Source: Burkholderiales bacterium Ga0077544 (GTDB lineage Bacteria; Pseudomonadota; Gammaproteobacteria; Burkholderiales; Burkholderiaceae_D). Taken from it: a stretch of 64,000 nucleotides of DNA. Below the pieces are notes generated by a model. That model was not told where the DNA came from. It saw nothing but the letters and a program-made list of their open reading frames with translations, and ran no database searches. Positions 1 to 64,000 of the stretch are shown one piece after another. Position 1 is the stretch's first letter, and each line of letters opens with the position of its first letter. The stretch spans positions 1 to 64,000 of the forward strand of contig LNEU01000019.1 in the NCBI GenBank assembly GCA_001464355.1, in the 5' to 3' direction. The position numbers and the translations under genes are program-made.

Positions 1-33
1 GAAGCCGCAGGAGCCTCGGTTGGGATTTGGCAT
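1..33 (-). CDS. start of a YjgA-like (DUF615) protein, cut by window edge
   Basis: Only eleven codons are visible, read leftwards from an ATG at 31-33 (MPNPNRGSCGF). A gene divergent from pmbA at this place is usually yjgA (DUF615, a 50S-associated protein) in Burkholderiales, and its N-terminus is variable in that group. The assignment therefore rests on context and not on a domain. No clear ribosome binding site lies in front of the ATG. It could be another gene or chance. Confidence 0.35.
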   Translation of the reverse strand, partial: MPNPNRGSCGF

Positions 34-115
34 GATCTGTGGGTAAGGCGTGTAGCCATTCTGTAAACGACTGCTATCATAACTGTTTTATACGCATTCC
101 CGAAGAAAACGACCC

Positions 116-1480
116 ATGAGCGATTCAGTGTTTATACATAGTCAAGATCAGTTAAAGCAACTTGCGCAGGACGTTTTGCGTTACGCAAAGGAAAAAGGCG
201 CGTCTGGCGCGGCAGTAGAGATTAGCGAAGGCAGCGGTTTGTCGGTTTCGGTGCGCAAGGGCGGCGTCGAAACAATAGAACAGAATAAAGACAAGGGCAT
301 GGGCGTCACGGTGTATCTAGGCGAAGAACGCCATATTCGTCGCGGCAATGCGAGCACTTCCGATTTTTCGCAAAAGGCCTTGAAGGATACGGTCGAAGCG
401 GCTTACAACATTGCTCGTTTTACCGCAGAAGACGACTGCGCCGGGTTGCCGGATGACGATTTGCTGGAACGCAATCCGCAGGATTTGAAGCTGTGCTATC
501 CGTGGCTGATTTCTACCGAAGAAGCAGTCGAACTGGCGAAGCGTGGCGAAGCTGCAGCGTTCGCGGTCGACAAGCGTATTACCAATAGCGAAGGCGCCAG
601 TGTCTACGCTCAGCAATCGCATTTCGTTTCTGCCAACTCGCGCGGGTTCATAGGCGGGTATCCCTATTCGCGTCACACGATTTCGGTAGCACCAATTGCG
701 GGCAAGGGCAGCAATATGCAGCGCGACGATTGGTATACGTCCATGCGTGATCCGAAGAAACTGGCAGCACCGGAAGCGGTTGGTCGTTACGCCGCGCAAC
801 GTGCGTTGGCACGTTTGAATGCGCGCAAGATCGATACACGTAATTGCCCGGTGTTGTTTGAGGCACCGTTGGCTGCTGGTTTGCTGGGTGCATTTGTACA
901 AGCTGTTTCTGGTGGCGCGCTGTATCGCAAATCAACCTTCCTGCTGGATTCGCTCGGAAAATCTGCCTTTGCTTCACACGTACAAATCAAAGAAGACCCG
1001 CATGTAATTGGCGCGGTTGGTTCTTCACCATTCGACGAAGAGGGCGTGAGAACCAGTAGTCGCGATGTCGTCAAAGACGGCGTAGTACAAGGTTATTTTC
1101 TGTCTACCTATTCGGCGCGCAAGCTCGGCATGCAGACGACCGGCAATGCAGGCGGATCGCATAATTTGGCTATGACATCGTCATTGACCGTGCCGACAGA
1201 TAATTTCAAGGCGATGCTGAAAAAGCTGGATACCGGTTTGCTGGTCACCGAGTTGATGGGCCAGGGCGTGAATTATGTGACCGGCGATTACTCTCGCGGC
1301 GCATCAGGCTTCTGGGTCGAGAAGGGCATTATTCAATACCCGGTTGAAGAAATCACGATCGCCGGCAACATGAAGGATATCTTCATGCAAGTGGTTGCAA
1401 TTGGTGCAGACACCTTGGTGCGTGGGACCAAACAAACCGGTTCTGTATTGATCGAAAATATGGTGGTTGCAGGTGGTTAA
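116..1480 (+). CDS. pmbA: metalloprotease-related protein PmbA/TldE
   Basis: The 454-residue protein has the length and the full N- to C-terminal pattern of the TldE/PmbA subunit of the TldD-TldE protease family, which matures peptide modifiers such as microcins and degrades unfolded peptides. PmbA lacks the HExxxH zinc site carried by its partner TldD, and no such motif is seen here. The Gly-rich C-terminus (TGDYSRGASGFWVEKG, then the IENMVV end) is typical of the family. tldD is not in the window. The ATG lies shortly after a purine-rich stretch (GAAGAAAACG). It is transcribed divergently from the partial gene at the left edge. Confidence 0.9.
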   Translation: MSDSVFIHSQDQLKQLAQDVLRYAKEKGASGAAVEISEGSGLSVSVRKGGVETIEQNKDKGMGVTVYLGEERHIRRGNASTSDFSQKALKDTVEAAYNIARFTAEDDCAGLPDDDLLERNPQDLKLCYPWLISTEEAVELAKRGEAAAFAVDKRITNSEGASVYAQQSHFVSANSRGFIGGYPYSRHTISVAPIAGKGSNMQRDDWYTSMRDPKKLAAPEAVGRYAAQRALARLNARKIDTRNCPVLFEAPLAAGLLGAFVQAVSGGALYRKSTFLLDSLGKSAFASHVQIKEDPHVIGAVGSSPFDEEGVRTSSRDVVKDGVVQGYFLSTYSARKLGMQTTGNAGGSHNLAMTSSLTVPTDNFKAMLKKLDTGLLVTELMGQGVNYVTGDYSRGASGFWVEKGIIQYPVEEITIAGNMKDIFMQVVAIGADTLVRGTKQTGSVLIENMVVAGG

Positions 1481-1641
1481 TATGACGTTTTCGTAGTATG
1501 GTTATGGCAGTTGTTCATAGCGAAAAGTCGCAAATTTTTTTCTACTTTGCAGGGCTTACGCAACACTTACAACTCTCATTTTATTGCACGCATTCGTCAA
1601 AATATTTTGCCGAATGCGTTTGATAGAAGTCTTGTCCTTAA

Positions 1642-1657
1642 CCAATCTGGAGACAAA
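1642..1657 (+). promoter_or_regulatory. translation leader of takP, near-identical to that of dctQ
   Basis: CCAATCTGGAGACAAA stands directly before the takP ATG and contains the ribosome binding site GGAG. The dctQ start at 5226 on the other strand is preceded by CCAATCTGGAGACGAAA, which shares 13 consecutive bases and then one difference. The match extends beyond the ribosome binding site. Confidence 0.55.
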
Positions 1658-2737
1658 ATGGAACGTCGGTCATTCCTTAAAAAAGCAGCAGTTGGCGCAT
1701 CGGTTGGCGCCGTTGCTGTGCCATCTTTTGCGCAAGCCAATCCAACGATTAACTGGCGTTTGGCATCCAGCTTCCCTAAATCGCTAGATACGATTTATGG
1801 CGCAGCAGATGTGTTTACCAAACGTGTTTCACAACTGACTGACGGCAAGTTCAATATCCGTCCTTTCGCCGGCGGCGAGATCGTTCCTGCATTGCAGGTA
1901 ATGGATGCAGTGCAAGCTGGCACGGTTGAAATCGGCCATTCTGCTTCCTACTATTACTTCGGTAAAGATCCGACATTCGCATTCGATGCAGTCGTACCTT
2001 TCGGCCTGACCTCGCGTCAACAAACCGCATGGTTCGACCAAGGCGGTGGTCGTGAACTAACCCGTGAATTCTTCAAAGGCTACGGCATCGTCAACTTCCT
2101 GGGCGGTAATACAGGCACCCAGATGGGTGGCTGGTTCCGTAAAGAGATCAAGGATGTAAAAGATCTGAATGGTTTGAAAATGCGTATCGGCGGTTTCGCC
2201 GGTCGTGTGATGCAACGTCTGGGCCTGGTACCGCAACAGATCGCTGGTGGCGATATCTATCCTGCGCTGGAAAAAGGCACGATTGATGCAGCAGAGTGGA
2301 TTGGACCTTATGACGATGAAAAACTCGGCTTCAACAAGGTTGCTCCTTTTTACTACACACCAGGCTGGTGGGAACCGAGTCTGCAACTGTCGTTCTATAT
2401 CGGCATCAAGGAATGGGAAAAACTGCCTAAGCAATATCAGGCTGCGGTAGAAGCTGCTTCCTACGAAGCGCACGTCGTCATGCAAGCGCAATACGATGCA
2501 CGCAATCCAGCTGCCCTGGCACGCTTGCTCAAGAATGGCGTTAAGCTGCGTCAGTTCTCCAAGCCGATCATGGAAGCTTGCTACAAGGCTGCTGTTGAAA
2601 CGATGGATGAAGAAGCTTCTAAAAACGCCAAGTTCAAGAAGATCTATGAGCCATGGAAGCGTTTCCGTCAGGATCAGAACCAATGGGCTTCAGTTGCAGA
2701 AGCGCCGATCCAGAACTTCATGATCGGTCGCAAGTAA
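1658..2737 (+). CDS. takP: TRAP transporter solute-binding protein, TakP-like (DctP family)
   Basis: This is a 359-residue periplasmic binding protein. I chose the ATG at 1658 over the longer open frame because it follows GGAG by a good distance and begins a twin-arginine-like signal (MERRSFLKKAAVGA, cleavage probably after SFAQA). The sequence closely resembles TakP, the alpha-keto acid receptor of Rhodobacter, as I remember it: WRLASSFPKSLDTIYG, GGNTGTQMGGWFR, PQQIAGGDIYPALEKGTIDA and GPYDDEKLGF. These include the segments that bind the Na+/carboxylate pair. The likely ligand is pyruvate or another 2-oxoacid; the exact substrate is inferred. Its membrane partners (dctQ, dctM) lie convergently just downstream, which is unusual for a TRAP operon. 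Confidence 0.88.
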   Translation: MERRSFLKKAAVGASVGAVAVPSFAQANPTINWRLASSFPKSLDTIYGAADVFTKRVSQLTDGKFNIRPFAGGEIVPALQVMDAVQAGTVEIGHSASYYYFGKDPTFAFDAVVPFGLTSRQQTAWFDQGGGRELTREFFKGYGIVNFLGGNTGTQMGGWFRKEIKDVKDLNGLKMRIGGFAGRVMQRLGLVPQQIAGGDIYPALEKGTIDAAEWIGPYDDEKLGFNKVAPFYYTPGWWEPSLQLSFYIGIKEWEKLPKQYQAAVEAASYEAHVVMQAQYDARNPAALARLLKNGVKLRQFSKPIMEACYKAAVETMDEEASKNAKFKKIYEPWKRFRQDQNQWASVAEAPIQNFMIGRK

Positions 2738-2768
2738 GCATTTCTGCTGTATTAAAACGCAAGTATCC

Positions 2769-2804
2769 AAAAACCCGTAGCGCATATGCGTTGCGGGTTT
2801 TTTT
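2769..2804 (+). terminator. intrinsic terminator after takP
   Basis: The stem AAACCCG(TAGCGCATATGCGTTG)CGGGTTT is followed by a run of seven Ts. It lies 30 bases after the takP stop codon. Confidence 0.85.
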
Positions 2805-2876
2805 ACGTCTGTTGGATAGGTGCTGGGATACGAAGAAAATTGACGTGTGGCGGCTTGTGTATTTGTTACGTCAGGC

Positions 2877-2911
2877 AAAAAAAATCCCGCAGAGCGCATC
2901 ATGCGGGATTG
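2877..2911 (-). terminator. intrinsic terminator after dctM
   Basis: On the minus strand, AATCCCGCA(TGATGCGCTC)TGCGGGATT is followed by Ts. It sits just beyond the dctM stop and separates the convergent takP and dctQM units. Confidence 0.85.
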
Positions 2912-2928
2912 TCAGGAGCAAAAACTGC

Positions 2929-4626
2929 TTACTTCTTGTCTGGTTCTGTCGAGAAGTTCAGTGCAGGCATCTCTTCAGTAGTTTCTTGTGGCGTATCACT
3001 GCCACTGGAGAAATTCAGTTCCATGCCGCTGCGCGCACCATATTCTTGCCCGCCACCCATATCGATTTGCAATTCTATTTTTTCCTTCATATCGGTTTTT
3101 TTGTCCACCGAGATCAGATTCGGGAAGGCGATGATCAGCGTGACCATGATGACTTGAATCAAAACGAACGGTACTGAGCCCCAGTAAATATCCGACGTCT
3201 TCACTTCCTTGGGCGCGACAGATCGCAAATAGAATAGTGCGAAGCCGAACGGTGGATGCATGAACGAGGTCTGCATATTGACACTCAACAGCACGCCGAA
3301 CCAGATCAGATCAATGCCCAATTTCTCGGCAACCGGGCCGACCAGCGGTACCAGAATGAACGCCAGCTCAAAGAAATCGAGGAAAAATGCCAAGCCGAAG
3401 AACAGGATGTTGACCACAATCAGGAAGCCGGCAGTACCGCCCGGTAACGAGGTCAACAAGTGCTCTACCCACAGATCGCCATTCACGCCACGGAAGATCA
3501 GGCCGAACACGCTGGAACCGATCAGAATGAACATGACGAAGCAGGACAGACGTGACGTCGAATTCATCGCTTGTTTCAACAAGCTCCATGACAGACGACG
3601 GTTCATCAATGCCAGTACCAGTGCGCCAAACGCACCCATGCCGCCGCCTTCAGTCGGCGTAGCAATCCCGACGAAGATTGTACCGAGGACTAGGAAAATT
3701 AGCGCCAGTGGCGGAACCAGTACAAATACGACTTGTTCGGCAATCTTCGACAGCATGCCCAGCTTCATTTTGCGATTGATGTAGGCGACCAGGAAAGCAC
3801 CTGCAATACTGAGAGTAGCCGCATAAATGATGCCTTCGTCCGCATGCAGTGTCGGATTGCTGGCCAGTAGAATTTTTTCAATCGCGAAGCATGCTGCAAC
3901 GGTGCCGGCAATCAGAATGAACAAGGACATGACGCCGCTTGAACCATCCGGTTGCCTTAGATTACGAGCTTCAGGCGGCAATGCAGGCACCCATTTTGGC
4001 TTGAATATTGATACCGCCAATATGTAACCTGCGTACATTGCAGTCAGCATCAAGCCAGGGAAGAACGCGGCTTGATACATGTCACCAACTGAACGTCCCA
4101 GTTGATCTGCCATGACGATCAACACCAGCGATGGCGGGATAATTTGCGCCAGCGTACCGGATGCGGCAATAACACCTGTGGCGATTTTTTTGTCGTAGCC
4201 ATAGCGCAGCATGACAGGCAGCGAAATCAAGCCCATCGAGATAACCGATGCCGCGACGACGCCGGTGGTTGCTGCCAGCAAAGCACCAACAAAAATAACG
4301 GCATAGGCAACGCCGCCTCGCAAAGGGCCGAACAACTGGCCGATGGTGTCGAGCAAATCTTCAGCCATGCCTGAGCGTTCCAGAATCAATCCCATGAAGG
4401 TAAAGAAGGGGATCGCTAGCAAGGTATCGTTTGCCATGATGCCGAAAATACGATTCGGCAAAGCTTGCAACAGTTCAGGTTTCAGCAAGCCAACTTCAAT
4501 ACCGACCAGGCCAAAGAACAAACCATTGGCAGCAAGAGAAAAGGCGACGGGAAAACCGGATAGTAAAAATACGACTAGCGCGCCGAACATGATCGGCGCC
4601 ATGTTCGCAATGAGAAATTCAGTCAT
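2929..4626 (-). CDS. dctM: TRAP transporter large permease, DctM family
   Basis: The 565-residue integral membrane protein has about 12 hydrophobic segments and the DctM pattern. It starts with a membrane-embedded N-terminus (GALVVFLLSGFPVAFSLAANG), has the FGPLRGGVAYAVIFVGALLAATTGVVAAS block, and ends with MHPPFGFALFYLRSVAPKEVKTSDIYWG. DctM carries the Na+-coupled translocation path of TRAP transporters. The last 55 or so residues form a hydrophilic tail (MGGGQEYGARSG and onward) that ordinary DctM proteins lack. The gene follows dctQ by 15 bases, so the two are translated from one message. The binding protein is most likely the convergent TakP-like protein. Confidence 0.92.
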   Translation of the reverse strand: MTEFLIANMAPIMFGALVVFLLSGFPVAFSLAANGLFFGLVGIEVGLLKPELLQALPNRIFGIMANDTLLAIPFFTFMGLILERSGMAEDLLDTIGQLFGPLRGGVAYAVIFVGALLAATTGVVAASVISMGLISLPVMLRYGYDKKIATGVIAASGTLAQIIPPSLVLIVMADQLGRSVGDMYQAAFFPGLMLTAMYAGYILAVSIFKPKWVPALPPEARNLRQPDGSSGVMSLFILIAGTVAACFAIEKILLASNPTLHADEGIIYAATLSIAGAFLVAYINRKMKLGMLSKIAEQVVFVLVPPLALIFLVLGTIFVGIATPTEGGGMGAFGALVLALMNRRLSWSLLKQAMNSTSRLSCFVMFILIGSSVFGLIFRGVNGDLWVEHLLTSLPGGTAGFLIVVNILFFGLAFFLDFFELAFILVPLVGPVAEKLGIDLIWFGVLLSVNMQTSFMHPPFGFALFYLRSVAPKEVKTSDIYWGSVPFVLIQVIMVTLIIAFPNLISVDKKTDMKEKIELQIDMGGGQEYGARSGMELNFSSGSDTPQETTEEMPALNFSTEPDKK

Positions 4627-4641
4627 TTGTGTTCCTGGCGA

Positions 4642-5226
4642 TCAGTTAATGTGATTTGCAGCTTTGATCGCCGCGATTTCATCTTCAGGGGTGGCGGCTT
4701 GTTTCTCGAACGCACTGGCCGGCACTTTTCCTTGCAGGTAGCCAATGCGTTTGATGATTTCGGAGATACCTTGCAAGGCAAGCAAAACAAAACCGACAGG
4801 TATCAAGAGCTTGGCAGGCCATACGATCAAGCCGCCGGCATTGCTCGACACTTCCTGATTTTCAATCGAAATCCAAGCGTAGGGTGTAGCGTAATAAAGA
4901 ATCAGCAAAGTTGCAGGCATCAGGAACAGGATAAAGCCGATCAAATCGATCCATACTTGTGTGCGTTTGGAAAAATGCGAAACGATCACATCTATGCGCA
5001 CGTGCTCATTGCGTCGCAATGTATATGAAGTTGCCAGCAGAAAAATTGCGCCAAATAAATACCATTGAATTTCCAGCCAGCCGTTCGAACTGATGTTGAA
5101 CAGGTAACGTATTGCTGCATTACCGGTACAGATAAGAACGGCAATCAGCAAAGCCCAGCTAATGCCATGGCCTATTTTTTCATTGAGATTGTCAATGAAT
5201 CGCGAAAGCGATAGTAAAAAAGACAT
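4642..5226 (-). CDS. dctQ: TRAP transporter small permease, DctQ family
   Basis: The 194-residue protein has four predicted membrane helices and the DctQ core (NISSNGWLEIQWYLFGAIFLLATSYTLRRNEHVRIDV), including the conserved E-x-Q-W and R-x-x-x-H-V-R-x-D positions. DctQ is the scaffold subunit that complexes with DctM. I place the start at the inner ATG (MSFLLSLSRF) because GGAGAC precedes it; the frame remains open for 14 more codons upstream. Its leader nearly repeats that of takP (see 5227-5247), which supports the idea that the convergent units serve one transporter. Confidence 0.9.
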   Translation of the reverse strand: MSFLLSLSRFIDNLNEKIGHGISWALLIAVLICTGNAAIRYLFNISSNGWLEIQWYLFGAIFLLATSYTLRRNEHVRIDVIVSHFSKRTQVWIDLIGFILFLMPATLLILYYATPYAWISIENQEVSSNAGGLIVWPAKLLIPVGFVLLALQGISEIIKRIGYLQGKVPASAFEKQAATPEDEIAAIKAANHIN

Positions 5227-5247
5227 TGTTTTTCGTCTCCAGATTGG
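5227..5247 (-). promoter_or_regulatory. translation leader of dctQ, copy of the takP leader
   Basis: Read on the minus strand, CCAATCTGGAGACGAAAAAC ends just before the ATG. The first 13 bases are identical to the takP leader at 1642-1654. Confidence 0.55.
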
Positions 5248-5538
5248 ATTTGAACAAGACGCAACCATGGCTTTTTGCTTGAAGCCATGCGCGTACTTTT
5301 AATTACTGTGAGTATAAAGAAGATAAATCGCTTGCGCTTTATTGGCGCTGCATTTCTGCTGCGTACAGGCGTATCCCATTTTTACAGAACATAACAATAC
5401 AGAGTCTAGCTGACACCAACATTACGGTCAGCAGTGGGTAGTCGAAATCAGCGGGAAAATTTCGCTTTTTGAGAGGGTATTTTTTGAATGTTGATCAGAT
5501 GGGATGGACGGGAAGCTGCCATCTGATCAAATTGCACG
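5248..5538. other. intergenic region between argH and dctQ, with a 12-bp perfect inverted repeat
   Basis: No gene is apparent. The only strong structure is TTGATCAGATGG (5491-5502) paired with CCATCTGATCAA (5519-5530) across a 16-base loop, a few bases beyond the argH stop. Neither strand has a T-run after it, so it is not a standard intrinsic terminator, although it may still end argH transcription. The rest, at 5248-5490, presumably contains the dctQM promoter, which I could not place. Confidence 0.6.
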
Positions 5539-6933
5539 TCAGGCCAGTTTGGCGCGATTTCTAGAGATGGCTGCGCGTACCTGATTCGGAGCGGTGCCGC
5601 CAACATGATCGCGTGCAGCAACCGAACCTTCAAGCGTCAATACCTCGAAGATGTCGGCTTCTATCAGTTTGGAAAAAACATGCAATTCTTCCAGCGACAA
5701 ATCGCTGAGATCAATGCCGCGATCGACACAGGCACGTACTGCATGAGCCACTGCTTCATGCGCATCGCGGAAGGGCAGGCCCTTCTTCACCAGATAGTCG
5801 GCCAGATCGGTGGCCGTTGCATAACCTTGTAATGCCGCTGCACGCATTGCGTCCGGTTTGACCGTAATGCCGCTTGCCATGTCGGCAAAGATACGCAGCG
5901 TATCGACGACCGTATCGACGGTGTCGAACAAAGGTTCTTTATCTTCTTGATTGTCCTTGTTGTAGGCTAGTGGTTGGCCCTTCATCAAGGTCAGCAAGGC
6001 GATCAAGTGACCGTTGACGCGGCCGGTTTTGCCACGTGCCAGTTCTGGTACATCCGGATTTTTCTTTTGCGGCATGATGGACGAGCCGGTGCAAAAGCGA
6101 TCGGCGATATCGATGAAGCCGACACGCGGACTCATCCAGATCACCAGTTCTTCCGACATGCGCGAGACGTGCGTCATGATCAGTGCAGCAGCCGCGCAGA
6201 ATTCGATGGCGAAATCACGATCGGACACTGCATCCAGTGAGTTGTGGCAGACATCCTCAAAACCGAGGGTGCGCGCAACGCGTTCTCTATCGATGGCGAA
6301 GGTGGTGCCGGCCAGGGCCGCAGCGCCCAGTGGCAAGCGGTTGACGCGCTTGCGGCAATCCAGCATGCGCTCTGCATCGCGGCCAAACATTTCGACATAA
6401 GCCAGCATGTGATGACCGAAAGTAATCGGCTGCGCCACTTGCATATGGGTGAAACCAGGCAGGATGGTATCAGCGTGTTGTTCCGCCAGATCCAGTAGCG
6501 CCAGACGCAGATCGCGTAACAGGCCGACGATATTATCAATCTCGCTGCGGACGTACAGACGGATATCGGTCGCCACCTGATCGTTGCGCGAGCGGCCTGT
6601 GTGCAAACGTTTGCCGGCATCACCGACCAGTTCGGTCAGGCGTTTTTCAATATTAAGATGGACGTCTTCCAGATCTAGCAGCCATTCGAATTTGCCGACA
6701 TTGATTTCTTCCAGAATCTGCGTCATGCCGCGTTCGATTTCGGCGTGGTCTTGCTGACTAATGATATTCTGATGCGCGAGCATCTCCGCATGCGCGAGCG
6801 AACCCTGAATATCTACTTGCGCCAGCCGCTTGTCGAAAAATACTGATGCGGTGTAACGTTTAACCAGATCCGAGACGGGTTCGTTGAAGCGTGCCGACCA
6901 AGCTTCGCTTTTTTTGGAGAGTTGTGCTGTCAT
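5539..6933 (-). CDS. argH: argininosuccinate lyase
   Basis: The 464-residue protein has the normal family length. It cleaves argininosuccinate to arginine and fumarate in the last step of arginine synthesis. The fumarase/aspartase superfamily signature [15 protein letters not shown] is present around residue 280, as are the HTGRSRNDQ block and the active-site T-H-M-Q segment ([10 protein letters not shown]). It is divergent from algZ with 68 bases between the starts. The argH-algZ-algR-hemC neighbourhood is also known from Pseudomonas, so this synteny is old. Confidence 0.97.
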
Positions 6934-7001
6934 AATTGTTTCCTGATGAATACGCGATTATAAAACAAAGCCCACCCCCAGCCGTGATTAATCCTTGAAC
7001 C

Positions 7002-8048
7002 ATGCTGCCATTGTCTGAGTCCGTGCCTGTCAAGCCATTAGAGATAGTGATACCCGACTGTTGCAATATCGGCATCATGGTCAAGTCGCTGCTCTTCATC
7101 AATGGCGTGGCGTTGACGGTGATTCTGATTGACGCCAGTAGTGTGTACAACGGCTTGCTGTCCTTTATCGAAGCCTCGATGCTGATTGAGCTGGCCAGCC
7201 TGACGTCCTTGTTCGCGCTGTGTGGCTTGCGTCGAGTGATCAAAACCACTCAGCCATGGGCCCAGCGTATTGCGTGTGCTGTAGTGCCGGCTGCAATCAC
7301 TGCCCTGATCATTCACTACCTGCTGAACGATCCACAGGCGATGATCAGTTTGAGCCGCCTGTCGGTCGCCGAGGGAATAGTGTGCGCTGCGTTATTCGGC
7401 ATAGGCTTGCAGCATTATTTTGAATTGCGCACACGTGCATTTTCACCGGCGCTGGCAGAAGCAAGATTGCAGGCGCTGCAGGCGCGCATACGCCCGCATT
7501 TCCTGTTCAACAGCTTGAATGCCGTGCTGTCACTGATACGCACTGAGCCGCGCCGCGCAGAAACTACGCTGGAAGACATGGCGGATCTATTCCGTATCCT
7601 GATGCGCGATACACGCGAGATCACGACGCTAGGGAATGAAGTCAGGATAGGCATGCAATACCTGTCGATTGAAAAGATCCGTCTGGGTGAACGTCTGCAG
7701 GTTAAATGGGATATGGATCATATCGCAGGCGATGTTTTGCAGCGCGCAACGACGCCAGCCTTGTTATTGCAACCCTTGCTTGAAAACGCCGTGCATTATG
7801 GCGTCGAACCGTCGCAGGAAAATGCCACCATCAAGGTCGCCATCAGTCGCATACGCGATCGTATCGAAATCGTGATGACCAATCCTTATCATGCTGATGT
7901 CGTTTCTACTGGCAATCACATGGCCCTGGATAACATCCGTGAACGACTCGCTCTTTTATACGATATGGAAGCGCAATTGGCGACAAATGTGGTGGATGGA
8001 CAATTTGAAGTCCGCCTTTATCTGCCGTATCAGAAAGCTGCTGTATGA
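7002..8048 (+). CDS. algZ: sensor histidine kinase, AlgZ/FimS (LytS-like) type
   Basis: The 348-residue protein has an IPDCCN-containing N-terminus, four hydrophobic helices (about residues 25-140), and a His_kinase domain of the LytS/YehU type. The phospho-acceptor motif is RPHFLFNSLN, the N-box is LLLQPLLENAVHYG, and the G-region is GNHMALDNIRERL. The 4-base overlap ATGA with the next gene indicates translational coupling to its response regulator. In Pseudomonas this pair (FimS/AlgR) controls type IV pili and alginate. Control of the minor pilin operon near 37-42 kb is possible but unproven. The start is supported by the IPDxC segment, which is N-terminal in homologues. Confidence 0.9.
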   Translation: MLPLSESVPVKPLEIVIPDCCNIGIMVKSLLFINGVALTVILIDASSVYNGLLSFIEASMLIELASLTSLFALCGLRRVIKTTQPWAQRIACAVVPAAITALIIHYLLNDPQAMISLSRLSVAEGIVCAALFGIGLQHYFELRTRAFSPALAEARLQALQARIRPHFLFNSLNAVLSLIRTEPRRAETTLEDMADLFRILMRDTREITTLGNEVRIGMQYLSIEKIRLGERLQVKWDMDHIAGDVLQRATTPALLLQPLLENAVHYGVEPSQENATIKVAISRIRDRIEIVMTNPYHADVVSTGNHMALDNIRERLALLYDMEAQLATNVVDGQFEVRLYLPYQKAAV

Positions 8049-8857
8049 GCTTGCCCATGCTGCCGCGTATTTTGATTGTCGACGATGAAGCGCCGGCACG
8101 TGCGCGTTTAACGACGCTGTTGTTGGACATCGCCACGGACTGTCCGCATGAGCTGATTGGAGAAGCGTCGCAGGTCCAGCAGGCACTGGATAAAATTGCT
8201 GAACTCACCCCCGACATTGTTTTGCTGGATGTGCAAATGCCAGGTATGACAGGCATCGAGATGGCGGCGCACTTGGCGCAAAATAATGCGGCCGGGCCGG
8301 CGATTATCTTTGTCACCGCGTATGACGAATATGCATTGAAGGCGTTTGAAGTGCACGCGCTTGACTATCTTTTGAAACCGGTACGCGCCGTGCGCCTGGC
8401 TGACGCGATTCGTCGTGTCCAGGCATTGAAGCAAAATACAGGGTCACAAGGCAAAATGATTGCAGATGTTGAAAGCACGCTTCATGCGGCGCGCAGGAAT
8501 TTTTCAGTGCAGGAACGCGGACGCCTGCTGCTGGTGCCGGTCGCCGATGTGCTGTATTTGAAGGCAGAGGCGAAGTACGTGACCTTGCGTACGCGCGAGC
8601 GTGAATATCTGCTGGAAGGCAGTTTGTCCTCGCTGGAGCTGGAGTTTGCAGCGCAATTCATACGCGTACATCGTAATGCACTGGTCGCACGTGCTGCGAT
8701 CACTGGCGTGGAGCGCGGGCAATTAGCGGTGGATGCGGACAGTGATAGTGAAAACGACAAGGCGCAGGACGCATGGCAAGTGATATTGCGTGGCATCGAC
8801 GACCGTTTGCCGATTTCACGCCGTCAATGGTCAGCAGTGAAAGCGCTGGTACGCTAA
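8045..8857 (+). CDS. algR: LytTR response regulator, AlgR type
   Basis: The 270-residue protein has a receiver domain (ILIVDDEAPAR, phospho-Asp in DIVLLDVQMPGMTG, Thr in FVTAYDEYA, Lys in YLLKPVR) and a C-terminal LytTR DNA-binding domain (YLKAEAKYVTLRTREREYLLEGSLS, then FIRVHRNALV). An acidic insert (DADSDSENDKAQDA) lies near the C-terminus. The gene overlaps algZ by four bases. LytTR domains bind direct repeats upstream of their targets, but I could not identify a binding site here. An in-frame ATG four codons in is an alternative start. Confidence 0.92.
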   Translation: MSLPMLPRILIVDDEAPARARLTTLLLDIATDCPHELIGEASQVQQALDKIAELTPDIVLLDVQMPGMTGIEMAAHLAQNNAAGPAIIFVTAYDEYALKAFEVHALDYLLKPVRAVRLADAIRRVQALKQNTGSQGKMIADVESTLHAARRNFSVQERGRLLLVPVADVLYLKAEAKYVTLRTREREYLLEGSLSSLELEFAAQFIRVHRNALVARAAITGVERGQLAVDADSDSENDKAQDAWQVILRGIDDRLPISRRQWSAVKALVR

Positions 8858-8879
8858 AAACTTGCGGCCGTTCAGAGAA

Positions 8880-8912
8880 TAAAAAAGGAAGCGCATGCGC
8901 TTCCTTTTTTTT
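8880..8912. terminator. bidirectional terminator between algR and ppc
   Basis: AAAAAAGGAAGCGC and ATGCGCTTCCTTTTTT form a perfect palindromic stem with A and T runs on both sides. It serves the convergent algR and ppc genes. Confidence 0.9.
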
Positions 8913-8931
8913 ATTCATACAGCCAAAAAAC

Positions 8932-11790
8932 TCAGCCCGTATTGCGCAAACCTGCCGCAATACCATTGATAGACAAATGAATCCCGCGACGTACGCGATC
9001 ATCCACTTTGCCATCGCGCATTGCGGTACGGTGACGTTTGATCAGTTCGACCTGCAAGTGATTCAGCGGATCGAGATAGGCGAAACGATTTTTGATCGAA
9101 CGCGCGAGTAATGGATTATTGGCCAGTCTTTCTTTCTTGCCGTTGATGAGCGTCAGGCAGGCCGATGTACGTTCGTGCTCGCCGACGATACGTTTGAAAA
9201 TGCTGTTACGCAGCTTCTTGTCGACCACCATTTCGGAATAGCGCGATGCAACAGCCAGATCGGTTTTCGACAAAACCATGTCCATGTTCGACAACAGCGT
9301 GGCGAAGAATGGCCATTCGGCAAACATTGCGCGCAAGGTTGCCACACGTTTCGCCTTGTTTTCGCCTTGCGCCAGCCATTGTTCGATGGCGCTGCCGAAA
9401 CCGTACCAGCCCGGTAGCAGCAAACGGCATTGACCCCATGAGAAGCCCCACGGAATCGCGCGCAAATCTTCAATACGGCGCGTTGCCTTGCGGGAAGCAG
9501 GGCGCGATCCGATATTCAGTTCAGAGATTTCTGCAATCGGCGTGGCCGAAAAGAAGTAATCGGTGAAGCCTGGAGTTTCATACACCAGATCGCGATAAGC
9601 CTGATAAGCCAGCTCTGAAAGCTCGTCCATCACGTTTTCAAACTCGGCGAGCTTTTTCGTGTGCTTGCTATCCGATGGATGCGGCATTAGGCTGGCTTCC
9701 AGCGTGGCTGCAACCAGCAAGGCCAGATTGCGGCGACCGATTTCCGGGTTCGAAAATTTCGACGCAATGATTTCACCTTGCTCGGTCAAGCGTATCTGGC
9801 CATTCACGGTGCCGACAGGTTGCGCCAGAATCGCTTCATAGCTTGGGCCGCCGCCGCGACCGACGGTGCCGCCGCGGCCATGGAACAGGCGCAGCTTGAC
9901 GCCCGCATTGTTGAAGACTTCGACGAGTTGGGTCTCTGCCTTGTAGAGCTCCCAGTTTGATGTCAGGAAGCCGCCATCCTTGTTGGAGTCAGAATAGCCG
10001 AGCATGACTTCCTGCAGGTCGCCTTGCTTCGCTATCAGTTTTCTGACCAGCGGGATCGCCATCACTTGTTCCATGATGGTTGCTGCCAGGCGCAGATCGG
10101 GAATGGTTTCAAACAATGGAATCACCATTAACTCGCCGACACCTGCAGAACTATGGTTCGCCTCGGTGCGCAGCAGGCCGGTTTCGCGCTGCAGCAGCAA
10201 AACCTCCAGCAGATCGGAGACAGTTTCCGTATGCGAAATGATGTAGTTACGGATCGCGCGCGAACCGTAACGCTGGCGAATTTCATGCGCGGCGCGCAAG
10301 ATCGTCAGCTCGGAATTGGTTTCTTCCGAATAGTCGATATACGGTGAATACAGCAAGCGCGGCTCATTGAGCTCTGCCAGCAGCAATTCAACTTTCTTGT
10401 CCTCCGGCAGGGACGCGTATGCAGATTCGACTTGTGCGCGACTGAATAATTCGCTCAATACTCGTTCGTGTACGTCCGAGCTTTGACGCATGTCCAGTGT
10501 GGCCAGATGGAAGCCGAAAATTTCCGATGCGCGCAGCAGGGTAGCTAGGCGCGGTTTGATCAAGGCGTCGCCGTGACGGGCTTTCAATGAGTCTACCAAA
10601 ATCAGCAGGTCGGCCGAGAACTCGGTGGCCGCTTGATATGGTTTGCCTGGACCGACTTCCTGGCGCAGGATGTTGGTTGCGCCGAAGGCGCGCGCAGTTG
10701 CAGCCAGGCGTGCATAGATGCCTATCAATGCGCGGCGATATTGTTCATCGGTGCGATGAGCAGACGTATCGGGCGACATGTCAGCCAATGCCGCGACTTC
10801 CGGGCTGACGCCGGCGAGGAAGGTCGATACAGATAATTCCGCACCCAGCGCATGCACTTCTTCCAGATAGAAATCAAGGATGGTTGTTGATTGACGTGCC
10901 AGCGCGAGTTGCATGGTGTCTGCATTGACGTTGGGATTGCCATCTCGATCGCCGCCTATCCAGCTGCCCATTTGCACATAGGATGGCAGATCGCGATAGG
11001 TATTGCCGCTGCCGCTACGTTGCGGAAACTGTTCGGCGATTTCGCCTTCGATATCTTCATACAGTGCTGGCAATTCGCGCAGGAATGTCATGCGGTAATA
11101 CGACAGCGCATTGTTGATTTCGTCTTCGACAGTCAGCTTGGTATAACGCAGCAAACGTGTTTGCCACAAGGTCGTCACGCGCGCATGGATGCGTTCGGTA
11201 TTTTCGGCACGTTCCTTGGCGGTCATGGGTAAATCGCGCTGCGCCAGCAGACGCGCGATTTCATGTTCTGCATCCAGTATGCTTTTGCGCTGTACTTCAG
11301 TCGGATGTGCCGTCAGAACCGGCGCAATGAGCGCTTCCTTGAAGAACTTGCGCACGGCCGCACCGGTTACACCGGCGCCATGCAGTTTTTCCAGTGCGTA
11401 GGCAATACTGCCTTCCTGCGCTTCCGAACCGGCCAGCAAATGCGCGCGGCGGCGGCGGTTGTGATGCTGATCTTCCGCGATATTCGCCAGATGCGAAAAA
11501 TAGGAAAAAGCACGTACGACGGAAATCGTTTGTTCTTTCGTCAGCTTCTTCAGTAACTTGTTCAGTTCTGCGCCAGCCTGCACATCGGCTTCACGGCGAA
11601 AGCGCACTGCGGTTTGGCGTATGGTTTCCACTACCTGGAATACAGCATCGCCTTGCTGATCGCGTAATACGTCGCCGAGCAGGCGTCCCAGCAAGCGAAT
11701 ATCTTCCTTCAGTGGTGCATCTTTGTTGGCCGGTGGAGTAGCCGCGTGCGCAGGAGTTTTCAGTTGTTTTGCCATAGTCAAATAATGCAA
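8932..11790 (-). CDS. ppc: phosphoenolpyruvate carboxylase
   Basis: The 952-residue protein fixes bicarbonate onto PEP to give oxaloacetate, an anaplerotic reaction. Visible signatures are the catalytic histidine in TAHPTEVQRKS, the glycine-rich active-site loop LFHGRGGTVGRGGGPSY, GYSDSNKDGG, and the invariant C-terminal GLRNTG. An in-frame ATG five codons downstream (11775) is an equally plausible start, and neither has a strong ribosome binding site. The gene sits inside the otherwise conserved algR-hemC interval, with opposite direction to both neighbours. Confidence 0.97.
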   Translation of the reverse strand: MHYLTMAKQLKTPAHAATPPANKDAPLKEDIRLLGRLLGDVLRDQQGDAVFQVVETIRQTAVRFRREADVQAGAELNKLLKKLTKEQTISVVRAFSYFSHLANIAEDQHHNRRRRAHLLAGSEAQEGSIAYALEKLHGAGVTGAAVRKFFKEALIAPVLTAHPTEVQRKSILDAEHEIARLLAQRDLPMTAKERAENTERIHARVTTLWQTRLLRYTKLTVEDEINNALSYYRMTFLRELPALYEDIEGEIAEQFPQRSGSGNTYRDLPSYVQMGSWIGGDRDGNPNVNADTMQLALARQSTTILDFYLEEVHALGAELSVSTFLAGVSPEVAALADMSPDTSAHRTDEQYRRALIGIYARLAATARAFGATNILRQEVGPGKPYQAATEFSADLLILVDSLKARHGDALIKPRLATLLRASEIFGFHLATLDMRQSSDVHERVLSELFSRAQVESAYASLPEDKKVELLLAELNEPRLLYSPYIDYSEETNSELTILRAAHEIRQRYGSRAIRNYIISHTETVSDLLEVLLLQRETGLLRTEANHSSAGVGELMVIPLFETIPDLRLAATIMEQVMAIPLVRKLIAKQGDLQEVMLGYSDSNKDGGFLTSNWELYKAETQLVEVFNNAGVKLRLFHGRGGTVGRGGGPSYEAILAQPVGTVNGQIRLTEQGEIIASKFSNPEIGRRNLALLVAATLEASLMPHPSDSKHTKKLAEFENVMDELSELAYQAYRDLVYETPGFTDYFFSATPIAEISELNIGSRPASRKATRRIEDLRAIPWGFSWGQCRLLLPGWYGFGSAIEQWLAQGENKAKRVATLRAMFAEWPFFATLLSNMDMVLSKTDLAVASRYSEMVVDKKLRNSIFKRIVGEHERTSACLTLINGKKERLANNPLLARSIKNRFAYLDPLNHLQVELIKRHRTAMRDGKVDDRVRRGIHLSINGIAAGLRNTG

Positions 11791-11891
11791 TCAGCTTGTG
11801 GATGGTGATAAGAATGGAAGGTCAAGTCTGCCGTGGGGGAGGTGCGTGCTAAAATTTCAAGAATGTTTTAATCCAAAAATCTGGAATGCCA

Positions 11892-11903
11892 CCGCGATCG
11901 CGG
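11892..11903. repeat. 12-base perfect palindrome in the ppc/hemC divergent promoter region
   Basis: CCGCGATCGCGG is self-complementary over its whole length. It lies between the divergently transcribed ppc and hemC. It may be an operator or chance in a GC-rich stretch. Confidence 0.4.
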
Positions 11904-12001
11904 GGTGTCATCGAAACCGGCTATTGTGCAAAAATTTTGCCTTAAACGCGTCTGCATTTAAGCAGGTTTGCAATTAGCCAGACAGAAAATCGAAAGAAGC
12001 C

Positions 12002-12958
12002 GTGCTGAAATTTCCACCTCCAAAAAAACTAGTCATTGCATCGCGCGAAAGTCGTCTGGCCATGTGGCAAGCCGAGCATGTACGCGAAAAACTGGCCTTA
12101 TTATATCCGCAGTGTTCGATAGAGATTCTGGGAATGACAACCCGTGGTGATCAAATTCTTGATAGAACGCTGTCAAAGGTCGGCGGCAAAGGCTTGTTCG
12201 TCAAGGAACTGGAAGTGGCAATCGCCGAGCGCCGCGCCGATCTGGCCGTGCATTCGCTCAAGGATGTGCCGATGACCTTGCCGGATGGTTTTGCGCTGGC
12301 CGCGGTGCTGGAACGTGAAGATCCGCGTGATGCATTTGTCTCGAATGACTATGCATCGTTGGCTGAATTGCCGGATGGTGCGGTGGTTGGCACCAGTAGT
12401 TTGCGGCGTCAGGCACAGATTGCAGTGCGTTATCCGAAACTGGTGATTCGTCCCTTGCGCGGCAATCTGGATACGCGCCTGGGCAAACTGGACAAGGGCG
12501 AGTATGCCGCCATCATCCTGGCTGCAGCCGGCTTGAAGCGTCTGGGTTTGCCGCAACGCATACGCGCTTTCCTGGATACGGAACAAAGCTTGCCGGCGCC
12601 GGGACAGGGCGCAATGGGTATAGAAATCCATTCTGATCGTGCCGATTTGCATGAATGGCTGGCACCGCTCAATCATCTGGCCACGGCCCAAGCGGTAACT
12701 GCCGAACGTACTGTATCCAGAAATTTCGGAGGCAGTTGCCAGATTCCATTGGCCGCATTTGCGACGATAGATGGCGAGACGATGCGTATGCGCGCGATGA
12801 TCGCCACGCCTGACGGCACGCGCGTGGCACGCGCCGATCTGGCTGGTCCTGCAGATGCACCGGAAGTATTGGGTGGGCAGATTGCGCAAGTATTGCAGCA
12901 GCAAGAGGCCACCGCCATCCTTGCATCCTGTCATGCCGGTGTTGACGGGGATGCCTGA
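12002..12958 (+). CDS. hemC: porphobilinogen deaminase (hydroxymethylbilane synthase)
   Basis: The 318-residue enzyme polymerises four porphobilinogens to hydroxymethylbilane. The dipyrromethane cofactor cysteine is Cys246 in [11 protein letters not shown]. Other signatures are [27 protein letters not shown] and RGNLDTRL. The start is a GTG at 12002, the only start that keeps the conserved N-terminal strand intact. First gene of the hemC-hemD-hemX-hemY operon. Its 3' end overlaps hemD. Confidence 0.96.
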
Positions 12959-13733
12959 CGCTGCCGTGGGGGACGTCATCATTACGCGACCGCTGGCTCA
13001 AGCCGATGTGCTGGCGCAGCGCGTCACTGCGCTCGGCCGTCGCGCCATCATTTTCCCTCTGCTGGATATCCTTCCTTTGCCAGATCAGGCGCCGCTACAG
13101 CAAGCATTAAGCGATCTGAGTGGCTATGCCTTGATCGCTTTTGTCAGTCCGAATGCGATTGATGCGGCTTTTGCTGCACGTCCGGATTGGCCGGTCGATA
13201 TTCCGATTGCAGTGGTGGGCGAAGGCAGTCGTCAGGCATTGGCCAGGCATGGTGTGACTGGTGAGCAGTACACCATCATCAGTCCGACCGATGCGGATAG
13301 AACTGATTCCGATACTTTGCTGGTCGAGCTTGATCTGGATGCATTGCGCGGCAAGCAGGTCTTGATAGTACGCGGCGAAACGGGCCGTCCACTACTGAGC
13401 GACGCATTACGTGCAGTTGGCGTGCAGGTAGTGATGCTGGCGGCGTATCGCCGTGTGGCACCCCGATTTGACGATGCGCGTCGCAGCGAACTGAAACGTT
13501 TATTGTGTTGTCAGAATGATTGGATCGTGACCAGTTCGGAAGCTTTGCGTTTTTTTACGCAGATGGTCGCGCAACTCGATGATGTGGAGGGCGTCGCAAA
13601 AATGCAACAGCAAAGAATGATCGTATCGCATATCCGCATCGCTGAAACCGCACGGGCGCTGGGTTTCAGCAATATCACCCTAACCAGATCAGGCGACGAC
13701 GGACTGTTAGCCGCGTTACAATCTTGCTCATGA
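12951..13733 (+). CDS. hemD: uroporphyrinogen-III synthase
   Basis: The protein is about 260 residues long and has the weakly conserved HemD fold: [17 protein letters not shown] at the N-terminus, [20 protein letters not shown] and VIVRGETGR. It closes and inverts ring D of hydroxymethylbilane. The start could be the ATG at 12951 or the one at 12933. Both overlap the hemC end, in keeping with a translationally coupled operon. The stop overlaps the start of hemX in an ATGA arrangement. Confidence 0.9.
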
Positions 13734-14893
13734 ACGATATGCCGACAACTCCAGAATCCACTCCGCAACCGAATTCGGCTGCGCCCCCCACCGCTACCGT
13801 GATATTGGACGCCGACCCGCTACGCAAGCAAAGTGGCGTCGCACGCAAGCACCAGGGACTGATTTATGCTGCTTTGATCGTACTGGCCGTGCTGTTGGCA
13901 GCGCAATGGTGGGTGTCGCGCGAACAGCTTTCCGCCGTGCGTACCGAGGTCGCAAAGCGTATGCATAGTGGCGATGCAATCAATGCTGAAACCAAGGTCA
14001 TCGTGAAATCGGCGCAGGAAACCGTCGCCGAACTGCAAGCCAAGGTGAACGTGCTGGAGAGCAAGCAGATAGAAGCGCAAAGTCAGCAACTTGCGCTGGA
14101 GCAGCTGTATCAGGACCTGTTCAAAAAGCGTGAAGACTGGGCTTTGGCCGAGATTGAACAAGTGTTGTCCACTGCAAGCCAGCAATTGCAATTGGCCGGC
14201 AATGTGCAAGGTGCCTTGATCGCTCTGCAAAATGCCGATGCGCGTTTGGCACGCTCGGATACACCACAATTTGTTACCGTACGCCGCGCCATTGGTCGCG
14301 ATATTGAACGTTTGAAAGCGCTGCCTAGCCTTGATTTGACCGGCATTGCATTGCGTCTGGATAGTGTTATCAGTCAGATCGACACGATGCCGCTGTTGGC
14401 AGATGAAAAGCCTGCGGTGTCTGTAAGTGAACCCAAAAATCGTCCTTTGCCTGCATCAGGAAAGACGAAAAATGCCAAAGAACCAGCGTCTGCACAAACG
14501 GCGACCAATGAATGGTGGCCGGTGGCAAAAGCCAGATGGGAAAGCTGGACCAATGAAATGTGGGGCGAAATCCAGCAGCTGATACGCGTACGTAGTGTAG
14601 AAAGCTCTGATGCATTGTTGCTGTCGCCTACGCAGGAATACTACGCACGCGAAAATCTGAAATTGCGTTTGCTGAATGCGCGCATGGCTCTGCTGTCGCG
14701 CAACGAATCGGCATTTCGCAGTGACATGATTGCGTCGCAAGACAGTATTGCCAAATATTTCGATACCCGCGCCAAGCAGACGCAAACTGCACAAGCGATG
14801 TTGAAGCAAGTGCAGTCCAGCAATCTGGCGATCGAAATGCCGACGCTGTCCGAGAGTTTGAACGCAGTCCGTAATTACAAGGCGAAACCTTGA
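13730..14893 (+). CDS. hemX: HemX family membrane protein
   Basis: The 387-residue protein has one transmembrane helix (GLIYAALIVLAVLLAAQWWVS, about residues 43-63) and a long periplasmic coiled-coil region. It belongs to the HemX family often mislabelled uroporphyrinogen-III C-methyltransferase; no SAM-binding methylase motifs are visible. The ATG at 13730 overlaps the hemD stop (ATGA), which fixes the start two codons inside the longer open frame. A low-complexity proline-rich stretch precedes the helix. Its function in tetrapyrrole supply is not settled. Confidence 0.88.
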   Translation: MNDMPTTPESTPQPNSAAPPTATVILDADPLRKQSGVARKHQGLIYAALIVLAVLLAAQWWVSREQLSAVRTEVAKRMHSGDAINAETKVIVKSAQETVAELQAKVNVLESKQIEAQSQQLALEQLYQDLFKKREDWALAEIEQVLSTASQQLQLAGNVQGALIALQNADARLARSDTPQFVTVRRAIGRDIERLKALPSLDLTGIALRLDSVISQIDTMPLLADEKPAVSVSEPKNRPLPASGKTKNAKEPASAQTATNEWWPVAKARWESWTNEMWGEIQQLIRVRSVESSDALLLSPTQEYYARENLKLRLLNARMALLSRNESAFRSDMIASQDSIAKYFDTRAKQTQTAQAMLKQVQSSNLAIEMPTLSESLNAVRNYKAKP

Positions 14894-14971
14894 GGCAGGC
14901 ATCTTGCGAGCAATTCCAGCATGCGCCTCAATGCAGCTCTTCAATAACCATGATTGCCACCTGTTTTTAAT

Positions 14972-16168
14972 ATGCGCATATTTCTCTGGCTAATCGCTTT
15001 GTTTGCCACCGCCATCGGTCTGGCAGTCGTGGCGCGTTTTAATCCCGGCAATGTGGTGTTTTTCTATCCGCCATATCGGATTGATCTGTCGCTTAATTTC
15101 TTTCTGCTGCTTGCCGGTTTGCTGTTTTTTCTGATCTATGCGGTGTTGAAAACACTGCGTATTGCGCAAAGAATGCCGGGTAAAGTTGCCGCCTATCGCC
15201 GCGACAAGCAAGAGCGCAAAGGCAACCAGGCTTTGCGCGAAGCATTGAAGGCTTATTTCGAGGGTCGCTTTGGCCACGCAGAAAAAGCCGCGATGCGCGC
15301 AACCGAATCACCGGATAACGCAGGCCTGGCCGCGTTGATCGCCGCACGTGCCGCACACCGCATGCAACAAACCGAGCGTCGTGACACTTGGCTGGCGACA
15401 GTGGAAGAAGATCAGACGCTGAAAACAGCACGCTTGATGACGGCCATTGAATTGCTGGTCGACGAACGTCAGCCTGAATTGGCATTGGATGTTGTCAAGG
15501 AGTTGAATGCCAATGGCACGCGTCACATTCATGCTCTGCGCATGGCATTGAAAGCAAATCAGCGCGCCAAAAACTGGCCCGAAGTATTGCGTCTGGTGCG
15601 TACCTTGGATAAAAACAATGCTTTGCATCCTGCCTTGTCTACGCGCTTGCGCGAACTGGCCTATGAAGACTTGCTGAAGGATTCGGCGAACGATGCTGAA
15701 TCGATACGCAATGTTTGGTGGAATATTCCGGCAGAAGATCGCGTCAAGTCTTACATCGCTGCGCATGCGGCACAAGCATTTACCAAGCGCGGTTTGCAGG
15801 ATGAAGCGCGCGCGATTGTTGAAAAAGCGCTCGCGGTTGAATGGGATGACAGATTGTTGCGTGCGTATCGCGCTGCTGCTGCAGCCGAAGGCTCGCCGGC
15901 ACTGCTGGCGCAAATCGAGCGCTGTGAAGAATGGTGCAAGAAGCATCCTAACGATGCAGAACTTGCCTTGACGCTGGGTACTTTATGTCTGCGCCAGAAT
16001 TTGTGGGGCAAGGCACAGCGTCAGTTGGAGCAGGCTTTATCGGATGCAAGCGGAGCGCGCATGCTGCAGGAAGTCCATCTGAAGCTGGCACAATTGCACG
16101 AAGCCTTGAATCACACAGAAGAAGCTGCGGCGCATTATCGTCAGTGTGCGTTTGCGACGACTTTGTAA
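14972..16168 (+). CDS. hemY: HemY family TPR membrane protein
   Basis: The 398-residue protein starts with two adjacent membrane helices (about residues 1-20 and 38-62), followed by a helical TPR-like region (AYFEGRFGHAEKAAMRA and later repeats such as ELALTLGTLCLRQNLWGKAQ). This is the proteobacterial HemY protein of the hemCDXY operon, not the Bacillus protoporphyrinogen oxidase of the same name. The start ATG is six codons inside the open frame, chosen because MRIFLWLIALF begins the first helix. Confidence 0.9.
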   Translation: MRIFLWLIALFATAIGLAVVARFNPGNVVFFYPPYRIDLSLNFFLLLAGLLFFLIYAVLKTLRIAQRMPGKVAAYRRDKQERKGNQALREALKAYFEGRFGHAEKAAMRATESPDNAGLAALIAARAAHRMQQTERRDTWLATVEEDQTLKTARLMTAIELLVDERQPELALDVVKELNANGTRHIHALRMALKANQRAKNWPEVLRLVRTLDKNNALHPALSTRLRELAYEDLLKDSANDAESIRNVWWNIPAEDRVKSYIAAHAAQAFTKRGLQDEARAIVEKALAVEWDDRLLRAYRAAAAAEGSPALLAQIERCEEWCKKHPNDAELALTLGTLCLRQNLWGKAQRQLEQALSDASGARMLQEVHLKLAQLHEALNHTEEAAAHYRQCAFATTL

Positions 16169-16290
16169 GTCATCGTATTTTTGAGTTTTACTGGCAGTTT
16201 CTATGAAATGGCATGTTGGCGCGTTAGTTTGTCGGCAGCTTTCCCAATCGCAATGTCGTCTTGCCAGCCAGAGCAGGCGATGAAAGCCGC

Positions 16291-16296
16291 TATAAT
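16291..16296 (+). promoter_or_regulatory. candidate -10 element of ppa
   Basis: A consensus TATAAT lies 41 bases before the ppa start codon. No good -35 hexamer stands at the usual distance, so this is tentative. Confidence 0.35.
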
Positions 16297-16336
16297 TCAG
16301 GGTTTGCAAAATTCTTCCCACTTCTGAGAAAATAAT

Positions 16337-16876
16337 ATGAGTCTGAATCACGTCCCAGCCGGCAATGATTTGCCGAACGACTTCAACGTCATTATCGAAA
16401 TCCCTATGAATGCCGATCCGGTCAAGTATGAAGTTGACAAGGCATCCGGCGCGATGTTTGTAGACCGTTTCATGAGTACTGCAATGCACTACCCATGTAA
16501 CTACGGTTATGTGCCGCAAACGCTGTCGGACGATGGTGACCCGGTTGACGTACTGGTGATCACTCCTTTTCCACTGTATCCGGGTGTTGTCGTGCGTTGC
16601 CGCGCGATCGGCATGTTGAAAATGACAGATGAAGCGGGCGGCGATGCAAAATTGCTGGCAGTGCCTATCGACAAGATTTTGCCTATTTACAGCCACTGGC
16701 AAAAACCTGAAGACATCAATGATTTACGCTTGCAACAAATCCAGCATTTCTTTGAACACTACAAGGATCTGGAAAAAGGCAAATGGGTCAAGATTGAAGG
16801 TTGGGTCGGCCCGGATGAAGCCAAGGCAGAAATCATGTCTGGCGTCGAAGCGTTCAAGAAAAGCGCTGGCAAATAA
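16337..16876 (+). CDS. ppa: inorganic pyrophosphatase
   Basis: The 179-residue family I pyrophosphatase hydrolyses PPi to two phosphates in the cytoplasm. Signature residues are visible in [19 protein letters not shown], the metal-binding D-x-D-P-x-D cluster, and in KVEGWVG-like [12 protein letters not shown] near the C-terminus. Length and start are normal. It stands alone between hemY and a bidirectional terminator. This order after hemY is also seen in other Burkholderiales. Confidence 0.97.
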
Positions 16877-16902
16877 AATACAGATGCACGTAATTTGTGA
16901 CA

Positions 16903-16932
16903 GAAAAAAGCGCACCTTGGTGCGCTTTTTTC
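16903..16932. terminator. bidirectional terminator between ppa and the Ser/Thr kinase gene
   Basis: AAAAAAGCGCACC and GGTGCGCTTTTTT form a perfect stem with a short loop and with A and T tracts on the two sides. Confidence 0.92.
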
Positions 16933-16977
16933 TTGTATTACAACGATTGCATGCGTGTCAGGTGGGGCCTCGGCAGG

Positions 16978-18015
16978 TCAGCGAAACCATAATGTATAAG
17001 CAGAAACCAGACCGGCAATGATGACGCCGCATACCGGCCAGAAAAGACGGGATGAATGAAATTCTGGCGCGTTGGCTGGTTGCGCGAGCTCGGCGACGGA
17101 CTTGGTGGTGCGTTCGGTTTCTCTACGTGTACGTGTTAAATAACGTTTGATATCCAGCGCCATCTCATCGGCCGTCTGATAACGTTTATCGGCCTTTTTA
17201 TGCATGGCTTTGACAACGATTTTTGAAAGCGCCAATGGCACGCTGCTTTCAAGCGTGTGCGGTTCCGGTGCAGCTTTGAACGCAATGTTATGCAGCAGCT
17301 TGTGCGTATCGTCGTTTTGAAACGGCTTGCGGAAGGTCAGCATTTCAAACATCACCGCGCCCAGCGAGTAGATGTCAGTGCGCGCATCTGCGCTCAGGCC
17401 GAGTGCCTGTTCAGGCGACATGTAATTGGGCGTGCCGATAATATTGTCCTGAAACAGCGTGTGCGGTTCGTCTTGCTTTTGCGGCAGGTCTGAAATCCTG
17501 TTTGGCGTGCGGGCGATGCCGAAGTCGACGATCTTCGGCTGGTGATCGGCGACCAGGAAAATATTGGCAGGCTTGATGTCTCTGTGAACCACGCCATGTG
17601 TATGCGCGTGGTCCAGCGCATCGGCGATTTTCCAGCTAATCGATGCGACGTCATCTGGCGTAAAGCGATGACCGGCATCGAGCAGTTTGCTTAATTCACG
17701 GCCTTGCAGATACTCCATCGCGATGTAGGTCGAATCACCTTCGCTGGACGCTTCGTAGATCGTCACGATATTCGAATGAGCCAGACGACCTGCCGCGCGG
17801 GCTTCGTTGATGAATTGCTGTTCGTGCTGTTTTCTCTCTACCGGCGACAAGCGAGTGCGGAGAGTTTTGATCGCAATTGCCCTATCGATGATCGGATCGT
17901 GGCCCAGATAAACCACGCCGATGGAACCGCGACCGAGTTCATGCTTGACTACAAAGCGACCGATACGAAGTAACTTGGTTTGTGCGGTTGGGGGCAGGGT
18001 AGCTGTAAATGTCAT
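16978..18015 (-). CDS. membrane-anchored serine/threonine protein kinase (PknB-like)
   Basis: The 345-residue protein is a complete Hanks-type kinase domain (about residues 17-280): P-loop GRGSIGVVYLG, VAIK-like AIAIKTL lysine, catalytic loop HRDIKPANIFL, Mg-binding DFGIAR, and activation-segment end GTPNYMSPEQ. A single membrane helix ends the chain (LFWPVCGVIIAGLVSAYTLWF), so the kinase faces the cytoplasm, with no extracytoplasmic sensor domain. No PP2C phosphatase or FHA partner is adjacent. The substrates are unknown. Confidence 0.92.
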   Translation of the reverse strand: MTFTATLPPTAQTKLLRIGRFVVKHELGRGSIGVVYLGHDPIIDRAIAIKTLRTRLSPVERKQHEQQFINEARAAGRLAHSNIVTIYEASSEGDSTYIAMEYLQGRELSKLLDAGHRFTPDDVASISWKIADALDHAHTHGVVHRDIKPANIFLVADHQPKIVDFGIARTPNRISDLPQKQDEPHTLFQDNIIGTPNYMSPEQALGLSADARTDIYSLGAVMFEMLTFRKPFQNDDTHKLLHNIAFKAAPEPHTLESSVPLALSKIVVKAMHKKADKRYQTADEMALDIKRYLTRTRRETERTTKSVAELAQPANAPEFHSSRLFWPVCGVIIAGLVSAYTLWFR

Positions 18016-18101
18016 CGTGCCAGTAGCATGCCTTGAGCTTGGAAAGATGACAAGCCTTTGACGGTGAATATCTTTCGCTTGAGCATTATTTTTTACTTGT
18101 T

Positions 18102-19346
18102 TTACAGCTTGAATGGATTGCGTTCATTCAGTTCATCCATATAGGATTCGATGCCGCCGCTTTCCCGCTTCAGGAATTCTTCTATCGCATCGGAAAACGC
18201 AGCATGCGCCAGCCAATGGGCAGACCAGGTTTTTTGCGGCAGGAAGCCACGCGCCATTTTGTGTTCACCTTGCGCGCCGCCTTCAAAGCAAGCCATTTTA
18301 TTGGCGATACAAAATTCCAGCGGTTGGTAGTAAGCAGTTTCAAAATGCAGGCAATCGACATGCTTCTGCGCGCCCCAATAACGGCCATATACGGTTTGCT
18401 CGTCATGAATCAACAATGATGATGCGATCATCTGGCCATCCTGTTCGGCGATGATCAGCAAGATATTTTGCGGCATCGTTGCGCCTATGCGCAGGAAGAA
18501 ATCCAGATTCAGATACGGCGTTGAACGATGGTCAGCATAAGTGTGATCGTAGCAGCGCTTGAAAAAAGTCCAGTCGTCTTGACTTGCATCATGGCCAGAT
18601 ACGTGACGAAAAGTCACGCCAGCCTCATGCACTTTACGGCGCTCGGCACGGATATTCTTGCGCTTCTTGCGTTCTAGTGTTTCCAGAAAGGAGTCGAAAT
18701 CTTTGTATTCGGCATTCAGCCAGTGAAACTGCACGCCGGTACGCAGAATGAAGCCTGCTTTTTGCAATGTTTCCGCTTGTTCCGGTGGCGGGTACAGGAT
18801 GTGGGTCGAAGAAAAGTGATTGCTTTCCTGCACGGTGGTGAGTGCCGCGATCAGCGCTGTCGTGGCTTCGGCGTCGCGCGCCAGCAGGCGGCTGCCAGTG
18901 ACCGGTGTAAATGGAATCGCGGATAGCAGCTTGGGATAATACTGAAGCCCGTTGCGCTCATACGCATCGGCCCAGGCCCAGTCGAAGACGTATTCGCCGT
19001 AAGAATGACTCTTGACATACAGTGGGAGCGCAGCGACCAGCTCGCCTTCAGTCTTGTCGCTAGCTGAGCGCCATAGCGTCAGAAATTGCGGTTGCCAGCC
19101 GGATTTTCCCGATGCACAGCCGCTTTCATGCAAGGCATTCAGAAAAGCAAAGGATAAAAATGGATTGGCTTCGTCTTGCGTTTGAACCAGAGCATCCCAT
19201 TGCACCTGGCCGATTTCAGACAAAGCAGAAACGATACGCGTGCGATAATTGAAAGATACGTTGGATGATGCGCCAGCAGGCTCGTTAGAAGACTCCTTGG
19301 CCGATTCATCTGACGTTTCGTTCACAGGTAGTTTGGCTTTATTCAT
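18102..19346 (-). CDS. FemAB-like / DUF482 (GNAT-fold) acyltransferase
   Basis: The 414-residue protein matches the DUF482 (peptidogalycan biosynthesis, FemAB-like) family from about residue 35 to the end. Typical blocks are ANPFLSFAFLNALHESG, KRKNIRAERRKV, FFKRCYDHTYADHRSTPYLN, and the C-terminal EGGAQGEHKMARGFLPQKT. The first 30 residues are a low-complexity Ser/Glu-rich segment. Family members are predicted N-acyltransferases of unknown substrate. The gene is divergent from nadE and lies 86 bases from the kinase gene in the same direction, so the two may be cotranscribed. Confidence 0.85.
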   Translation of the reverse strand: MNKAKLPVNETSDESAKESSNEPAGASSNVSFNYRTRIVSALSEIGQVQWDALVQTQDEANPFLSFAFLNALHESGCASGKSGWQPQFLTLWRSASDKTEGELVAALPLYVKSHSYGEYVFDWAWADAYERNGLQYYPKLLSAIPFTPVTGSRLLARDAEATTALIAALTTVQESNHFSSTHILYPPPEQAETLQKAGFILRTGVQFHWLNAEYKDFDSFLETLERKKRKNIRAERRKVHEAGVTFRHVSGHDASQDDWTFFKRCYDHTYADHRSTPYLNLDFFLRIGATMPQNILLIIAEQDGQMIASSLLIHDEQTVYGRYWGAQKHVDCLHFETAYYQPLEFCIANKMACFEGGAQGEHKMARGFLPQKTWSAHWLAHAAFSDAIEEFLKRESGGIESYMDELNERNPFKL

Positions 19347-19442
19347 GCATTAGCAAGCTTCACGCTTTTTCATTTCCTGAAATTTCGTTGTTGAATTTGA
19401 TTTTTGAATTGATTCTTAAATTTCGTTATTACACTTCAAACC

Positions 19443-21056
19443 ATGACAGTAAAAGTCGCCATCGCGCAAATCAACAGTACCGTCGGTGATCTTGCCGGTA
19501 ATCGCGCCAAGATTGCAGAGTTCTCACGTCGCGCCGCAGAACAAGGCGCAGACATCGTTTTGACACCGGAATTATCGCTGGTCGGCTACCCGCCCGAAGA
19601 TTTGTTGCTGCGCGATTCATTCTACGCAAAAACGGCGCAGACGTTGGATGCGCTCGCGGGCGATTTAGCTGACTTGAAAGACGTGCATGTGATTGTCGGC
19701 CATCCGATAGAAAAGGATGGCTTGCGCTTCAATGCAGCATCGGTCTTGCTGAACGGTCAGATTAGCGGCACCTATTACAAACATGATTTGCCGAACGCGA
19801 CAGTGTTTGATGAAAAGCGTTATTTCTTATCAGCCGATTTACCGCTCGTATTCGATGTAAAAGGGACTAAATTCGGTATCAATATTTGCGAAGATACCTG
19901 GTTCTCGCACGCACCCGCGCGCGCGGCTGAAGCCGGTGCGCAAGTCTTGCTGGTGCCGAATGGTTCTCCCTTCCACATGAACAAGCAGCATTTGCGTGTC
20001 GATGTCATGCATGCCAATGTGACGGTGCACGGCATGAGCCTGGTGTACGCGAATCTGGTGGGTGGTCAGGATGAGTTGATCTTCGACGGCAATTCCTTTG
20101 TGCTCGATCAGCAGGGCGCGATGCGCGCCCAGTTGCAGCATTGCGTAGAAGACTTGCAGATCATCGAGTTCAAAGACGGTCAGCCTGTCAACGGCACCAT
20201 CGTGGAAGAAACTTCAGTCGAAGCACAAGTCTATAAAGCGCTGGTGCTGGGCGTGCGCGATTACATAGGAAAGAATGGTTTCCCGGGTGCGTTGATAGGC
20301 ATGTCTGGTGGCGTCGATTCGGCATTGACGCTGGCGGTGGCGGTGGATGCACTCGGAGCGGACAAAGTACGCACCATCATGATGCCGTCGCCTTACACGG
20401 CAGAAATTTCATGGGTTGATTCACGCGATATGGTCAAGCGCGTCGGCGTGCGTTACGACGAGATCGGTATCAATGATTGTTTTGAAGCGTTCAATCGCAC
20501 GCTGGCCGACGAGTTCAAGGGTTTGCCGCACGATACGACAGAAGAAAATATCCAGGCGCGCATACGCGGCACCATCTTGATGGCGCTGTCGAACAAGCAC
20601 GGTTCGATTGTGCTGACTACCGGCAACAAGAGTGAGATGGCGGTTGGCTATTGCACTTTGTATGGCGACATGGCGGGTGGCTTTGCGGTGCTCAAGGATA
20701 TTGCGAAGACGCTGGTGTATCGCCTGTGTGCTTATCGGAATACCGTCTCTGATGTGATTCCAGATCGTATTCTGACGCGCGCACCTTCGGCTGAATTGCG
20801 TCCTGATCAAACCGATCAAGACTCCTTGCCGCCTTATGAAATTCTCGATGCCATCATGCAGATGTACATGGAAGAAAATCAAAGCGCTACAGAAATTATC
20901 GCGGCCGGTTACCGCAAGGAAGATGTCGCGCGTATCACGCATCTGATCAAGATCAATGAATATAAACGCCGGCAGTCGCCGGTCGGTATTCGTGTCACGC
21001 ATCGCGCTTTTGGCCGCGATTGGCGTTATCCGATTACATCCAAATTCCGCGAATGA
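19443..21056 (+). CDS. nadE: glutamine-dependent NAD+ synthetase
   Basis: The 537-residue two-domain enzyme amidates nicotinic acid adenine dinucleotide to NAD. The N-terminal nitrilase-type glutaminase shows the Glu-Lys-Cys triad in LTPELSLVGYPPEDL, YYKHDLPN and INICEDTWF. The C-terminal synthetase domain has the pyrophosphate loop GMSGGVDSALTL and TTGNKSEMAVGYCTLYGDMAGG. The length is that of the glutamine-dependent bacterial form. It is divergent from the FemAB-like gene. Confidence 0.97.
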   Translation: MTVKVAIAQINSTVGDLAGNRAKIAEFSRRAAEQGADIVLTPELSLVGYPPEDLLLRDSFYAKTAQTLDALAGDLADLKDVHVIVGHPIEKDGLRFNAASVLLNGQISGTYYKHDLPNATVFDEKRYFLSADLPLVFDVKGTKFGINICEDTWFSHAPARAAEAGAQVLLVPNGSPFHMNKQHLRVDVMHANVTVHGMSLVYANLVGGQDELIFDGNSFVLDQQGAMRAQLQHCVEDLQIIEFKDGQPVNGTIVEETSVEAQVYKALVLGVRDYIGKNGFPGALIGMSGGVDSALTLAVAVDALGADKVRTIMMPSPYTAEISWVDSRDMVKRVGVRYDEIGINDCFEAFNRTLADEFKGLPHDTTEENIQARIRGTILMALSNKHGSIVLTTGNKSEMAVGYCTLYGDMAGGFAVLKDIAKTLVYRLCAYRNTVSDVIPDRILTRAPSAELRPDQTDQDSLPPYEILDAIMQMYMEENQSATEIIAAGYRKEDVARITHLIKINEYKRRQSPVGIRVTHRAFGRDWRYPITSKFRE

Positions 21057-21102
21057 TGGCAAAATAGACAAAATGCATGAACGAATGTCGCTCACAGCGT
21101 AG

Positions 21103-21534
<432 letters not shown>

Positions 21535-21562
21535 AACAGCAGTCTGTTAGCTGGTTCGCTAA

Positions 21563-21603
21563 TAACCCGGGCTCGATGAGAATTGAGCGCGGGTTTTATT
21601 TTG
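21563..21603 (+). terminator. intrinsic terminator after glnB
   Basis: AACCCGGGCTC and GAGCGCGGGTT pair with one imperfect position, followed by TTATTTTG. It lies 30 bases after the stop. Confidence 0.75.
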
Positions 21604-21641
21604 TCTAATCGGGACGAGATCGCAAGCTAAGCGCTTGCTGG

Positions 21642-22283
21642 CTAGCTCGCTCTGAGCAATAAAACCAAAGCGCCAGCCCCGCCATCAGCCGCTTTAGCCT
21701 GACAAAATGCGAGGACTTCGTCCTTTTGCACCAGCCAGTTACGTACCTTGTTTTTCAGCACGGGTTCTTTATTGATAGAACCCAAGCCCTTGCCGTGAAT
21801 GACGCGCACGCAACGCTGACCGCGCTTGATCGCGCCGCGCAAGAATTCGCCCAGTGCTTCGCGTGCTTCATCGGTACGCAAGCCATGCAAATCCAGCTGG
21901 CTTTGAATCACCCAATGACCGCGTCGTAATTTGCGTACGACGTCCTGACCTATACCATTACGCGCATAGCTCAAGGCTTCATCGGTTTCCAGCAGGGTTT
22001 CTATCGTGAATTCGTCGGAAAGCGATTCCCTTAATGCAGCTTGTTCGTCGGCCAGATGCTGGCGTGCGATAGGGAGTGGCTTGGATGTGGCGAGATTTAA
22101 TTTATTGGATGGCGTGAGCGGTGCGACTTCACCTATGCTGCGGCGGAACAGATCAGCTTCCAGCTGCGCAGTTTTTTCATCCTGTATGCGTTTTTCTTCC
22201 GCTGCCTTGCGCGACTCTTCCCTGGACTTCAAATCCTTTTGCAGCGATTTAAGTCCGGCAAAATCCTTGATGGAAGCAGGCAT
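21642..22283 (-). CDS. Smr-domain protein (MutS2-like C-terminal domain)
   Basis: The 213-residue protein has an N-terminal charged coiled-coil (about residues 10-50, rich in Lys/Glu/Arg) and a C-terminal Smr domain (about residues 125-210) with the hallmark LDLHG (SQLDLHGLRTDEAREAL) and IHGKGLGS. Stand-alone Smr proteins such as YdaB/SmrB are nucleases acting on nucleic acids, and SmrB cleaves mRNA at collided ribosomes in E. coli. Which of these roles applies cannot be told from the sequence. It lies downstream of trxB on the same strand. Confidence 0.85.
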   Translation of the reverse strand: MPASIKDFAGLKSLQKDLKSREESRKAAEEKRIQDEKTAQLEADLFRRSIGEVAPLTPSNKLNLATSKPLPIARQHLADEQAALRESLSDEFTIETLLETDEALSYARNGIGQDVVRKLRRGHWVIQSQLDLHGLRTDEAREALGEFLRGAIKRGQRCVRVIHGKGLGSINKEPVLKNKVRNWLVQKDEVLAFCQAKAADGGAGALVLLLRAS

Positions 22284-22309
22284 GAGAGATGTTCCTGAAT
22301 AATCTGGCT

Positions 22310-22354
22310 AAAGCGCGCAAGAGCCTGCAATTGATTGCTGATCTTGCGCGCTTT
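22310..22354. terminator. 13-bp perfect hairpin between trxB and the Smr gene
   Basis: AAAGCGCGCAAGA (22310-22322) and TCTTGCGCGCTTT (22342-22354) pair perfectly around a 19-base loop. No long T-run follows on the minus strand. It could stop or attenuate transcription from trxB into the Smr gene, or be a processing signal. Confidence 0.55.
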
Positions 22355-22403
22355 AAATTTGCTACTTTAAAGAAGTACTTTAGCGCCTGAGTTAGTGACT
22401 AAT

Positions 22404-23661
<1,258 letters not shown>

Positions 23662-25998
23662 ATGACAAAGACAAGTACCGCCTATACCCGCAAGACCGAT
23701 GCAACAAAGGCTCAACCTTTGCCTGGCAAACTCGTGCGACTGTTATCAGAAGCCCGCTGGTTTATTCTCGCCGCCGTCACGGTTTATTTAATTCTGATTT
23801 TTCTGACATACTCGCCGACCGATCCTAGCTGGTCGCATGCGAGCGTTGTTCCAAAGCTGCATAATTTGGGCGGGCGTGCCGGTGCATGGCTTGCTGATTT
23901 GCTGTTATTTATTTTCGGTTTCTCGGCTTGGTGGTTGTGTATTTTTTCTTTGCGTCTGGTCTGGCTCGGATATCGCCGCTTGTCGCAACGCTTCCTGTTG
24001 AAAAAAGAACCTGAGCCTGAACATAGGCATGAAGGCGTGATTCGCGGTATTGGTTTCTTCCTGTTGATGATAGGCAGCGTCGCGCTGGAATATTTGCGCA
24101 TGTACAGCCTGAAAGCCTCCTTGCCGAATGCACCGGGCGGCGTGTTAGGCAAGTTGATAGGCAGTGCTGCGCAAGACGCTTTGGGTTTCATGGGTGCGAC
24201 CTTGCTGCTGTTATTGTTGTTCGGCCTTGGTTTCAGTCTGTTCTTCCATGTGTCATGGTTGGGCGTTGCCGAGCGCATAGGTGAAACGATAGAAATGGTA
24301 TTGCAGGCAATCCGCAATCTGTACGGTGCACGCGAAGATCGTAAGGTGGGTGTGGTTGCCGCAGTCAAGCGTGAAGAAGTCGTTGTGCACGAGCGCGCAA
24401 AAATTGTTGATGCCGCGCCTATGCGTATCGAGCCGCAAATCGTCGTCGTACCGAAATCTGATCGGGTAGAAAAAGAACGTCAGGTTTCGCTGTTCAACGA
24501 TATGCCAGATACCAATCTGCCACCGCTTTCGCTGCTGGATGAAGCGCCGCAATCGCAGGAAACCGTCAGCATAGAAACACTGGAATTCACCAGCCGCCTG
24601 ATCGAGAAGAAGCTTTCCGATTTCGGTATCACCGTCAAAGTCGTTGCAGCCTATCCTGGCCCGGTGGTTACGCGTTATGAAATCGAACCTGCAACCGGCG
24701 TCAAAGGCAGCCAGATTGTCGGCCTCGCACGCGATCTGGCGCGTTCGCTGTCACTGACCTCAATCCGCGTGGTGGAAACGATCCCTGGCAAAAATTACAT
24801 GGCCTTGGAATTGCCGAATCCCAAGCGCCAAATCGTGCGTTTGACCGAGATCGTCAGTTCCAAGGTTTACAACGACAGCACATCCAGCTTGACGATCGCA
24901 TTGGGTAAAGATATTGCCGGCAATCCGGTGGTGGCCGATCTGGCGAAGATGCCGCATTTGCTGGTGGCAGGTACGACCGGTTCGGGTAAATCGGTCGGTA
25001 TCAATGCAACGATTCTGTCGCTGCTCTATAAGTCAGATCCGAATCAAGTGCGCTTGATCCTGATCGATCCGAAGATGCTTGAGTTGTCTATTTACGAAGG
25101 CATCCCGCATTTGCTGGCACCAGTCGTCACCGATATGCGCCAGGCCGGCCATGCGCTCAACTGGGGCGTTAACGAGATGGAACGCCGCTACAAATTGATG
25201 AGTAAGCTCGGCGTGCGTAATCTTGCCGGCTACAACACCAAGATCGCTGAAGCGGAAAAAAATGAACAAAAGATTCCGAATCCATTCAGTCTGACGCCGG
25301 ATGCACCAGAGCCGCTGGAAAAACTGCCAACCATCGTCATCATCATCGACGAGCTTGCTGACCTGATGATGGTCGTCGGCAAAAAGGTCGAAGAGTTGAT
25401 TGCGCGTATTGCACAAAAGGCACGTGCCGCAGGCATCCACTTGATTTTGGCGACACAGCGTCCATCTGTAGATGTCATTACAGGTTTGATCAAGGCGAAT
25501 ATCCCGACGCGTATCGCATTCCAGGTCAGCAGCAAGATTGACTCACGCACGATTCTGGATCAAATGGGCGCCGAAGCATTGCTCGGCATGGGTGACATGT
25601 TGTACATGCCGCCTGGCACGGGCTTGCCGGTACGTGTGCATGGCGCCTTCGTTTCGGATGAGGAAGTGCATCGGGTGGTTGATCACCTGAAGTCGCAAGG
25701 TGAACCAAACTACATAGAAGGCATCTTAGAGGGGGGCGTTGCGGAAGATGGCGATTTGACCCTGGGTGCTGAAGGTGGTGCAGGTGGCGGCGAAGCGGAT
25801 GCGCTTTACGATCAGGCGGTTGCCATTGTGCTCAAGAATCGTCGGGCGTCGATTTCGCTGGTGCAGCGTCATTTGCGTATCGGCTATAACCGCGCTGCCC
25901 GTCTGCTGGAGCAGATGGAGCAAAGCGGTCTGGTCTCAACCATGCAATCCAATGGCAACCGGGAAATTCTGGTGCCTGCGGGTAATGCAGCTGAATAG
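23662..25998 (+). CDS. ftsK: DNA translocase FtsK
   Basis: The protein is 778 residues with the ATG at 23662, chosen within a longer open frame. The N-terminus carries about four membrane helices ([20 protein letters not shown] first). The motor has Walker A GTTGSGKS (about residue 440), Walker [13 protein letters not shown], and [21 protein letters not shown]. The C-terminal gamma winged helix ([24 protein letters not shown]) reads KOPS sequences. It moves chromosome ends at the septum for dimer resolution. The linker is short compared with E. coli FtsK. First of the ftsK-lolA-rarA run. Confidence 0.95.
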
Positions 25999-26007
25999 AA
26001 AGACCAC

Positions 26008-26700
26008 ATGAATAAGAATTTGCAAAAAGAAAATTTCAAACAGAAATCGTTGGTCGCAAAAGCACTCGATTTGCGTGCCGCATTATTTGCGACGGTTGTG
26101 GTGGCAGGTGCATTGTTTTGGAGTTCGCAAGCGGAAGCTGCGGCGCTGGATCAATTCAAGTCTTTCGTGTCATCGACGCAATCGGCAAAAGGTGAATTCA
26201 CGCAGCAACTTGTCAAGGTCGAAAGTGGTGCGAGCAAGGTATCGAATAAATCGTCGGGAACGTTCACCTTTGCGCGTCCGGGCAAATTCATCTGGACCTA
26301 TCAAAAGCCTTACGAGCAATTGCTGCAGGCTGATGGTGAAAAACTCTATATCTACGATAAAGATTTAAACCAGGTGACGATCAAAAAGCTGGGCGATGCG
26401 CTCGGTTCCTCACCAGCGGCGATTCTGTTCGGCAGCAATGATCTGGAAAAGAATTTCACCTTGAAAGAAGCCGGCACCAAAAATGGTCTGGAATGGCTGC
26501 AAGCGACACCGAAAGCCAAAGACACAACCTTTGATCACATAGGTATAGGCTTGCGCAATGGTGTGCCGGAAGCGATGGAATTGCGAGATTCCTTCGGCCA
26601 GGTGTCATTGCTTACATTTACCAAGTTTGAAAAAAATCCTGCCATGCCTGTGAATCAGTTCAAGTTTGCGGTACCGAAAGGTGCGGACGTTTTTCAGTAG
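26008..26700 (+). CDS. lolA: outer-membrane lipoprotein carrier protein LolA
   Basis: The 230-residue periplasmic chaperone ferries lipoproteins from LolCDE to LolB. An unusually long N-terminus of about 28 residues precedes the signal-peptide core ([17 protein letters not shown]), with a probable cut after AEA. The mature part shows the family pattern [41 protein letters not shown] and a C-terminal F-x-VPKGADVF. It starts nine bases after the ftsK stop, the usual order in proteobacteria. Confidence 0.93.
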
Positions 26701-26824
26701 AAATTTTACAGCCGGCTTGCAGCATAGGTAAGCAAGACTTGTTGAGGTACAGTGCGACGCCAGTTTGATTTTTCGACTGGCGTCGATTTCATTCTCGCAC
26801 CACATTTCAGCATCAAAATTATTC

Positions 26825-28117
26825 ATGAGTTTTATCCCTCTCGCTGAACGCTTACGCCCGCATACCCTTGACGAAGTCATAGGGCAGCAGCACATCCTTG
26901 GTGAAGGCAAGCCGCTGCGCGTGGCGTTCGAATCGGGCGAACCGCATTCGATGATTTTGTGGGGCCCACCGGGCGTAGGCAAGACCACGCTGGCCCGTTT
27001 GATGGCTGACAGTTTCAAGGCCGACTTCATTGCCTTGTCGGCGGTGCTGTCCGGCGTGAAGGATATACGTGAAGCCGTAGAGCGTGCAGAGTTGTCGCGT
27101 GGTGCGATGGGACGCCGCACGATATTGTTTGTCGATGAAGTACATCGCTTCAACAAAAGCCAGCAGGACGCTTTTCTGCCGCATGTGGAAAGTGGCTTGT
27201 TCACCTTCATAGGCGCAACCACGGAGAATCCTTCTTTCGAAGTCAATGGCGCTTTGTTGTCGCGTGCATCCGTCTATGTATTGAAGTCGCTGGATGAAGA
27301 CGACTTGGCTGCGATGGTCGATCGCGCATCTGCGACTGAACTGGACGGACTTACTTTTACGCCCGATGCCAAAGTGACGCTGATCGGTAGTGCCGATGGT
27401 GACGGCCGCAAGTTGCTGAACAATCTGGAAATCGTCGCGCGCGCAGCGCAAGCGAAGAAGCTTAATGAAGTCGATGCCGAATTATTGAAGGCCTGTCTGG
27501 GCGATGCCTTGCGACGTTTCGATAAAGGCGGCGATGCGTTTTATGACCAGATTTCCGCATTGCATAAATCGGTGCGCGGTTCGAATCCCGATGCGTCGCT
27601 GTACTGGTTCGTGCGCATGCTGGATGGTGGTGCCGATCCTCGTTATCTTGCGCGGCGCATCGTGCGTATGGCGAGTGAAGATATCGGTTTGGCCGATCCG
27701 CGTGCCTTGCGTTTGACACTGGATGCAGCCGAAACTTATGAACGTCTCGGTTCACCGGAAGGTGAATTGGCATTGGCACAAGCGGTTATTTATCTGGCGT
27801 GTGCTGCTAAATCGAATGCGGCGTACAAGGCCTACAACGCGGCGCGTGCGCACGTCGCCAAAGACAAGTCGCGCTTGGTGCCCGAGCATTTACGCAATGC
27901 GCCTACCAAGCTGATGAAAGAGCTTGGTTACGGCAAGTTGTATCGTTATGCACACGATGAGCCCGACGCGTATGCGGCGGATGAAACATATCTACCGGAT
28001 GGGATGGCTGAGCCGCACTGGTATCAGCCGACGCCGCGTGGGTTGGAAGGCAAGATCGGTGAAAAGCTGGCTTATTTGCGTGCGCTTGATCAGGCAGCAA
28101 AGAAAAGCAAAAAATAA
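26825..28117 (+). CDS. rarA: replication-associated recombination protein A (RarA/MgsA)
   Basis: The 430-residue AAA+ ATPase of the clamp-loader clade acts at stalled replication forks. Walker A is GPPGVGKTTLARLMAD, Walker B LFVDEVHRF, sensor 1 IGATTENPSFEVN with the arginine finger in LLSRA. The C-terminal tetramerisation region (LYWFVRMLDGGADPRYLARR, YLPDG) is intact. I use the inner ATG (MSFIPLAERLRP), which matches the family start. It follows lolA by 124 bases, as in E. coli. Confidence 0.95.
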   Translation: MSFIPLAERLRPHTLDEVIGQQHILGEGKPLRVAFESGEPHSMILWGPPGVGKTTLARLMADSFKADFIALSAVLSGVKDIREAVERAELSRGAMGRRTILFVDEVHRFNKSQQDAFLPHVESGLFTFIGATTENPSFEVNGALLSRASVYVLKSLDEDDLAAMVDRASATELDGLTFTPDAKVTLIGSADGDGRKLLNNLEIVARAAQAKKLNEVDAELLKACLGDALRRFDKGGDAFYDQISALHKSVRGSNPDASLYWFVRMLDGGADPRYLARRIVRMASEDIGLADPRALRLTLDAAETYERLGSPEGELALAQAVIYLACAAKSNAAYKAYNAARAHVAKDKSRLVPEHLRNAPTKLMKELGYGKLYRYAHDEPDAYAADETYLPDGMAEPHWYQPTPRGLEGKIGEKLAYLRALDQAAKKSKK

Positions 28118-28140
28118 GCGCTTTACGCTTGTTTTCTTTT
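28116..28140 (+). terminator. weak terminator after rarA
   Basis: A 5-bp stem AAGCG/CGCTT with a CTTTA loop is followed by GTTTTCTTTT. It overlaps the rarA stop codon. Confidence 0.45.
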
Positions 28141-28167
28141 GATTGCGCTGGTGGTGATTCCCCTGAT

Positions 28168-28383
28168 TTATTCAGGCTTTTCCGCTTTGGAAGAAAACCG
28201 GATTTTGATCTGCTTGAGAAATGCATATGCTGCCCCCAGACTGATGCCAGCTACGATCCCATAAACAATGCCGCCGCCGTGCAGTAAATATTGCCTGCCA
28301 CTCCACATTGCTAGGCCAACGGCCAGGGTCAAGCCGATGATCATGAAGGCGAAAGGAATAGGGCGTGGTGCTTGATCTTCCAT
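28168..28383 (-). CDS. small two-helix membrane protein, hypothetical
   Basis: The 71-residue protein has two predicted membrane helices (about residues 10-27 and 33-55) and a basic C-terminal tail (QIKIRFSSKAEKP). The base composition at third positions resembles the neighbours, and no competing gene covers the region. I do not recognise a family. It sits antisense between rarA and serS, and a possible role cannot be inferred from context. Confidence 0.6.
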   Translation of the reverse strand: MEDQAPRPIPFAFMIIGLTLAVGLAMWSGRQYLLHGGGIVYGIVAGISLGAAYAFLKQIKIRFSSKAEKPE

Positions 28384-28497
28384 AATGTTCTGTTTGCTGA
28401 CTTTGAAAATAAAGTAATGGTAACGCAGGCCGAGGCAACGGTGATAGCCGGCGAGCCGATGAATTTCCCCCGACTACGCCGGAATCACTGCCTGCCT

Positions 28498-28506
28498 TGG
28501 TACAAT
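28498..28506 (+). promoter_or_regulatory. candidate extended -10 promoter of serS
   Basis: TGGTACAAT fits an extended -10 element (TGn plus TACAAT) and ends 31 bases before the serS ATG. No matching -35 hexamer is evident, which is acceptable for extended -10 promoters. Confidence 0.4.
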
Positions 28507-28516
28507 CTCGTCTTGA

Positions 28517-29833
<1,317 letters not shown>

Positions 29834-29853
29834 GTCTATAGAACATCGATGAA

Positions 29854-31851
29854 TTAAAGCAGTGGTGCGATCAGTTCAAGTTGTGCTGAATCGTCATCTG
29901 TTTTTTCATTCGGCCACGGTCCCTGGCGACGGTCTATGAACAGGCTGTTACCAGGGATTTTTTTCGCCTGTTTTTTTGCATCGGCCATTGCGCTGGCAAT
30001 TTGATGGTGCGACACATAGTGGCCGGGCTCAATCTTTACCACTCCTAACGATATCGTTACCAGAGCGTGAAAGACTTTTTTCCCGCGTCTGTCTTCGCTG
30101 ATGTAACCAGCATTTTTTCTGTCTTCTTCATTGTAAAAGTCAGGTACCGCAGCGGCGAAAACATCGAGTATTGTGCGGCAGCGCTCTTCCCAGTCTTCAT
30201 TCTGAAACAGGATGATGAAATCATCGCCGCCGATATGGCCGACAAAGTCGCGCTGAGGATCGCAGTAACCGCTCAGAATTTTCCCGGTCAGGCGCAGGAT
30301 GTCGTCACCCTTGCGATAACCATAGACGTCGTTGTAAGGCTTGAAGTGATCGAGATCGACATAACAGGCGCAGAATGGCGTGCCGTTTTCCAGCAATCGG
30401 TCTATATGTTCGTAGATAGGCACATTGCCGGGCAGTAGCGTCAACGGGTTGGCGTAGCGCGCCGCGTTGATTTGCATTTGCGTGATCTCGCGCATCAAAT
30501 CGTGTGCATTGCCCATACCCAGATATTGACCTGCATCGGTGATGATGAAGCCATTGAACAAATGATGACGGTCCGCGTCGACGATGATTTGGCTCAGTGC
30601 ATGCAGCGCTGTATTTTTGTCTGTAATCAACGGATTGGAATCCATGAACAGCGTGCAGGATTTCTTGCCATGCAACTCGCGCAGATAGGGACGGGCGAAG
30701 CGATCAATCAGGTTGGCACGTGTGATCAATCCGATCGGCGTGCCGTTCGACACGACAGGCAAGACTTCCAGCGTTGGATCGCTGTTGAACATTTCATAGA
30801 TGTGATTGTTTTGTATTTCTGGCGATACCGAAGGCACGCTGCGCAACAGTTTTAATGCAGTCAGCATTTTGTGCCCGCGTCCTGCTTCGTGCGGATAAAC
30901 GGCCACGCCGTTATGTCGTAGCAGGTTGCGCAAGTCGGTCGATATTGTCGTCGCAGGCAAGGCCGTCGGGCGCGCGATTTTATAGCCTTGGCCATAAGCG
31001 ACGCCCAGATCGCGAATCATCAATAATTCTGCATCAGTTTCTATGCCTTCCGCAATCACGATGGTGCCGGATTTTTCGGCGATTTCCTGTATTGATCGCA
31101 CGAATTGCAGTTTGATAGGATCCTGATTGATGCCCTGCACGAAGTGCATATCGATCTTCACATATTCAGGACGCAGCTCCGACCACAGACGCAGGCTGGA
31201 AAACCCTTCGCCCAGATCGTCAATCGCAATCCGGAATCCCATCGCACGGTAATGCGTGACCGCTTCGCGCAACAGATCGTAGTCATAAGTGGGCTGGCTT
31301 TCGGTCAGCTCAATGATCACGCGCTCTGGATTGATGCCGACTTCATGAATGTAACCCAGGGTCTCGCCATGTCTGACGTCAGGTTGCACCAGGCATTCGG
31401 GACTGACATTCAGGAAAAGCTTGCCTGGCAACTGTAACTCTGCAAATTTTTCCAGCGTAATGCGCCGGCATAGATGTTCAACTTCAACGCTCAGATTGCA
31501 GTCGCGCGCGACCTTGAATAGATTCAAAGGCGAATGCAAAGGACTGTCGGAAGGCCCGCGGATCAGACCTTCGTAGCCGATGATTTCGCCGGTTTGCATG
31601 CGGATAATCGGTTGAAAAAGCGGCGTCAATTCACGTTGTTGTATGACTTCTTTCAGCCGCTGTGCCAGATGGTCGTCTGCTCCAGCCAGGTCTTCATGTA
31701 TGGCAACATCGTTGGCGGCGGGTGACAAGTGAGTCTCCTTGGTTCTGAACCTTAAGGGCTGCGCAAACGGCGCCGTGCCCATATCGACTAAGTGCTCTGC
31801 GAGCACAATGCTCTCAGGCTGGGATGGCTTGGCGGGTGAAGATGACATCAA
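29854..31851 (-). CDS. EAL-CBS-GGDEF cyclic-di-GMP signalling protein
   Basis: The 665-residue soluble protein has an EAL domain (about residues 68-310), a pair of CBS repeats (about 340-465) and a GGDEF domain (about 480-640). EAL catalytic positions look intact: YEGLIRG (EGL for EAL), LNVSPE, ELTES, IDDLGEGFSSL, VKID, AEGIET and the Q of GQGYKIARP. In the GGDEF domain the signature is GGDDF, with Asp for the usual Glu, and no RxxD inhibitory site precedes it. I infer an active phosphodiesterase whose CBS and GGDEF parts sense nucleotides. It is convergent with serS. Confidence 0.92.
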   Translation of the reverse strand: MMSSSPAKPSQPESIVLAEHLVDMGTAPFAQPLRFRTKETHLSPAANDVAIHEDLAGADDHLAQRLKEVIQQRELTPLFQPIIRMQTGEIIGYEGLIRGPSDSPLHSPLNLFKVARDCNLSVEVEHLCRRITLEKFAELQLPGKLFLNVSPECLVQPDVRHGETLGYIHEVGINPERVIIELTESQPTYDYDLLREAVTHYRAMGFRIAIDDLGEGFSSLRLWSELRPEYVKIDMHFVQGINQDPIKLQFVRSIQEIAEKSGTIVIAEGIETDAELLMIRDLGVAYGQGYKIARPTALPATTISTDLRNLLRHNGVAVYPHEAGRGHKMLTALKLLRSVPSVSPEIQNNHIYEMFNSDPTLEVLPVVSNGTPIGLITRANLIDRFARPYLRELHGKKSCTLFMDSNPLITDKNTALHALSQIIVDADRHHLFNGFIITDAGQYLGMGNAHDLMREITQMQINAARYANPLTLLPGNVPIYEHIDRLLENGTPFCACYVDLDHFKPYNDVYGYRKGDDILRLTGKILSGYCDPQRDFVGHIGGDDFIILFQNEDWEERCRTILDVFAAAVPDFYNEEDRKNAGYISEDRRGKKVFHALVTISLGVVKIEPGHYVSHHQIASAMADAKKQAKKIPGNSLFIDRRQGPWPNEKTDDDSAQLELIAPLL

Positions 31852-32122
31852 AATAACTCTTCGCTTCAGGACGGTACGGCGATTGAACAGACTGGTCTCG
31901 GCTGAATAGTACTGATGATTTATGACAGGATGATGATAGGAAACATTGCTTTATCGGCAAGTAGATTGCGCTTGTTTCGTCAGCAGGAAAATCGCGCAGG
32001 CAGATTGCCAAATGCGATTGGGATTTGTATTTTGCTTGCGTAATGATGGGGTTTCCGATTGCAAAATACTCTGATATACTCTTTCCCTTCACTGCATTCG
32101 AGCGCAGTGATAGACCCAATTA

Positions 32123-32210
32123 GGAGAGGTGGCAGAGTGGTCGAATGTACCTGACTCGAAATCAGGCGTACCGCAAGGTACCGAGGGTTCGAATCCCTCT
32201 CTCTCCTCCA
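32123..32210 (+). tRNA. tRNA-Ser (CGA anticodon)
   Basis: The 88-base class II tRNA includes an encoded CCA end. The acceptor GGAGAGG pairs with TCTCTCC, one pair being G-U. The anticodon stem CCTGA/TCAGG encloses loop CTCGAAA, anticodon CGA at 32157-32159, reading UCG. The long variable arm GTACC-GCAA-GGTAC is typical of serine tRNAs, and the T-arm is GAGGG-TTCGAAT-CCCTC. The discriminator base reads as T, where serine tRNAs normally have G. A TATACT at 32075-32080 may be the -10 element. Confidence 0.95.
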
Positions 32211-32236
32211 GAATTAGTATTCAGTAGTTAGTAAAT

Positions 32237-32273
32237 AACCCGCTTCAAGCCTTGTGCTGACGCGGGTTTTTTG
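32237..32273 (+). terminator. intrinsic terminator after tRNA-Ser
   Basis: AACCCGC and GCGGGTT pair around an 18-base loop and are followed by TTTT. It lies 27 bases after the tRNA. Confidence 0.75.
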
Positions 32274-32502
32274 CTTTTGGAAATTCGATAACGTGCATTT
32301 ACTTCCGACAAAATAAGGGGTATTCAGGGTACTTTTTAACTGGATAAATTAGATGTCCTATGCCGTTGACTGATAGCGTATGTCGAAATGCAAAGCTCAA
32401 AGACAAGCAGTACAAATTAACTGACAGCGCTGGTACTTCCGAGGGACGGCGCGTATATAAGAAAAATACTTATTTTAATAATTAATGAAGCTATATATGA
32501 AT
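32274..32502. other. AT-rich gene-free stretch behind tRNA-Ser
   Basis: No coding frame or structured element is convincing. The stretch is visibly richer in A and T than its surroundings (for example 32455-32510), as expected of acquired DNA next to a tRNA gene. No integrase and no repeat of the tRNA 3' end longer than about ten bases were found nearby. Confidence 0.4.
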
Positions 32503-33143
32503 TTAAGAATGTTTAAGAGCTAATTTGCGCAGTAAATTCCAGTTTCCTTTTACAAATGTTTCATCCTCTGGTTCGATTCTTTCCAGATACGCGGGATTCG
32601 TGATTACATTATCAATTACTGTAAGTTGTCGATAGATTTTTTCTCGTGAGCGGTGTTAGCTATTTCGTTCTGCGAAAGTTCGAGCTCTCTCATTTTGAGT
32701 TCCTGCTCTCGGATGTTCAATCTTTCGTTTAATAATTCAACGCTTCTACTTTTCTCATTTACATTGGTTGCGGCAACTCGTCCTTCTTGGAGTTTTTGTA
32801 ATTCAACTTTTTCAAAGTAAGGAAGTAAGTTCCACGCCGGTGAATTTGATGTTGAATCAGGATTCTCCCCGCATACAAGATCTTTTGCTAAATTCACTGC
32901 GATAGTCTCTTTAGCCTTTCTTTTAAAAGTCTCCCATGCGTCACTGGAAATTTTGGAGGGCTTACCCGACACTCGAGGCAGTGTATTGAACACGTTATCC
33001 GCTCCGCGCACGAATACATAGATCGCACAGCAAAGTAAGTCTTTACCGAACTGCGGGAACAGGTATGAATGTAGTTTGTACTCAGAGCGCTTATGTTTAA
33101 AAAAGCCGCTAGCAAGCGGCTTTTTTGTTGCCCGACGCTTCAT
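32503..33143 (-). pseudogene. unknown AT-rich gene, probably frameshifted at an A6 run
   Basis: A 175-codon frame runs from ATG at 33143 to 32616 and encodes a coiled-coil-like C-terminal part (SVELLNERLNIREQELKMRE). At the six-base A run at 32637-32642 (minus strand) a -1 shift would continue into a protein-like stretch, KIYRQLTVIDNVITNPAY and then a further 26 or so residues, ending at 32503. That extension has natural composition and no stops. The first codons (KKPLASGFFK) coincide with a terminator hairpin, so the true start may lie further downstream. I recognise no family. Base composition differs from the neighbours, suggesting transfer. Confidence 0.5.
33098..33127. terminator. bidirectional terminator-like hairpin inside the start of the frameshifted gene
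   Basis: AAAAAAGCCGCT and AGCGGCTTTTTT flank an AGCA loop in a perfect 12-bp stem. It overlaps codons 6-15 of the reading frame at 32616-33143. That is unexpected for a living gene and casts doubt on the annotated start. Confidence 0.8.
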
Positions 33144-33303
33144 TGAATTGCTCTATTATTATTCTCAATGCCGCTGGTGTTCCGCAAAGTTCTGGTGGCT
33201 GGAATGTATATGAACTCTAGGCGCGTCAGAGGACATTCAGTATGTACAAGTTCAAGTAGTCTTTTTTCATGTCTGGTTCAAGGATATTCATAAAGGAATT
33301 GTC

Positions 33304-33918
33304 ATGAGCAAAATGAGCGGTGAAAAAGCATCTCAGTTAGCAATCAACCTGATCGAAGAGCAATTGCAGATATTGCCGATATCGATCGCCATGATCTGGC
33401 AATCTGCTGATGCTGGAAATGTTGCGGAAGATGTACTGGCCGAAGTATTGCAAAGAAAGCCGCATCTGCTCAAAACCGGATCGGGTGGAAATATTGCTGC
33501 GTCTTATGCGGCAGTCGATCCCGAATGGAATTTTCATGCATCAACGCAGGCCTTGCATGCAGACGCATTGCAAAAAAAACGCTATTTGCGTGTAGTGATC
33601 AGCAACGCCTTGCTGGCTGTCGGTACTTACTTTAAACAAAACAATATGGCGGCGATGCGGACGCCAGAAGTGCAGTTTTTGGGACATGTTTGTAACGCGA
33701 TCCTCAACGAAAATACTTTTGATATCGAACTGGGCTATTTACCGATCGCAACCTTCGATGGCTTGATTATTGATCAACGGCTTAATGGCACATTGTTGTT
33801 TGGGAATGGTGTGACGGATGGATTTATGGAGTTTGGTGATGCGATTGCATTGCTGCAGTGGTTGTCCCGGTTTTTGCGCGGGGAAAAGAATTTTGTTTCT
33901 GGTGGCGATGCTGGGTGA
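33304..33918 (+). CDS. hypothetical protein, 204 residues
   Basis: The frame begins with ATG after AAAGGAAT, a good ribosome binding site. The protein appears soluble and alpha/beta. It has no signal peptide, no long hydrophobic helix and no motif that I recognise. Notable segments are LIEEQLQILPISIAMIW near the N-terminus and LNGTLLFGNGVTDGFMEFGD near the C-terminus. Codon choice is closer to the core genes than in the AT-rich gene just upstream. It stands alone between divergent orphan genes in the tRNA-Ser islet. Confidence 0.7.
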   Translation: MSKMSGEKASQLAINLIEEQLQILPISIAMIWQSADAGNVAEDVLAEVLQRKPHLLKTGSGGNIAASYAAVDPEWNFHASTQALHADALQKKRYLRVVISNALLAVGTYFKQNNMAAMRTPEVQFLGHVCNAILNENTFDIELGYLPIATFDGLIIDQRLNGTLLFGNGVTDGFMEFGDAIALLQWLSRFLRGEKNFVSGGDAG

Positions 33919-34042
33919 AGCTGGCATCAATCAGACCGATTAGCGACGGGGATTGTATTTTGTGGTGCCGTTAAAAAATTTCTGCGGTGTGGTGACGTGC
34001 GCAGGATAACTGGGCAGTCACACAAATTTGATGACCGGATGT

Positions 34043-34246
34043 TTATCCGGACAGCGGAATTAAAACTTCTCCTGACGCCATTTTGAAATTATTTGGATTT
34101 GTTGGATCCAGCTCCAGATATTCGGCCTCATCAGTGACATAGCATTCGTTGCCTGGTCGCGCATTCGCCGGGATTAATTTGATCACAGTACAGGTTGATC
34201 CTGTGGACTGATTTTTGAACTGCCCGATCACGGATGTACTAGACAT
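34043..34246 (-). CDS. hypothetical protein, 67 residues
   Basis: A short frame starts with ATG preceded by a strong GGGAGG at 7-base distance. The product begins MSSTSVIGQFKNQSTGSTC and is rich in Thr, Ser, Asn and Pro (ELDPTNPNNFKMASG), with a likely all-beta character. No family is recognised. It is divergent from the small-protein tandem that begins at 34480. Confidence 0.55.
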   Translation of the reverse strand: MSSTSVIGQFKNQSTGSTCTVIKLIPANARPGNECYVTDEAEYLELDPTNPNNFKMASGEVLIPLSG

Positions 34247-34479
34247 GATGCCTCCCGGCTAAAGTGGTTGAATGGCAGTGATTACATCGTAATGAATACT
34301 CAATGACAATCCCATAAACATGGGGTTAGTAATATGCTGCAACTTTTCGAGTTGTTGGCGCCACTTGCAGCGGTTTTTTTTGAGGGGCGTAACCATTTTT
34401 GTTGTCAGCGCTGGCGATTACTACGCCACGCATGCATTTTTTTCGAGCATGCTAGGATGGCCGGTGAGGGGAGCTAGCC

Positions 34480-34728
34480 ATGCCATCCGAAAAAATGGGT
34501 ACTTACGAAGTCGAATATTCTGCTGTTCCCGCCGCAGATGGCAAGGGTTGGGTCGCGCATGTGGCTGTCTACGGCCACTCGACGAATCCGATGCACAGGA
34601 ACTGTGTGTTTCCCGATCAACGTGTTTCACTGGAAGCAGTGTTCAATACCAGCGAAGAAGCAGAAGCCGAGGCGCGTAGAGCCGCCGCTGATATGCTGGA
34701 TTCTCACGGTAGCGGTTCGCGTACTTAG
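34480..34728 (+). CDS. small HicB-like-fold protein, first of a tandem of three
   Basis: The 82-residue protein has a strong ribosome binding site (GAGGGGAG, 7 bases before ATG). The pattern is a beta strand with aromatic residues (TYEVEYSAV), a DGKGW turn, a second strand (VAHVAVYG), a variable middle, and a C-terminal acidic helix (TSEEAEAEARRAAADMLD). This layout is like HicB antitoxin-type or other small alpha/beta proteins. No HicA toxin gene is adjacent, and HicB assignment is only structural guesswork. It is followed by two similar proteins in the same direction and probably the same transcript. Confidence 0.65.
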   Translation: MPSEKMGTYEVEYSAVPAADGKGWVAHVAVYGHSTNPMHRNCVFPDQRVSLEAVFNTSEEAEAEARRAAADMLDSHGSGSRT

Positions 34729-34811
34729 TCGCGTTGCTGCATCAGTAGCGCTGAACCTTTTGCATCTTGCGGCATCTCTACATCAATACCGCAAAATAAT
34801 GAGGGATTGCC

Positions 34812-35039
34812 ATGAGAGAGTTTTCTCCAAAACCACGGCGTCATGTATTCAGGGCCTACGCAACCAGGCTCAAGGACGGCACGTTCTCTGGCCACGTCTC
34901 TCATTCCCTGGAAGGTGAGCCGACCGAGGTGGAAAAAATTTACAACACGGGAATAGTGGGGACTGAACGTGAAGCTCTGGATGAGGCACACGCTTTTATT
35001 GCTCGCTATGTCGCAGATCATCCCGAAGGGCGCGAATAA
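34812..35039 (+). CDS. small HicB-like-fold protein, second of the tandem
   Basis: The 75-residue protein has GAGGG in front of its ATG. It follows the same layout as the gene before it: strand HVFRAYATRL, turn KDGTF, strand SGHVSHSLEG, middle, then a helix (TEREALDEAHAFIARYVADH). Overall identity to its neighbour is low, so this is a similarity of pattern. It contains no motif of known function. Confidence 0.65.
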   Translation: MREFSPKPRRHVFRAYATRLKDGTFSGHVSHSLEGEPTEVEKIYNTGIVGTEREALDEAHAFIARYVADHPEGRE

Positions 35040-35086
35040 ATTTGGTTCGCAAGGCAATATTTGGTGTGTTCGATATGGAGGCTGGC

Positions 35087-35320
35087 ATGAGCAGAATACC
35101 TGATGCGGTTTACCACGGTTATGAAATCTTTACGGTCATAGTGCCGATTGGCGATGGTCGCTGGTCTGCCACCAGCGAAATAGAGAGCAATGGTGCCGAG
35201 GGCATCGACATATCGCAAGGTTTTGGTGGGCCCTGTGAGGGAAACGATATGGAGGAGGCAAGGGCGCTGGTGCTTGTCGATACAAAACAAAAGATTGATG
35301 ACTTACTTGCCGAACCTTGA
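35087..35320 (+). CDS. small HicB-like-fold protein, third of the tandem
   Basis: The 77-residue protein begins at the ATG at 35087, chosen because GGAGG lies five bases ahead; the frame is open from a TTG at 35042. The layout repeats that of the two preceding genes: strand YEIFTVIVPI, turn GDGRW, strand SATSEIESNG, then a C-terminal helix (MEEARALVLVDTKQKIDDLL). A terminator follows, so the three genes probably form one operon. Confidence 0.65.
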   Translation: MSRIPDAVYHGYEIFTVIVPIGDGRWSATSEIESNGAEGIDISQGFGGPCEGNDMEEARALVLVDTKQKIDDLLAEP

Positions 35321-35358
35321 GCAATGAAGTAAAGCAGGGATGGTTTGCAATAATATCG

Positions 35359-35392
35359 AAGCCGCAGAAATCACCATCTGCGGCTTTTTTTC
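35359..35392 (+). terminator. intrinsic terminator after the small-protein tandem
   Basis: AGCCGCAGA and TCTGCGGCT form a perfect 9-bp stem with a short loop, followed by seven Ts. Confidence 0.9.
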
Positions 35393-35513
35393 TTTTGCGG
35401 ATGCACTTGCCTGCCTAGTCTTATGCGTCCCGCATATAAAAACATGCGTACTTTGAGCGGACAATCAGGGACGACTGGTTTATAGTTTCCAGCTAGACAC
35501 TTGGCTTCTCATC

Positions 35514-36872
35514 ATGACTGATCCGCACACCCTTACTACCGTCGTTGAACCGCTGATTCAGGTCGGCATGTCGCTGCCAGAAATCAAATGGCCTTATCTG
35601 GTCAGTCTGACGCGCCTGAGTCTTGCGCTTGCATTGGGTTTGTTGATCGGGCTGGAGCGTGAGCGGCGCGGCAAGGAAGCCGGCTTGCGGACCTTTTCCC
35701 TCATTGCATTACTGGGTGCAATGGGCGGCACATTGGGCGATAACTATGCTTACCTGATTCTATTGCTGACCGGCGTCCTTACGGTATTTCTGAACATTCA
35801 GCGCTTGCGCACCAATGACAGCAGTGAGCTGACTACATCGGCTGCGATGCTGATTACCTGCGTCGCCGGCATACTATGCGGCAAAGGTCATACGGCGACG
35901 CCGGCATCCATCATTGTGATAGTGACTGCGCTGCTCGCATGGAAAGACCGATTGACCGGTTTCAGCCTTGGCCTGACAGAAAATGAAATGCGCTCAGCCT
36001 TGTTGCTGGCGATTCTTGCCATTGTCATTTATCCGGCGCTGCCCGTCGGCACCGTCGGCCCGTGGAATTTGATTGAACCGCGCGCAGCCTGGGTCACTGT
36101 GATCCTGATTGCGGGTATCGGCTTCGTCAACTATGTGCTGTGGAAAATGTACGGCACGCGCGGCATCGTGATGGCGGGTTTTCTTGGCGGCCTGGTCAAT
36201 AGCAGCGTGACTGTCAGCGAACTGGCTTCGCGCGCCAAGGACAATCAACACGATACGGTGAGTGCCGCTTATCGCGGGATTTTGCTGGCGACCGCTGCAA
36301 TGATTATTCGCAATGGCGCATTGCTGTTGATACTTGCGCCAACTGCGGCATTGGCGGCGACGATTCCTTTTCTCTTGATGCTGGCCATTAACGCAGGCTG
36401 GTTTTTCTTCGATGCCAATGCAAGGCAAAAGGCGGTGGGCGATCCAGCGCATCCTGTTGATTTGCCACTGCCATTCGCACTCGGTGCGGCACTGAAGTAC
36501 GGCTTGCTCTTCCTGATCTTGCATATTGCCGGTGTGATCGCGCAACAAACTCTGGGCGAAACCGGCTTCTATGTGGTCAGCCTGATCGGTGGTGTCGTCT
36601 CCAGCGCGAGTGCGGTGGCGGCTGCGGCGAGTTTGGTGACCAGTGGATCGATCCCAGAACATGTCGCCTCTACAGGTGCTGTGATTGCATCGCTGGCCAG
36701 CGTATTGATCAATCTGCCACTGGTGTTGCGCGCACATAACCGCAAGCTCACCTTAAGATTATCGATCGCCATGCTGTCTATTTCGGTCGTCGGCATAGTC
36801 GGGGCCTTCCTTGCCAAGCCCTTGATGGTTTTGTTACTGGAGGCCTTCCCTGTGCTTTCGCAATTTAATTAG
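35514..36872 (+). CDS. MgtC/SapB-DUF4010 family membrane protein
   Basis: The 452-residue protein has about 12 membrane helices. The first part (about residues 28-150) matches the MgtC/SapB fold with the signature LGLLIGLERERRGKEAGLRTFSL and the conserved glycine-rich second helix. The rest is DUF4010, ending with GGVVSSASAVAAAASLVTSG and a last hydrophobic pair. Family function is unknown, possibly ion homeostasis or membrane stress. A hydrophilic N-terminal leader of about 25 residues precedes the first helix. It is a single-gene unit between two terminators. Confidence 0.88.
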   Translation: MTDPHTLTTVVEPLIQVGMSLPEIKWPYLVSLTRLSLALALGLLIGLERERRGKEAGLRTFSLIALLGAMGGTLGDNYAYLILLLTGVLTVFLNIQRLRTNDSSELTTSAAMLITCVAGILCGKGHTATPASIIVIVTALLAWKDRLTGFSLGLTENEMRSALLLAILAIVIYPALPVGTVGPWNLIEPRAAWVTVILIAGIGFVNYVLWKMYGTRGIVMAGFLGGLVNSSVTVSELASRAKDNQHDTVSAAYRGILLATAAMIIRNGALLLILAPTAALAATIPFLLMLAINAGWFFFDANARQKAVGDPAHPVDLPLPFALGAALKYGLLFLILHIAGVIAQQTLGETGFYVVSLIGGVVSSASAVAAAASLVTSGSIPEHVASTGAVIASLASVLINLPLVLRAHNRKLTLRLSIAMLSISVVGIVGAFLAKPLMVLLLEAFPVLSQFN

Positions 36873-37234
36873 GTGCGTCATTGATATATGGATTGACGAC
36901 TATGCAAATAATTAATCGGTTGTTGGGAGTCGGATAGCTGCGCGATATAGTCGCTGTTGTCTCCTCCAACTTCTCAAGAATTGGATTCAGCCCGCTTCCG
37001 CTAGGATGGCGGGCTTTTTTTTTGAGCTGGCTTCGTGTTTGTTGCAGTAATTAAACGGCTCCCATATTGATGGGATACGAAAATCTTAAAAATATTGCAA
37101 CAATCACCTCTGTTTAAAAATCCGTGGTTCGAATCGTGGTTCGCATGTAGTTGTTCTGGCTTTGTATTCCTGATTCTTTATTTCTGATCCAGCATTTCAG
37201 ATTTTGTATCAATCACATTGGCGGAAGGTACGGC
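36873..37234. other. intergenic region before the minor pilin operon
   Basis: It holds the terminator at 36989-37023 and then about 210 bases without a recognisable gene. GTGGTTCG occurs twice, 12 bases apart, near 37121-37140. This region must contain the pilV promoter, but no clear -35/-10 pair is seen. Confidence 0.4.
36989..37023 (+). terminator. intrinsic terminator after the MgtC/DUF4010 gene
   Basis: AGCCCGC and GCGGGCT flank a 13-base loop and are followed by about nine Ts. Confidence 0.9.
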
Positions 37235-37816
37235 ATGAGATCAACCGAACATGGCTTTTCCCTGATTGAAGTACTCGTATCGGTGTTTGTCTTGACGGTT
37301 GGTGTCATCGGCGCCACCGGCATGCATCTGAACGCCTTGCGTACGGCGCAGCAGTCCACCTATCAAACGAGTGCCTTGCATCTGGGAGCCGATCTGGCCG
37401 ATTCCATGCGCGCCAATGTCAAGCAAATGCGTTTGGCAGACGATCTCAACCCCTATCTTCAGGTCGACTATCAATCATCTTCTACGTCCGCTCGTTCAAC
37501 GAATGTCTCTTGCTATGGAGTCAGTGGCGATTGCGATACGGAAGAGCTTGCCCGTTTTGATATTGAGCAGCTACTGCAACGCATTGATTCGGATTTTCCT
37601 GGTGGTCGCGTGCGAATTTGTCGCGATGCCATGCCGTGGAATGCCAAAGCGCAGAGATTCGAATGGGACTGTGCAATGGCATCAAGTGGGTTGGCGATTG
37701 TTCCTCTGGTGATCAAAATCGGCTGGCAGGAAAAAATGCTTCATGACAAGACGTCTGAAGACGAGGCAGCGGTTGCGCCTGGCATGGTGTTGACCGTTGC
37801 CGCCTATTCCAGATGA
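37235..37816 (+). CDS. pilV: type IV minor pilin PilV
   Basis: The 193-residue prepilin has the class III signal HGFSLIEVLVSVFVLTVGVIG; PilD would cut after the Gly and methylate the Phe, with Glu5 conserved. The start at 37235 follows GGAAGG; the open frame reaches further upstream but would add a hydrophobic leader that prepilins do not have. PilV is part of the priming tip complex with PilW, PilX, PilE and FimT-like proteins. First gene of the operon; the stop overlaps pilW (ATGA). Confidence 0.9.
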   Translation: MRSTEHGFSLIEVLVSVFVLTVGVIGATGMHLNALRTAQQSTYQTSALHLGADLADSMRANVKQMRLADDLNPYLQVDYQSSSTSARSTNVSCYGVSGDCDTEELARFDIEQLLQRIDSDFPGGRVRICRDAMPWNAKAQRFEWDCAMASSGLAIVPLVIKIGWQEKMLHDKTSEDEAAVAPGMVLTVAAYSR

Positions 37817-38814
37817 GTCATCGCAGCCAGTGTTATCGGACAATTGCCCTGTTCCGTCAGTACGGATGGACGATCACCGAAATGATGATCGCAATTGCAC
37901 TGGGACTCTTCATCTTGTTGACCGCTATGGGACTGCTCTTGTCCAGCAAAACAGGCTACGTCATGCAAGACCAGAATGCTTACATTCAAGAGACCGGACG
38001 CTATGCGACCGAAGTGGTATCGCGTAGCGTGCGTCAGGCTGGTTACGAAAACTGGAATAGTGGAACCATACCCTTGCAAACAGCTGATAACTTCAGCGCG
38101 AACGTGATGGGTATGGATGCCATGACGTTGAAGAAGACGAGCGCAGGATTGGATGGCGCGACATCAACCGATGTCGTCAACGGCAGCGATGTGCTCGCAT
38201 TGCGTTTCTTTGGTGCGAGTGCTGACGGCGAAGAGGGGGCAATCTTAAACTGCGCAGGTCTGTCTGTAGCGGCGCCTGCTTCTCTTCAAATGGCCGAGCA
38301 GGAACGCGGCTGGAGTATTTTCTTTGTTGCCAAGGATAGCACCGGCGAACCTGAATTGCGTTGCAAGTATCAATCGAAGACGAGTTGGAACGCAGATGCA
38401 ATTGCGCGCGGTGTCGAATCTTTTCAAGTCTTGTACGGCGTTGATGTTGATGGCGATGGCCAGCCCGAGCAGTTTCTGAATGCGGACAACATTGATGAAC
38501 TGGACAATCAGTTGCTGCTGGTTGGCGAGAACGCGATTGCGAGAGCAATCGATAAAAATCGCAAGACCGCATGGAAGATGGTTCGCACTATTAAATTTTC
38601 GCTGCTGGTGCGTGGCTCCCAAAATGCACGCGACGATGTACTTGCGACCGAATACAACTTGTTCGGTACCGACTACGGTAATGTGCACGCCGCCAAGGAT
38701 AAAGGCGTGCGCATCCGGGAAGATACTTTGCCGATTGCAAGCAGAAACCGGATCCGGAGAATATTTACACACACCATTCAACTGCGTAATGATGCTGCGG
38801 GTACTGGATTATGA
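37813..38814 (+). CDS. pilW: type IV pilus assembly protein PilW
   Basis: The 333-residue minor pilin-like protein has a prepilin N-terminus (YGWTITEMMIAIALGLFILL: cleavage after Gly, Glu at +5) following a longer leader of 18 residues. The C-terminal part is rich in Asp and Gly, with a segment VDGDGQPEQF that could bind calcium. It overlaps pilV by four bases and pilX by four bases, indicating tight translational coupling. Confidence 0.9.
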   Translation: MSHRSQCYRTIALFRQYGWTITEMMIAIALGLFILLTAMGLLLSSKTGYVMQDQNAYIQETGRYATEVVSRSVRQAGYENWNSGTIPLQTADNFSANVMGMDAMTLKKTSAGLDGATSTDVVNGSDVLALRFFGASADGEEGAILNCAGLSVAAPASLQMAEQERGWSIFFVAKDSTGEPELRCKYQSKTSWNADAIARGVESFQVLYGVDVDGDGQPEQFLNADNIDELDNQLLLVGENAIARAIDKNRKTAWKMVRTIKFSLLVRGSQNARDDVLATEYNLFGTDYGNVHAAKDKGVRIREDTLPIASRNRIRRIFTHTIQLRNDAAGTGL

Positions 38815-39473
38815 GCCGGATTCTGAGCCGACTCATGAGCGGGCATATGAGTGACAAGGTTTCGGCACACAAGGCGCATCAATGCGGAATCACCTTGCTG
38901 GCAACGCTATTGATCCTGTTGGTAGTGTTGATGCTTGGTACGGCTGCTGCGCAGATTGCGGTGCAAGGCGAGAAATCATCCCGTAACGATAGAGATCATA
39001 AAATTGCATTTCAGGCTGCAGAGGCTGCCTTGCTGGATGCAGAAATGGATATCGAGCATTCGCCGGACGAAGACAGATCGCGTAGCGCCCTGTTTTCCAG
39101 CATTAGCGCAATAGGCTTTCCTGCGGCGGCAGGCTCTGCTTGCGGCAGCGGCGAACAGAATACCTATCTCGGGCTTTGTCCTCACTCAGAGGCGGGCGCA
39201 CAACCGATCTGGCAAGTCGTCAATTTTATGGACGATGCGGCGATTACGACCAGCTCCGTGCCTTACGGCAGATTTACCGGACAGTCTTTTTATATCGCCA
39301 ATGGCTCGCTTCCCGTCAAACTTCCGCGCTACATCGTTGAGTTGATGCTTTATAAAATGCCGGCGACTGGTGCCGATGAGCGAACCTACTTTTATCGTAT
39401 TACTGCTGTCGGCTTTGGTGCACGGGAGACGACGCAGGTCGCATTGCAAACGGTTTATCGGAAAACGCATTGA
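38811..39473 (+). CDS. pilX: type IV pilus assembly protein PilX
   Basis: The 220-residue protein has a PilX-type N-terminus: a polar leader, HQCGITLLATLLILLVVLMLG, and the FQAAEAALLDAE segment that is diagnostic for PilX. The prepilin-type Glu at +5 is absent (Leu), as is usual in PilX. It begins inside the pilW stop and ends next to the pilY1 start. Confidence 0.88.
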   Translation: MSRILSRLMSGHMSDKVSAHKAHQCGITLLATLLILLVVLMLGTAAAQIAVQGEKSSRNDRDHKIAFQAAEAALLDAEMDIEHSPDEDRSRSALFSSISAIGFPAAAGSACGSGEQNTYLGLCPHSEAGAQPIWQVVNFMDDAAITTSSVPYGRFTGQSFYIANGSLPVKLPRYIVELMLYKMPATGADERTYFYRITAVGFGARETTQVALQTVYRKTH

Positions 39474-41656
39474 TGGAAGCGATGCGCCGACATGCGCTTG
39501 TCGCCAGTTTATTCACGGGTTTGCTATTGGCGGTAATGCCTCACTGTTGCGCTGCTGCAGTGCCCGAAGTCGCGCTGGATACTGATCCTTTCGTTAGCCT
39601 TCAGTGCCTGAAACTCTCTGTCGAAAGTTTGCGCGTGTCGGGTGCAACAACATCAGCGACGCATATTTCTGCAGAGGGCGTGTCCTTATATCAAGCGGCA
39701 TTTAATCCGGTTATGCGGAGCGGAAGCCTGAAAAAATATCGTCTGGGATTTGATGATATTGAAGGCACGATCAAAATCGCATCCCATGCCGAATGGGATG
39801 CTGCAGAGATATTGACAGGTATCACACCGACCATTGCAAAGCCCGCGCCCGAAGCCCGACATATCTATACATCGGTACTCACGGAAAATCGTTCGCTGCT
39901 TACGATCCCGTTTTTATGGAAGGACTTGTCAATCGCGCAGAAAGCCTTGCTAGATGCTTCTCCTGTCACTGGCTCAAGTGATCAACTTGGAGAAAAGCGA
40001 TTGAATTATCTGCGTGGCGCGCGGCTCTACGAGCTCGGCAACAGCGGCGGTATTTTTCCGAAGCGGGATCGTATTTTGGGCGCCATTGTACATAGCCCGC
40101 CAGTATTTGTCGGGCCACCATCGACAAGTTTGCAAGGCGCTGGCTATCACGCGTTTCATGTGGCGAACAAAGAGCGTCGTGCTGCGGTCTATGTCGGTGC
40201 AGGCGATGGCATGCTGCATGCATTTGACGCTCTGAATGGCGAAGAGATGTTTGCCTATGTGCCGCAAACTTTATTCAAAAATCTGAGTAGTCTGACGCGA
40301 CAAGACGGGGCTTACCGTTCCTTTGTTGATGGCGTGATAGCAGTCGCCGAGGCGCGCGTCGGTAACGAGTGGAAAACGGTACTGGCTTCTGGTATGGGTG
40401 GCGGTGCGCAAGGCGTATTCGCACTGGACGTTACACGACCGGACCAATTCGAAAAGGGTCTGGGCGCATTGTGGGAATTTACCGATAGTGACGATGCCGA
40501 TATCGGGCATGTTGTTGGCGTGCCTCTGATCGCCACTTTCAAGATCAAGGTCATCAAAGGTACACCCAGTTATCGGGATTTTGTGGTCGTTGCAGGCGGC
40601 TTGAACAGTTATCGCGATGACGGTACAGGAAAATTCAATCTTCAGGCACCTGGCGCCTTGTTCTTGCTGGCGCTGGATAAAGCCAAATCGGAACCATGGA
40701 AGATCGGTTCCAATTACTTCAAATTCATCACTCCTATCAGTGACAAGACAATCGCAAACGGCTTGGTTGCACCGACCCTGACACTTGCCAACGATGGTGC
40801 GGTGAACTATATCTATTCCGGCGACCTGCAGGGAAATGTATGGCGCTTTGATTTCAACGGTAGCGCGCCCTGGGCGAATGCGCTTGCCGGTTCGTCGGGA
40901 AAGCCACTGTTTACTGCAATGGATGAGCAGAAGAACCGCCAGGTCATTGCGCAGAAAGTCCAGATCGCATATGGCCCCTATGGCGGCTATCTACTCTTGT
41001 TTGGCACTGGGAAATTCATGGAAGCGGCAGACTTGAATGGTGCTCGATTCAAGACGCAAACATTCTATGGAATTCTGGATGCCCTGGATGGCAAGGCGGT
41101 GACGAGGAATCAGCTCGTCGAACGCAAGTTGATTTCCGCAGGTGCTAGCGACGGTGCTTTGGAGATCAGCGGTAGCGCGCTTAGATACGGCGCACCCAAC
41201 AATAGCGATAGAGGTTGGTACTTCGACTTTCTGGATGCGAACAAGACTGGTGAGCGTAGTATCAGCAGCGCCCGTATCAGTGATGGCAGCCTGTTCTTCA
41301 ATACCCTGATACCCGATGCCGATCCCTGTCAAAAGCATGCGGCTCGTTCTTATGTGTTGAACGTACTGACTGGTTTGCCGGCCTATGCGAATCTCACTGC
41401 ATATCCGGCAAGTGCCAGCATTGTCAACACACCGATAGTGATGGCAATAGTGCCGGACAAGCCTTCGCGCGATGTCACTGGAAAGCGCCGTGTAAAGAAG
41501 AAGCTTGAGGTACTTGATCCCGTCGTCGGTGATCAAACCGGCGAAAAGACGAACGTACCAAAAGTCGCCACTGAGGCGGTCACCGTTTCCGGCCGCCTGA
41601 GCTGGCGCGAGATCGTAAACTGGGTTGAACTACGTAGGTCGGCGACTAAAAAATAA
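39473..41656 (+). CDS. pilY1: PilY1-like pilus tip adhesin/assembly protein, short form
   Basis: The 727-residue exported protein (signal peptide ALVASLFTGLLLAVMPHCCA, cut near AAA) covers the C-terminal beta-propeller of PilY1/PilC. Typical blocks are FNPVMRSGSLKKYRL, RLNYLRGARLYE, AAVYVGAGDGMLHAFDALNG, ASGMGGGAQGVFALDV and GDLQGNVWRFDF. The N-terminal von Willebrand A domain of the usual 1,000 or more residue PilY1 is absent. The ATG at 39473 overlaps the pilX stop (TGATG). PilY1 controls pilus extension and adhesion at the tip; without the vWA part its signalling role is doubtful. Confidence 0.9.
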   Translation: MEAMRRHALVASLFTGLLLAVMPHCCAAAVPEVALDTDPFVSLQCLKLSVESLRVSGATTSATHISAEGVSLYQAAFNPVMRSGSLKKYRLGFDDIEGTIKIASHAEWDAAEILTGITPTIAKPAPEARHIYTSVLTENRSLLTIPFLWKDLSIAQKALLDASPVTGSSDQLGEKRLNYLRGARLYELGNSGGIFPKRDRILGAIVHSPPVFVGPPSTSLQGAGYHAFHVANKERRAAVYVGAGDGMLHAFDALNGEEMFAYVPQTLFKNLSSLTRQDGAYRSFVDGVIAVAEARVGNEWKTVLASGMGGGAQGVFALDVTRPDQFEKGLGALWEFTDSDDADIGHVVGVPLIATFKIKVIKGTPSYRDFVVVAGGLNSYRDDGTGKFNLQAPGALFLLALDKAKSEPWKIGSNYFKFITPISDKTIANGLVAPTLTLANDGAVNYIYSGDLQGNVWRFDFNGSAPWANALAGSSGKPLFTAMDEQKNRQVIAQKVQIAYGPYGGYLLLFGTGKFMEAADLNGARFKTQTFYGILDALDGKAVTRNQLVERKLISAGASDGALEISGSALRYGAPNNSDRGWYFDFLDANKTGERSISSARISDGSLFFNTLIPDADPCQKHAARSYVLNVLTGLPAYANLTAYPASASIVNTPIVMAIVPDKPSRDVTGKRRVKKKLEVLDPVVGDQTGEKTNVPKVATEAVTVSGRLSWREIVNWVELRRSATKK

Positions 41657-41664
41657 GGAAAAGA

Positions 41665-42111
41665 ATGTCCTTCAAATACGTTCGGGGCTTCACGATGATA
41701 GAACTGATGATCGCGCTGACTATCCTCGCAATTCTGGCTGCGATTGCCATTCCGTCCTATCAGGAATCCGTATTGAAGGCGAAGCGTACCGAGGGACGGG
41801 CTGCGCTGATGAAAACCATGCAGCAACAGGAACGCTACTACTCTCTGCATACAACGTATCTGGCATTTTCTTCGGCATCTATCGCTCCTGACGAAAAGAG
41901 ATTCAGCTGGTTTTCCGGCGAAAATGCGCAAAGCAGCTTCTATGAAATCAGTGCGCAGTCTTGTAAAGAAAGATCCTTGCGCGAATGTGTATTGTTGACG
42001 GCGCTACCTGGTACCGACAAGGTTAATACGCAGTATCGTGATTCAAAATGCGGCAAGTTGACCTTGTCCAGCAGTGGCGAGAAAACGGCTGCAGCCGATG
42101 GCTGCTGGTAA
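41665..42111 (+). CDS. pilE: type IV minor pilin PilE
   Basis: The 148-residue prepilin has a textbook N-terminus RGFTMIELMIALTILAILAA (cut after Gly, Glu5) followed by IAIPSYQESVLKAKRTEGRA. Four cysteines occur in the C-terminal half, including the terminal KCGKLTLSSSGEK...CW region, which could form the D-loop disulfide. The match to PilE of minor pilin clusters is strong; the major pilin PilA is not in the window. It starts nine bases after the pilY1 stop. Confidence 0.9.
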   Translation: MSFKYVRGFTMIELMIALTILAILAAIAIPSYQESVLKAKRTEGRAALMKTMQQQERYYSLHTTYLAFSSASIAPDEKRFSWFSGENAQSSFYEISAQSCKERSLRECVLLTALPGTDKVNTQYRDSKCGKLTLSSSGEKTAAADGCW

Positions 42112-42115
42112 GTGT

Positions 42116-42679
42116 ATGCGCATGCTCATGTTGTCCACCAAAGCCAGAAAATCTCCGCGTGCTGCGGGATTCTCGATAATCGAACTGATGGTGATATTGA
42201 TGATTGCCGGTATTCTCATGGCGATTGGTATCCCGAGTTTTCAGTCCATGATTCAAAATCACCGGTTGATCACCGCCACAAATGCCTTGTTCATGGCGGT
42301 GAATCTGACGCGTTCGGAAGCCATACATCGGGGTGTGCGGGTAGATATGGCACCTGCTGGAGACGGGGCCACGTGGAGCAATGGCTGGATCATTTTCATC
42401 GACGAAGACAATGACCAGCGGCCCGACACGAATGAAACGATGATTTATTCGTACGATAAACTGCACCGTGATTTGCGTATCACGCCCAGCTTCACCGATT
42501 CGAAAGTACAATATATCGCATTCAATGGGACTGGCCGGACTCGCACCAATGCGAACAGTCAGACTTCGCAATCAGGAAACTGGTTGCTCGAAGTGGGTAA
42601 GCAATCGCGCAAGGTTGTGGTTAATTTTCTCGGTCGGCCGCGGATATGCGATCCCGACAAGGACGCGTCAAGCTGTTGA
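42116..42679 (+). CDS. fimT: FimT/GspH-type minor pseudopilin
   Basis: The 187-residue prepilin has the signature AAGFSIIELMVILMIAGILM followed by AIGIPSFQSMIQNHRL, and a GspH/FimT domain (NALFMAVNLTRSEAIHRG, WSNGWIIFIDEDND, YIAFNGTGRT, RPRIC). I chose the ATG at 42116, just after the pilE stop; two other in-frame starts are possible further upstream, overlapping pilE. In Pseudomonas fimT and fimU lead the cluster; here this gene is last. Confidence 0.85.
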   Translation: MRMLMLSTKARKSPRAAGFSIIELMVILMIAGILMAIGIPSFQSMIQNHRLITATNALFMAVNLTRSEAIHRGVRVDMAPAGDGATWSNGWIIFIDEDNDQRPDTNETMIYSYDKLHRDLRITPSFTDSKVQYIAFNGTGRTRTNANSQTSQSGNWLLEVGKQSRKVVVNFLGRPRICDPDKDASSC

Positions 42680-42734
42680 CCTGTCCGCGTCACGCCGGTT
42701 GCGGTAGCAATTCATCATTCTGGAAAAATTTCTC

Positions 42735-43826
42735 GTGGAAATTCATAGCGACGTGCAAGGGATACGCCTTGCATTGGAACTGGCAGCCAAAGGTATGTTT
42801 ACGACGACACCGAATCCGCGTGTCGGTTGCGTCATTGTCAAGGAAAACAAGATCATTGGTACCGGTTATACGCAGCCGGTTGGCCATGCGCATGCCGAAG
42901 TACAGGCATTGAACGACGCAGCTGACAAAGGTTTCGACGTCGAAGGTTCCACCGTCTATGTCACGCTGGAACCATGCAGCCATCACGGTCGTACGCCACC
43001 TTGTGCCGATGCATTGATCCAGTCACGCGTGGCGCGTGTGGTTGCCGCAATTGCCGATCCGAATCCTCTGGTCGCCGGTCAAGGTCTGGCGCGACTCGAA
43101 GCCGCAGGCATACAGGTGACATGCGGCGTGTTGGAGGACGATGCCCGAGAAATGAATATTGGTTTTCTGTCGCGCATGCAGCACGGCAAACCTTGGGTAC
43201 GGATGAAGAGCGCTGCCAGCCTGGATGGCATGACCGCGCTGCATAACGGCAGCAGTCAATGGATCACAGGCGATGAAGCGCGGGCGGATGGTCATCACTG
43301 GCGTGCCCGAGCGTGCGCTATTTTGACCGGCATCGGTACCGTGATGGAAGACGATCCACAATTGACGGTGCGTGCCATCGACACGCCGCGCCAGCCACAA
43401 CGCATCGTCATTGATAGCCAACTGCAGATTAGTGCGCATGCGCGGGTATTGAGTGGCGGCGGTACCTGGATCGTGGCGGCAGAGGGCAAACCCGAGAAAG
43501 AAAAAATCCTGCGCGACCTCGGGCATGAAGTAATCGTTTTGCCGAATGCCGATGGCAAGGTCGATTTGCAAGCGCTCATGCTGGAATTGGGGCGTCGCCA
43601 GATCAATGAGCTGCATGTAGAAGCCGGCTTCAAACTGAATGGTTCGCTGATACGCGAAGCTTGCGTCGACGAGTTGCTGGTTTATCTGGCGCCGACTTTG
43701 CTGGGTGACGCACAAGGCATGTTCAATCTGCCGGTACTGGAATCACTGGAACAAAAGAAGAATCTGGCTTTTCATCAGATCAAGCAGATCGGTGCCGATT
43801 TGCGTATCCTTGCTCGCTTCATCTGA
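42735..43826 (+). CDS. ribD: bifunctional riboflavin deaminase/reductase RibD
   Basis: The 363-residue enzyme deaminates and then reduces the pyrimidine intermediate of riboflavin synthesis. The N-terminal deaminase has the zinc site HAEVQAL and PCSHHGRTPPCADAL. The C-terminal reductase starts near MKSAASLDGM and includes NELHVEAGFKLNGSLI. Start is GTG at 42735, the position that matches the family N-terminus (RLALELAAKGMFTTTPNPRVGCV). Followed by ribE; the ribBA-ribH-nusB part that normally comes next is not here. Confidence 0.95.
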   Translation: MEIHSDVQGIRLALELAAKGMFTTTPNPRVGCVIVKENKIIGTGYTQPVGHAHAEVQALNDAADKGFDVEGSTVYVTLEPCSHHGRTPPCADALIQSRVARVVAAIADPNPLVAGQGLARLEAAGIQVTCGVLEDDAREMNIGFLSRMQHGKPWVRMKSAASLDGMTALHNGSSQWITGDEARADGHHWRARACAILTGIGTVMEDDPQLTVRAIDTPRQPQRIVIDSQLQISAHARVLSGGGTWIVAAEGKPEKEKILRDLGHEVIVLPNADGKVDLQALMLELGRRQINELHVEAGFKLNGSLIREACVDELLVYLAPTLLGDAQGMFNLPVLESLEQKKNLAFHQIKQIGADLRILARFI

Positions 43827-43865
43827 ATAACTTCTTCATTTCGCACCTTTTACCTAGATACCATC

Positions 43866-44483
43866 ATGTTTACTGGAATTATCGCTGCCGTTGGCAAAAT
43901 CACCGCAATTTCCCCGCTGGGCGATGACGCTGCCGGACATCGTCTGACTGTTCATGCTGGTGGCTTGCCGCTGGCGGATGTTGCATTGGGCGACTCGATT
44001 ACCTTGAACGGCGCATGCATGACCGTCGTGAGCAAAACGGATCAAGAGTTTGCGGTAGATGTATCGCGTGAAAGCTTGAACTGTACCTCCGGCCTGGATG
44101 CCATCGGCGAAGTTAATCTGGAAAAAGCAGTTACGCTATCGGAACGCCTGGGTGGCCATCTGGTATCAGGGCATGTTGACGGGCTGGGTGTCGTCAGCAA
44201 GTTCGAACCCGTCGGTGAATCGTGGTTGCTCGCGGTGCAAGCACCAAAAGCGCTTGCAAAATACATTGCAGTCAAAGGCTCTATCGTCATCAATGGCGTG
44301 TCGTTGACGGTGAATACCGTTGACGATCTAAAGGATGCATGTGAATTTTCGGTCAACCTGATCCCGCACACAGTTCAGGTTACTACGCTTAAACATCTGA
44401 ACGCAGGCAGCAAAGTTAATCTTGAGATTGACCTGATCGCACGTTATGTAGAAAGAATGCTGACATCGGCGCGCGCAGAGTAA
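43866..44483 (+). CDS. ribE: riboflavin synthase alpha subunit
   Basis: The 205-residue protein has two tandem lumazine-binding repeats. It starts with the canonical MFTGIIAAVGKI; conserved features are SITLNGACMTV in repeat 1, the HLVSGHVDG linker and SIVINGVSLTV in repeat 2. It dismutates two 6,7-dimethyl-8-ribityllumazine molecules into riboflavin. It follows ribD by 39 bases. A strong hairpin stands 14 bases after the stop (44498-44522). Confidence 0.95.
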   Translation: MFTGIIAAVGKITAISPLGDDAAGHRLTVHAGGLPLADVALGDSITLNGACMTVVSKTDQEFAVDVSRESLNCTSGLDAIGEVNLEKAVTLSERLGGHLVSGHVDGLGVVSKFEPVGESWLLAVQAPKALAKYIAVKGSIVINGVSLTVNTVDDLKDACEFSVNLIPHTVQVTTLKHLNAGSKVNLEIDLIARYVERMLTSARAE

Positions 44484-44497
44484 TACTTCAGAAAATT

Positions 44498-44522
44498 CCA
44501 TGCACCAAGACCTGGTGCATGG
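44498..44522 (+). terminator. 10-bp hairpin after ribE
   Basis: CCATGCACCA and TGGTGCATGG form a perfect stem with a five-base loop. There is no T-run behind it, so termination efficiency is uncertain. Confidence 0.5.
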
Positions 44523-45425
44523 ATTGCAGTCATCTCGGAAAAATGACGCGTATGAATACTGATTTCCGATAATTGGCGAGTTGAATCTCGTCGAACACGC
44601 GCGATACCAAACATGATTGAGTACGAGAGTAAGTCTGCTATTGGCATATTTTCTTGCAGGCTCAATCCTTTCCAGAAAATTTAGTTTCCCTTGCTTCGCA
44701 AAGTCCACCTTGGTCGTACGACCATTTAAATCGCAACGCGTATCAGCAACTGTGTACCTACCTAATCCAACCATTGCTTACGGGCATCTGCAGTCTTCGT
44801 TTTAACAGGACTGGTAGTTTCAATTCAAGTCTGTCGATTGACGTTGCAGCGCCTATCCAATTCGACTTTCTTTGCAGTGTTCCCACATTGATGTCGCACG
44901 CCAAGATGCCGAAATATTGTGGCCAGAATATTTCCACGCTGAAGTCCGCTCACGCGGTTTTTATTGCAGTCATTTTTTTTACTCTATCACATAGTTTCTT
45001 CCGCCGACCACATGTCGTGCACTAAATAGTCAGTGCACATTTGGCAGTCATGATCGACGTGTTCATCGTCAAATTAGATGTCTTTAACAAGTGCATATCT
45101 GTGTGAACGCTATGGCTATATAAAGATAAAAAATCTCTCCGTGCACCATTTTCTATTCAATGATTTTTCCGAATATGTAATCGCATAAATCGATTATTGA
45201 TCGACTTGAAAAGTCATCGCCATCCTTCTAATCTATTTAAATCAGCAGTTGATCATGATGGTGTTGGCAACAAAGCAGTCTTCCATCCATCAACAATATC
45301 TCTCCGGTAATGTTCTTCAATCGCATGTGCAAGACCGAAATATTTATTCGATTTCAGTAGTGCAAGAAGATCGCTTTTGATGAGTGCATTTTCAGAATAT
45401 TTCGATTGATGGAATCGGCTTGCGT
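44523..45425. other. 900-base gene-free region before the PHB module
   Basis: Every open frame here is short, lacks a ribosome binding site and has unnatural composition. Several inverted repeats are visible: GAAATATT/AATATTTC across 8 bases (44911-44934), and GTGCACT/AGTGCAC across 8 bases (45017-45038). The region is AT-rich. It could hold an upstream control region, a small RNA or decayed genes. I see no certain function. Confidence 0.4.
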
Positions 45426-45439
45426 TTGATATGGATCAA
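45426..45439 (+). promoter_or_regulatory. perfect FNR box before phaB
   Basis: TTGAT-ATGG-ATCAA equals the FNR/ANR consensus. A -10-like TACATT starts 21 bases after it (45461-45466), which puts the box near -41.5, the position of class II FNR activation. The phaB start lies 69 bases downstream of the box. Confidence 0.85.
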
Positions 45440-45508
45440 ATGGGCGGGTCGATTTCGAAATACATTTTGTCTTTTACGCAGAACTGACTTATTTGGGATT
45501 TCGTATCA

Positions 45509-46231
45509 ATGAAAAAAGTTGCGTTGGTCACCGGTGGCACCAGAGGAATAGGTGCTGCAATTGCAGTTGCATTGCATTCCGCCGGTTACGATGTTGCAGT
45601 GACTTATCACAGTAATGTCGATGCCGCGCACGCGTTCAGAGAAAGTACATCTATTCCGATTTTTTGCTGGGATGTTTCTGATTACACGCAATGTCAGGAC
45701 GGCATACGCATCGTGGAAGCAGAAATAGGTTGCATAGATGTACTGGTGAATAACGCAGGCATCACTCGCGACACGGTTTTGCATCATATGGTGCCAGGCC
45801 AGTGGCAGGACGTCATTAATACCAATCTCGGTTCTGTCTTCAATATGTCCCGCAATGTCATTGAAGGTATGCGCTCGCGCAGCTTCGGAAGAATCATCAA
45901 CATCAGTTCTATCAATGGCGAACGCGGACAGATGGGGCAGACGAACTATGCCGCTGCCAAGGCGGGCATTCTTGGATTTACCAAATCTCTCGCGCTTGAA
46001 AGTGCACGCAAGAACATCACCGTGAATGCGATTGCGCCTGGATATTGCGATACGGATATGGTTTCCGCCATTCCGCAAGAAGCAATGGAAAAAATAATGA
46101 CAGGGATTCCCGTTGGGCATTTGGGAACGGGGAGTGATATTGCCCGGTTAGTCGTGTTTCTGGCTGATAACGCAGCTGGCTTCATTACTGGCGCGACCTT
46201 TGACGTTAATGGTGGACAGTTCATGGCGTGA
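45509..46231 (+). CDS. phaB: acetoacetyl-CoA reductase
   Basis: The 240-residue short-chain dehydrogenase has the NADPH-binding TGGTRGIGAAIA, NNAGITRD, and a Ser-Tyr-Lys triad (INISSINGERGQMGQTNYAAAKAG), ending in TFDVNGGQFMA, as in PhaB/PhbB. It reduces acetoacetyl-CoA to (R)-3-hydroxybutyryl-CoA for PHB. First of a plus-strand run phaB-hemerythrin-phasin behind a perfect FNR box. The thiolase PhaA is not in the window. A general 3-oxoacyl reductase is the alternative, but the phasin and synthase neighbours favour PhaB. Confidence 0.9.
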   Translation: MKKVALVTGGTRGIGAAIAVALHSAGYDVAVTYHSNVDAAHAFRESTSIPIFCWDVSDYTQCQDGIRIVEAEIGCIDVLVNNAGITRDTVLHHMVPGQWQDVINTNLGSVFNMSRNVIEGMRSRSFGRIINISSINGERGQMGQTNYAAAKAGILGFTKSLALESARKNITVNAIAPGYCDTDMVSAIPQEAMEKIMTGIPVGHLGTGSDIARLVVFLADNAAGFITGATFDVNGGQFMA

Positions 46232-46286
46232 TGTTGAACACCGCCATTTCAAACCTAATTTATTTAAATAATGTGAGGAGAATGAT

Positions 46287-46748
46287 ATGGAACGAATTTT
46301 TTTGCACCCGGATATATCACTGGGCATTATCGAGATGGATAAGGCGCATAGATTATTGATGCGTGAAATCATGGACATGATGCAGGCTCCGAACTTTGAA
46401 TTTGTCAGTCGCTTGCCGCACTTGGTAGAGTTGTTGGAGATGGATTTTCGGGGCGAGGAAGAGTTGATGGAAAGAATGGATTATCCGGACTTGCGTGCAC
46501 ATCGTGAACAGCATGCAGAATTGCTCGGTACTGTGCATCAAACCGTTGCGAAGGCAATGAATGGCGATTATCTGCTGCCTCGACAGGTGTTGAACATGTT
46601 GCCGGAATGGTTTCTATGGCATCTGGTCAAGATGGATGCTTCACTTGTAAAAGCGTTAAAGGCAGCTGGCGCTCAACCGATCAATCGCGCTGTTTCTAAA
46701 CCGACACATTGGGCTGAAAGAGAACCACAGCATATCGGCTTTGTTTAA
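46287..46748 (+). CDS. bacteriohemerythrin with one altered iron ligand
   Basis: The 153-residue protein has a four-helix hemerythrin domain. Iron-ligand positions seen are His21, Glu57, His72, His76, His112 and Asp117. The seventh ligand, normally a His in the H-F-x-x-E-E motif, is Asp53 (MDFRGEEELM). The YP-x3-H-x3-H pattern (DYPDLRAHREQH) is intact. A good AGGAG precedes the start. Hemerythrins bind oxygen and can also handle NO or iron. Its location between phaB and a phasin, under an FNR box, suggests a low-oxygen role. Whether a di-iron site forms with an Asp ligand is open. Confidence 0.85.
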   Translation: MERIFLHPDISLGIIEMDKAHRLLMREIMDMMQAPNFEFVSRLPHLVELLEMDFRGEEELMERMDYPDLRAHREQHAELLGTVHQTVAKAMNGDYLLPRQVLNMLPEWFLWHLVKMDASLVKALKAAGAQPINRAVSKPTHWAEREPQHIGFV

Positions 46749-46774
46749 TGATGACCTTAACCGAGGAGCACACC

Positions 46775-47338
46775 ATGTTTCCCTTTTCTACAATGAATGC
46801 GCCCGATAATTTGAAGAGTATATTCAATTCAGAACTCGGTTTGTATAACGCTGCTTCTGGCAAGGCATATGATGTGGCATTGAAAATCGCTGACTTGAAT
46901 CTTGAACTCATGAAACAGGCTCGTGCAAATTGGGCCGCACAGTCTGAGCAAATAAAGCAGATGGACGGGAATATCATTCCTCCATTGATGGATACCAATC
47001 AATTCAAGAAAAACGTCGAGATTGCCACGTCCTATGGCCAACATATGACAAAAATCATGCTCGATCTGCAGTCCGATATGTTGAAGGTGGCACAGCAGCA
47101 GGCCACCAAGATATCGAGCACGAATGAAAGCGCATCGGACGCCCAGGAGGCGAGTATGGCGAATCCTAATTTTCCGGGGATTTCCATGCTTCAAAGTATG
47201 GTTGAGCAAGCCAGTAAAGGATATGCCGATTGGAATAGCAGCGTGCTCCATTCCATGGATGCCGCTGGCTCCAATCTTGCACATCAAGCGGCGAGTAAGG
47301 GATCGAATAATCATGCGAAGTCGCGCAACGCAAAGTAG
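46775..47338 (+). CDS. phaP: phasin family PHB granule protein
   Basis: The 187-residue protein has the phasin-type alpha-helical amphipathic pattern (LYNAASGKAYDVALKIADLNLELMKQ) and an acidic, Ser/Asn-rich C-terminal stretch (SSTNESASDAQEASM). I set the start at ATG 46775 because GAGGAG lies eight bases before it; the frame opens 27 bases earlier, overlapping the hemerythrin stop. Phasins coat PHB granules and control their number. It is the last gene of the phaB run. Confidence 0.8.
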   Translation: MFPFSTMNAPDNLKSIFNSELGLYNAASGKAYDVALKIADLNLELMKQARANWAAQSEQIKQMDGNIIPPLMDTNQFKKNVEIATSYGQHMTKIMLDLQSDMLKVAQQQATKISSTNESASDAQEASMANPNFPGISMLQSMVEQASKGYADWNSSVLHSMDAAGSNLAHQAASKGSNNHAKSRNAK

Positions 47339-47496
47339 TCAACGGTATTGCTTTTCTGTATAAGCCGGATGCTTGTTGAACGTGTACTCAGCATGGCGTG
47401 TCGGCACCAGAGGCCATGCGTGCAAATCCCGACAGGGCTGTTGGTCTGGCGGGTAGTGGATATGCAAGCTGTACTTTTTAGGTGAAACAGCGTTAT
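47339..47496. other. short convergent gap between phaP and ackA
   Basis: No intrinsic terminator with a clear T-run is visible between these convergent genes. A stem of moderate quality could form around 47425-47455. Confidence 0.3.
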
Positions 47497-48675
47497 TCAG
47501 TTTGGCAACAGTTTGGTTGCCAAACTGGCTGCCATCCATTCTTCATTGGTCGCTTCGACCGTTACCGCAATGCTGCTGTCGGGCGAAGAGATTAATGAGG
47601 CGTTGGCCACATTTTTCTGGGCATCCAAAGCCAGTCCCAGAAACTGCAAGCCGTTACATACGCGCGAGCGTATCTCAACATTGTTTTCGCCGATGCCGGC
47701 AGTGAACACCAGCATATCCAAACCACCAAGAACTGCAGTGAGTGCGCCAATTTCTCTCACAATACGGCGCACGTATAGTGCGAGTGCATCATGCGCACGT
47801 GGGTTGTTTTTTTCAATCGGCAGCAGTTGGCGTGGGTCGGATGACACACCGGAAATTCCCAGCAGGCCGCAATCATGGTAGAGCATGTGTCCCAGTTGTT
47901 GCGGCGTCAGCTGCTCAGTTTCCATCAGGTATAACAGCACTCCAGGATCCAGTGCGCCGCAGCGCGTACCCATCATCAGACCATCGAGTGCGGAAAATCC
48001 CATGGTCGTTGCCACGCTATGCAGGCCTTGCATGGCGCACAGACTTGCACCGCTGCCAAGGTGAGCGACGATGATTTTTTTGCGAGCTAGATCGCCGTAG
48101 CGTTCTGCCAGAACGATGGACATGTATTCGTATGACAAGCCATGAAAGCCATAACGCTGCAAGCCGCGCTCCCAGGCGGAGTAAGGTAGTGGCAGCATCT
48201 TTTCGACGCGTGGCAAATCACGATGAAACGCGGTATCGAAACAGGCAATTTGCACCAGCTCAGGTTGCCACTGCAACAGGCTTTCAATTGCTTCCAGTGC
48301 GAATGGCTGGTGCAAAGGAGCTAAGGGAATGTAGCTGCGCAAGTCCGACAAGACCTGATGGTCGACGCGCACCGGCGCGGAATATTTGCTGCCTCCGTGT
48401 ACTACACGATGTACGACAGCGACCAGCTGCTTGCTGCCAAGCTGCTTGAGGGTGCGTTGCCGGATGTGTTGCAGCGCCTCATGATAAGGCGTGTCTGTAC
48501 CGATGGGCAGGTTTTCCGGTGACGACTCAGAGGAGGAAAATATCGGTGTGGCGCTGGTAATGCCATCGACTTTGCCGCTCCATGCGGGACTGCGGCTGGA
48601 CAGGGAATTGGGGGCGAAGAGTGCAAACTTGATGCTCGAAGAACCGCAGTTCAGAACCAGAATGCGCTTACTCAT
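47497..48675 (-). CDS. ackA: acetate kinase
   Basis: The 392-residue protein of the ASKHA family interconverts acetyl phosphate plus ADP and acetate plus ATP. Signatures are LVLNCGSSSIKFALF at the start, VVHRVVHGG, AHLGSGASL and VFTAGIGENN. The ATG at 48675 overlaps the stop of the preceding pta gene (ATGA), so the two are coupled. The order pta-ackA with a maoC-pta fusion, next to PHB genes, is a feature of low-oxygen loci in beta- and alphaproteobacteria. Confidence 0.95.
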   Translation of the reverse strand: MSKRILVLNCGSSSIKFALFAPNSLSSRSPAWSGKVDGITSATPIFSSSESSPENLPIGTDTPYHEALQHIRQRTLKQLGSKQLVAVVHRVVHGGSKYSAPVRVDHQVLSDLRSYIPLAPLHQPFALEAIESLLQWQPELVQIACFDTAFHRDLPRVEKMLPLPYSAWERGLQRYGFHGLSYEYMSIVLAERYGDLARKKIIVAHLGSGASLCAMQGLHSVATTMGFSALDGLMMGTRCGALDPGVLLYLMETEQLTPQQLGHMLYHDCGLLGISGVSSDPRQLLPIEKNNPRAHDALALYVRRIVREIGALTAVLGGLDMLVFTAGIGENNVEIRSRVCNGLQFLGLALDAQKNVANASLISSPDSSIAVTVEATNEEWMAASLATKLLPN

Positions 48676-50078
48676 GAGGTACCCTTTTTGGCCTGATGTG
48701 CCAATATCAGCGCAATCGCACAAGAAGCGATCCGTGACTCTCTCGAATCGGCCCGGCTAGTGAGGACAATCGGTACGCGCGCGCCCATGACAATGCCGGC
48801 GCTGGCCGCACCGCCCAGATATTCGAGCTGCTTGGCCAGCATGTTGCCACTTTCCAGATCAGGCACCATCAGGATATCGGCACGTCCGGCGACCTCAGAA
48901 GTAATACCCTTGATGCGTGCTGCAGCGATAGAGATAGCATTGTCGAATGCCAGTGGACCGTCCAGCAATGCCCCTTTGATTTGTCCTCGGTCTGCCATTT
49001 TGCATAGTGCTGCAGCATCAAGTGTTGCCGGCATACGCGGATTGACTGTTTCTACTGCCGCCAGTATGGCCACTCGCGGTTGTTCTACGCCGATTGCCTG
49101 GGCCAGGCTGATGGCATTGCGGATGATATCCGCCTTCTCATCCAGATTAGGCGCGATATTGATTGCTGCATCGGTAATGATAAAGGGGCGTGGATACGCA
49201 GGTGTTTGCATCAGGAAGCAATGGCTGAGGCGACGCTCGGTGCGTAGTTCAGGACAAGCCAGTATGGCTGACATCAGCTCGTCGGTATGCAGGCTGCCCT
49301 TGATGATGATGTCGACTTCACCCTTTGCCGCCAGTGTGACCGCGCGGGCCGCTGCTGCGTGGCTATGGGGAACATCCTCGATACGCAAAGTCGAAATGTC
49401 CAGACTGTTGCTGTCAGCGATGGCTTGTAATTTTGCCCTTGGTGCAACCAGGACGGGAATGATCAGGCCGGCTGCCTGCGCATCCAGCGCTGCCGAGAGA
49501 CTGAGCACATCGCAAGGATGGACGACTGCCGCCGTAATCGTTCCCATAGGCCGGACATATTCCAGCAACCGTAACAGACCATTATCGCTGGCCAGTAATC
49601 GTACTTCTGGCAGGGTGGTGCGCGGCAGTGAAATATGCTCTGTTGGCGCAATCACATCTGCCTCGCCTTCAAGCACGCTAATGCCATCCTGATTGATGCA
49701 GGAGCAGGCCATTGTCAGCCGTTTACTCGTTTCGTGGCGGGCAGTCACGCGCACACTGATTCTTAGGGTGTCACCTATGCGCGCAGGCGCTTTGAAATTC
49801 AATGTCTGCGCCAGATAGATCGTACCCGGTCCCGGCAAACGTGTACCCAGCACCGCTGATATCAGCGCACCGCCCAGCATGCCGTGTGCAATCACGCCTT
49901 GAAAACGAGTGGACGAAGCGAATTCCGGATCCAGATGCTGCGGATTGACGTCACCCGACAGTATCGCAAAAAGTTGAATATCTTCAGCTGTCAGCGTGCG
50001 CTCGGTAAAGGCTTCGTCGCCGATGGCGATTTCGTCGAACACCCGATTTTGAACAATGCGTAGATCGTCCGTACTCAT
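48672..50078 (-). CDS. pta: MaoC-Pta fusion: hydratase-like domain plus phosphate acetyltransferase
   Basis: The 468-residue fusion has an N-terminal MaoC-like hot-dog domain (about residues 10-140; GDVNPQHLDPEFASSTRFQG, IAHGMLGG) and a C-terminal phosphate acetyl/butyryl-transferase (about 155-468; LAAKGEVDIIIKGSLHTDEL, LNFSD-like ITDAAINIAPNLDEKADI, GALLDGPLAFDNA, MVPDLESGNMLAKQL, MGARVPIVLTSRADS). MaoC domains hydrate (R)-enoyl-CoA, so it may feed (R)-3-hydroxyacyl-CoA to PHB synthesis while the other part converts acetyl-CoA to acetyl phosphate. Start set at ATG 50078 after CTGGAGAAC. Coupled to ackA. Confidence 0.93.
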   Translation of the reverse strand: MSTDDLRIVQNRVFDEIAIGDEAFTERTLTAEDIQLFAILSGDVNPQHLDPEFASSTRFQGVIAHGMLGGALISAVLGTRLPGPGTIYLAQTLNFKAPARIGDTLRISVRVTARHETSKRLTMACSCINQDGISVLEGEADVIAPTEHISLPRTTLPEVRLLASDNGLLRLLEYVRPMGTITAAVVHPCDVLSLSAALDAQAAGLIIPVLVAPRAKLQAIADSNSLDISTLRIEDVPHSHAAAARAVTLAAKGEVDIIIKGSLHTDELMSAILACPELRTERRLSHCFLMQTPAYPRPFIITDAAINIAPNLDEKADIIRNAISLAQAIGVEQPRVAILAAVETVNPRMPATLDAAALCKMADRGQIKGALLDGPLAFDNAISIAAARIKGITSEVAGRADILMVPDLESGNMLAKQLEYLGGAASAGIVMGARVPIVLTSRADSRESRIASCAIALILAHQAKKGTS

Positions 50079-50514
50079 GCAGTTCTCCAGATAGAAAGCA
50101 ATACACATGCAGGATACGCACATGCAGATGCGGGTGGCGGGCGCACAAGCCCAGGCAAGCGCTGCAGCGGGGGATGAACTAGCAGGTATGCGTAGCAAGG
50201 CGTTGGTTGTTCAGGTGATGCGGGCGCTGAAAATGCCGGCGCCACATGCTGACCTGTCTGTTCATGCATGCTCTGTGAAGCAGCTTACGGGTAATCCATT
50301 TGTAGCATTTTGATTTCAATCAAATGCTCTGCAAGGCAAGGCAAGCATAGGCTATTTCAAGCCGAAATGCGACCAGAGCCAGGATACAGCTGACTCAGTA
50401 ACAGCCAGGACGAGAGTATCAGTAAAAATAGTGGCATTCAGCCCGAAAGCATTTGAAAAATGCGATGTCGGTAATCAGACTGCCGGCAGAGAAGATGGCG
50501 ATTCTTTTGTTGCA
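50079..50514. other. intergenic region between pta and phaC with an FNR box
   Basis: No gene is convincing in this 436-base stretch. It contains the FNR box at 50310-50323, which points to a leader of about 200 bases before pta. The phaC gene ends at its right side without an obvious intrinsic terminator. Confidence 0.5.
50310..50323 (-). promoter_or_regulatory. perfect FNR box upstream of pta-ackA
   Basis: TTGAT-TTCA-ATCAA equals the FNR/ANR consensus. On the minus strand a -10-like TAAGCT stands 22 bases beyond it, giving a start near 50277. The pta start codon is then about 200 bases downstream, so the transcript would have a long leader. No plus-strand gene follows, so the minus direction is favoured. 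Confidence 0.75.
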
Positions 50515-52311
50515 TCAAGGCTGCATCACATATTTCCCCGGCGCCGAAATTTTATGTGCCGGCATCAGGGGCGGTGGCACACGTTTTCCGGATTTGTTGC
50601 GGAGCCAGGATTCCCATGCGATCCACCACGACCCTTCATGGTGTTCAGCTGTGGCTTGCCATGTGTCGGCATCCATCGCCAATTCTTTGTCGGCATGGGT
50701 CGAGATCTGATAGCTGCGATAAGGATGGCCTGGCGGCGATACCACGCCGGCATTGTGGCCGCCGGAAGTGAGCACGAATGTGACTTCGGTATCTGACATT
50801 CGATGAATCTTGAATACCGAGCGCCATGGCGCAACGTGATCGGTTAGCGTGCCAACCACGAAGATGGGGATACTGATATCCACCAGATGAATCGACTTGC
50901 CATCCGTAACATATCTGCCTTCGGCGAGATCGTTGTGCAGGAATAGGTGACGCAGATATTCCGAATGCATCCGATACGGCATGCGCGTTGCGTCGTCATT
51001 CCAGACCATGAGATCGGATTTCTTCTCGCGCAGGCCGAGCAGATACTGGTTGAGTCTGCGCGACCAGATCAAGTCATTGGAGCGCAAGAGTTGGAACGCA
51101 CCTGCCATTTGTTTGGTATCGAGATACCCCTGTTCCCACATAATCGCTTCTAAAAAACTGACCTGACTTTCATCAATGAAGAGAGATAGTTCTCCAGGCT
51201 CTTCAAAATCCACCTGGGATGCAAACAGGCTGATGCTGGCAATGCGTTGGTCGCCGTCGCGAGCCATGCTGGCCGCAACAATCGACAGCAAGGTGCCACC
51301 CAGGCAATATCCTGCAGCGTTGATTTGTCGAGCATGCGTCAGTTCGGTAATGGCGTCGATCGCGGCCATCACGCCCAGTTTGCGATAATCCTCCATCGAC
51401 AAATCCCTATCCTCGGCCAATGGATTTTTCCACGAAATCATGAATACGGTGTAGCCCTTGCTCACCATATATTTGACCAGCGAATTTTGTGGCGACAGAT
51501 CGAGTATGTAGTACTTCATTATCCAGGCCGGCACGAAAAGCAAAGGTAGTGCGTGCACCGTCTTGCTCGTTGGTGTGTACTGAATCAGCTCGATCAGATG
51601 ATTGTGAAAGACAACTTTGCCAGGTGAGATCGCAATATCTCTGCCGACTTTGAATGTATCGTCAAATTCATTCGTGTCGTTGGTAATGCTCCGTCGCCAA
51701 TCCGCAGTAGCGTTGAGCCAGCCCTGTACAAAGTTGTTGCCCCATGACTGGATGGCAGCTTGCTGTATGACCGGGTTGGTCAGCGGAAAATTTGAAGGTG
51801 CCAGCGTGTCCAGCAACTGGCGTACTGTAAATGTCACGACTTCTTCATGATGCTTGGACACACCCCTGACGCCGGTGGTTGCGCGATGCCACCATTGTTG
51901 TTGCAGCAAGAACCCCTGTGAGATGGCATTAAACGGCCACGTTTGCCATGCCGGATCCCTGAAGCGTTGATCCTGCGATAAAGGCGCGATGCAGAATGGT
52001 TGCGACTGGCCTTCAGTGCTGATGCAATGGCGATTGTAGAGATGCCAGCGCCAGCTGTTTTGCCATGCTCTGTCCAGCAAGACAACGCGCTTGGATGGCG
52101 ACAATGATAGATGGATCTGCCAGTCGGCAAAGGCATTGAACATGGCCGCCGGCGAAATGTTGTGAGTCAGGCGTCCTAGCAATGCGTTACTCATCAAATC
52201 CAAAGGTGCTGATTCGTTTGCGCTTTCAGGATATTGATAAGTCAATGGCGTTAGCCACGCACTCGCCATGCGTTCTAAAGTGAGATTGCTGGATGGATTC
52301 TTCTCAAACAT
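50515..52311 (-). CDS. phaC: class I poly(3-hydroxyalkanoate) synthase
   Basis: The 598-residue synthase polymerises 3-hydroxyacyl-CoA into PHA granules. It has the N-terminal PhaC domain, the lipase-like box GYCLGG with the catalytic cysteine, Asp in VVGTLTDHVAPW, and His in TSGGHNAGVVSPPG. I place the start at ATG 52311 (MFEKNPSSN) instead of 52362, because an FNR box ends only a few bases from the earlier ATG and GAAGG precedes the later one. The gene is divergent from usp and convergent with nothing. It belongs to the same low-oxygen module as phaB and phaP. Confidence 0.93.
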   Translation of the reverse strand: MFEKNPSSNLTLERMASAWLTPLTYQYPESANESAPLDLMSNALLGRLTHNISPAAMFNAFADWQIHLSLSPSKRVVLLDRAWQNSWRWHLYNRHCISTEGQSQPFCIAPLSQDQRFRDPAWQTWPFNAISQGFLLQQQWWHRATTGVRGVSKHHEEVVTFTVRQLLDTLAPSNFPLTNPVIQQAAIQSWGNNFVQGWLNATADWRRSITNDTNEFDDTFKVGRDIAISPGKVVFHNHLIELIQYTPTSKTVHALPLLFVPAWIMKYYILDLSPQNSLVKYMVSKGYTVFMISWKNPLAEDRDLSMEDYRKLGVMAAIDAITELTHARQINAAGYCLGGTLLSIVAASMARDGDQRIASISLFASQVDFEEPGELSLFIDESQVSFLEAIMWEQGYLDTKQMAGAFQLLRSNDLIWSRRLNQYLLGLREKKSDLMVWNDDATRMPYRMHSEYLRHLFLHNDLAEGRYVTDGKSIHLVDISIPIFVVGTLTDHVAPWRSVFKIHRMSDTEVTFVLTSGGHNAGVVSPPGHPYRSYQISTHADKELAMDADTWQATAEHHEGSWWIAWESWLRNKSGKRVPPPLMPAHKISAPGKYVMQP

Positions 52312-52366
52312 TGCAGGCCTTCGGAGGAGCAATGGCGCTAGCCTAGCAACGCATACCGTCACTCAC

Positions 52367-52380
52367 TTGATGCAGATCAA
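52367..52380 (-). promoter_or_regulatory. perfect FNR box before phaC
   Basis: TTGAT-GCAG-ATCAA equals the consensus. On the minus strand a -10-like TAGGCT follows 21 bases after the box, and the chosen phaC ATG stands 56 bases from it. This supports the shorter phaC start. Confidence 0.85.
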
Positions 52381-52722
52381 GGCGGCACGTTTCAATGCGC
52401 TCATTTGTGCCGGATGCTTTGTTGATAAAGGCTTGCGCTGTAGCTGCTGGCAAAGAATACAGTGCACCATACAATCACTATTCAATGCGGCAAGGAATCG
52501 TGCGACGTTTTGAATAGCGCTCTTATATGTGAGCAATAAACTGGGTCGGGCGCAGCCTTCAAATGTTGATATTGACTGTAGATGCGGCCAATGTATGGCA
52601 GCTACGCAGGCCGTTTAAAGAGCGTGCCGTGATCGCGATTGCAGGGAACGGCAGATGGTTCTTCAAGTGTATTTTTATATTGGCGGGCCGACTTGCTGAT
52701 TTAATTTTTGATTAAACGACTA

Positions 52723-52736
52723 TTGATCCATGTCAA
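52723..52736 (+). promoter_or_regulatory. near-perfect FNR box before the usp gene
   Basis: TTGAT-CCAT-GTCAA differs from the consensus in one base. A -10-like TAGGAT begins 21 bases after it, the same geometry as at phaB. The usp ATG lies 61 bases after the box. Confidence 0.8.
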
Positions 52737-52796
52737 ATTGTGCATCCAGCTTGCGCATAGGATGATTTCAACAAATTTTCTTTACAGGGAGACAGC

Positions 52797-53219
52797 ATGC
52801 TCAAGACCATATTAGTGGCGACAGATGGTTCCGATTTGTCGAGGAAGGCGATAACGGCAGCGATTGATTTTGCGGCATCTTATGGCAGCAAAATAGTGGG
52901 TTTGGCGGTTGCTGAAGTATTTCCTGAGTTGTTCCTGGATTACGACTTGCGGGCTATCGAAGAAGACATGCAACAACAGGCTGCATCGAACGCGAATTTT
53001 ATCGCCGACTGTGCAAAAAAAGCGGGCGTTGACTGCGAAGTACATACGGTCACTGGCGTCCGTCCCTATCAAGAAATCATTAAGGCTGCTGAGCAATTCA
53101 ATTGCGACACCATTTTTATGGCGTCCCATGGAAAGAAGGGACTCGATAAAGTATTGCTGGGTAGCGAGACGCAAAAGGTGCTGTCGCACAGCACGATTCC
53201 AGTTCTCGTTTTCAGGTAA
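52797..53219 (+). CDS. universal stress protein UspA-type
   Basis: The 140-residue Rossmann-like protein starts TILVATDGSDLSRKA and ends with the ATP-binding pattern ASHGKKGLDKVLLGSETQKV. The first glycine of the G-x2-G-x9-G(S) motif is Ala. The ribosome binding site is AGGGAGA. It lies behind an FNR box and is followed by a triple-BON gene 63 bases on, probably in one transcript. Stress proteins of this kind are typical of low-oxygen regulons. Confidence 0.9.
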   Translation: MLKTILVATDGSDLSRKAITAAIDFAASYGSKIVGLAVAEVFPELFLDYDLRAIEEDMQQQAASNANFIADCAKKAGVDCEVHTVTGVRPYQEIIKAAEQFNCDTIFMASHGKKGLDKVLLGSETQKVLSHSTIPVLVFR

Positions 53220-53282
53220 GACGCGAGACTTGATCGCAGTTCGATAAATATTTCGATAGACATTCACGTTGGAGAGGTGACT

Positions 53283-53933
53283 ATGAAAACCGATCGCCAG
53301 TTGAAGCAAGATGTTATTGATGAGTTGGAATGGGAATCTGCAATTGACGAGACCGGCATAGGTGTCGAAGTGCATAACGGCATTGTGACTTTAACGGGGA
53401 CGCTTAACAGCTATGCAGAAAAATATGCTGCCGAGAAGGCAGTGCAGCGTGTTGCTGATGTCAAAGGGCTTGCGGTTGAAATCGATATAGCCTTGCCCGG
53501 CTGGGGACAGCGTACTGATGCGGATATCGCCAGAACCGCAGCGCAAGCATTGGAGTGGAATGCGTTGGTGCCTCAAGACTGCATCAAGATAGTCGTCGAG
53601 GATGGATGGATTACGCTTACTGGAAATGTGGATTATCAGTATCAACGCATGGCTGCTGAGAGAGCGCTGCAAACTTTGCTCGGTGTAGTCGGTATCAGCA
53701 ATCAGATTGCCGTGACGCCGTCTGTTACGCAGCGTGATGTTAAAAGTCATATCGAAGCTGCTTTGCAGCGTCGCGCCCATATGGAAACAAAAGGGATTGA
53801 GGTTGTCGTCAATGGTGATCAGATCACGTTGAGCGGCGCTGTATCGTCCTTCGCAGAACGTCGTGCAGCATTAAGCGCTGCGGCACAGACGCGTGGTGTG
53901 GCGAGGGTAGTTGACAAGCTGTTTGTCGCCTGA
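53283..53933 (+). CDS. triple-BON domain protein (OsmY-like)
   Basis: The 216-residue protein is three BON domains in series (about residues 3-70, 72-138 and 146-214). Each has the IEV-x(4)-G-x-[IV]-TL-x-G pattern (GVEVHNGIVTLTGTLNSY, KIVVEDGWITLTGNVDY, IEVVVNGDQITLSGAVSSF). No signal peptide is visible, so it may be cytoplasmic, unlike periplasmic OsmY. The ATG at 53283 follows GGAGAGG; a GTG two codons earlier is an alternative. BON proteins bind phospholipids and are stress-induced. Partner of the usp gene. Confidence 0.88.
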   Translation: MKTDRQLKQDVIDELEWESAIDETGIGVEVHNGIVTLTGTLNSYAEKYAAEKAVQRVADVKGLAVEIDIALPGWGQRTDADIARTAAQALEWNALVPQDCIKIVVEDGWITLTGNVDYQYQRMAAERALQTLLGVVGISNQIAVTPSVTQRDVKSHIEAALQRRAHMETKGIEVVVNGDQITLSGAVSSFAERRAALSAAAQTRGVARVVDKLFVA

Positions 53934-54063
53934 GCCTTGCTCGGGTGCTTGCATTAAGCGCCGCTGATTCAGGATTGTTACTAGGGTAGGTATTCTGCAC
54001 GCACTAGACACAGCATACATATTCGTTGCAGTGACAAGACAAAGATAAATATTAGACGGCAGC

Positions 54064-54122
54064 CGTCCGCTAACAATATTTTAATGGCGGGACTGCAGCG
54101 GGTTCCGCTACCTCAGCGGACG
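54064..54122. repeat. nested inverted repeats between BON gene and fnr
   Basis: CGTCCGCT (54064-54071) pairs with AGCGGACG (54115-54122), and inside it AGCGG-GTT-CCGCT (54097-54109) forms a second hairpin. No T-run is present, but it lies at the meeting point of convergent genes and may help end both transcripts. Confidence 0.4.
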
Positions 54123-54129
54123 CATGTAA

Positions 54130-54978
54130 TTACTTTGCGGTCCAGAGACGCTGCAGATAGGTAAGCTGAGGGGATAAATAATTGTATTCGGTCACTACAG
54201 ATGGCAAATCCAAGCTGGCCTGCGAAGAATCGCTAATATCTATGCCCGCAGCCAGTTTGTTTAGTGCAGATAAATTAAATACCTCGACGTCACGCTGTCG
54301 TACCTCAATGAGTCCGTCTTTGCGCATTTTTGCAATCATGCGACTGACGCTTTCCATCGTCAGGCCAAGATAGTTTCCAATATCTTCCCGAGTCATGCGT
54401 AGCTGAAAGCGGGTTGGTGAATATCCTCGCAGTGCATAACGCCTCGACAGATTGATGAGGAAGGCCGCAAAACGCTGTTCCGCGTACATATTCCCGAGAA
54501 TCATGATTACATTCTGTTCGCCCATGATTTCCTCGCTCATTACACGATGAAAATGACGCATCAAGATCGGCATCTCTGTGAATAATGTTTCGAGTTGTGT
54601 GTAAGGGATCATGCATACTTCGCTGTCGTCCAGTGCGACTGCGTCACATTGATGGAGGGCGCTACTAATCGCATCCATACCCAAGAGATCTCCACTCATC
54701 TGGAAGCCATTGATTTGCCGGTCGCCGGCCAGATTTTCCTGATAGGTTTTGAAATGGCCGACACGCACAGCGTAGAGCGATGTGAACTGATCACCTATGC
54801 GATAGAGATAACTATCCCTCGCAATTTTTTTGCGTACGATAATCTGGTCCAGGAGTCGCGTTTCATGTTCATTGAGTCCGGTCGGCAGGCATATCTGGCG
54901 CATGCTGCATCCTAAACAGCTACGAGATGCAGATTTTTCAGCACTAGAAGACGAATGCGGTTGCAAGGACTTTGCCAT
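54130..54978 (-). CDS. fnr: FNR/ANR family oxygen-sensing transcription regulator
   Basis: The 282-residue regulator has a cyclic-nucleotide-type effector domain and a Crp-type helix-turn-helix. The cluster cysteines are Cys21, Cys24, Cys30 (CLGCSMRQIC) and Cys122 (EVCMIPY), the same spacing as E. coli FNR. The recognition helix TREDIGNYLGLTMESVSRMIAK keeps the E-x2-SR that reads TTGAT. The start is ATG 54978 because GGAGG precedes it; the frame is open four codons earlier. It is the likely binder of the four FNR boxes at 45-53 kb. Confidence 0.95.
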   Translation of the reverse strand: MAKSLQPHSSSSAEKSASRSCLGCSMRQICLPTGLNEHETRLLDQIIVRKKIARDSYLYRIGDQFTSLYAVRVGHFKTYQENLAGDRQINGFQMSGDLLGMDAISSALHQCDAVALDDSEVCMIPYTQLETLFTEMPILMRHFHRVMSEEIMGEQNVIMILGNMYAEQRFAAFLINLSRRYALRGYSPTRFQLRMTREDIGNYLGLTMESVSRMIAKMRKDGLIEVRQRDVEVFNLSALNKLAAGIDISDSSQASLDLPSVVTEYNYLSPQLTYLQRLWTAK

Positions 54979-55473
54979 GACGCCCTCCATATGAATGAAA
55001 CCTGTACAAATCTCAAATTCATGTCAACGTGTGTGTAACTTAATGTAACTTAGCCAAGTTCAGTATGTCCCCACTACTCATTATTTTACTGTTCTAGATC
55101 AAATAAACAGTAATAAAAAAACAACAAAAATACAACGAAATATTGCTGCAGGATAATGTTCGGGGTGACGATAGTCGTGAATCCGCTGGGTAATTAGCAA
55201 TGCTGGAAATGCGTTCCCGCCGAGCTCGTTGATTGATAAAAAATCACCGCGCACGGAGTCGCTGCTTGAGGGGTGTGGGCTCGGGAAAATTGATCTTCGG
55301 AAGTGCAGGGCAAACAGTGTTGCACGTTGCAACTGAGTATTCGCATTAAATTCGCCACTCATTCGCACATCAAAGTAAGCACCGACTGTCATTCTTGGAC
55401 TCAAGCGATGATAGCTGTCATTCCTTTATCGTCGACATGCAGACATTCGTTATCACTGAGGCAAATTTTTCTA
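54979..55473. other. upstream region of fnr, no gene seen
   Basis: Only one small element stands out: TGTAACTTA occurs twice in tandem with ten-base period (55034-55042 and 55044-55052). A half FNR site (GATCAA) lies at about 55097. No open frame with a ribosome binding site was found. Confidence 0.4.
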
Positions 55474-56634
55474 TTATTGACTTAAGCCGCGCGCATCTAT
55501 GTCCCACATATCTTCTACTTTATCGTTTCTGATACATACGTATTGGTCATAAAGATTGGCGGTCGGGTCGCAATGTCCAGGTATCAGTAACACTTGTTCA
55601 CCCAAGCGATCGCGGCTAAATGCACCGGCATTGTCGATAATTTTCAGCACGCCGTGCTCATCGTTGGCACGCACAAATTTCAATTCGTCGTTTTGCCCCG
55701 GCTTTAAAATTGGCAGGCCGGAATCGATCGCAACACCTTTCAAGCCTACATCGCACACAGCAAGATCGTCCTTCGCCGTACTCATGATGGTCGTTGCTAT
55801 GAACAGACTGTGACGTGGCATCGCACTACCGTTCCATTCGTTGGCACCGTAGTGGGCATCCATGAAGATGTAAGAGCCGGGCTGAATTTCCGTGAACACA
55901 CCGCTGGCAACGTCGAACTCTGCGGTACCGGTGCCGCTACCGGTGATAACCGGGCAGGCAACGCCGCGCGCAGAGAGAAATTGCGCATACGCGGCAACTT
56001 TTTCTGCAGATGCAGCCGCCGATGTACGCCGCAAATCCCAGGTTGCCAGATGCTGAATCCCACCATGGAATGCCTGCAGGCCACCAAAACGTAAAGCAGA
56101 GTGTTGCGCTATGCAATCCACCAGCGTTGCCAGTCCTTCCATCCTCGCGACTCCGCAACGGGCCTGCCCGATATCGACTTCCACCAATACCGTGATCATG
56201 ACGCCAGCTGCGCTGGCTGCTAATCCAAGCGCTTCGATTTGTGCGATGTGGTCGACACACAGACTTAACTTGACGTGGCGCGCCAGTTCAATCGCCATCG
56301 CGATTTTGGCGGGGCCGATAAATTCGTTGCTTATATATATGTCAGAAATTCCCGCCGCAGCAAAAGGATAGGCTTCACTTAATTTTTGGCAGCAAATGCC
56401 GATGGCACCGGCCGTGATCTGCTTTTGGGCAATAACACTCGATTTATGGGCCTTGGCATGCGGTCTGAGTGCAACTCCGTGCAGCTTTGCCATTTCAGCC
56501 ATACGCGCAATATTGTGTTCAAAAGCGTCCAACTCTATTAATAAGGCAGGCGTGCTGACCTGTGCCAGCGTATCTCCGAGCTTGGCAATCGGCGGCGGTT
56601 GTATCGAAAAGTGAGCTGTCATCGTGATTTCCAT
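55474..56634 (-). CDS. D-threonine aldolase / 3-hydroxyaspartate aldolase-like PLP enzyme (DSD1 family)
   Basis: The 386-residue enzyme has the alanine racemase-like PLP barrel. The PLP lysine region is RPHAKAHKS, and the metal-binding C-terminal motif is PGHCDPTANLYDQY (His and Asp). Such enzymes split D-threonine or D-3-hydroxyaspartate into glycine plus an aldehyde or glyoxylate, or dehydrate D-serine. The neighbourhood (transporter, glyoxylate-type aminotransferase, FAD oxidase) favours a 3-hydroxyaspartate-type role, but this is inference. The ATG at 56622 is an alternative start. Confidence 0.85.
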   Translation of the reverse strand: MEITMTAHFSIQPPPIAKLGDTLAQVSTPALLIELDAFEHNIARMAEMAKLHGVALRPHAKAHKSSVIAQKQITAGAIGICCQKLSEAYPFAAAGISDIYISNEFIGPAKIAMAIELARHVKLSLCVDHIAQIEALGLAASAAGVMITVLVEVDIGQARCGVARMEGLATLVDCIAQHSALRFGGLQAFHGGIQHLATWDLRRTSAAASAEKVAAYAQFLSARGVACPVITGSGTGTAEFDVASGVFTEIQPGSYIFMDAHYGANEWNGSAMPRHSLFIATTIMSTAKDDLAVCDVGLKGVAIDSGLPILKPGQNDELKFVRANDEHGVLKIIDNAGAFSRDRLGEQVLLIPGHCDPTANLYDQYVCIRNDKVEDMWDIDARGLSQ

Positions 56635-56912
56635 GGCATATCAATGGTTAGGAAAAAAGTTACCAAGATCAACAATTGACATTTATTTTAAAATGTATAT
56701 TGTATTCAATATTCTAAATGCATAATTTTTAGCGCGCATGATAAATTTTAGGAAATTTGATTGCGATGCAGTGTGTTGGTAGTTGGCGCTTTTACTACCC
56801 ATGCTTAATAACGCATTTGGAATGAATAAGTCCGGGAGGTCGCCACAGAGTCGCCCCCAAAAGCAGCAAATGATTAAAACCCGGTTCGACCCACTACAAC
56901 GGAGACAGCATC
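56635..56912. other. divergent control region of the aldolase and tctC genes
   Basis: The AT-rich gap contains the operator-like TTGTATTCAATATTC at 56700-56714. No gene is present. Divergent promoters are expected here. Confidence 0.5.
56700..56714 (+). promoter_or_regulatory. candidate GntR operator before tctC
   Basis: TTGTATTCAATATTC contains the palindrome ATTG-TATT-CAAT and matches TTGTATGCAATATCC at 61165 in 13 of 15 positions. It probably binds the FadR-type regulator encoded at 60153-60911. Confidence 0.55.
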
Positions 56913-57917
56913 ATGCAAAAAAAACTGATTGGCCAACCGATCAAGATCGGATTCGTCCTTGCCACCCTGTGCAGCGCCTTTAGTGCACATGCGTGGGAGC
57001 CTACCAAACCGGTTGAAATGGTTGTCCCGTTCAGCGCAGGGGGTGCTTCCGACCAGATGGCACGTTCGATTCAAGGCATTATTACCAAACATAACCTGAT
57101 GAAGCAGCCCTTCATCGTCAGCAACAAGTCCGGTGCCAGCGGCGCAGAAGGCTTGCTCGATCTGAAAGCATCGCGCGGGAATCCGAACAAAATCATTGTG
57201 GCGTCTTCGTCGATTTACACCACGCCACTCGCAACCGGCCTGCCATTCAATTGGCGTGATCTGACGCCGATCGCGATGATTGCACAGGATGCTTTTGTGC
57301 TGTGGACCAATACAGAAGCCGGCTACAAAAAACCACTGGACTACATCGCAGCTGCAAAGGCCAAGCCAGAAACTTTCAAAATGGGTGGTACCAGCTCCAA
57401 ACGTGAAGATCACATGATCACCACGATGATCGAGAAAGCCACTGGTGCGAAGTTCCTCTACATTCCGTACAAGGGCGGTGGTGAAGCAGCGACACAACTC
57501 TCGGGCAAACATATCGATTCGGACACCAATAATCCATCCGAATCGGTTTCGCAATGGCGCGCCGGACAGCATCAGGCGCTGTGCGTATTCCAGGACAAAC
57601 GCATCAACTACACTGCCAAGGTAACGGACACGATGGCGTGGTCCGACATCCCGACCTGCAAGGAAAGCGGTCTGAATGTCAGTTATCAGATGCTGCGTAT
57701 TTTCATGATGCCGGGCGGTGTTAAACCGGATGAACAAAAGTTTTACGTCGATCTGTTCAAAAAGGTTGTCGAAACACCGGAATGGAAAACCTACCTCGAG
57801 AAAAATGCGTTACAACCGGAGTTTGTTACTGGTGCACCCCTCGATGCATTCCTCGCAAAAGATGAACAGGCTCATCGCGAAATCATGAAGGCGGCAGGTT
57901 TCGTCGTTACGAAATAG
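56913..57917 (+). CDS. tctC: tripartite tricarboxylate transporter binding protein (TctC/Bug family)
   Basis: The 334-residue protein has a signal peptide (KIGFVLATLCSAFSAHA, cut before WEPTK) and the Bug-family pattern: PVEMVVPFSAGGASDQMAR, NKSGASGAEGLLDLK, PYKGGGEAATQL. Bug proteins trap carboxylates through a water-mediated pocket. It is the first gene of the tctC-tctB-tctA operon. Good GGAG in front of the start. Ligand cannot be read from the sequence. Confidence 0.92.
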   Translation: MQKKLIGQPIKIGFVLATLCSAFSAHAWEPTKPVEMVVPFSAGGASDQMARSIQGIITKHNLMKQPFIVSNKSGASGAEGLLDLKASRGNPNKIIVASSSIYTTPLATGLPFNWRDLTPIAMIAQDAFVLWTNTEAGYKKPLDYIAAAKAKPETFKMGGTSSKREDHMITTMIEKATGAKFLYIPYKGGGEAATQLSGKHIDSDTNNPSESVSQWRAGQHQALCVFQDKRINYTAKVTDTMAWSDIPTCKESGLNVSYQMLRIFMMPGGVKPDEQKFYVDLFKKVVETPEWKTYLEKNALQPEFVTGAPLDAFLAKDEQAHREIMKAAGFVVTK

Positions 57918-58028
57918 ACGAACGTCATCCGCTGACACCCATGAGGATTCAGTGACGTCGGCCCTTTTGCAAGTTCACACGAGTGGCCGACGCTCACTGC
58001 ATCAACAATTAATTTACGGGTAATCAAT

Positions 58029-58550
58029 ATGAATAATTCAGAACCACTTATCGAAGAAGTGCGTGAGCATTCGCCCGCAGTCTTCTCTATCCGTACGGCA
58101 GAAATCGCAGTTGCCATCGCGCTTGCTCTAGGATCCATGATTCTCATCTGGGATAACTACAAACTCGGTGCAGGTTGGGGTCCATACGGTCCCGAAGCAG
58201 GTTATTTCCCAATACGTCTTGCGGCCGTCGTTTTAATTGCAAGCATCGTCGTGTTCATTCACGCCATCCGCGATAACGATCGAACGCCTTTTATCGAAGT
58301 CGCACAAGCCAAGCTGGTTGCCGTCATTCTGTTGCCGCTGCTGTTCTTCGTGTTCACCATCGCTTATCTCGGTATCTATGTTGCGTCCACCCTTTTCATC
58401 GCGGCCTTCATGATCTTCCTCGGCAAATTTCCGATATGGAAAGCGGCGCTGGTATCGATTTGTCTGATGGGATTTTTCTTCTTCATTTTTGAAATTCAGT
58501 TCATGGTGCCCTTGCCAAAAGGCCCACTGGAAAACTGGCTGGGCTACTAA
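58029..58550 (+). CDS. tctB: tripartite tricarboxylate transporter small membrane subunit TctB
   Basis: The 173-residue membrane protein has four hydrophobic helices (AEIAVAIALALGSMILIW first) and the TctB pattern GWGPYGPEAGYFPIRLA. It forms the permease with TctA. It ends eight bases before tctA. Confidence 0.88.
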   Translation: MNNSEPLIEEVREHSPAVFSIRTAEIAVAIALALGSMILIWDNYKLGAGWGPYGPEAGYFPIRLAAVVLIASIVVFIHAIRDNDRTPFIEVAQAKLVAVILLPLLFFVFTIAYLGIYVASTLFIAAFMIFLGKFPIWKAALVSICLMGFFFFIFEIQFMVPLPKGPLENWLGY

Positions 58551-58558
58551 GGGCAATC

Positions 58559-60070
58559 ATGGACGAACTTAATTCACTCATGCAGGGCTTCGGCCACGTA
58601 CTCAGTTGGCAAAATACCGGCCTGATGCTGCTCGGGATTCTTCTCGGTATCGTGGTCGGTGTGTTGCCTGGTCTCGGTGGACCGAATGGCGTTGCGATTC
58701 TGCTGCCGTTGACGTTTTCAATGAACCCGACCTCGGCAATTATTCTGTTGTCGTGTATTTATTGGGGCGCATTGTTCGGTGGTGCGATCACTTCGATCTT
58801 GTTTAATATTCCTGGAGAGGCGTGGTCGGTTGCGACAACTTTCGACGGCTACCCGATGGCGCAACAGGGGCGAGCGGGGCAGGCGCTCACCAGTGCATTT
58901 ACCGGTTCGTGTATAGGTGCGCTGTTTGGCGTTGTGATCATTACCTTCCTCGCACCATTGGTTGCAAAGTTTGCATTGCGCTTCGGGCCTCCAGAATTTT
59001 TCGCTGTCTACTTCCTGACCTTTTGCAGCTTCATCGGTATGGGCAAGGAGCCGAAAGCGAAGATCATCATCTCGATGTGCGCCGGCTTTTTGCTGGCAGC
59101 GGTTGGCATGGATACGATTTCCGGCCAGTTGCGTATGACGTTCGACTTCCCTGAACTGCTGCGTGGCTTCGATTTCCTGGTTGCGGTGATTGGTTTGTTC
59201 GGCGTCAGCGAAATCTTGCTCACGATGGAAGAAGGTCTGGCTTTCAAAGGCAAGAAAGCAGCGATCGATCTGAAAGTTGTTTTCAAAACCTGGGCTTCAT
59301 TGCCGAAGTACTGGATGACCCTGCTGCGCTCATCCATTATCGGATGCTGGCTCGGCATTACGCCCGGTGGCGCTGTGGCCGCTTCATTCATGGGATATGG
59401 CATGGCGAAGAAGTTTTCGCGCACGCCGGATGAATTTGGCAAAGGCGCAATCGAAGGCGTGCTTGCACCAGAGACTGCAGCGCATGCCGCAGGCACCAGT
59501 GCATTGCTGCCTATGCTGGCACTTGGTATTCCCGGTTCTGCTACTGCGGCAGTCTTGCTTGGCGGTTTGATGATCTGGGGCTTGCAACCTGGCCCTATGC
59601 TATTCGTCGAACAGAAGGAGTTTGTATGGAGCCTGATTGCCAGCATGTACCTCGGTAACATCGCTGGGTTGTTAGTGGTGCTGTCGACAGTGCCATTGTT
59701 CGCTGCGATTCTGCGGATTCCATTCTCGATCATCGCACCAGCTATCATGGTGATTTGCGCGATCGGCGCATACACCGTGCACAGTGCGATCTTCGATATC
59801 TGGCAGATGGTGGTGTTTGGTGTAATCGGCTACATCTTCAAAAAACTCAGCTATCCATTGGCACCACTGGTGCTTGCCTTGGTACTGGGCGATAGAGCGG
59901 AAGATGCCTTCCGTCAAACCATGGTTGGCTCCAAAGGTGCGCTCGGCGTATTCTGGAGCGGTGGTCTGGTTGGCACCATCATGACGCTGGCGATGATCGC
60001 CTTGCTGTGGCCATTGGTAAGCAGTCTGATTGCACGCTTGCGCACTCGCGAACCGGTGCTGGCTGTCTGA
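58559..60070 (+). CDS. tctA: tripartite tricarboxylate transporter large membrane subunit TctA
   Basis: The 503-residue permease has 10-12 helices with the TctA signatures GVLPGLGGPNGVAILLPLTF, the glycine-rich GALFGGAITSILFNIPGEAWS, and GITPGGAVAASFMGYGMAK. It carries out the Na+- or proton-coupled import with TctB and TctC. The end is followed by a strong terminator shared with the regulator gene. The start has AGGG ahead. Confidence 0.95.
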   Translation: MDELNSLMQGFGHVLSWQNTGLMLLGILLGIVVGVLPGLGGPNGVAILLPLTFSMNPTSAIILLSCIYWGALFGGAITSILFNIPGEAWSVATTFDGYPMAQQGRAGQALTSAFTGSCIGALFGVVIITFLAPLVAKFALRFGPPEFFAVYFLTFCSFIGMGKEPKAKIIISMCAGFLLAAVGMDTISGQLRMTFDFPELLRGFDFLVAVIGLFGVSEILLTMEEGLAFKGKKAAIDLKVVFKTWASLPKYWMTLLRSSIIGCWLGITPGGAVAASFMGYGMAKKFSRTPDEFGKGAIEGVLAPETAAHAAGTSALLPMLALGIPGSATAAVLLGGLMIWGLQPGPMLFVEQKEFVWSLIASMYLGNIAGLLVVLSTVPLFAAILRIPFSIIAPAIMVICAIGAYTVHSAIFDIWQMVVFGVIGYIFKKLSYPLAPLVLALVLGDRAEDAFRQTMVGSKGALGVFWSGGLVGTIMTLAMIALLWPLVSSLIARLRTREPVLAV

Positions 60071-60091
60071 TGCAAGAGGTCAAACGAAGCA

Positions 60092-60127
60092 TAAAAAAAG
60101 CCTGGAGCGTGCTCCAGGCTTTTTTTA
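60092..60127. terminator. bidirectional terminator between tctA and the GntR gene
   Basis: AAAAAAAGCCTGGAGC and GCTCCAGGCTTTTTTT flank a two-base loop. It serves two convergent genes. Confidence 0.92.
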
Positions 60128-60152
60128 TTGCAATCGCACGTTGCCGAATTTT

Positions 60153-60911
60153 TTATTTGACCGACGCCTTTGATTTTGCAGGAGTGGCCGCTGCAACTGC
60201 GCTCGCTGTGGCCGATTCGCGTAAATCTGACATGACCGAATCACGTTTATCCAGCAAATGCTGACGCAGTATATTTGCCAGGCGTTTGCCATCACGAGTT
60301 TCCAGCGCCTTGATCATTTCGTCATGTTCGCCAATCGCGCGATCCCATTTCTCTTCCTTGAAATTGGATTTGAAACGTAATGCCAGCAAACGGCGATTTA
60401 ATGAAAGATAAATTTGGCGCAACATCGTATTACGTGCCGCCTCATTGATCTTGTTATGGATTGTTTGATTGCGACTGTAATAGCCGGGCAAATCGTTTTG
60501 CGAACGGCACACGATCATCGCATCATGCAGCATCTTGATGTCTGCAATTTCTGCTGGCGAGATACGTTCGGCAGCCAGCTCGCCGGACAATGCTTCCAGG
60601 CCGCTCATGACTTCAAAGGCTTCCCATATCTCGGTGTCGCTCATCTTCGATACAAAGGCACCGCGATTCGGCGCAATTTCAATCAAGCCTTCGGATGCAA
60701 GAACCTTCATCGCCTCGCGCAAAGGCGTGCGCGAAATCCCCAGCCGTTCACACACTTCGCGCTCGTTGAGTTTAGTACCGGGAGCCAACACACCTTCAAT
60801 GATCAGGTTTTGCAAATGCTCGACAACTACATCGTGCAAGCGCTGTCGTTCCATGCGCGGAAGGTCGGGGGCGTTGTTCGTCTGTTCGTTGATGTTGAAT
60901 GTATTTTGCAT
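60153..60911 (-). CDS. GntR-family regulator, FadR/FCD subgroup
   Basis: The 252-residue protein has an N-terminal winged helix (GTKLNEREVCERLGISRTPLREAMKVLASEG, about residues 40-80) and an FCD effector domain with metal-binding His residues (HNKINEAARNTMLRQIY, GEHDEMIKAL). The ribosome binding site is GGAA. It is divergent from the aminotransferase gene at 61210 and convergent with tctA. It is the likely local regulator of the catabolic cluster; members of this group often respond to a small carboxylate. The C-terminal tail is Ala/Thr-rich. Confidence 0.9.
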   Translation of the reverse strand: MQNTFNINEQTNNAPDLPRMERQRLHDVVVEHLQNLIIEGVLAPGTKLNEREVCERLGISRTPLREAMKVLASEGLIEIAPNRGAFVSKMSDTEIWEAFEVMSGLEALSGELAAERISPAEIADIKMLHDAMIVCRSQNDLPGYYSRNQTIHNKINEAARNTMLRQIYLSLNRRLLALRFKSNFKEEKWDRAIGEHDEMIKALETRDGKRLANILRQHLLDKRDSVMSDLRESATASAVAAATPAKSKASVK

Positions 60912-60983
60912 ACTAATTCCGAGAGGTAATGCCTTATTTTAATCGAATTGTGCCTTCCTGACTGCGTTAGCAGAAGCCTGGCT

Positions 60984-60997
60984 CATATGGAATACAA
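60984..60997 (-). promoter_or_regulatory. candidate GntR operator before the gntR gene
   Basis: On the minus strand TTGTATTCCATATG matches the operator-like element at 56700 in 11 or so of 14 positions. It may give autoregulation. Confidence 0.4.
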
Positions 60998-61164
60998 CAA
61001 CTAAACCCCGGTCTGAAGCGAAGTTTATCTGGGGATTCTTTATTGGGGCCGAAGAAGATGCGTATGCATCACAAGACTTCAGTTACTACTCGGATGCCAA
61101 ATTCAAAATGTCACACAAAACTCCCAATTCGCTTTACTAATCAAATTCCACTTGCTATAGTATT

Positions 61165-61179
61165 TTGTATGCAATATCC
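61165..61179 (+). promoter_or_regulatory. candidate GntR operator before the aminotransferase gene
   Basis: TTGTATGCAATATCC contains TTG-TATG-CAA symmetry and matches the element at 56700-56714 in 13 of 15 bases. It lies 31 bases before the start codon. A related AGTATGCAAAATAC overlaps the gntR start codon at about 60901-60914. Confidence 0.55.
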
Positions 61180-61209
61180 AATTATTGGAATTCTCTCACG
61201 GAGATTTAA

Positions 61210-62427
61210 ATGATCAAACTAGACTTTCATCCAGCCGGCCGTCACTTTCTACAAATCCCCGGGCCTAGCCCTGTGCCGGATCGCATCCTGCGTGCGATGA
61301 GTTATCCGACCATCGACCATCGCGGCCCGGAATTCGCTGCGCTCGGTTTGAAAGTCTTGTCAGGCATACAGAAAATCTTCAAAACCACGCAACCGGTCAT
61401 CATCTATCCAGCGTCCGGCACTGGTGCCTGGGAAGCAGCGCTGGCCAACACCCTCAGTCCGGGCGACACCGTGCTGATGTACGAGACAGGGCACTTCGCA
61501 ACACTGTGGAAAAAAATGGCAGAAGCACTCGGCCTTAAGCCTGAGTTCATTGGGCTGCCTGGTATAGAAGGTTGGCGTCGCGGCGTTCAAGCCGATGCCA
61601 TCGAAGCGCGTCTGCGTGCCGATACAGCTCATGTCATCAAAGCGGTGTGCGTCGTACATAACGAAACCTCGACTGGCGTTACTTCCAATATCGCCGCTGT
61701 GCGCAAAGCTATCGATGCAGCCGGTCACCCGGCATTGCTGCTGGTGGACACAATTTCCGGTTTGGCATCTGCTGAATATCGTCATGATGAATGGGGCGTC
61801 GACGTCACCGTATCGGGTTCACAAAAAGGCTTGATGCTGCCACCTGGCATCAGCTTCAATGCAGTTTCCACAAAGGCCATCGCCGCCAGCAAGACAGCCA
61901 AACTGCCGCGCGCATTCTGGGCGTGGGACGAAATCATCGAGATGAACAAAACCGGTTACTGGCCATACACGCCGAATACCAATCTGCTCTATGGCTTGTC
62001 CGAGGCACTAGACATGATTCTGGATGAAGGTCTGGACAATACATTCGCGCGTCATCAACGTCTGGCTGCTGCATGCCGTATCGCGGTCAAGGCATGGGGA
62101 CTGGAAGTGCAATGCGCAGATCCCGACGTTTTCTCACCGGTACTGACAGGCGTCATGACGCCGGAAGGCATAGATGCCGATGTCGTGCGCAAAACAATCT
62201 ACGAGCGATTCAATATGTCGCTAGGCACCGGCCTTGGCAAGATGAAAGGTCGCATGTTCCGCATCGGTCATCTGGGTGAAGCGAACGACTTGACCTTGAT
62301 GGCGACTCTGGCTGGCGTCGAGATGGGTCTGAAGCTTTCCGGCATTACGATCAAGGCTAGCGGCGTCACTGCAGCGATGGATTATTTGTCGAATCAAAAA
62401 ATCCCTGCATTGAAAATCGCTGCCTGA
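61210..62427 (+). CDS. class V aminotransferase, serine/alanine-glyoxylate type
   Basis: The 405-residue PLP enzyme resembles serine-glyoxylate aminotransferase (SgaA) with the blocks PGPSPVPDRILRAM, PASGTGAWEAALANTL, VVHNETSTGVTSNIAAVRKA and the PLP lysine in SGSQKGLMLPPG, then GYWPYTPNTNLLYGL and RIGHLGEANDL. It would transfer an amino group to glyoxylate, forming glycine. A good GGAG precedes the start. Together with the aldolase at 55.5 kb it suggests handling of glyoxylate; the amino donor is unknown. Confidence 0.9.
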   Translation: MIKLDFHPAGRHFLQIPGPSPVPDRILRAMSYPTIDHRGPEFAALGLKVLSGIQKIFKTTQPVIIYPASGTGAWEAALANTLSPGDTVLMYETGHFATLWKKMAEALGLKPEFIGLPGIEGWRRGVQADAIEARLRADTAHVIKAVCVVHNETSTGVTSNIAAVRKAIDAAGHPALLLVDTISGLASAEYRHDEWGVDVTVSGSQKGLMLPPGISFNAVSTKAIAASKTAKLPRAFWAWDEIIEMNKTGYWPYTPNTNLLYGLSEALDMILDEGLDNTFARHQRLAAACRIAVKAWGLEVQCADPDVFSPVLTGVMTPEGIDADVVRKTIYERFNMSLGTGLGKMKGRMFRIGHLGEANDLTLMATLAGVEMGLKLSGITIKASGVTAAMDYLSNQKIPALKIAA

Positions 62428-62550
62428 TAGCAAGTACTGAAACGCGTTGCCGGCACGGCTTGAATATTCGGCAGCCCGGCAACGCGATGCATCTGTATTC
62501 AGCATCCGTATTCAATGCGTTGCGCCCGCTTCCACAAGGAAAATATAGAC

Positions 62551-64000
62551 ATGCCCGTCCAGCCACTCCATTTCGTTCCGGTTAATCCGCTCGGCTTGTC
62601 TTCATCCAGCCCATTGGCCAGATTGCTGCACAAGGAATTGCGCGGCGATGTGCTGTTCAGCCAGGCTGACCGGGGTCGTTACGCAACGGATGCATCAATC
62701 TATCAAATCATGCCTATCGGCGTCGTGGTGCCGCGCGATCAGGATGACTTGTTGACGTGCCTGGATATCGCTCGTTCGGAGAAAGCACCGATACTCGCAC
62801 GTGGCGGCGGCACCAGCCAGTGCGGGCAAACGGTAGGTGAAGCGCTGGTCATCGATAACAGCAAATGGCTGAACAAGGTTATAGATTTTGATAAGGAAAA
62901 ACTGAGCATTACGGTCGAACCCGGCATGGTGCTCGATCATCTGAATGCATGGCTAAAGCCGCACGGCTTGTGGTTCCCTGTCGATGTATCGACCGCTGCA
63001 CAATGCACGATAGGTGGCATGACAGGTAACAATTCCTGCGGATCGCGTTCCATCGAATACGGCAATATGGTGCACAACGTTCTTGGTATCGATGCGGTAC
63101 TTGCTGACGGTACGCACGCCCGTTTCGAAACCTTGGAAAACATGGCGCAGAACGCGCGCGTGCAACAGATCGTGCAAGGTTTGCAGTACATCGCCACGCG
63201 CGAACGTGAAGAAATCATCGAACGCGTACCCAAGGTGTTGCGCCGCGTCGCCGGCTATAACATTGATTTATTCGATTGCCAGAATCCGCTTGCCTATACT
63301 GATGATGGCAGTGCCAATCTCGCACACATACTGGTCGGGTCGGAAGGCACGCTTGCGTACAGCCGCCAGATCACGCTGAAGCTGGCACCGCTACCTGCGG
63401 CTAAAGTTCTAGGCGTCATCAACTTCCCGACTTTCTATCAGGCGATGGACATGACGCAATACATCGTCAAGCTCAAGCCTACAGCGGTCGAGCTGGTTGA
63501 TCGCACGATGATCGATCTGTCGCTCAGCAATCCTGCATTCAGACCTGTCATCGAAAAAGCGTTGGTCGGTCAACCGCAGGCAATTCTACTGGTTGAATTT
63601 GCTGGTGACAGTAAAGCGGAGTTGGTTGAAAGACTGTCGGCATTATCTGATTTGATGAGCGATCTCGGCTTGCCGGGATCCGTCACGAATATGGTCGATG
63701 CCAACGAGCAGAAAGCATTGTGGGATGTACGCAAGGCCGGGCTCAACATCATGATGAGCATGAAGGGCGATGGCAAACCGGTTTCCTTCATTGAAGATTG
63801 CGCAGTACCGCTGGTACATCTGGCGGAATATACCGAGCGCCTGACAGAGGTCTTTCACAAATATCAAACCGAAGGTACCTGGTACGCACACGCTAGTGTC
63901 GGTACCTTGCACGTGCGGCCGATACTCGATATGCGGCGCAACGGTGCGGCCGACATGCGGGCGATTGCAGAAGAAGCATCAGCATTGGTGCGCGAATATA
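62551..64000 (+). CDS. FAD-linked oxidase/dehydrogenase, large GlpC-fused type, cut by window end
   Basis: The visible 483 residues hold the FAD-binding PCMH domain (IMPIGVVVPRDQDDLLTCLD, ARGGGTSQCGQTVGEALVID, GGMTGNNSCGSRSIEYGNM, HILVGSEGTLA) and the start of the FAD-oxidase C-terminal domain. This is the N-terminal part of the YdiJ/D-2-hydroxyglutarate or glycolate dehydrogenase-like family, often fused to an iron-sulfur domain further on. The ATG follows AAGGAAAA. It continues past the window. The substrate is probably a 2-hydroxy acid, which fits the nearby glyoxylate chemistry. Confidence 0.88.
   Translation, partial: MPVQPLHFVPVNPLGLSSSSPLARLLHKELRGDVLFSQADRGRYATDASIYQIMPIGVVVPRDQDDLLTCLDIARSEKAPILARGGGTSQCGQTVGEALVIDNSKWLNKVIDFDKEKLSITVEPGMVLDHLNAWLKPHGLWFPVDVSTAAQCTIGGMTGNNSCGSRSIEYGNMVHNVLGIDAVLADGTHARFETLENMAQNARVQQIVQGLQYIATREREEIIERVPKVLRRVAGYNIDLFDCQNPLAYTDDGSANLAHILVGSEGTLAYSRQITLKLAPLPAAKVLGVINFPTFYQAMDMTQYIVKLKPTAVELVDRTMIDLSLSNPAFRPVIEKALVGQPQAILLVEFAGDSKAELVERLSALSDLMSDLGLPGSVTNMVDANEQKALWDVRKAGLNIMMSMKGDGKPVSFIEDCAVPLVHLAEYTERLTEVFHKYQTEGTWYAHASVGTLHVRPILDMRRNGAADMRAIAEEASALVREY

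Follow-up and report, generated by a model that had tools for sequence, protein, structure and literature searches.

An Oxalobacteraceae clade of hemerythrin-like proteins with aspartate at a canonical iron-ligand position, often encoded near low-oxygen response genes

RESULTS

A hemerythrin-like protein with Asp in place of a canonical iron-ligand His

We identified a supported clade of Oxalobacteraceae hemerythrin-like proteins in which Asp commonly stands where canonical bacteriohemerythrins have one of their iron-ligand histidines, and whose genes, judging from their sequence surroundings, often lie near low-oxygen response genes. The founding example is a 153-amino-acid protein encoded in a stretch of 64,000 nucleotides from Burkholderiales bacterium Ga0077544 (contig LNEU01000019.1), referred to here in its entirety as the window. 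Its gene (positions 46287 to 46748, + strand) was recognized as an open reading frame (ORF) with an AGGAG sequence preceding the ATG, by NCBIfam and from a fold model. The ligand pattern read from the sequence is H21, D53, E57, H72, H76, H112, and D117; six of the seven canonical bacteriohemerythrin ligands are present and Asp53 stands for His, exactly as the initial annotation had read them. On the + strand, the codon for His21, a predicted Fe2 ligand, occupies 46347 to 46349, that for Asp53 (GAT) occupies 46443 to 46445, and that for Glu57, a predicted bridging ligand, occupies 46455 to 46457. The codons from His72 to His76 (HxxxH; 46500 to 46514) specify the predicted Fe1 ligands, and those from His112 to Asp117 (HxxxxD; 46620 to 46637) specify a further predicted Fe1 ligand and a bridge. 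From its place in the HxxxE motif and from known hemerythrin structures, we take position 53 to be one of the two Fe2 histidines. Comparison of the gene with its counterparts in two congeners gave dN values of 0.14 to 0.15 and dS values of 0.64 to 0.75 (dN/dS of about 0.2), and on these estimates the gene is under purifying selection.

The window protein passed the NCBIfam hemerythrin domain model TIGR02481 (66.3 bits; cutoff, 51.75), for which five further clade members scored 59.5 to 72 bits. It missed the cutoff of the bacteriohemerythrin model NF033749 (67 versus 84 bits; 53.7 to 63.4 bits for the same number of further clade members) and the gathering score of the Pfam HHE family PF01814 (16.1 versus 25.3 bits). 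At an E value of ≤0.01, PF01814 matched 53 of 56 clade members and did not match the window protein. Searched with PF01814, the genome of the window protein yielded only a different HHE protein (L001; G000:C33:75523-75882; 58.9 bits), which has a Lys/Ala-rich N terminus and looks unlike a bacteriohemerythrin. The best match by sequence among solved structures was the Methylococcus bacteriohemerythrin 4xpw (E value, 3.4e-7), the HFKSEE of which faces DFRGEE in the window protein. RIC has the same H-HxxxE-H-HxxxE motif as BTSL2. This RIC/FBXL5/BTS motif, as printed for BTSL2 (PMC12022348), is absent from the window protein, which has HxxxH-HxxxxD instead.

An AF2 model built with an alignment of 56 clade sequences had a confident four-helix core (pLDDT, 86.4), with helices at residues 15 to 33, 36 to 63, 69 to 91, and 96 to 126 forming an up-down bundle; the model was poorer (pLDDT, 73.5) when no alignment was supplied. 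Foldseek placed hemerythrins at the top with a probability of 1.00, the best E value being 7.7e-3 and none reaching 0.001, and the other fold-search matches seen were other helical bundles. With VIA-align, the model superimposed on DcrH-Hr (2awc) with a Z score of 16.6 and 2.2 Å over 125 residues and on McHr (4xpx) with Z scores of 15.9 to 16.0; the first unrelated bundle scored 11.8. The window protein is thus predicted to be a single-domain hemerythrin-fold protein. McHr and DcrH-Hr, with the pattern H-HxxxE-HxxxH-HxxxxD, share its fold, six of its ligands, and its domain length. It differs from them at the Fe2 histidine of HxxxE, where it has Asp, and in E51, E58, and H84, which are conserved in the clade, and the identity in the structural alignments is 20 to 22%.

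Asp53 is conserved among relatives within one family

A contig scan with the single window protein found no relative; relatives were found by an alignment-based scan. When 148 relatives were searched at the protein level, 64 genomes had matches; within the genus, these were the protein's own genome and 2 of the 12 others. We read residue 53 in 118 rows, comprising all the listed Oxalobacteraceae places, 17 other places, and further places from the search. In the 73 rows that we assign by inference to the Oxalobacteraceae, the residue was D in 24, H in 23, A in 12, V, N, and G in 3 each, and R, T, I, Q, and L in one each. In the other families reached by the same search it was His in 45 of 45 rows, and class- and phylum-level searches again gave only His (58 of 58 rows, from 56 loci). 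The total outside the Oxalobacteraceae came to 98 of 98 distinct sequences with His, a count of best-scoring loci only, so that rarer origins of Asp elsewhere are possible.

The initial annotation had proposed a homologue search for the D-x3-E variant. In an alignment of the window protein with 80 named relatives (the best 80 of 98), D53 was present in 79 of the 81 sequences and Ala in 2, a count biased by the D in one of the two search patterns, a bias from which the 118-row set is free apart from its query and profile. H21, E57, H72, H76, H112, and D117 were each present in all 81. Among the D rows, codon 53 was GAT in 51 and GAC in 28. The earlier worry that Asp53 might be a sequencing error, or else a one-off mutation, carries practically no weight: the residue is shared by both congeners and by dozens of named species (79 of 81 sequences), so it is due neither to error nor to chance. 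Its conservation across a clade bears out the initial view that the change matters.

The other six ligands were intact in 65 of 65 His rows, 21 of 24 D rows, and 15 of 26 other non-His rows (115 distinct rows, from the set found without a D pattern). Asp therefore appears to have been kept, and decay is more often seen with the other replacements, on counts whose rows are dependent through relatedness. The three exceptions among the D rows (L147, L160, and L167), whose other ligands are altered or unaligned, count against the functional explanation favored below. None of the 115 rows had Glu at position 53. Of the family rows in which residue 53 is something other than His or Asp, the 11 that have further ligand changes mostly kept H84 (11 rows), E51 (10 rows), and E58 (10 rows). 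Four clade members, L158, L180, L181, and L182, have lost several iron ligands and kept all three of these residues; they are possibly metal-free hemerythrin folds with another role. We considered H84 as a substitute iron ligand and rejected it, as it lies 8 residues past H76 in the same predicted helix. His84 is present in 20 of 24 D rows and 5 of 65 His rows; it also persists in 22 of the 26 rows with another residue at 53, including some whose sites are broken, and it looks like a clade marker.

A tree of 137 rows, calculated with column 53 excluded and with 24 of the 80 named loci, placed all 45 D rows in one 72-row group (SH-aLRT, 95; branch length, 0.64). That group also took in 2 His rows and 25 of the 27 rows with another non-His residue, which left 63 His rows and two non-His rows outside. 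The tree was limited by its small number of columns, a rapid search, and many unresolved forks. The short D rows L160 and L167, in which other ligands are changed or unaligned, were omitted from the tree and kept in the ligand count. D and non-D rows are intermixed within the clade, which also holds Ala, Gly, Val, Asn, and Arg types as well as the two His types. By this comparison position 53 tolerates change, which counts against the favored explanation. The His-type rows L149 and L146 are nested in the clade with uncertain placement, and their His may be a reversion or a retention. The simplest reading of the tree is a single loss of His in an ancestor within the Oxalobacteraceae, with changes afterwards.

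The window gene lies in a cluster with FNR boxes

Fifty-five bases separate the hemerythrin-like gene from the end of phaB (45509 to 46231, + strand), which encodes acetoacetyl-CoA reductase (TIGR01829; 330.9 versus 302.1 bits). The phasin-like gene that follows (46775 to 47338, + strand) was named from its position and a subthreshold match to TIGR01841 (15.4 versus 30.2 bits; 21.9 bits for its Herbaspirillum orthologue); a start at 46748, as in the ORF list, would overlap the stop codon, and the start at 46775, behind GAGGAG, is more likely. Both neighbors had been named in the initial annotation. About 76 bases before phaB lies an FNR box, TTGATATGGATCAA (45426 to 45439, + strand), in the presumed promoter of a phaB-hemerythrin-phasin operon.

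Downstream, the − strand carries ackA (acetate/propionate kinase; 47497 to 48723; NCBIfam), a phaJ(MaoC)-pta fusion (48672 to 50198; Pfam and NCBIfam) with an FNR box upstream at 50310 to 50323, and the polyhydroxyalkanoate synthase gene phaC (50515 to 52362; Pfam and NCBIfam) with a box at 52367 to 52380. On the + strand are genes for a universal stress protein (USP; 52797 to 53219; Pfam), with an FNR-like box at 52723 to 52736, and for a protein with three BON stretches (53277 to 53933; Pfam). An FNR regulator gene follows on the − strand (54130 to 54990; NF008365, 250 versus 228 bits); the product has a CxxCx5C motif near its N terminus, and cysteines of this type bind the FNR cluster. The region from 45426 to 54990 is thus a compact cluster of phaB, hemerythrin, phasin-like, ackA, phaJ-pta, phaC, USP, BON, and FNR genes. 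Elsewhere in the window, at 37813 to 42679, upstream of ribD/ribE, we noted by eye prepilin-like and PilY1-like ORFs of the type IV pilus assembly type.

Within the 64-kb window the pattern TTGAYNNNNRTCAA (TTGAYN4RTCAA) has four occurrences, at 45426, 50310, 52367, and 52723, all of them inside this cluster and lying before phaB, phaJ-pta, phaC, and usp, respectively. With one mismatch allowed, TTGATN4ATCAA gave 9 matches in the window against 3.6 expected, a number as high being reached in 1 of 100 shuffles. The phaB-hemerythrin-phasin operon is preceded by an FNR box and the genome encodes an FNR, so that the operon is presumed to belong to an FNR regulon.

FNR boxes and stress genes near the relatives

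Across 78 of the 80 named loci (the Ala loci L082 and L084 were omitted), an FNR box lay within 400 bp upstream of 18 of the 78 D genes, compared with a mean of 1.7 and a maximum of 6 in 1,000 draws of random windows from the same loci. Boxes also preceded 29 of 653 other ORFs of at least 250 amino acids, many of them spurious, 3 of 19 same-family His-type genes, 3 of 11 clade members without Asp53, and none of 25 His-type genes of other families (25 of 27; L129 and L134, with cut flanks, were omitted). The boxes are therefore, on these counts, not specific to D-type genes, and 60 of the 78 D genes are without one within 400 bp; both points count against the favored explanation.

The 80 named loci comprised 78 D and 2 A types. 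Within 7 kb of them there were USP genes at 34, FNR/CRP genes at 13, polyhydroxybutyrate (PHB) genes at 13, sensor kinase genes at 15, response regulator genes at 15, and a BON gene at 1. At least one of the USP, FNR, and PHB classes was near 40 of the 80 clade loci versus 3 of 19 same-family His-type controls (19 of 23 family His rows, leaving out the clade-nested L146 and L149 and also L169 and L178), in a comparison in which neighbors past the ends of short contigs are invisible and loci of one genus are not independent. The Janthinobacterium loci, only 1 of 20 of which had such a neighbor, count against the favored explanation. In L038, the representative scanned, the kinase is of the PAS-HisKA_3 type and the regulator of the LuxR type. 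FixLJ likewise has a PAS-HisKA_3 kinase and a LuxR-type regulator. In six Duganella loci (L048, L052, L053, L061, L063, and L068), the D-type gene is followed by a tandem pair of CRP/FNR-like matches and by a USP match.

Co-occurrence with phaB, a second check suggested at the outset, held for a few loci only: phaB is directly upstream in 6 of the 80 named loci (L033, L034, L042, L054, L055, and L064), with a remnant in one more, that of Herminiimonas fonticola. Of these six intact pairs, three have an FNR box within 400 bp of phaB; the three Massilia pairs have none at that distance, which counts against the favored explanation. In H. fonticola (L032:8662-9000), only two fragments of phaB are left, alongside intact hemerythrin and phasin-like genes, with an FNR box still present upstream. 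Since so few loci are linked to phaB, and given this remnant, the hemerythrin is independent of phaB, and PHB is one facet of a low-oxygen setting. We rejected a strict PHB link as too narrow for the wider USP/FNR/PHB setting. The single-protein peculiarity of a PHB operon first described is thus present in the window, and it belongs to a trait of an Oxalobacteraceae clade found in a broader low-oxygen setting of USP, FNR/CRP, kinase/regulator, and PHB genes.

DISCUSSION

Ligand variants and related systems

Hemerythrin ligand variants are already known as a class. A 2016 survey found that the iron-coordinating residues vary in 106 single-domain hemerythrin sequences and left open whether this reflects loss of function, a new function, or other iron binding (PMC4919030), and two cases have been worked out. 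The hemerythrin domain of a P1B-5 ATPase has, like the D-type protein, a carboxylate for a canonical His and is reported to autoxidize very rapidly; it differs in that the third motif is the one affected, with HxE replacing HxxxH, and the domain is part of an ATPase (PMC9388753). The mycobacterial protein Mka HLP combines a hemerythrin-like bundle and an altered ligand set with new chemistry, and it differs from the D-type protein in a Tyr ligand and a fifth helix (PMC8913304). The gene content of the window cluster recalls the lxa locus of Burkholderia cenocepacia, where USP, phaB, and phosphate acetyl/butyryl transferase genes (M0294, M0296, and M0298) lie close by (PMC6127331); the word hemerythrin is absent from the main text of that paper. 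A Bradyrhizobium PhaR paper lists an HHE gene, the H. arsenitoxidans genome paper counts one hemerythrin among oxidative-stress genes, and an Oxalobacteraceae paper has a hemerythrin-like gene among those listed. We found no paper on the D-type clade among open-license full texts; the clade itself is supported and has a sequence-level tie to the low-oxygen regulon.

Geometry and a possible mechanism

We judged the site from ideal bond lengths and angles. The distance from metal to Cα is 6.1 to 6.9 Å for ligation through His NE2; Asp would reach at most 5.8 Å (90th percentile, 5.4 Å), and Glu could reach 7.0 Å. The carboxylate at position 53 is there, as first proposed, and its simple ligation is doubtful: because Asp is too short for a like-for-like replacement, direct ligation would need a shift of the iron or the helix, and Asp may otherwise act through a water. 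The absence of Glu at this position fits a water-linked role for Asp, in our view. In canonical sites two histidines hold Fe2, to which O2 binds, and two bacterial hemerythrin sensors are switched by redox state (PMC9388753).

From the observed clade, conservation, predicted fold, FNR boxes, and neighbors we infer an explanation that takes in the binding of iron, what Asp53 does, the chemistry, the expression, and the physiology, and to which we give about an even chance of being right. The D-type protein would be an FNR-controlled, low-oxygen diiron protein in which the altered Fe2 favors turnover of O2 or peroxide, or a redox-sensing role, rather than reversible carriage. The exchange of the Fe2 histidine in HxxxE for Asp would date to the base of the D-type clade or close to it. 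In the window organism, an FNR-dependent promoter would drive synthesis of the protein, along with that of PhaB and the phasin-like protein, when oxygen is low, as part of a low-oxygen regulon of FNR, USP, and PHB genes. Fe1 would be held as usual by His72, His76, and His112, with Glu57 and Asp117 as bridges; Fe2 would retain His21, and Asp53 would work via a bound water or draw Fe2 towards helix B. The resulting Fe2 may be labile and more readily oxidized, as chemical reasoning suggests that a weaker, more anionic ligation would lower its potential and speed its oxidation by O2. Residual O2 or peroxide would then be reduced, or its presence reported by a met/deoxy switch, rather than O2 being reversibly carried. 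In Herbaspirillum, PHB synthesis and Fnr activity are mutually dependent and oxidants lower Fnr activity (PMC5862806), which provides a reason to coexpress a sink for O2 or reactive oxygen species (ROS) with phaB. The likely benefit would be that FNR, labile to O2 and ROS, is shielded and that PHB synthesis continues as an electron sink during a shift to low oxygen. Against the explanation, Bhr-HD-GYP has complete canonical ligands, forms no oxygen adduct, and autoxidizes fast (PMC9388753), so fast autoxidation does not require a ligand swap.

Alternative explanations

The alternative that we would entertain most readily, though with distinctly less belief, is that the D-type protein is an oxygen carrier or buffer like Mhr of Pseudomonas aeruginosa, binding O2 reversibly at low oxygen and feeding high-affinity oxidases, with Asp53 tuning affinity only. 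Mhr is Anr regulated, binds O2 reversibly, and matters for colony-biofilm fitness (PMC12403760). The D-type genes have the same kind of FNR/Anr-type box, and the two proteins are alike in this control (for the D-type protein, from the box alone) and in their low-oxygen setting. A mere tuning of affinity sits poorly with an Asp that displaces one of the two histidines on the O2-binding iron and is too short to ligate in its place. Among the gene classes scored, moreover, the neighbors are PHB and USP genes, and an mhr mutant has no microoxic growth defect (PMC12403760).

Rather improbable is NO, peroxide, or iron-repair chemistry, as in an NO peroxidase or a RIC-like protein. An altered ligand set does accompany NO peroxidase activity in the Mycobacterium kansasii HLP (PMC8913304), but the D-type motif H-DxxxE-HxxxH-HxxxxD differs both from that set, with its Tyr, and from H-HxxxE-H-HxxxE, and the window neighbors scanned (two scans, of 8 and 6 proteins) included none identified as NO or nitrite genes. 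We think it quite improbable that the site is decaying, its metal binding lost or dispensable and the bundle serving as an adaptor or binding partner of stress proteins. Such decay would suit the 11 of the 26 non-His, non-Asp rows in which further ligands have changed and H84, E51, and E58 mostly persist; it does not suit the D-type proteins, with their other six ligands intact in most family rows and throughout the named set, nor the alternation of codon 53 between GAT and GAC.

Significance

We suggest, tentatively and with less confidence than we place in the low-oxygen diiron explanation itself, that the D-type proteins may form a distinct functional class of hemerythrin. A conserved, water-linked Asp, next to an Fe2 left with one of its two histidines, would turn an O2-carrier site into an O2/peroxide-reducing site or a redox switch, recruited by one family into its FNR regulon to protect FNR and the disposal of electrons through PHB. 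The D-type clade bears on what natural ligand variants of hemerythrin do. The clade is a natural experiment, in which one defined replacement has been kept in many genera in a low-oxygen setting, and the coexistence of Asp, Ala/Gly, and a few His forms within it is useful for comparing the effects of Fe2 ligation.
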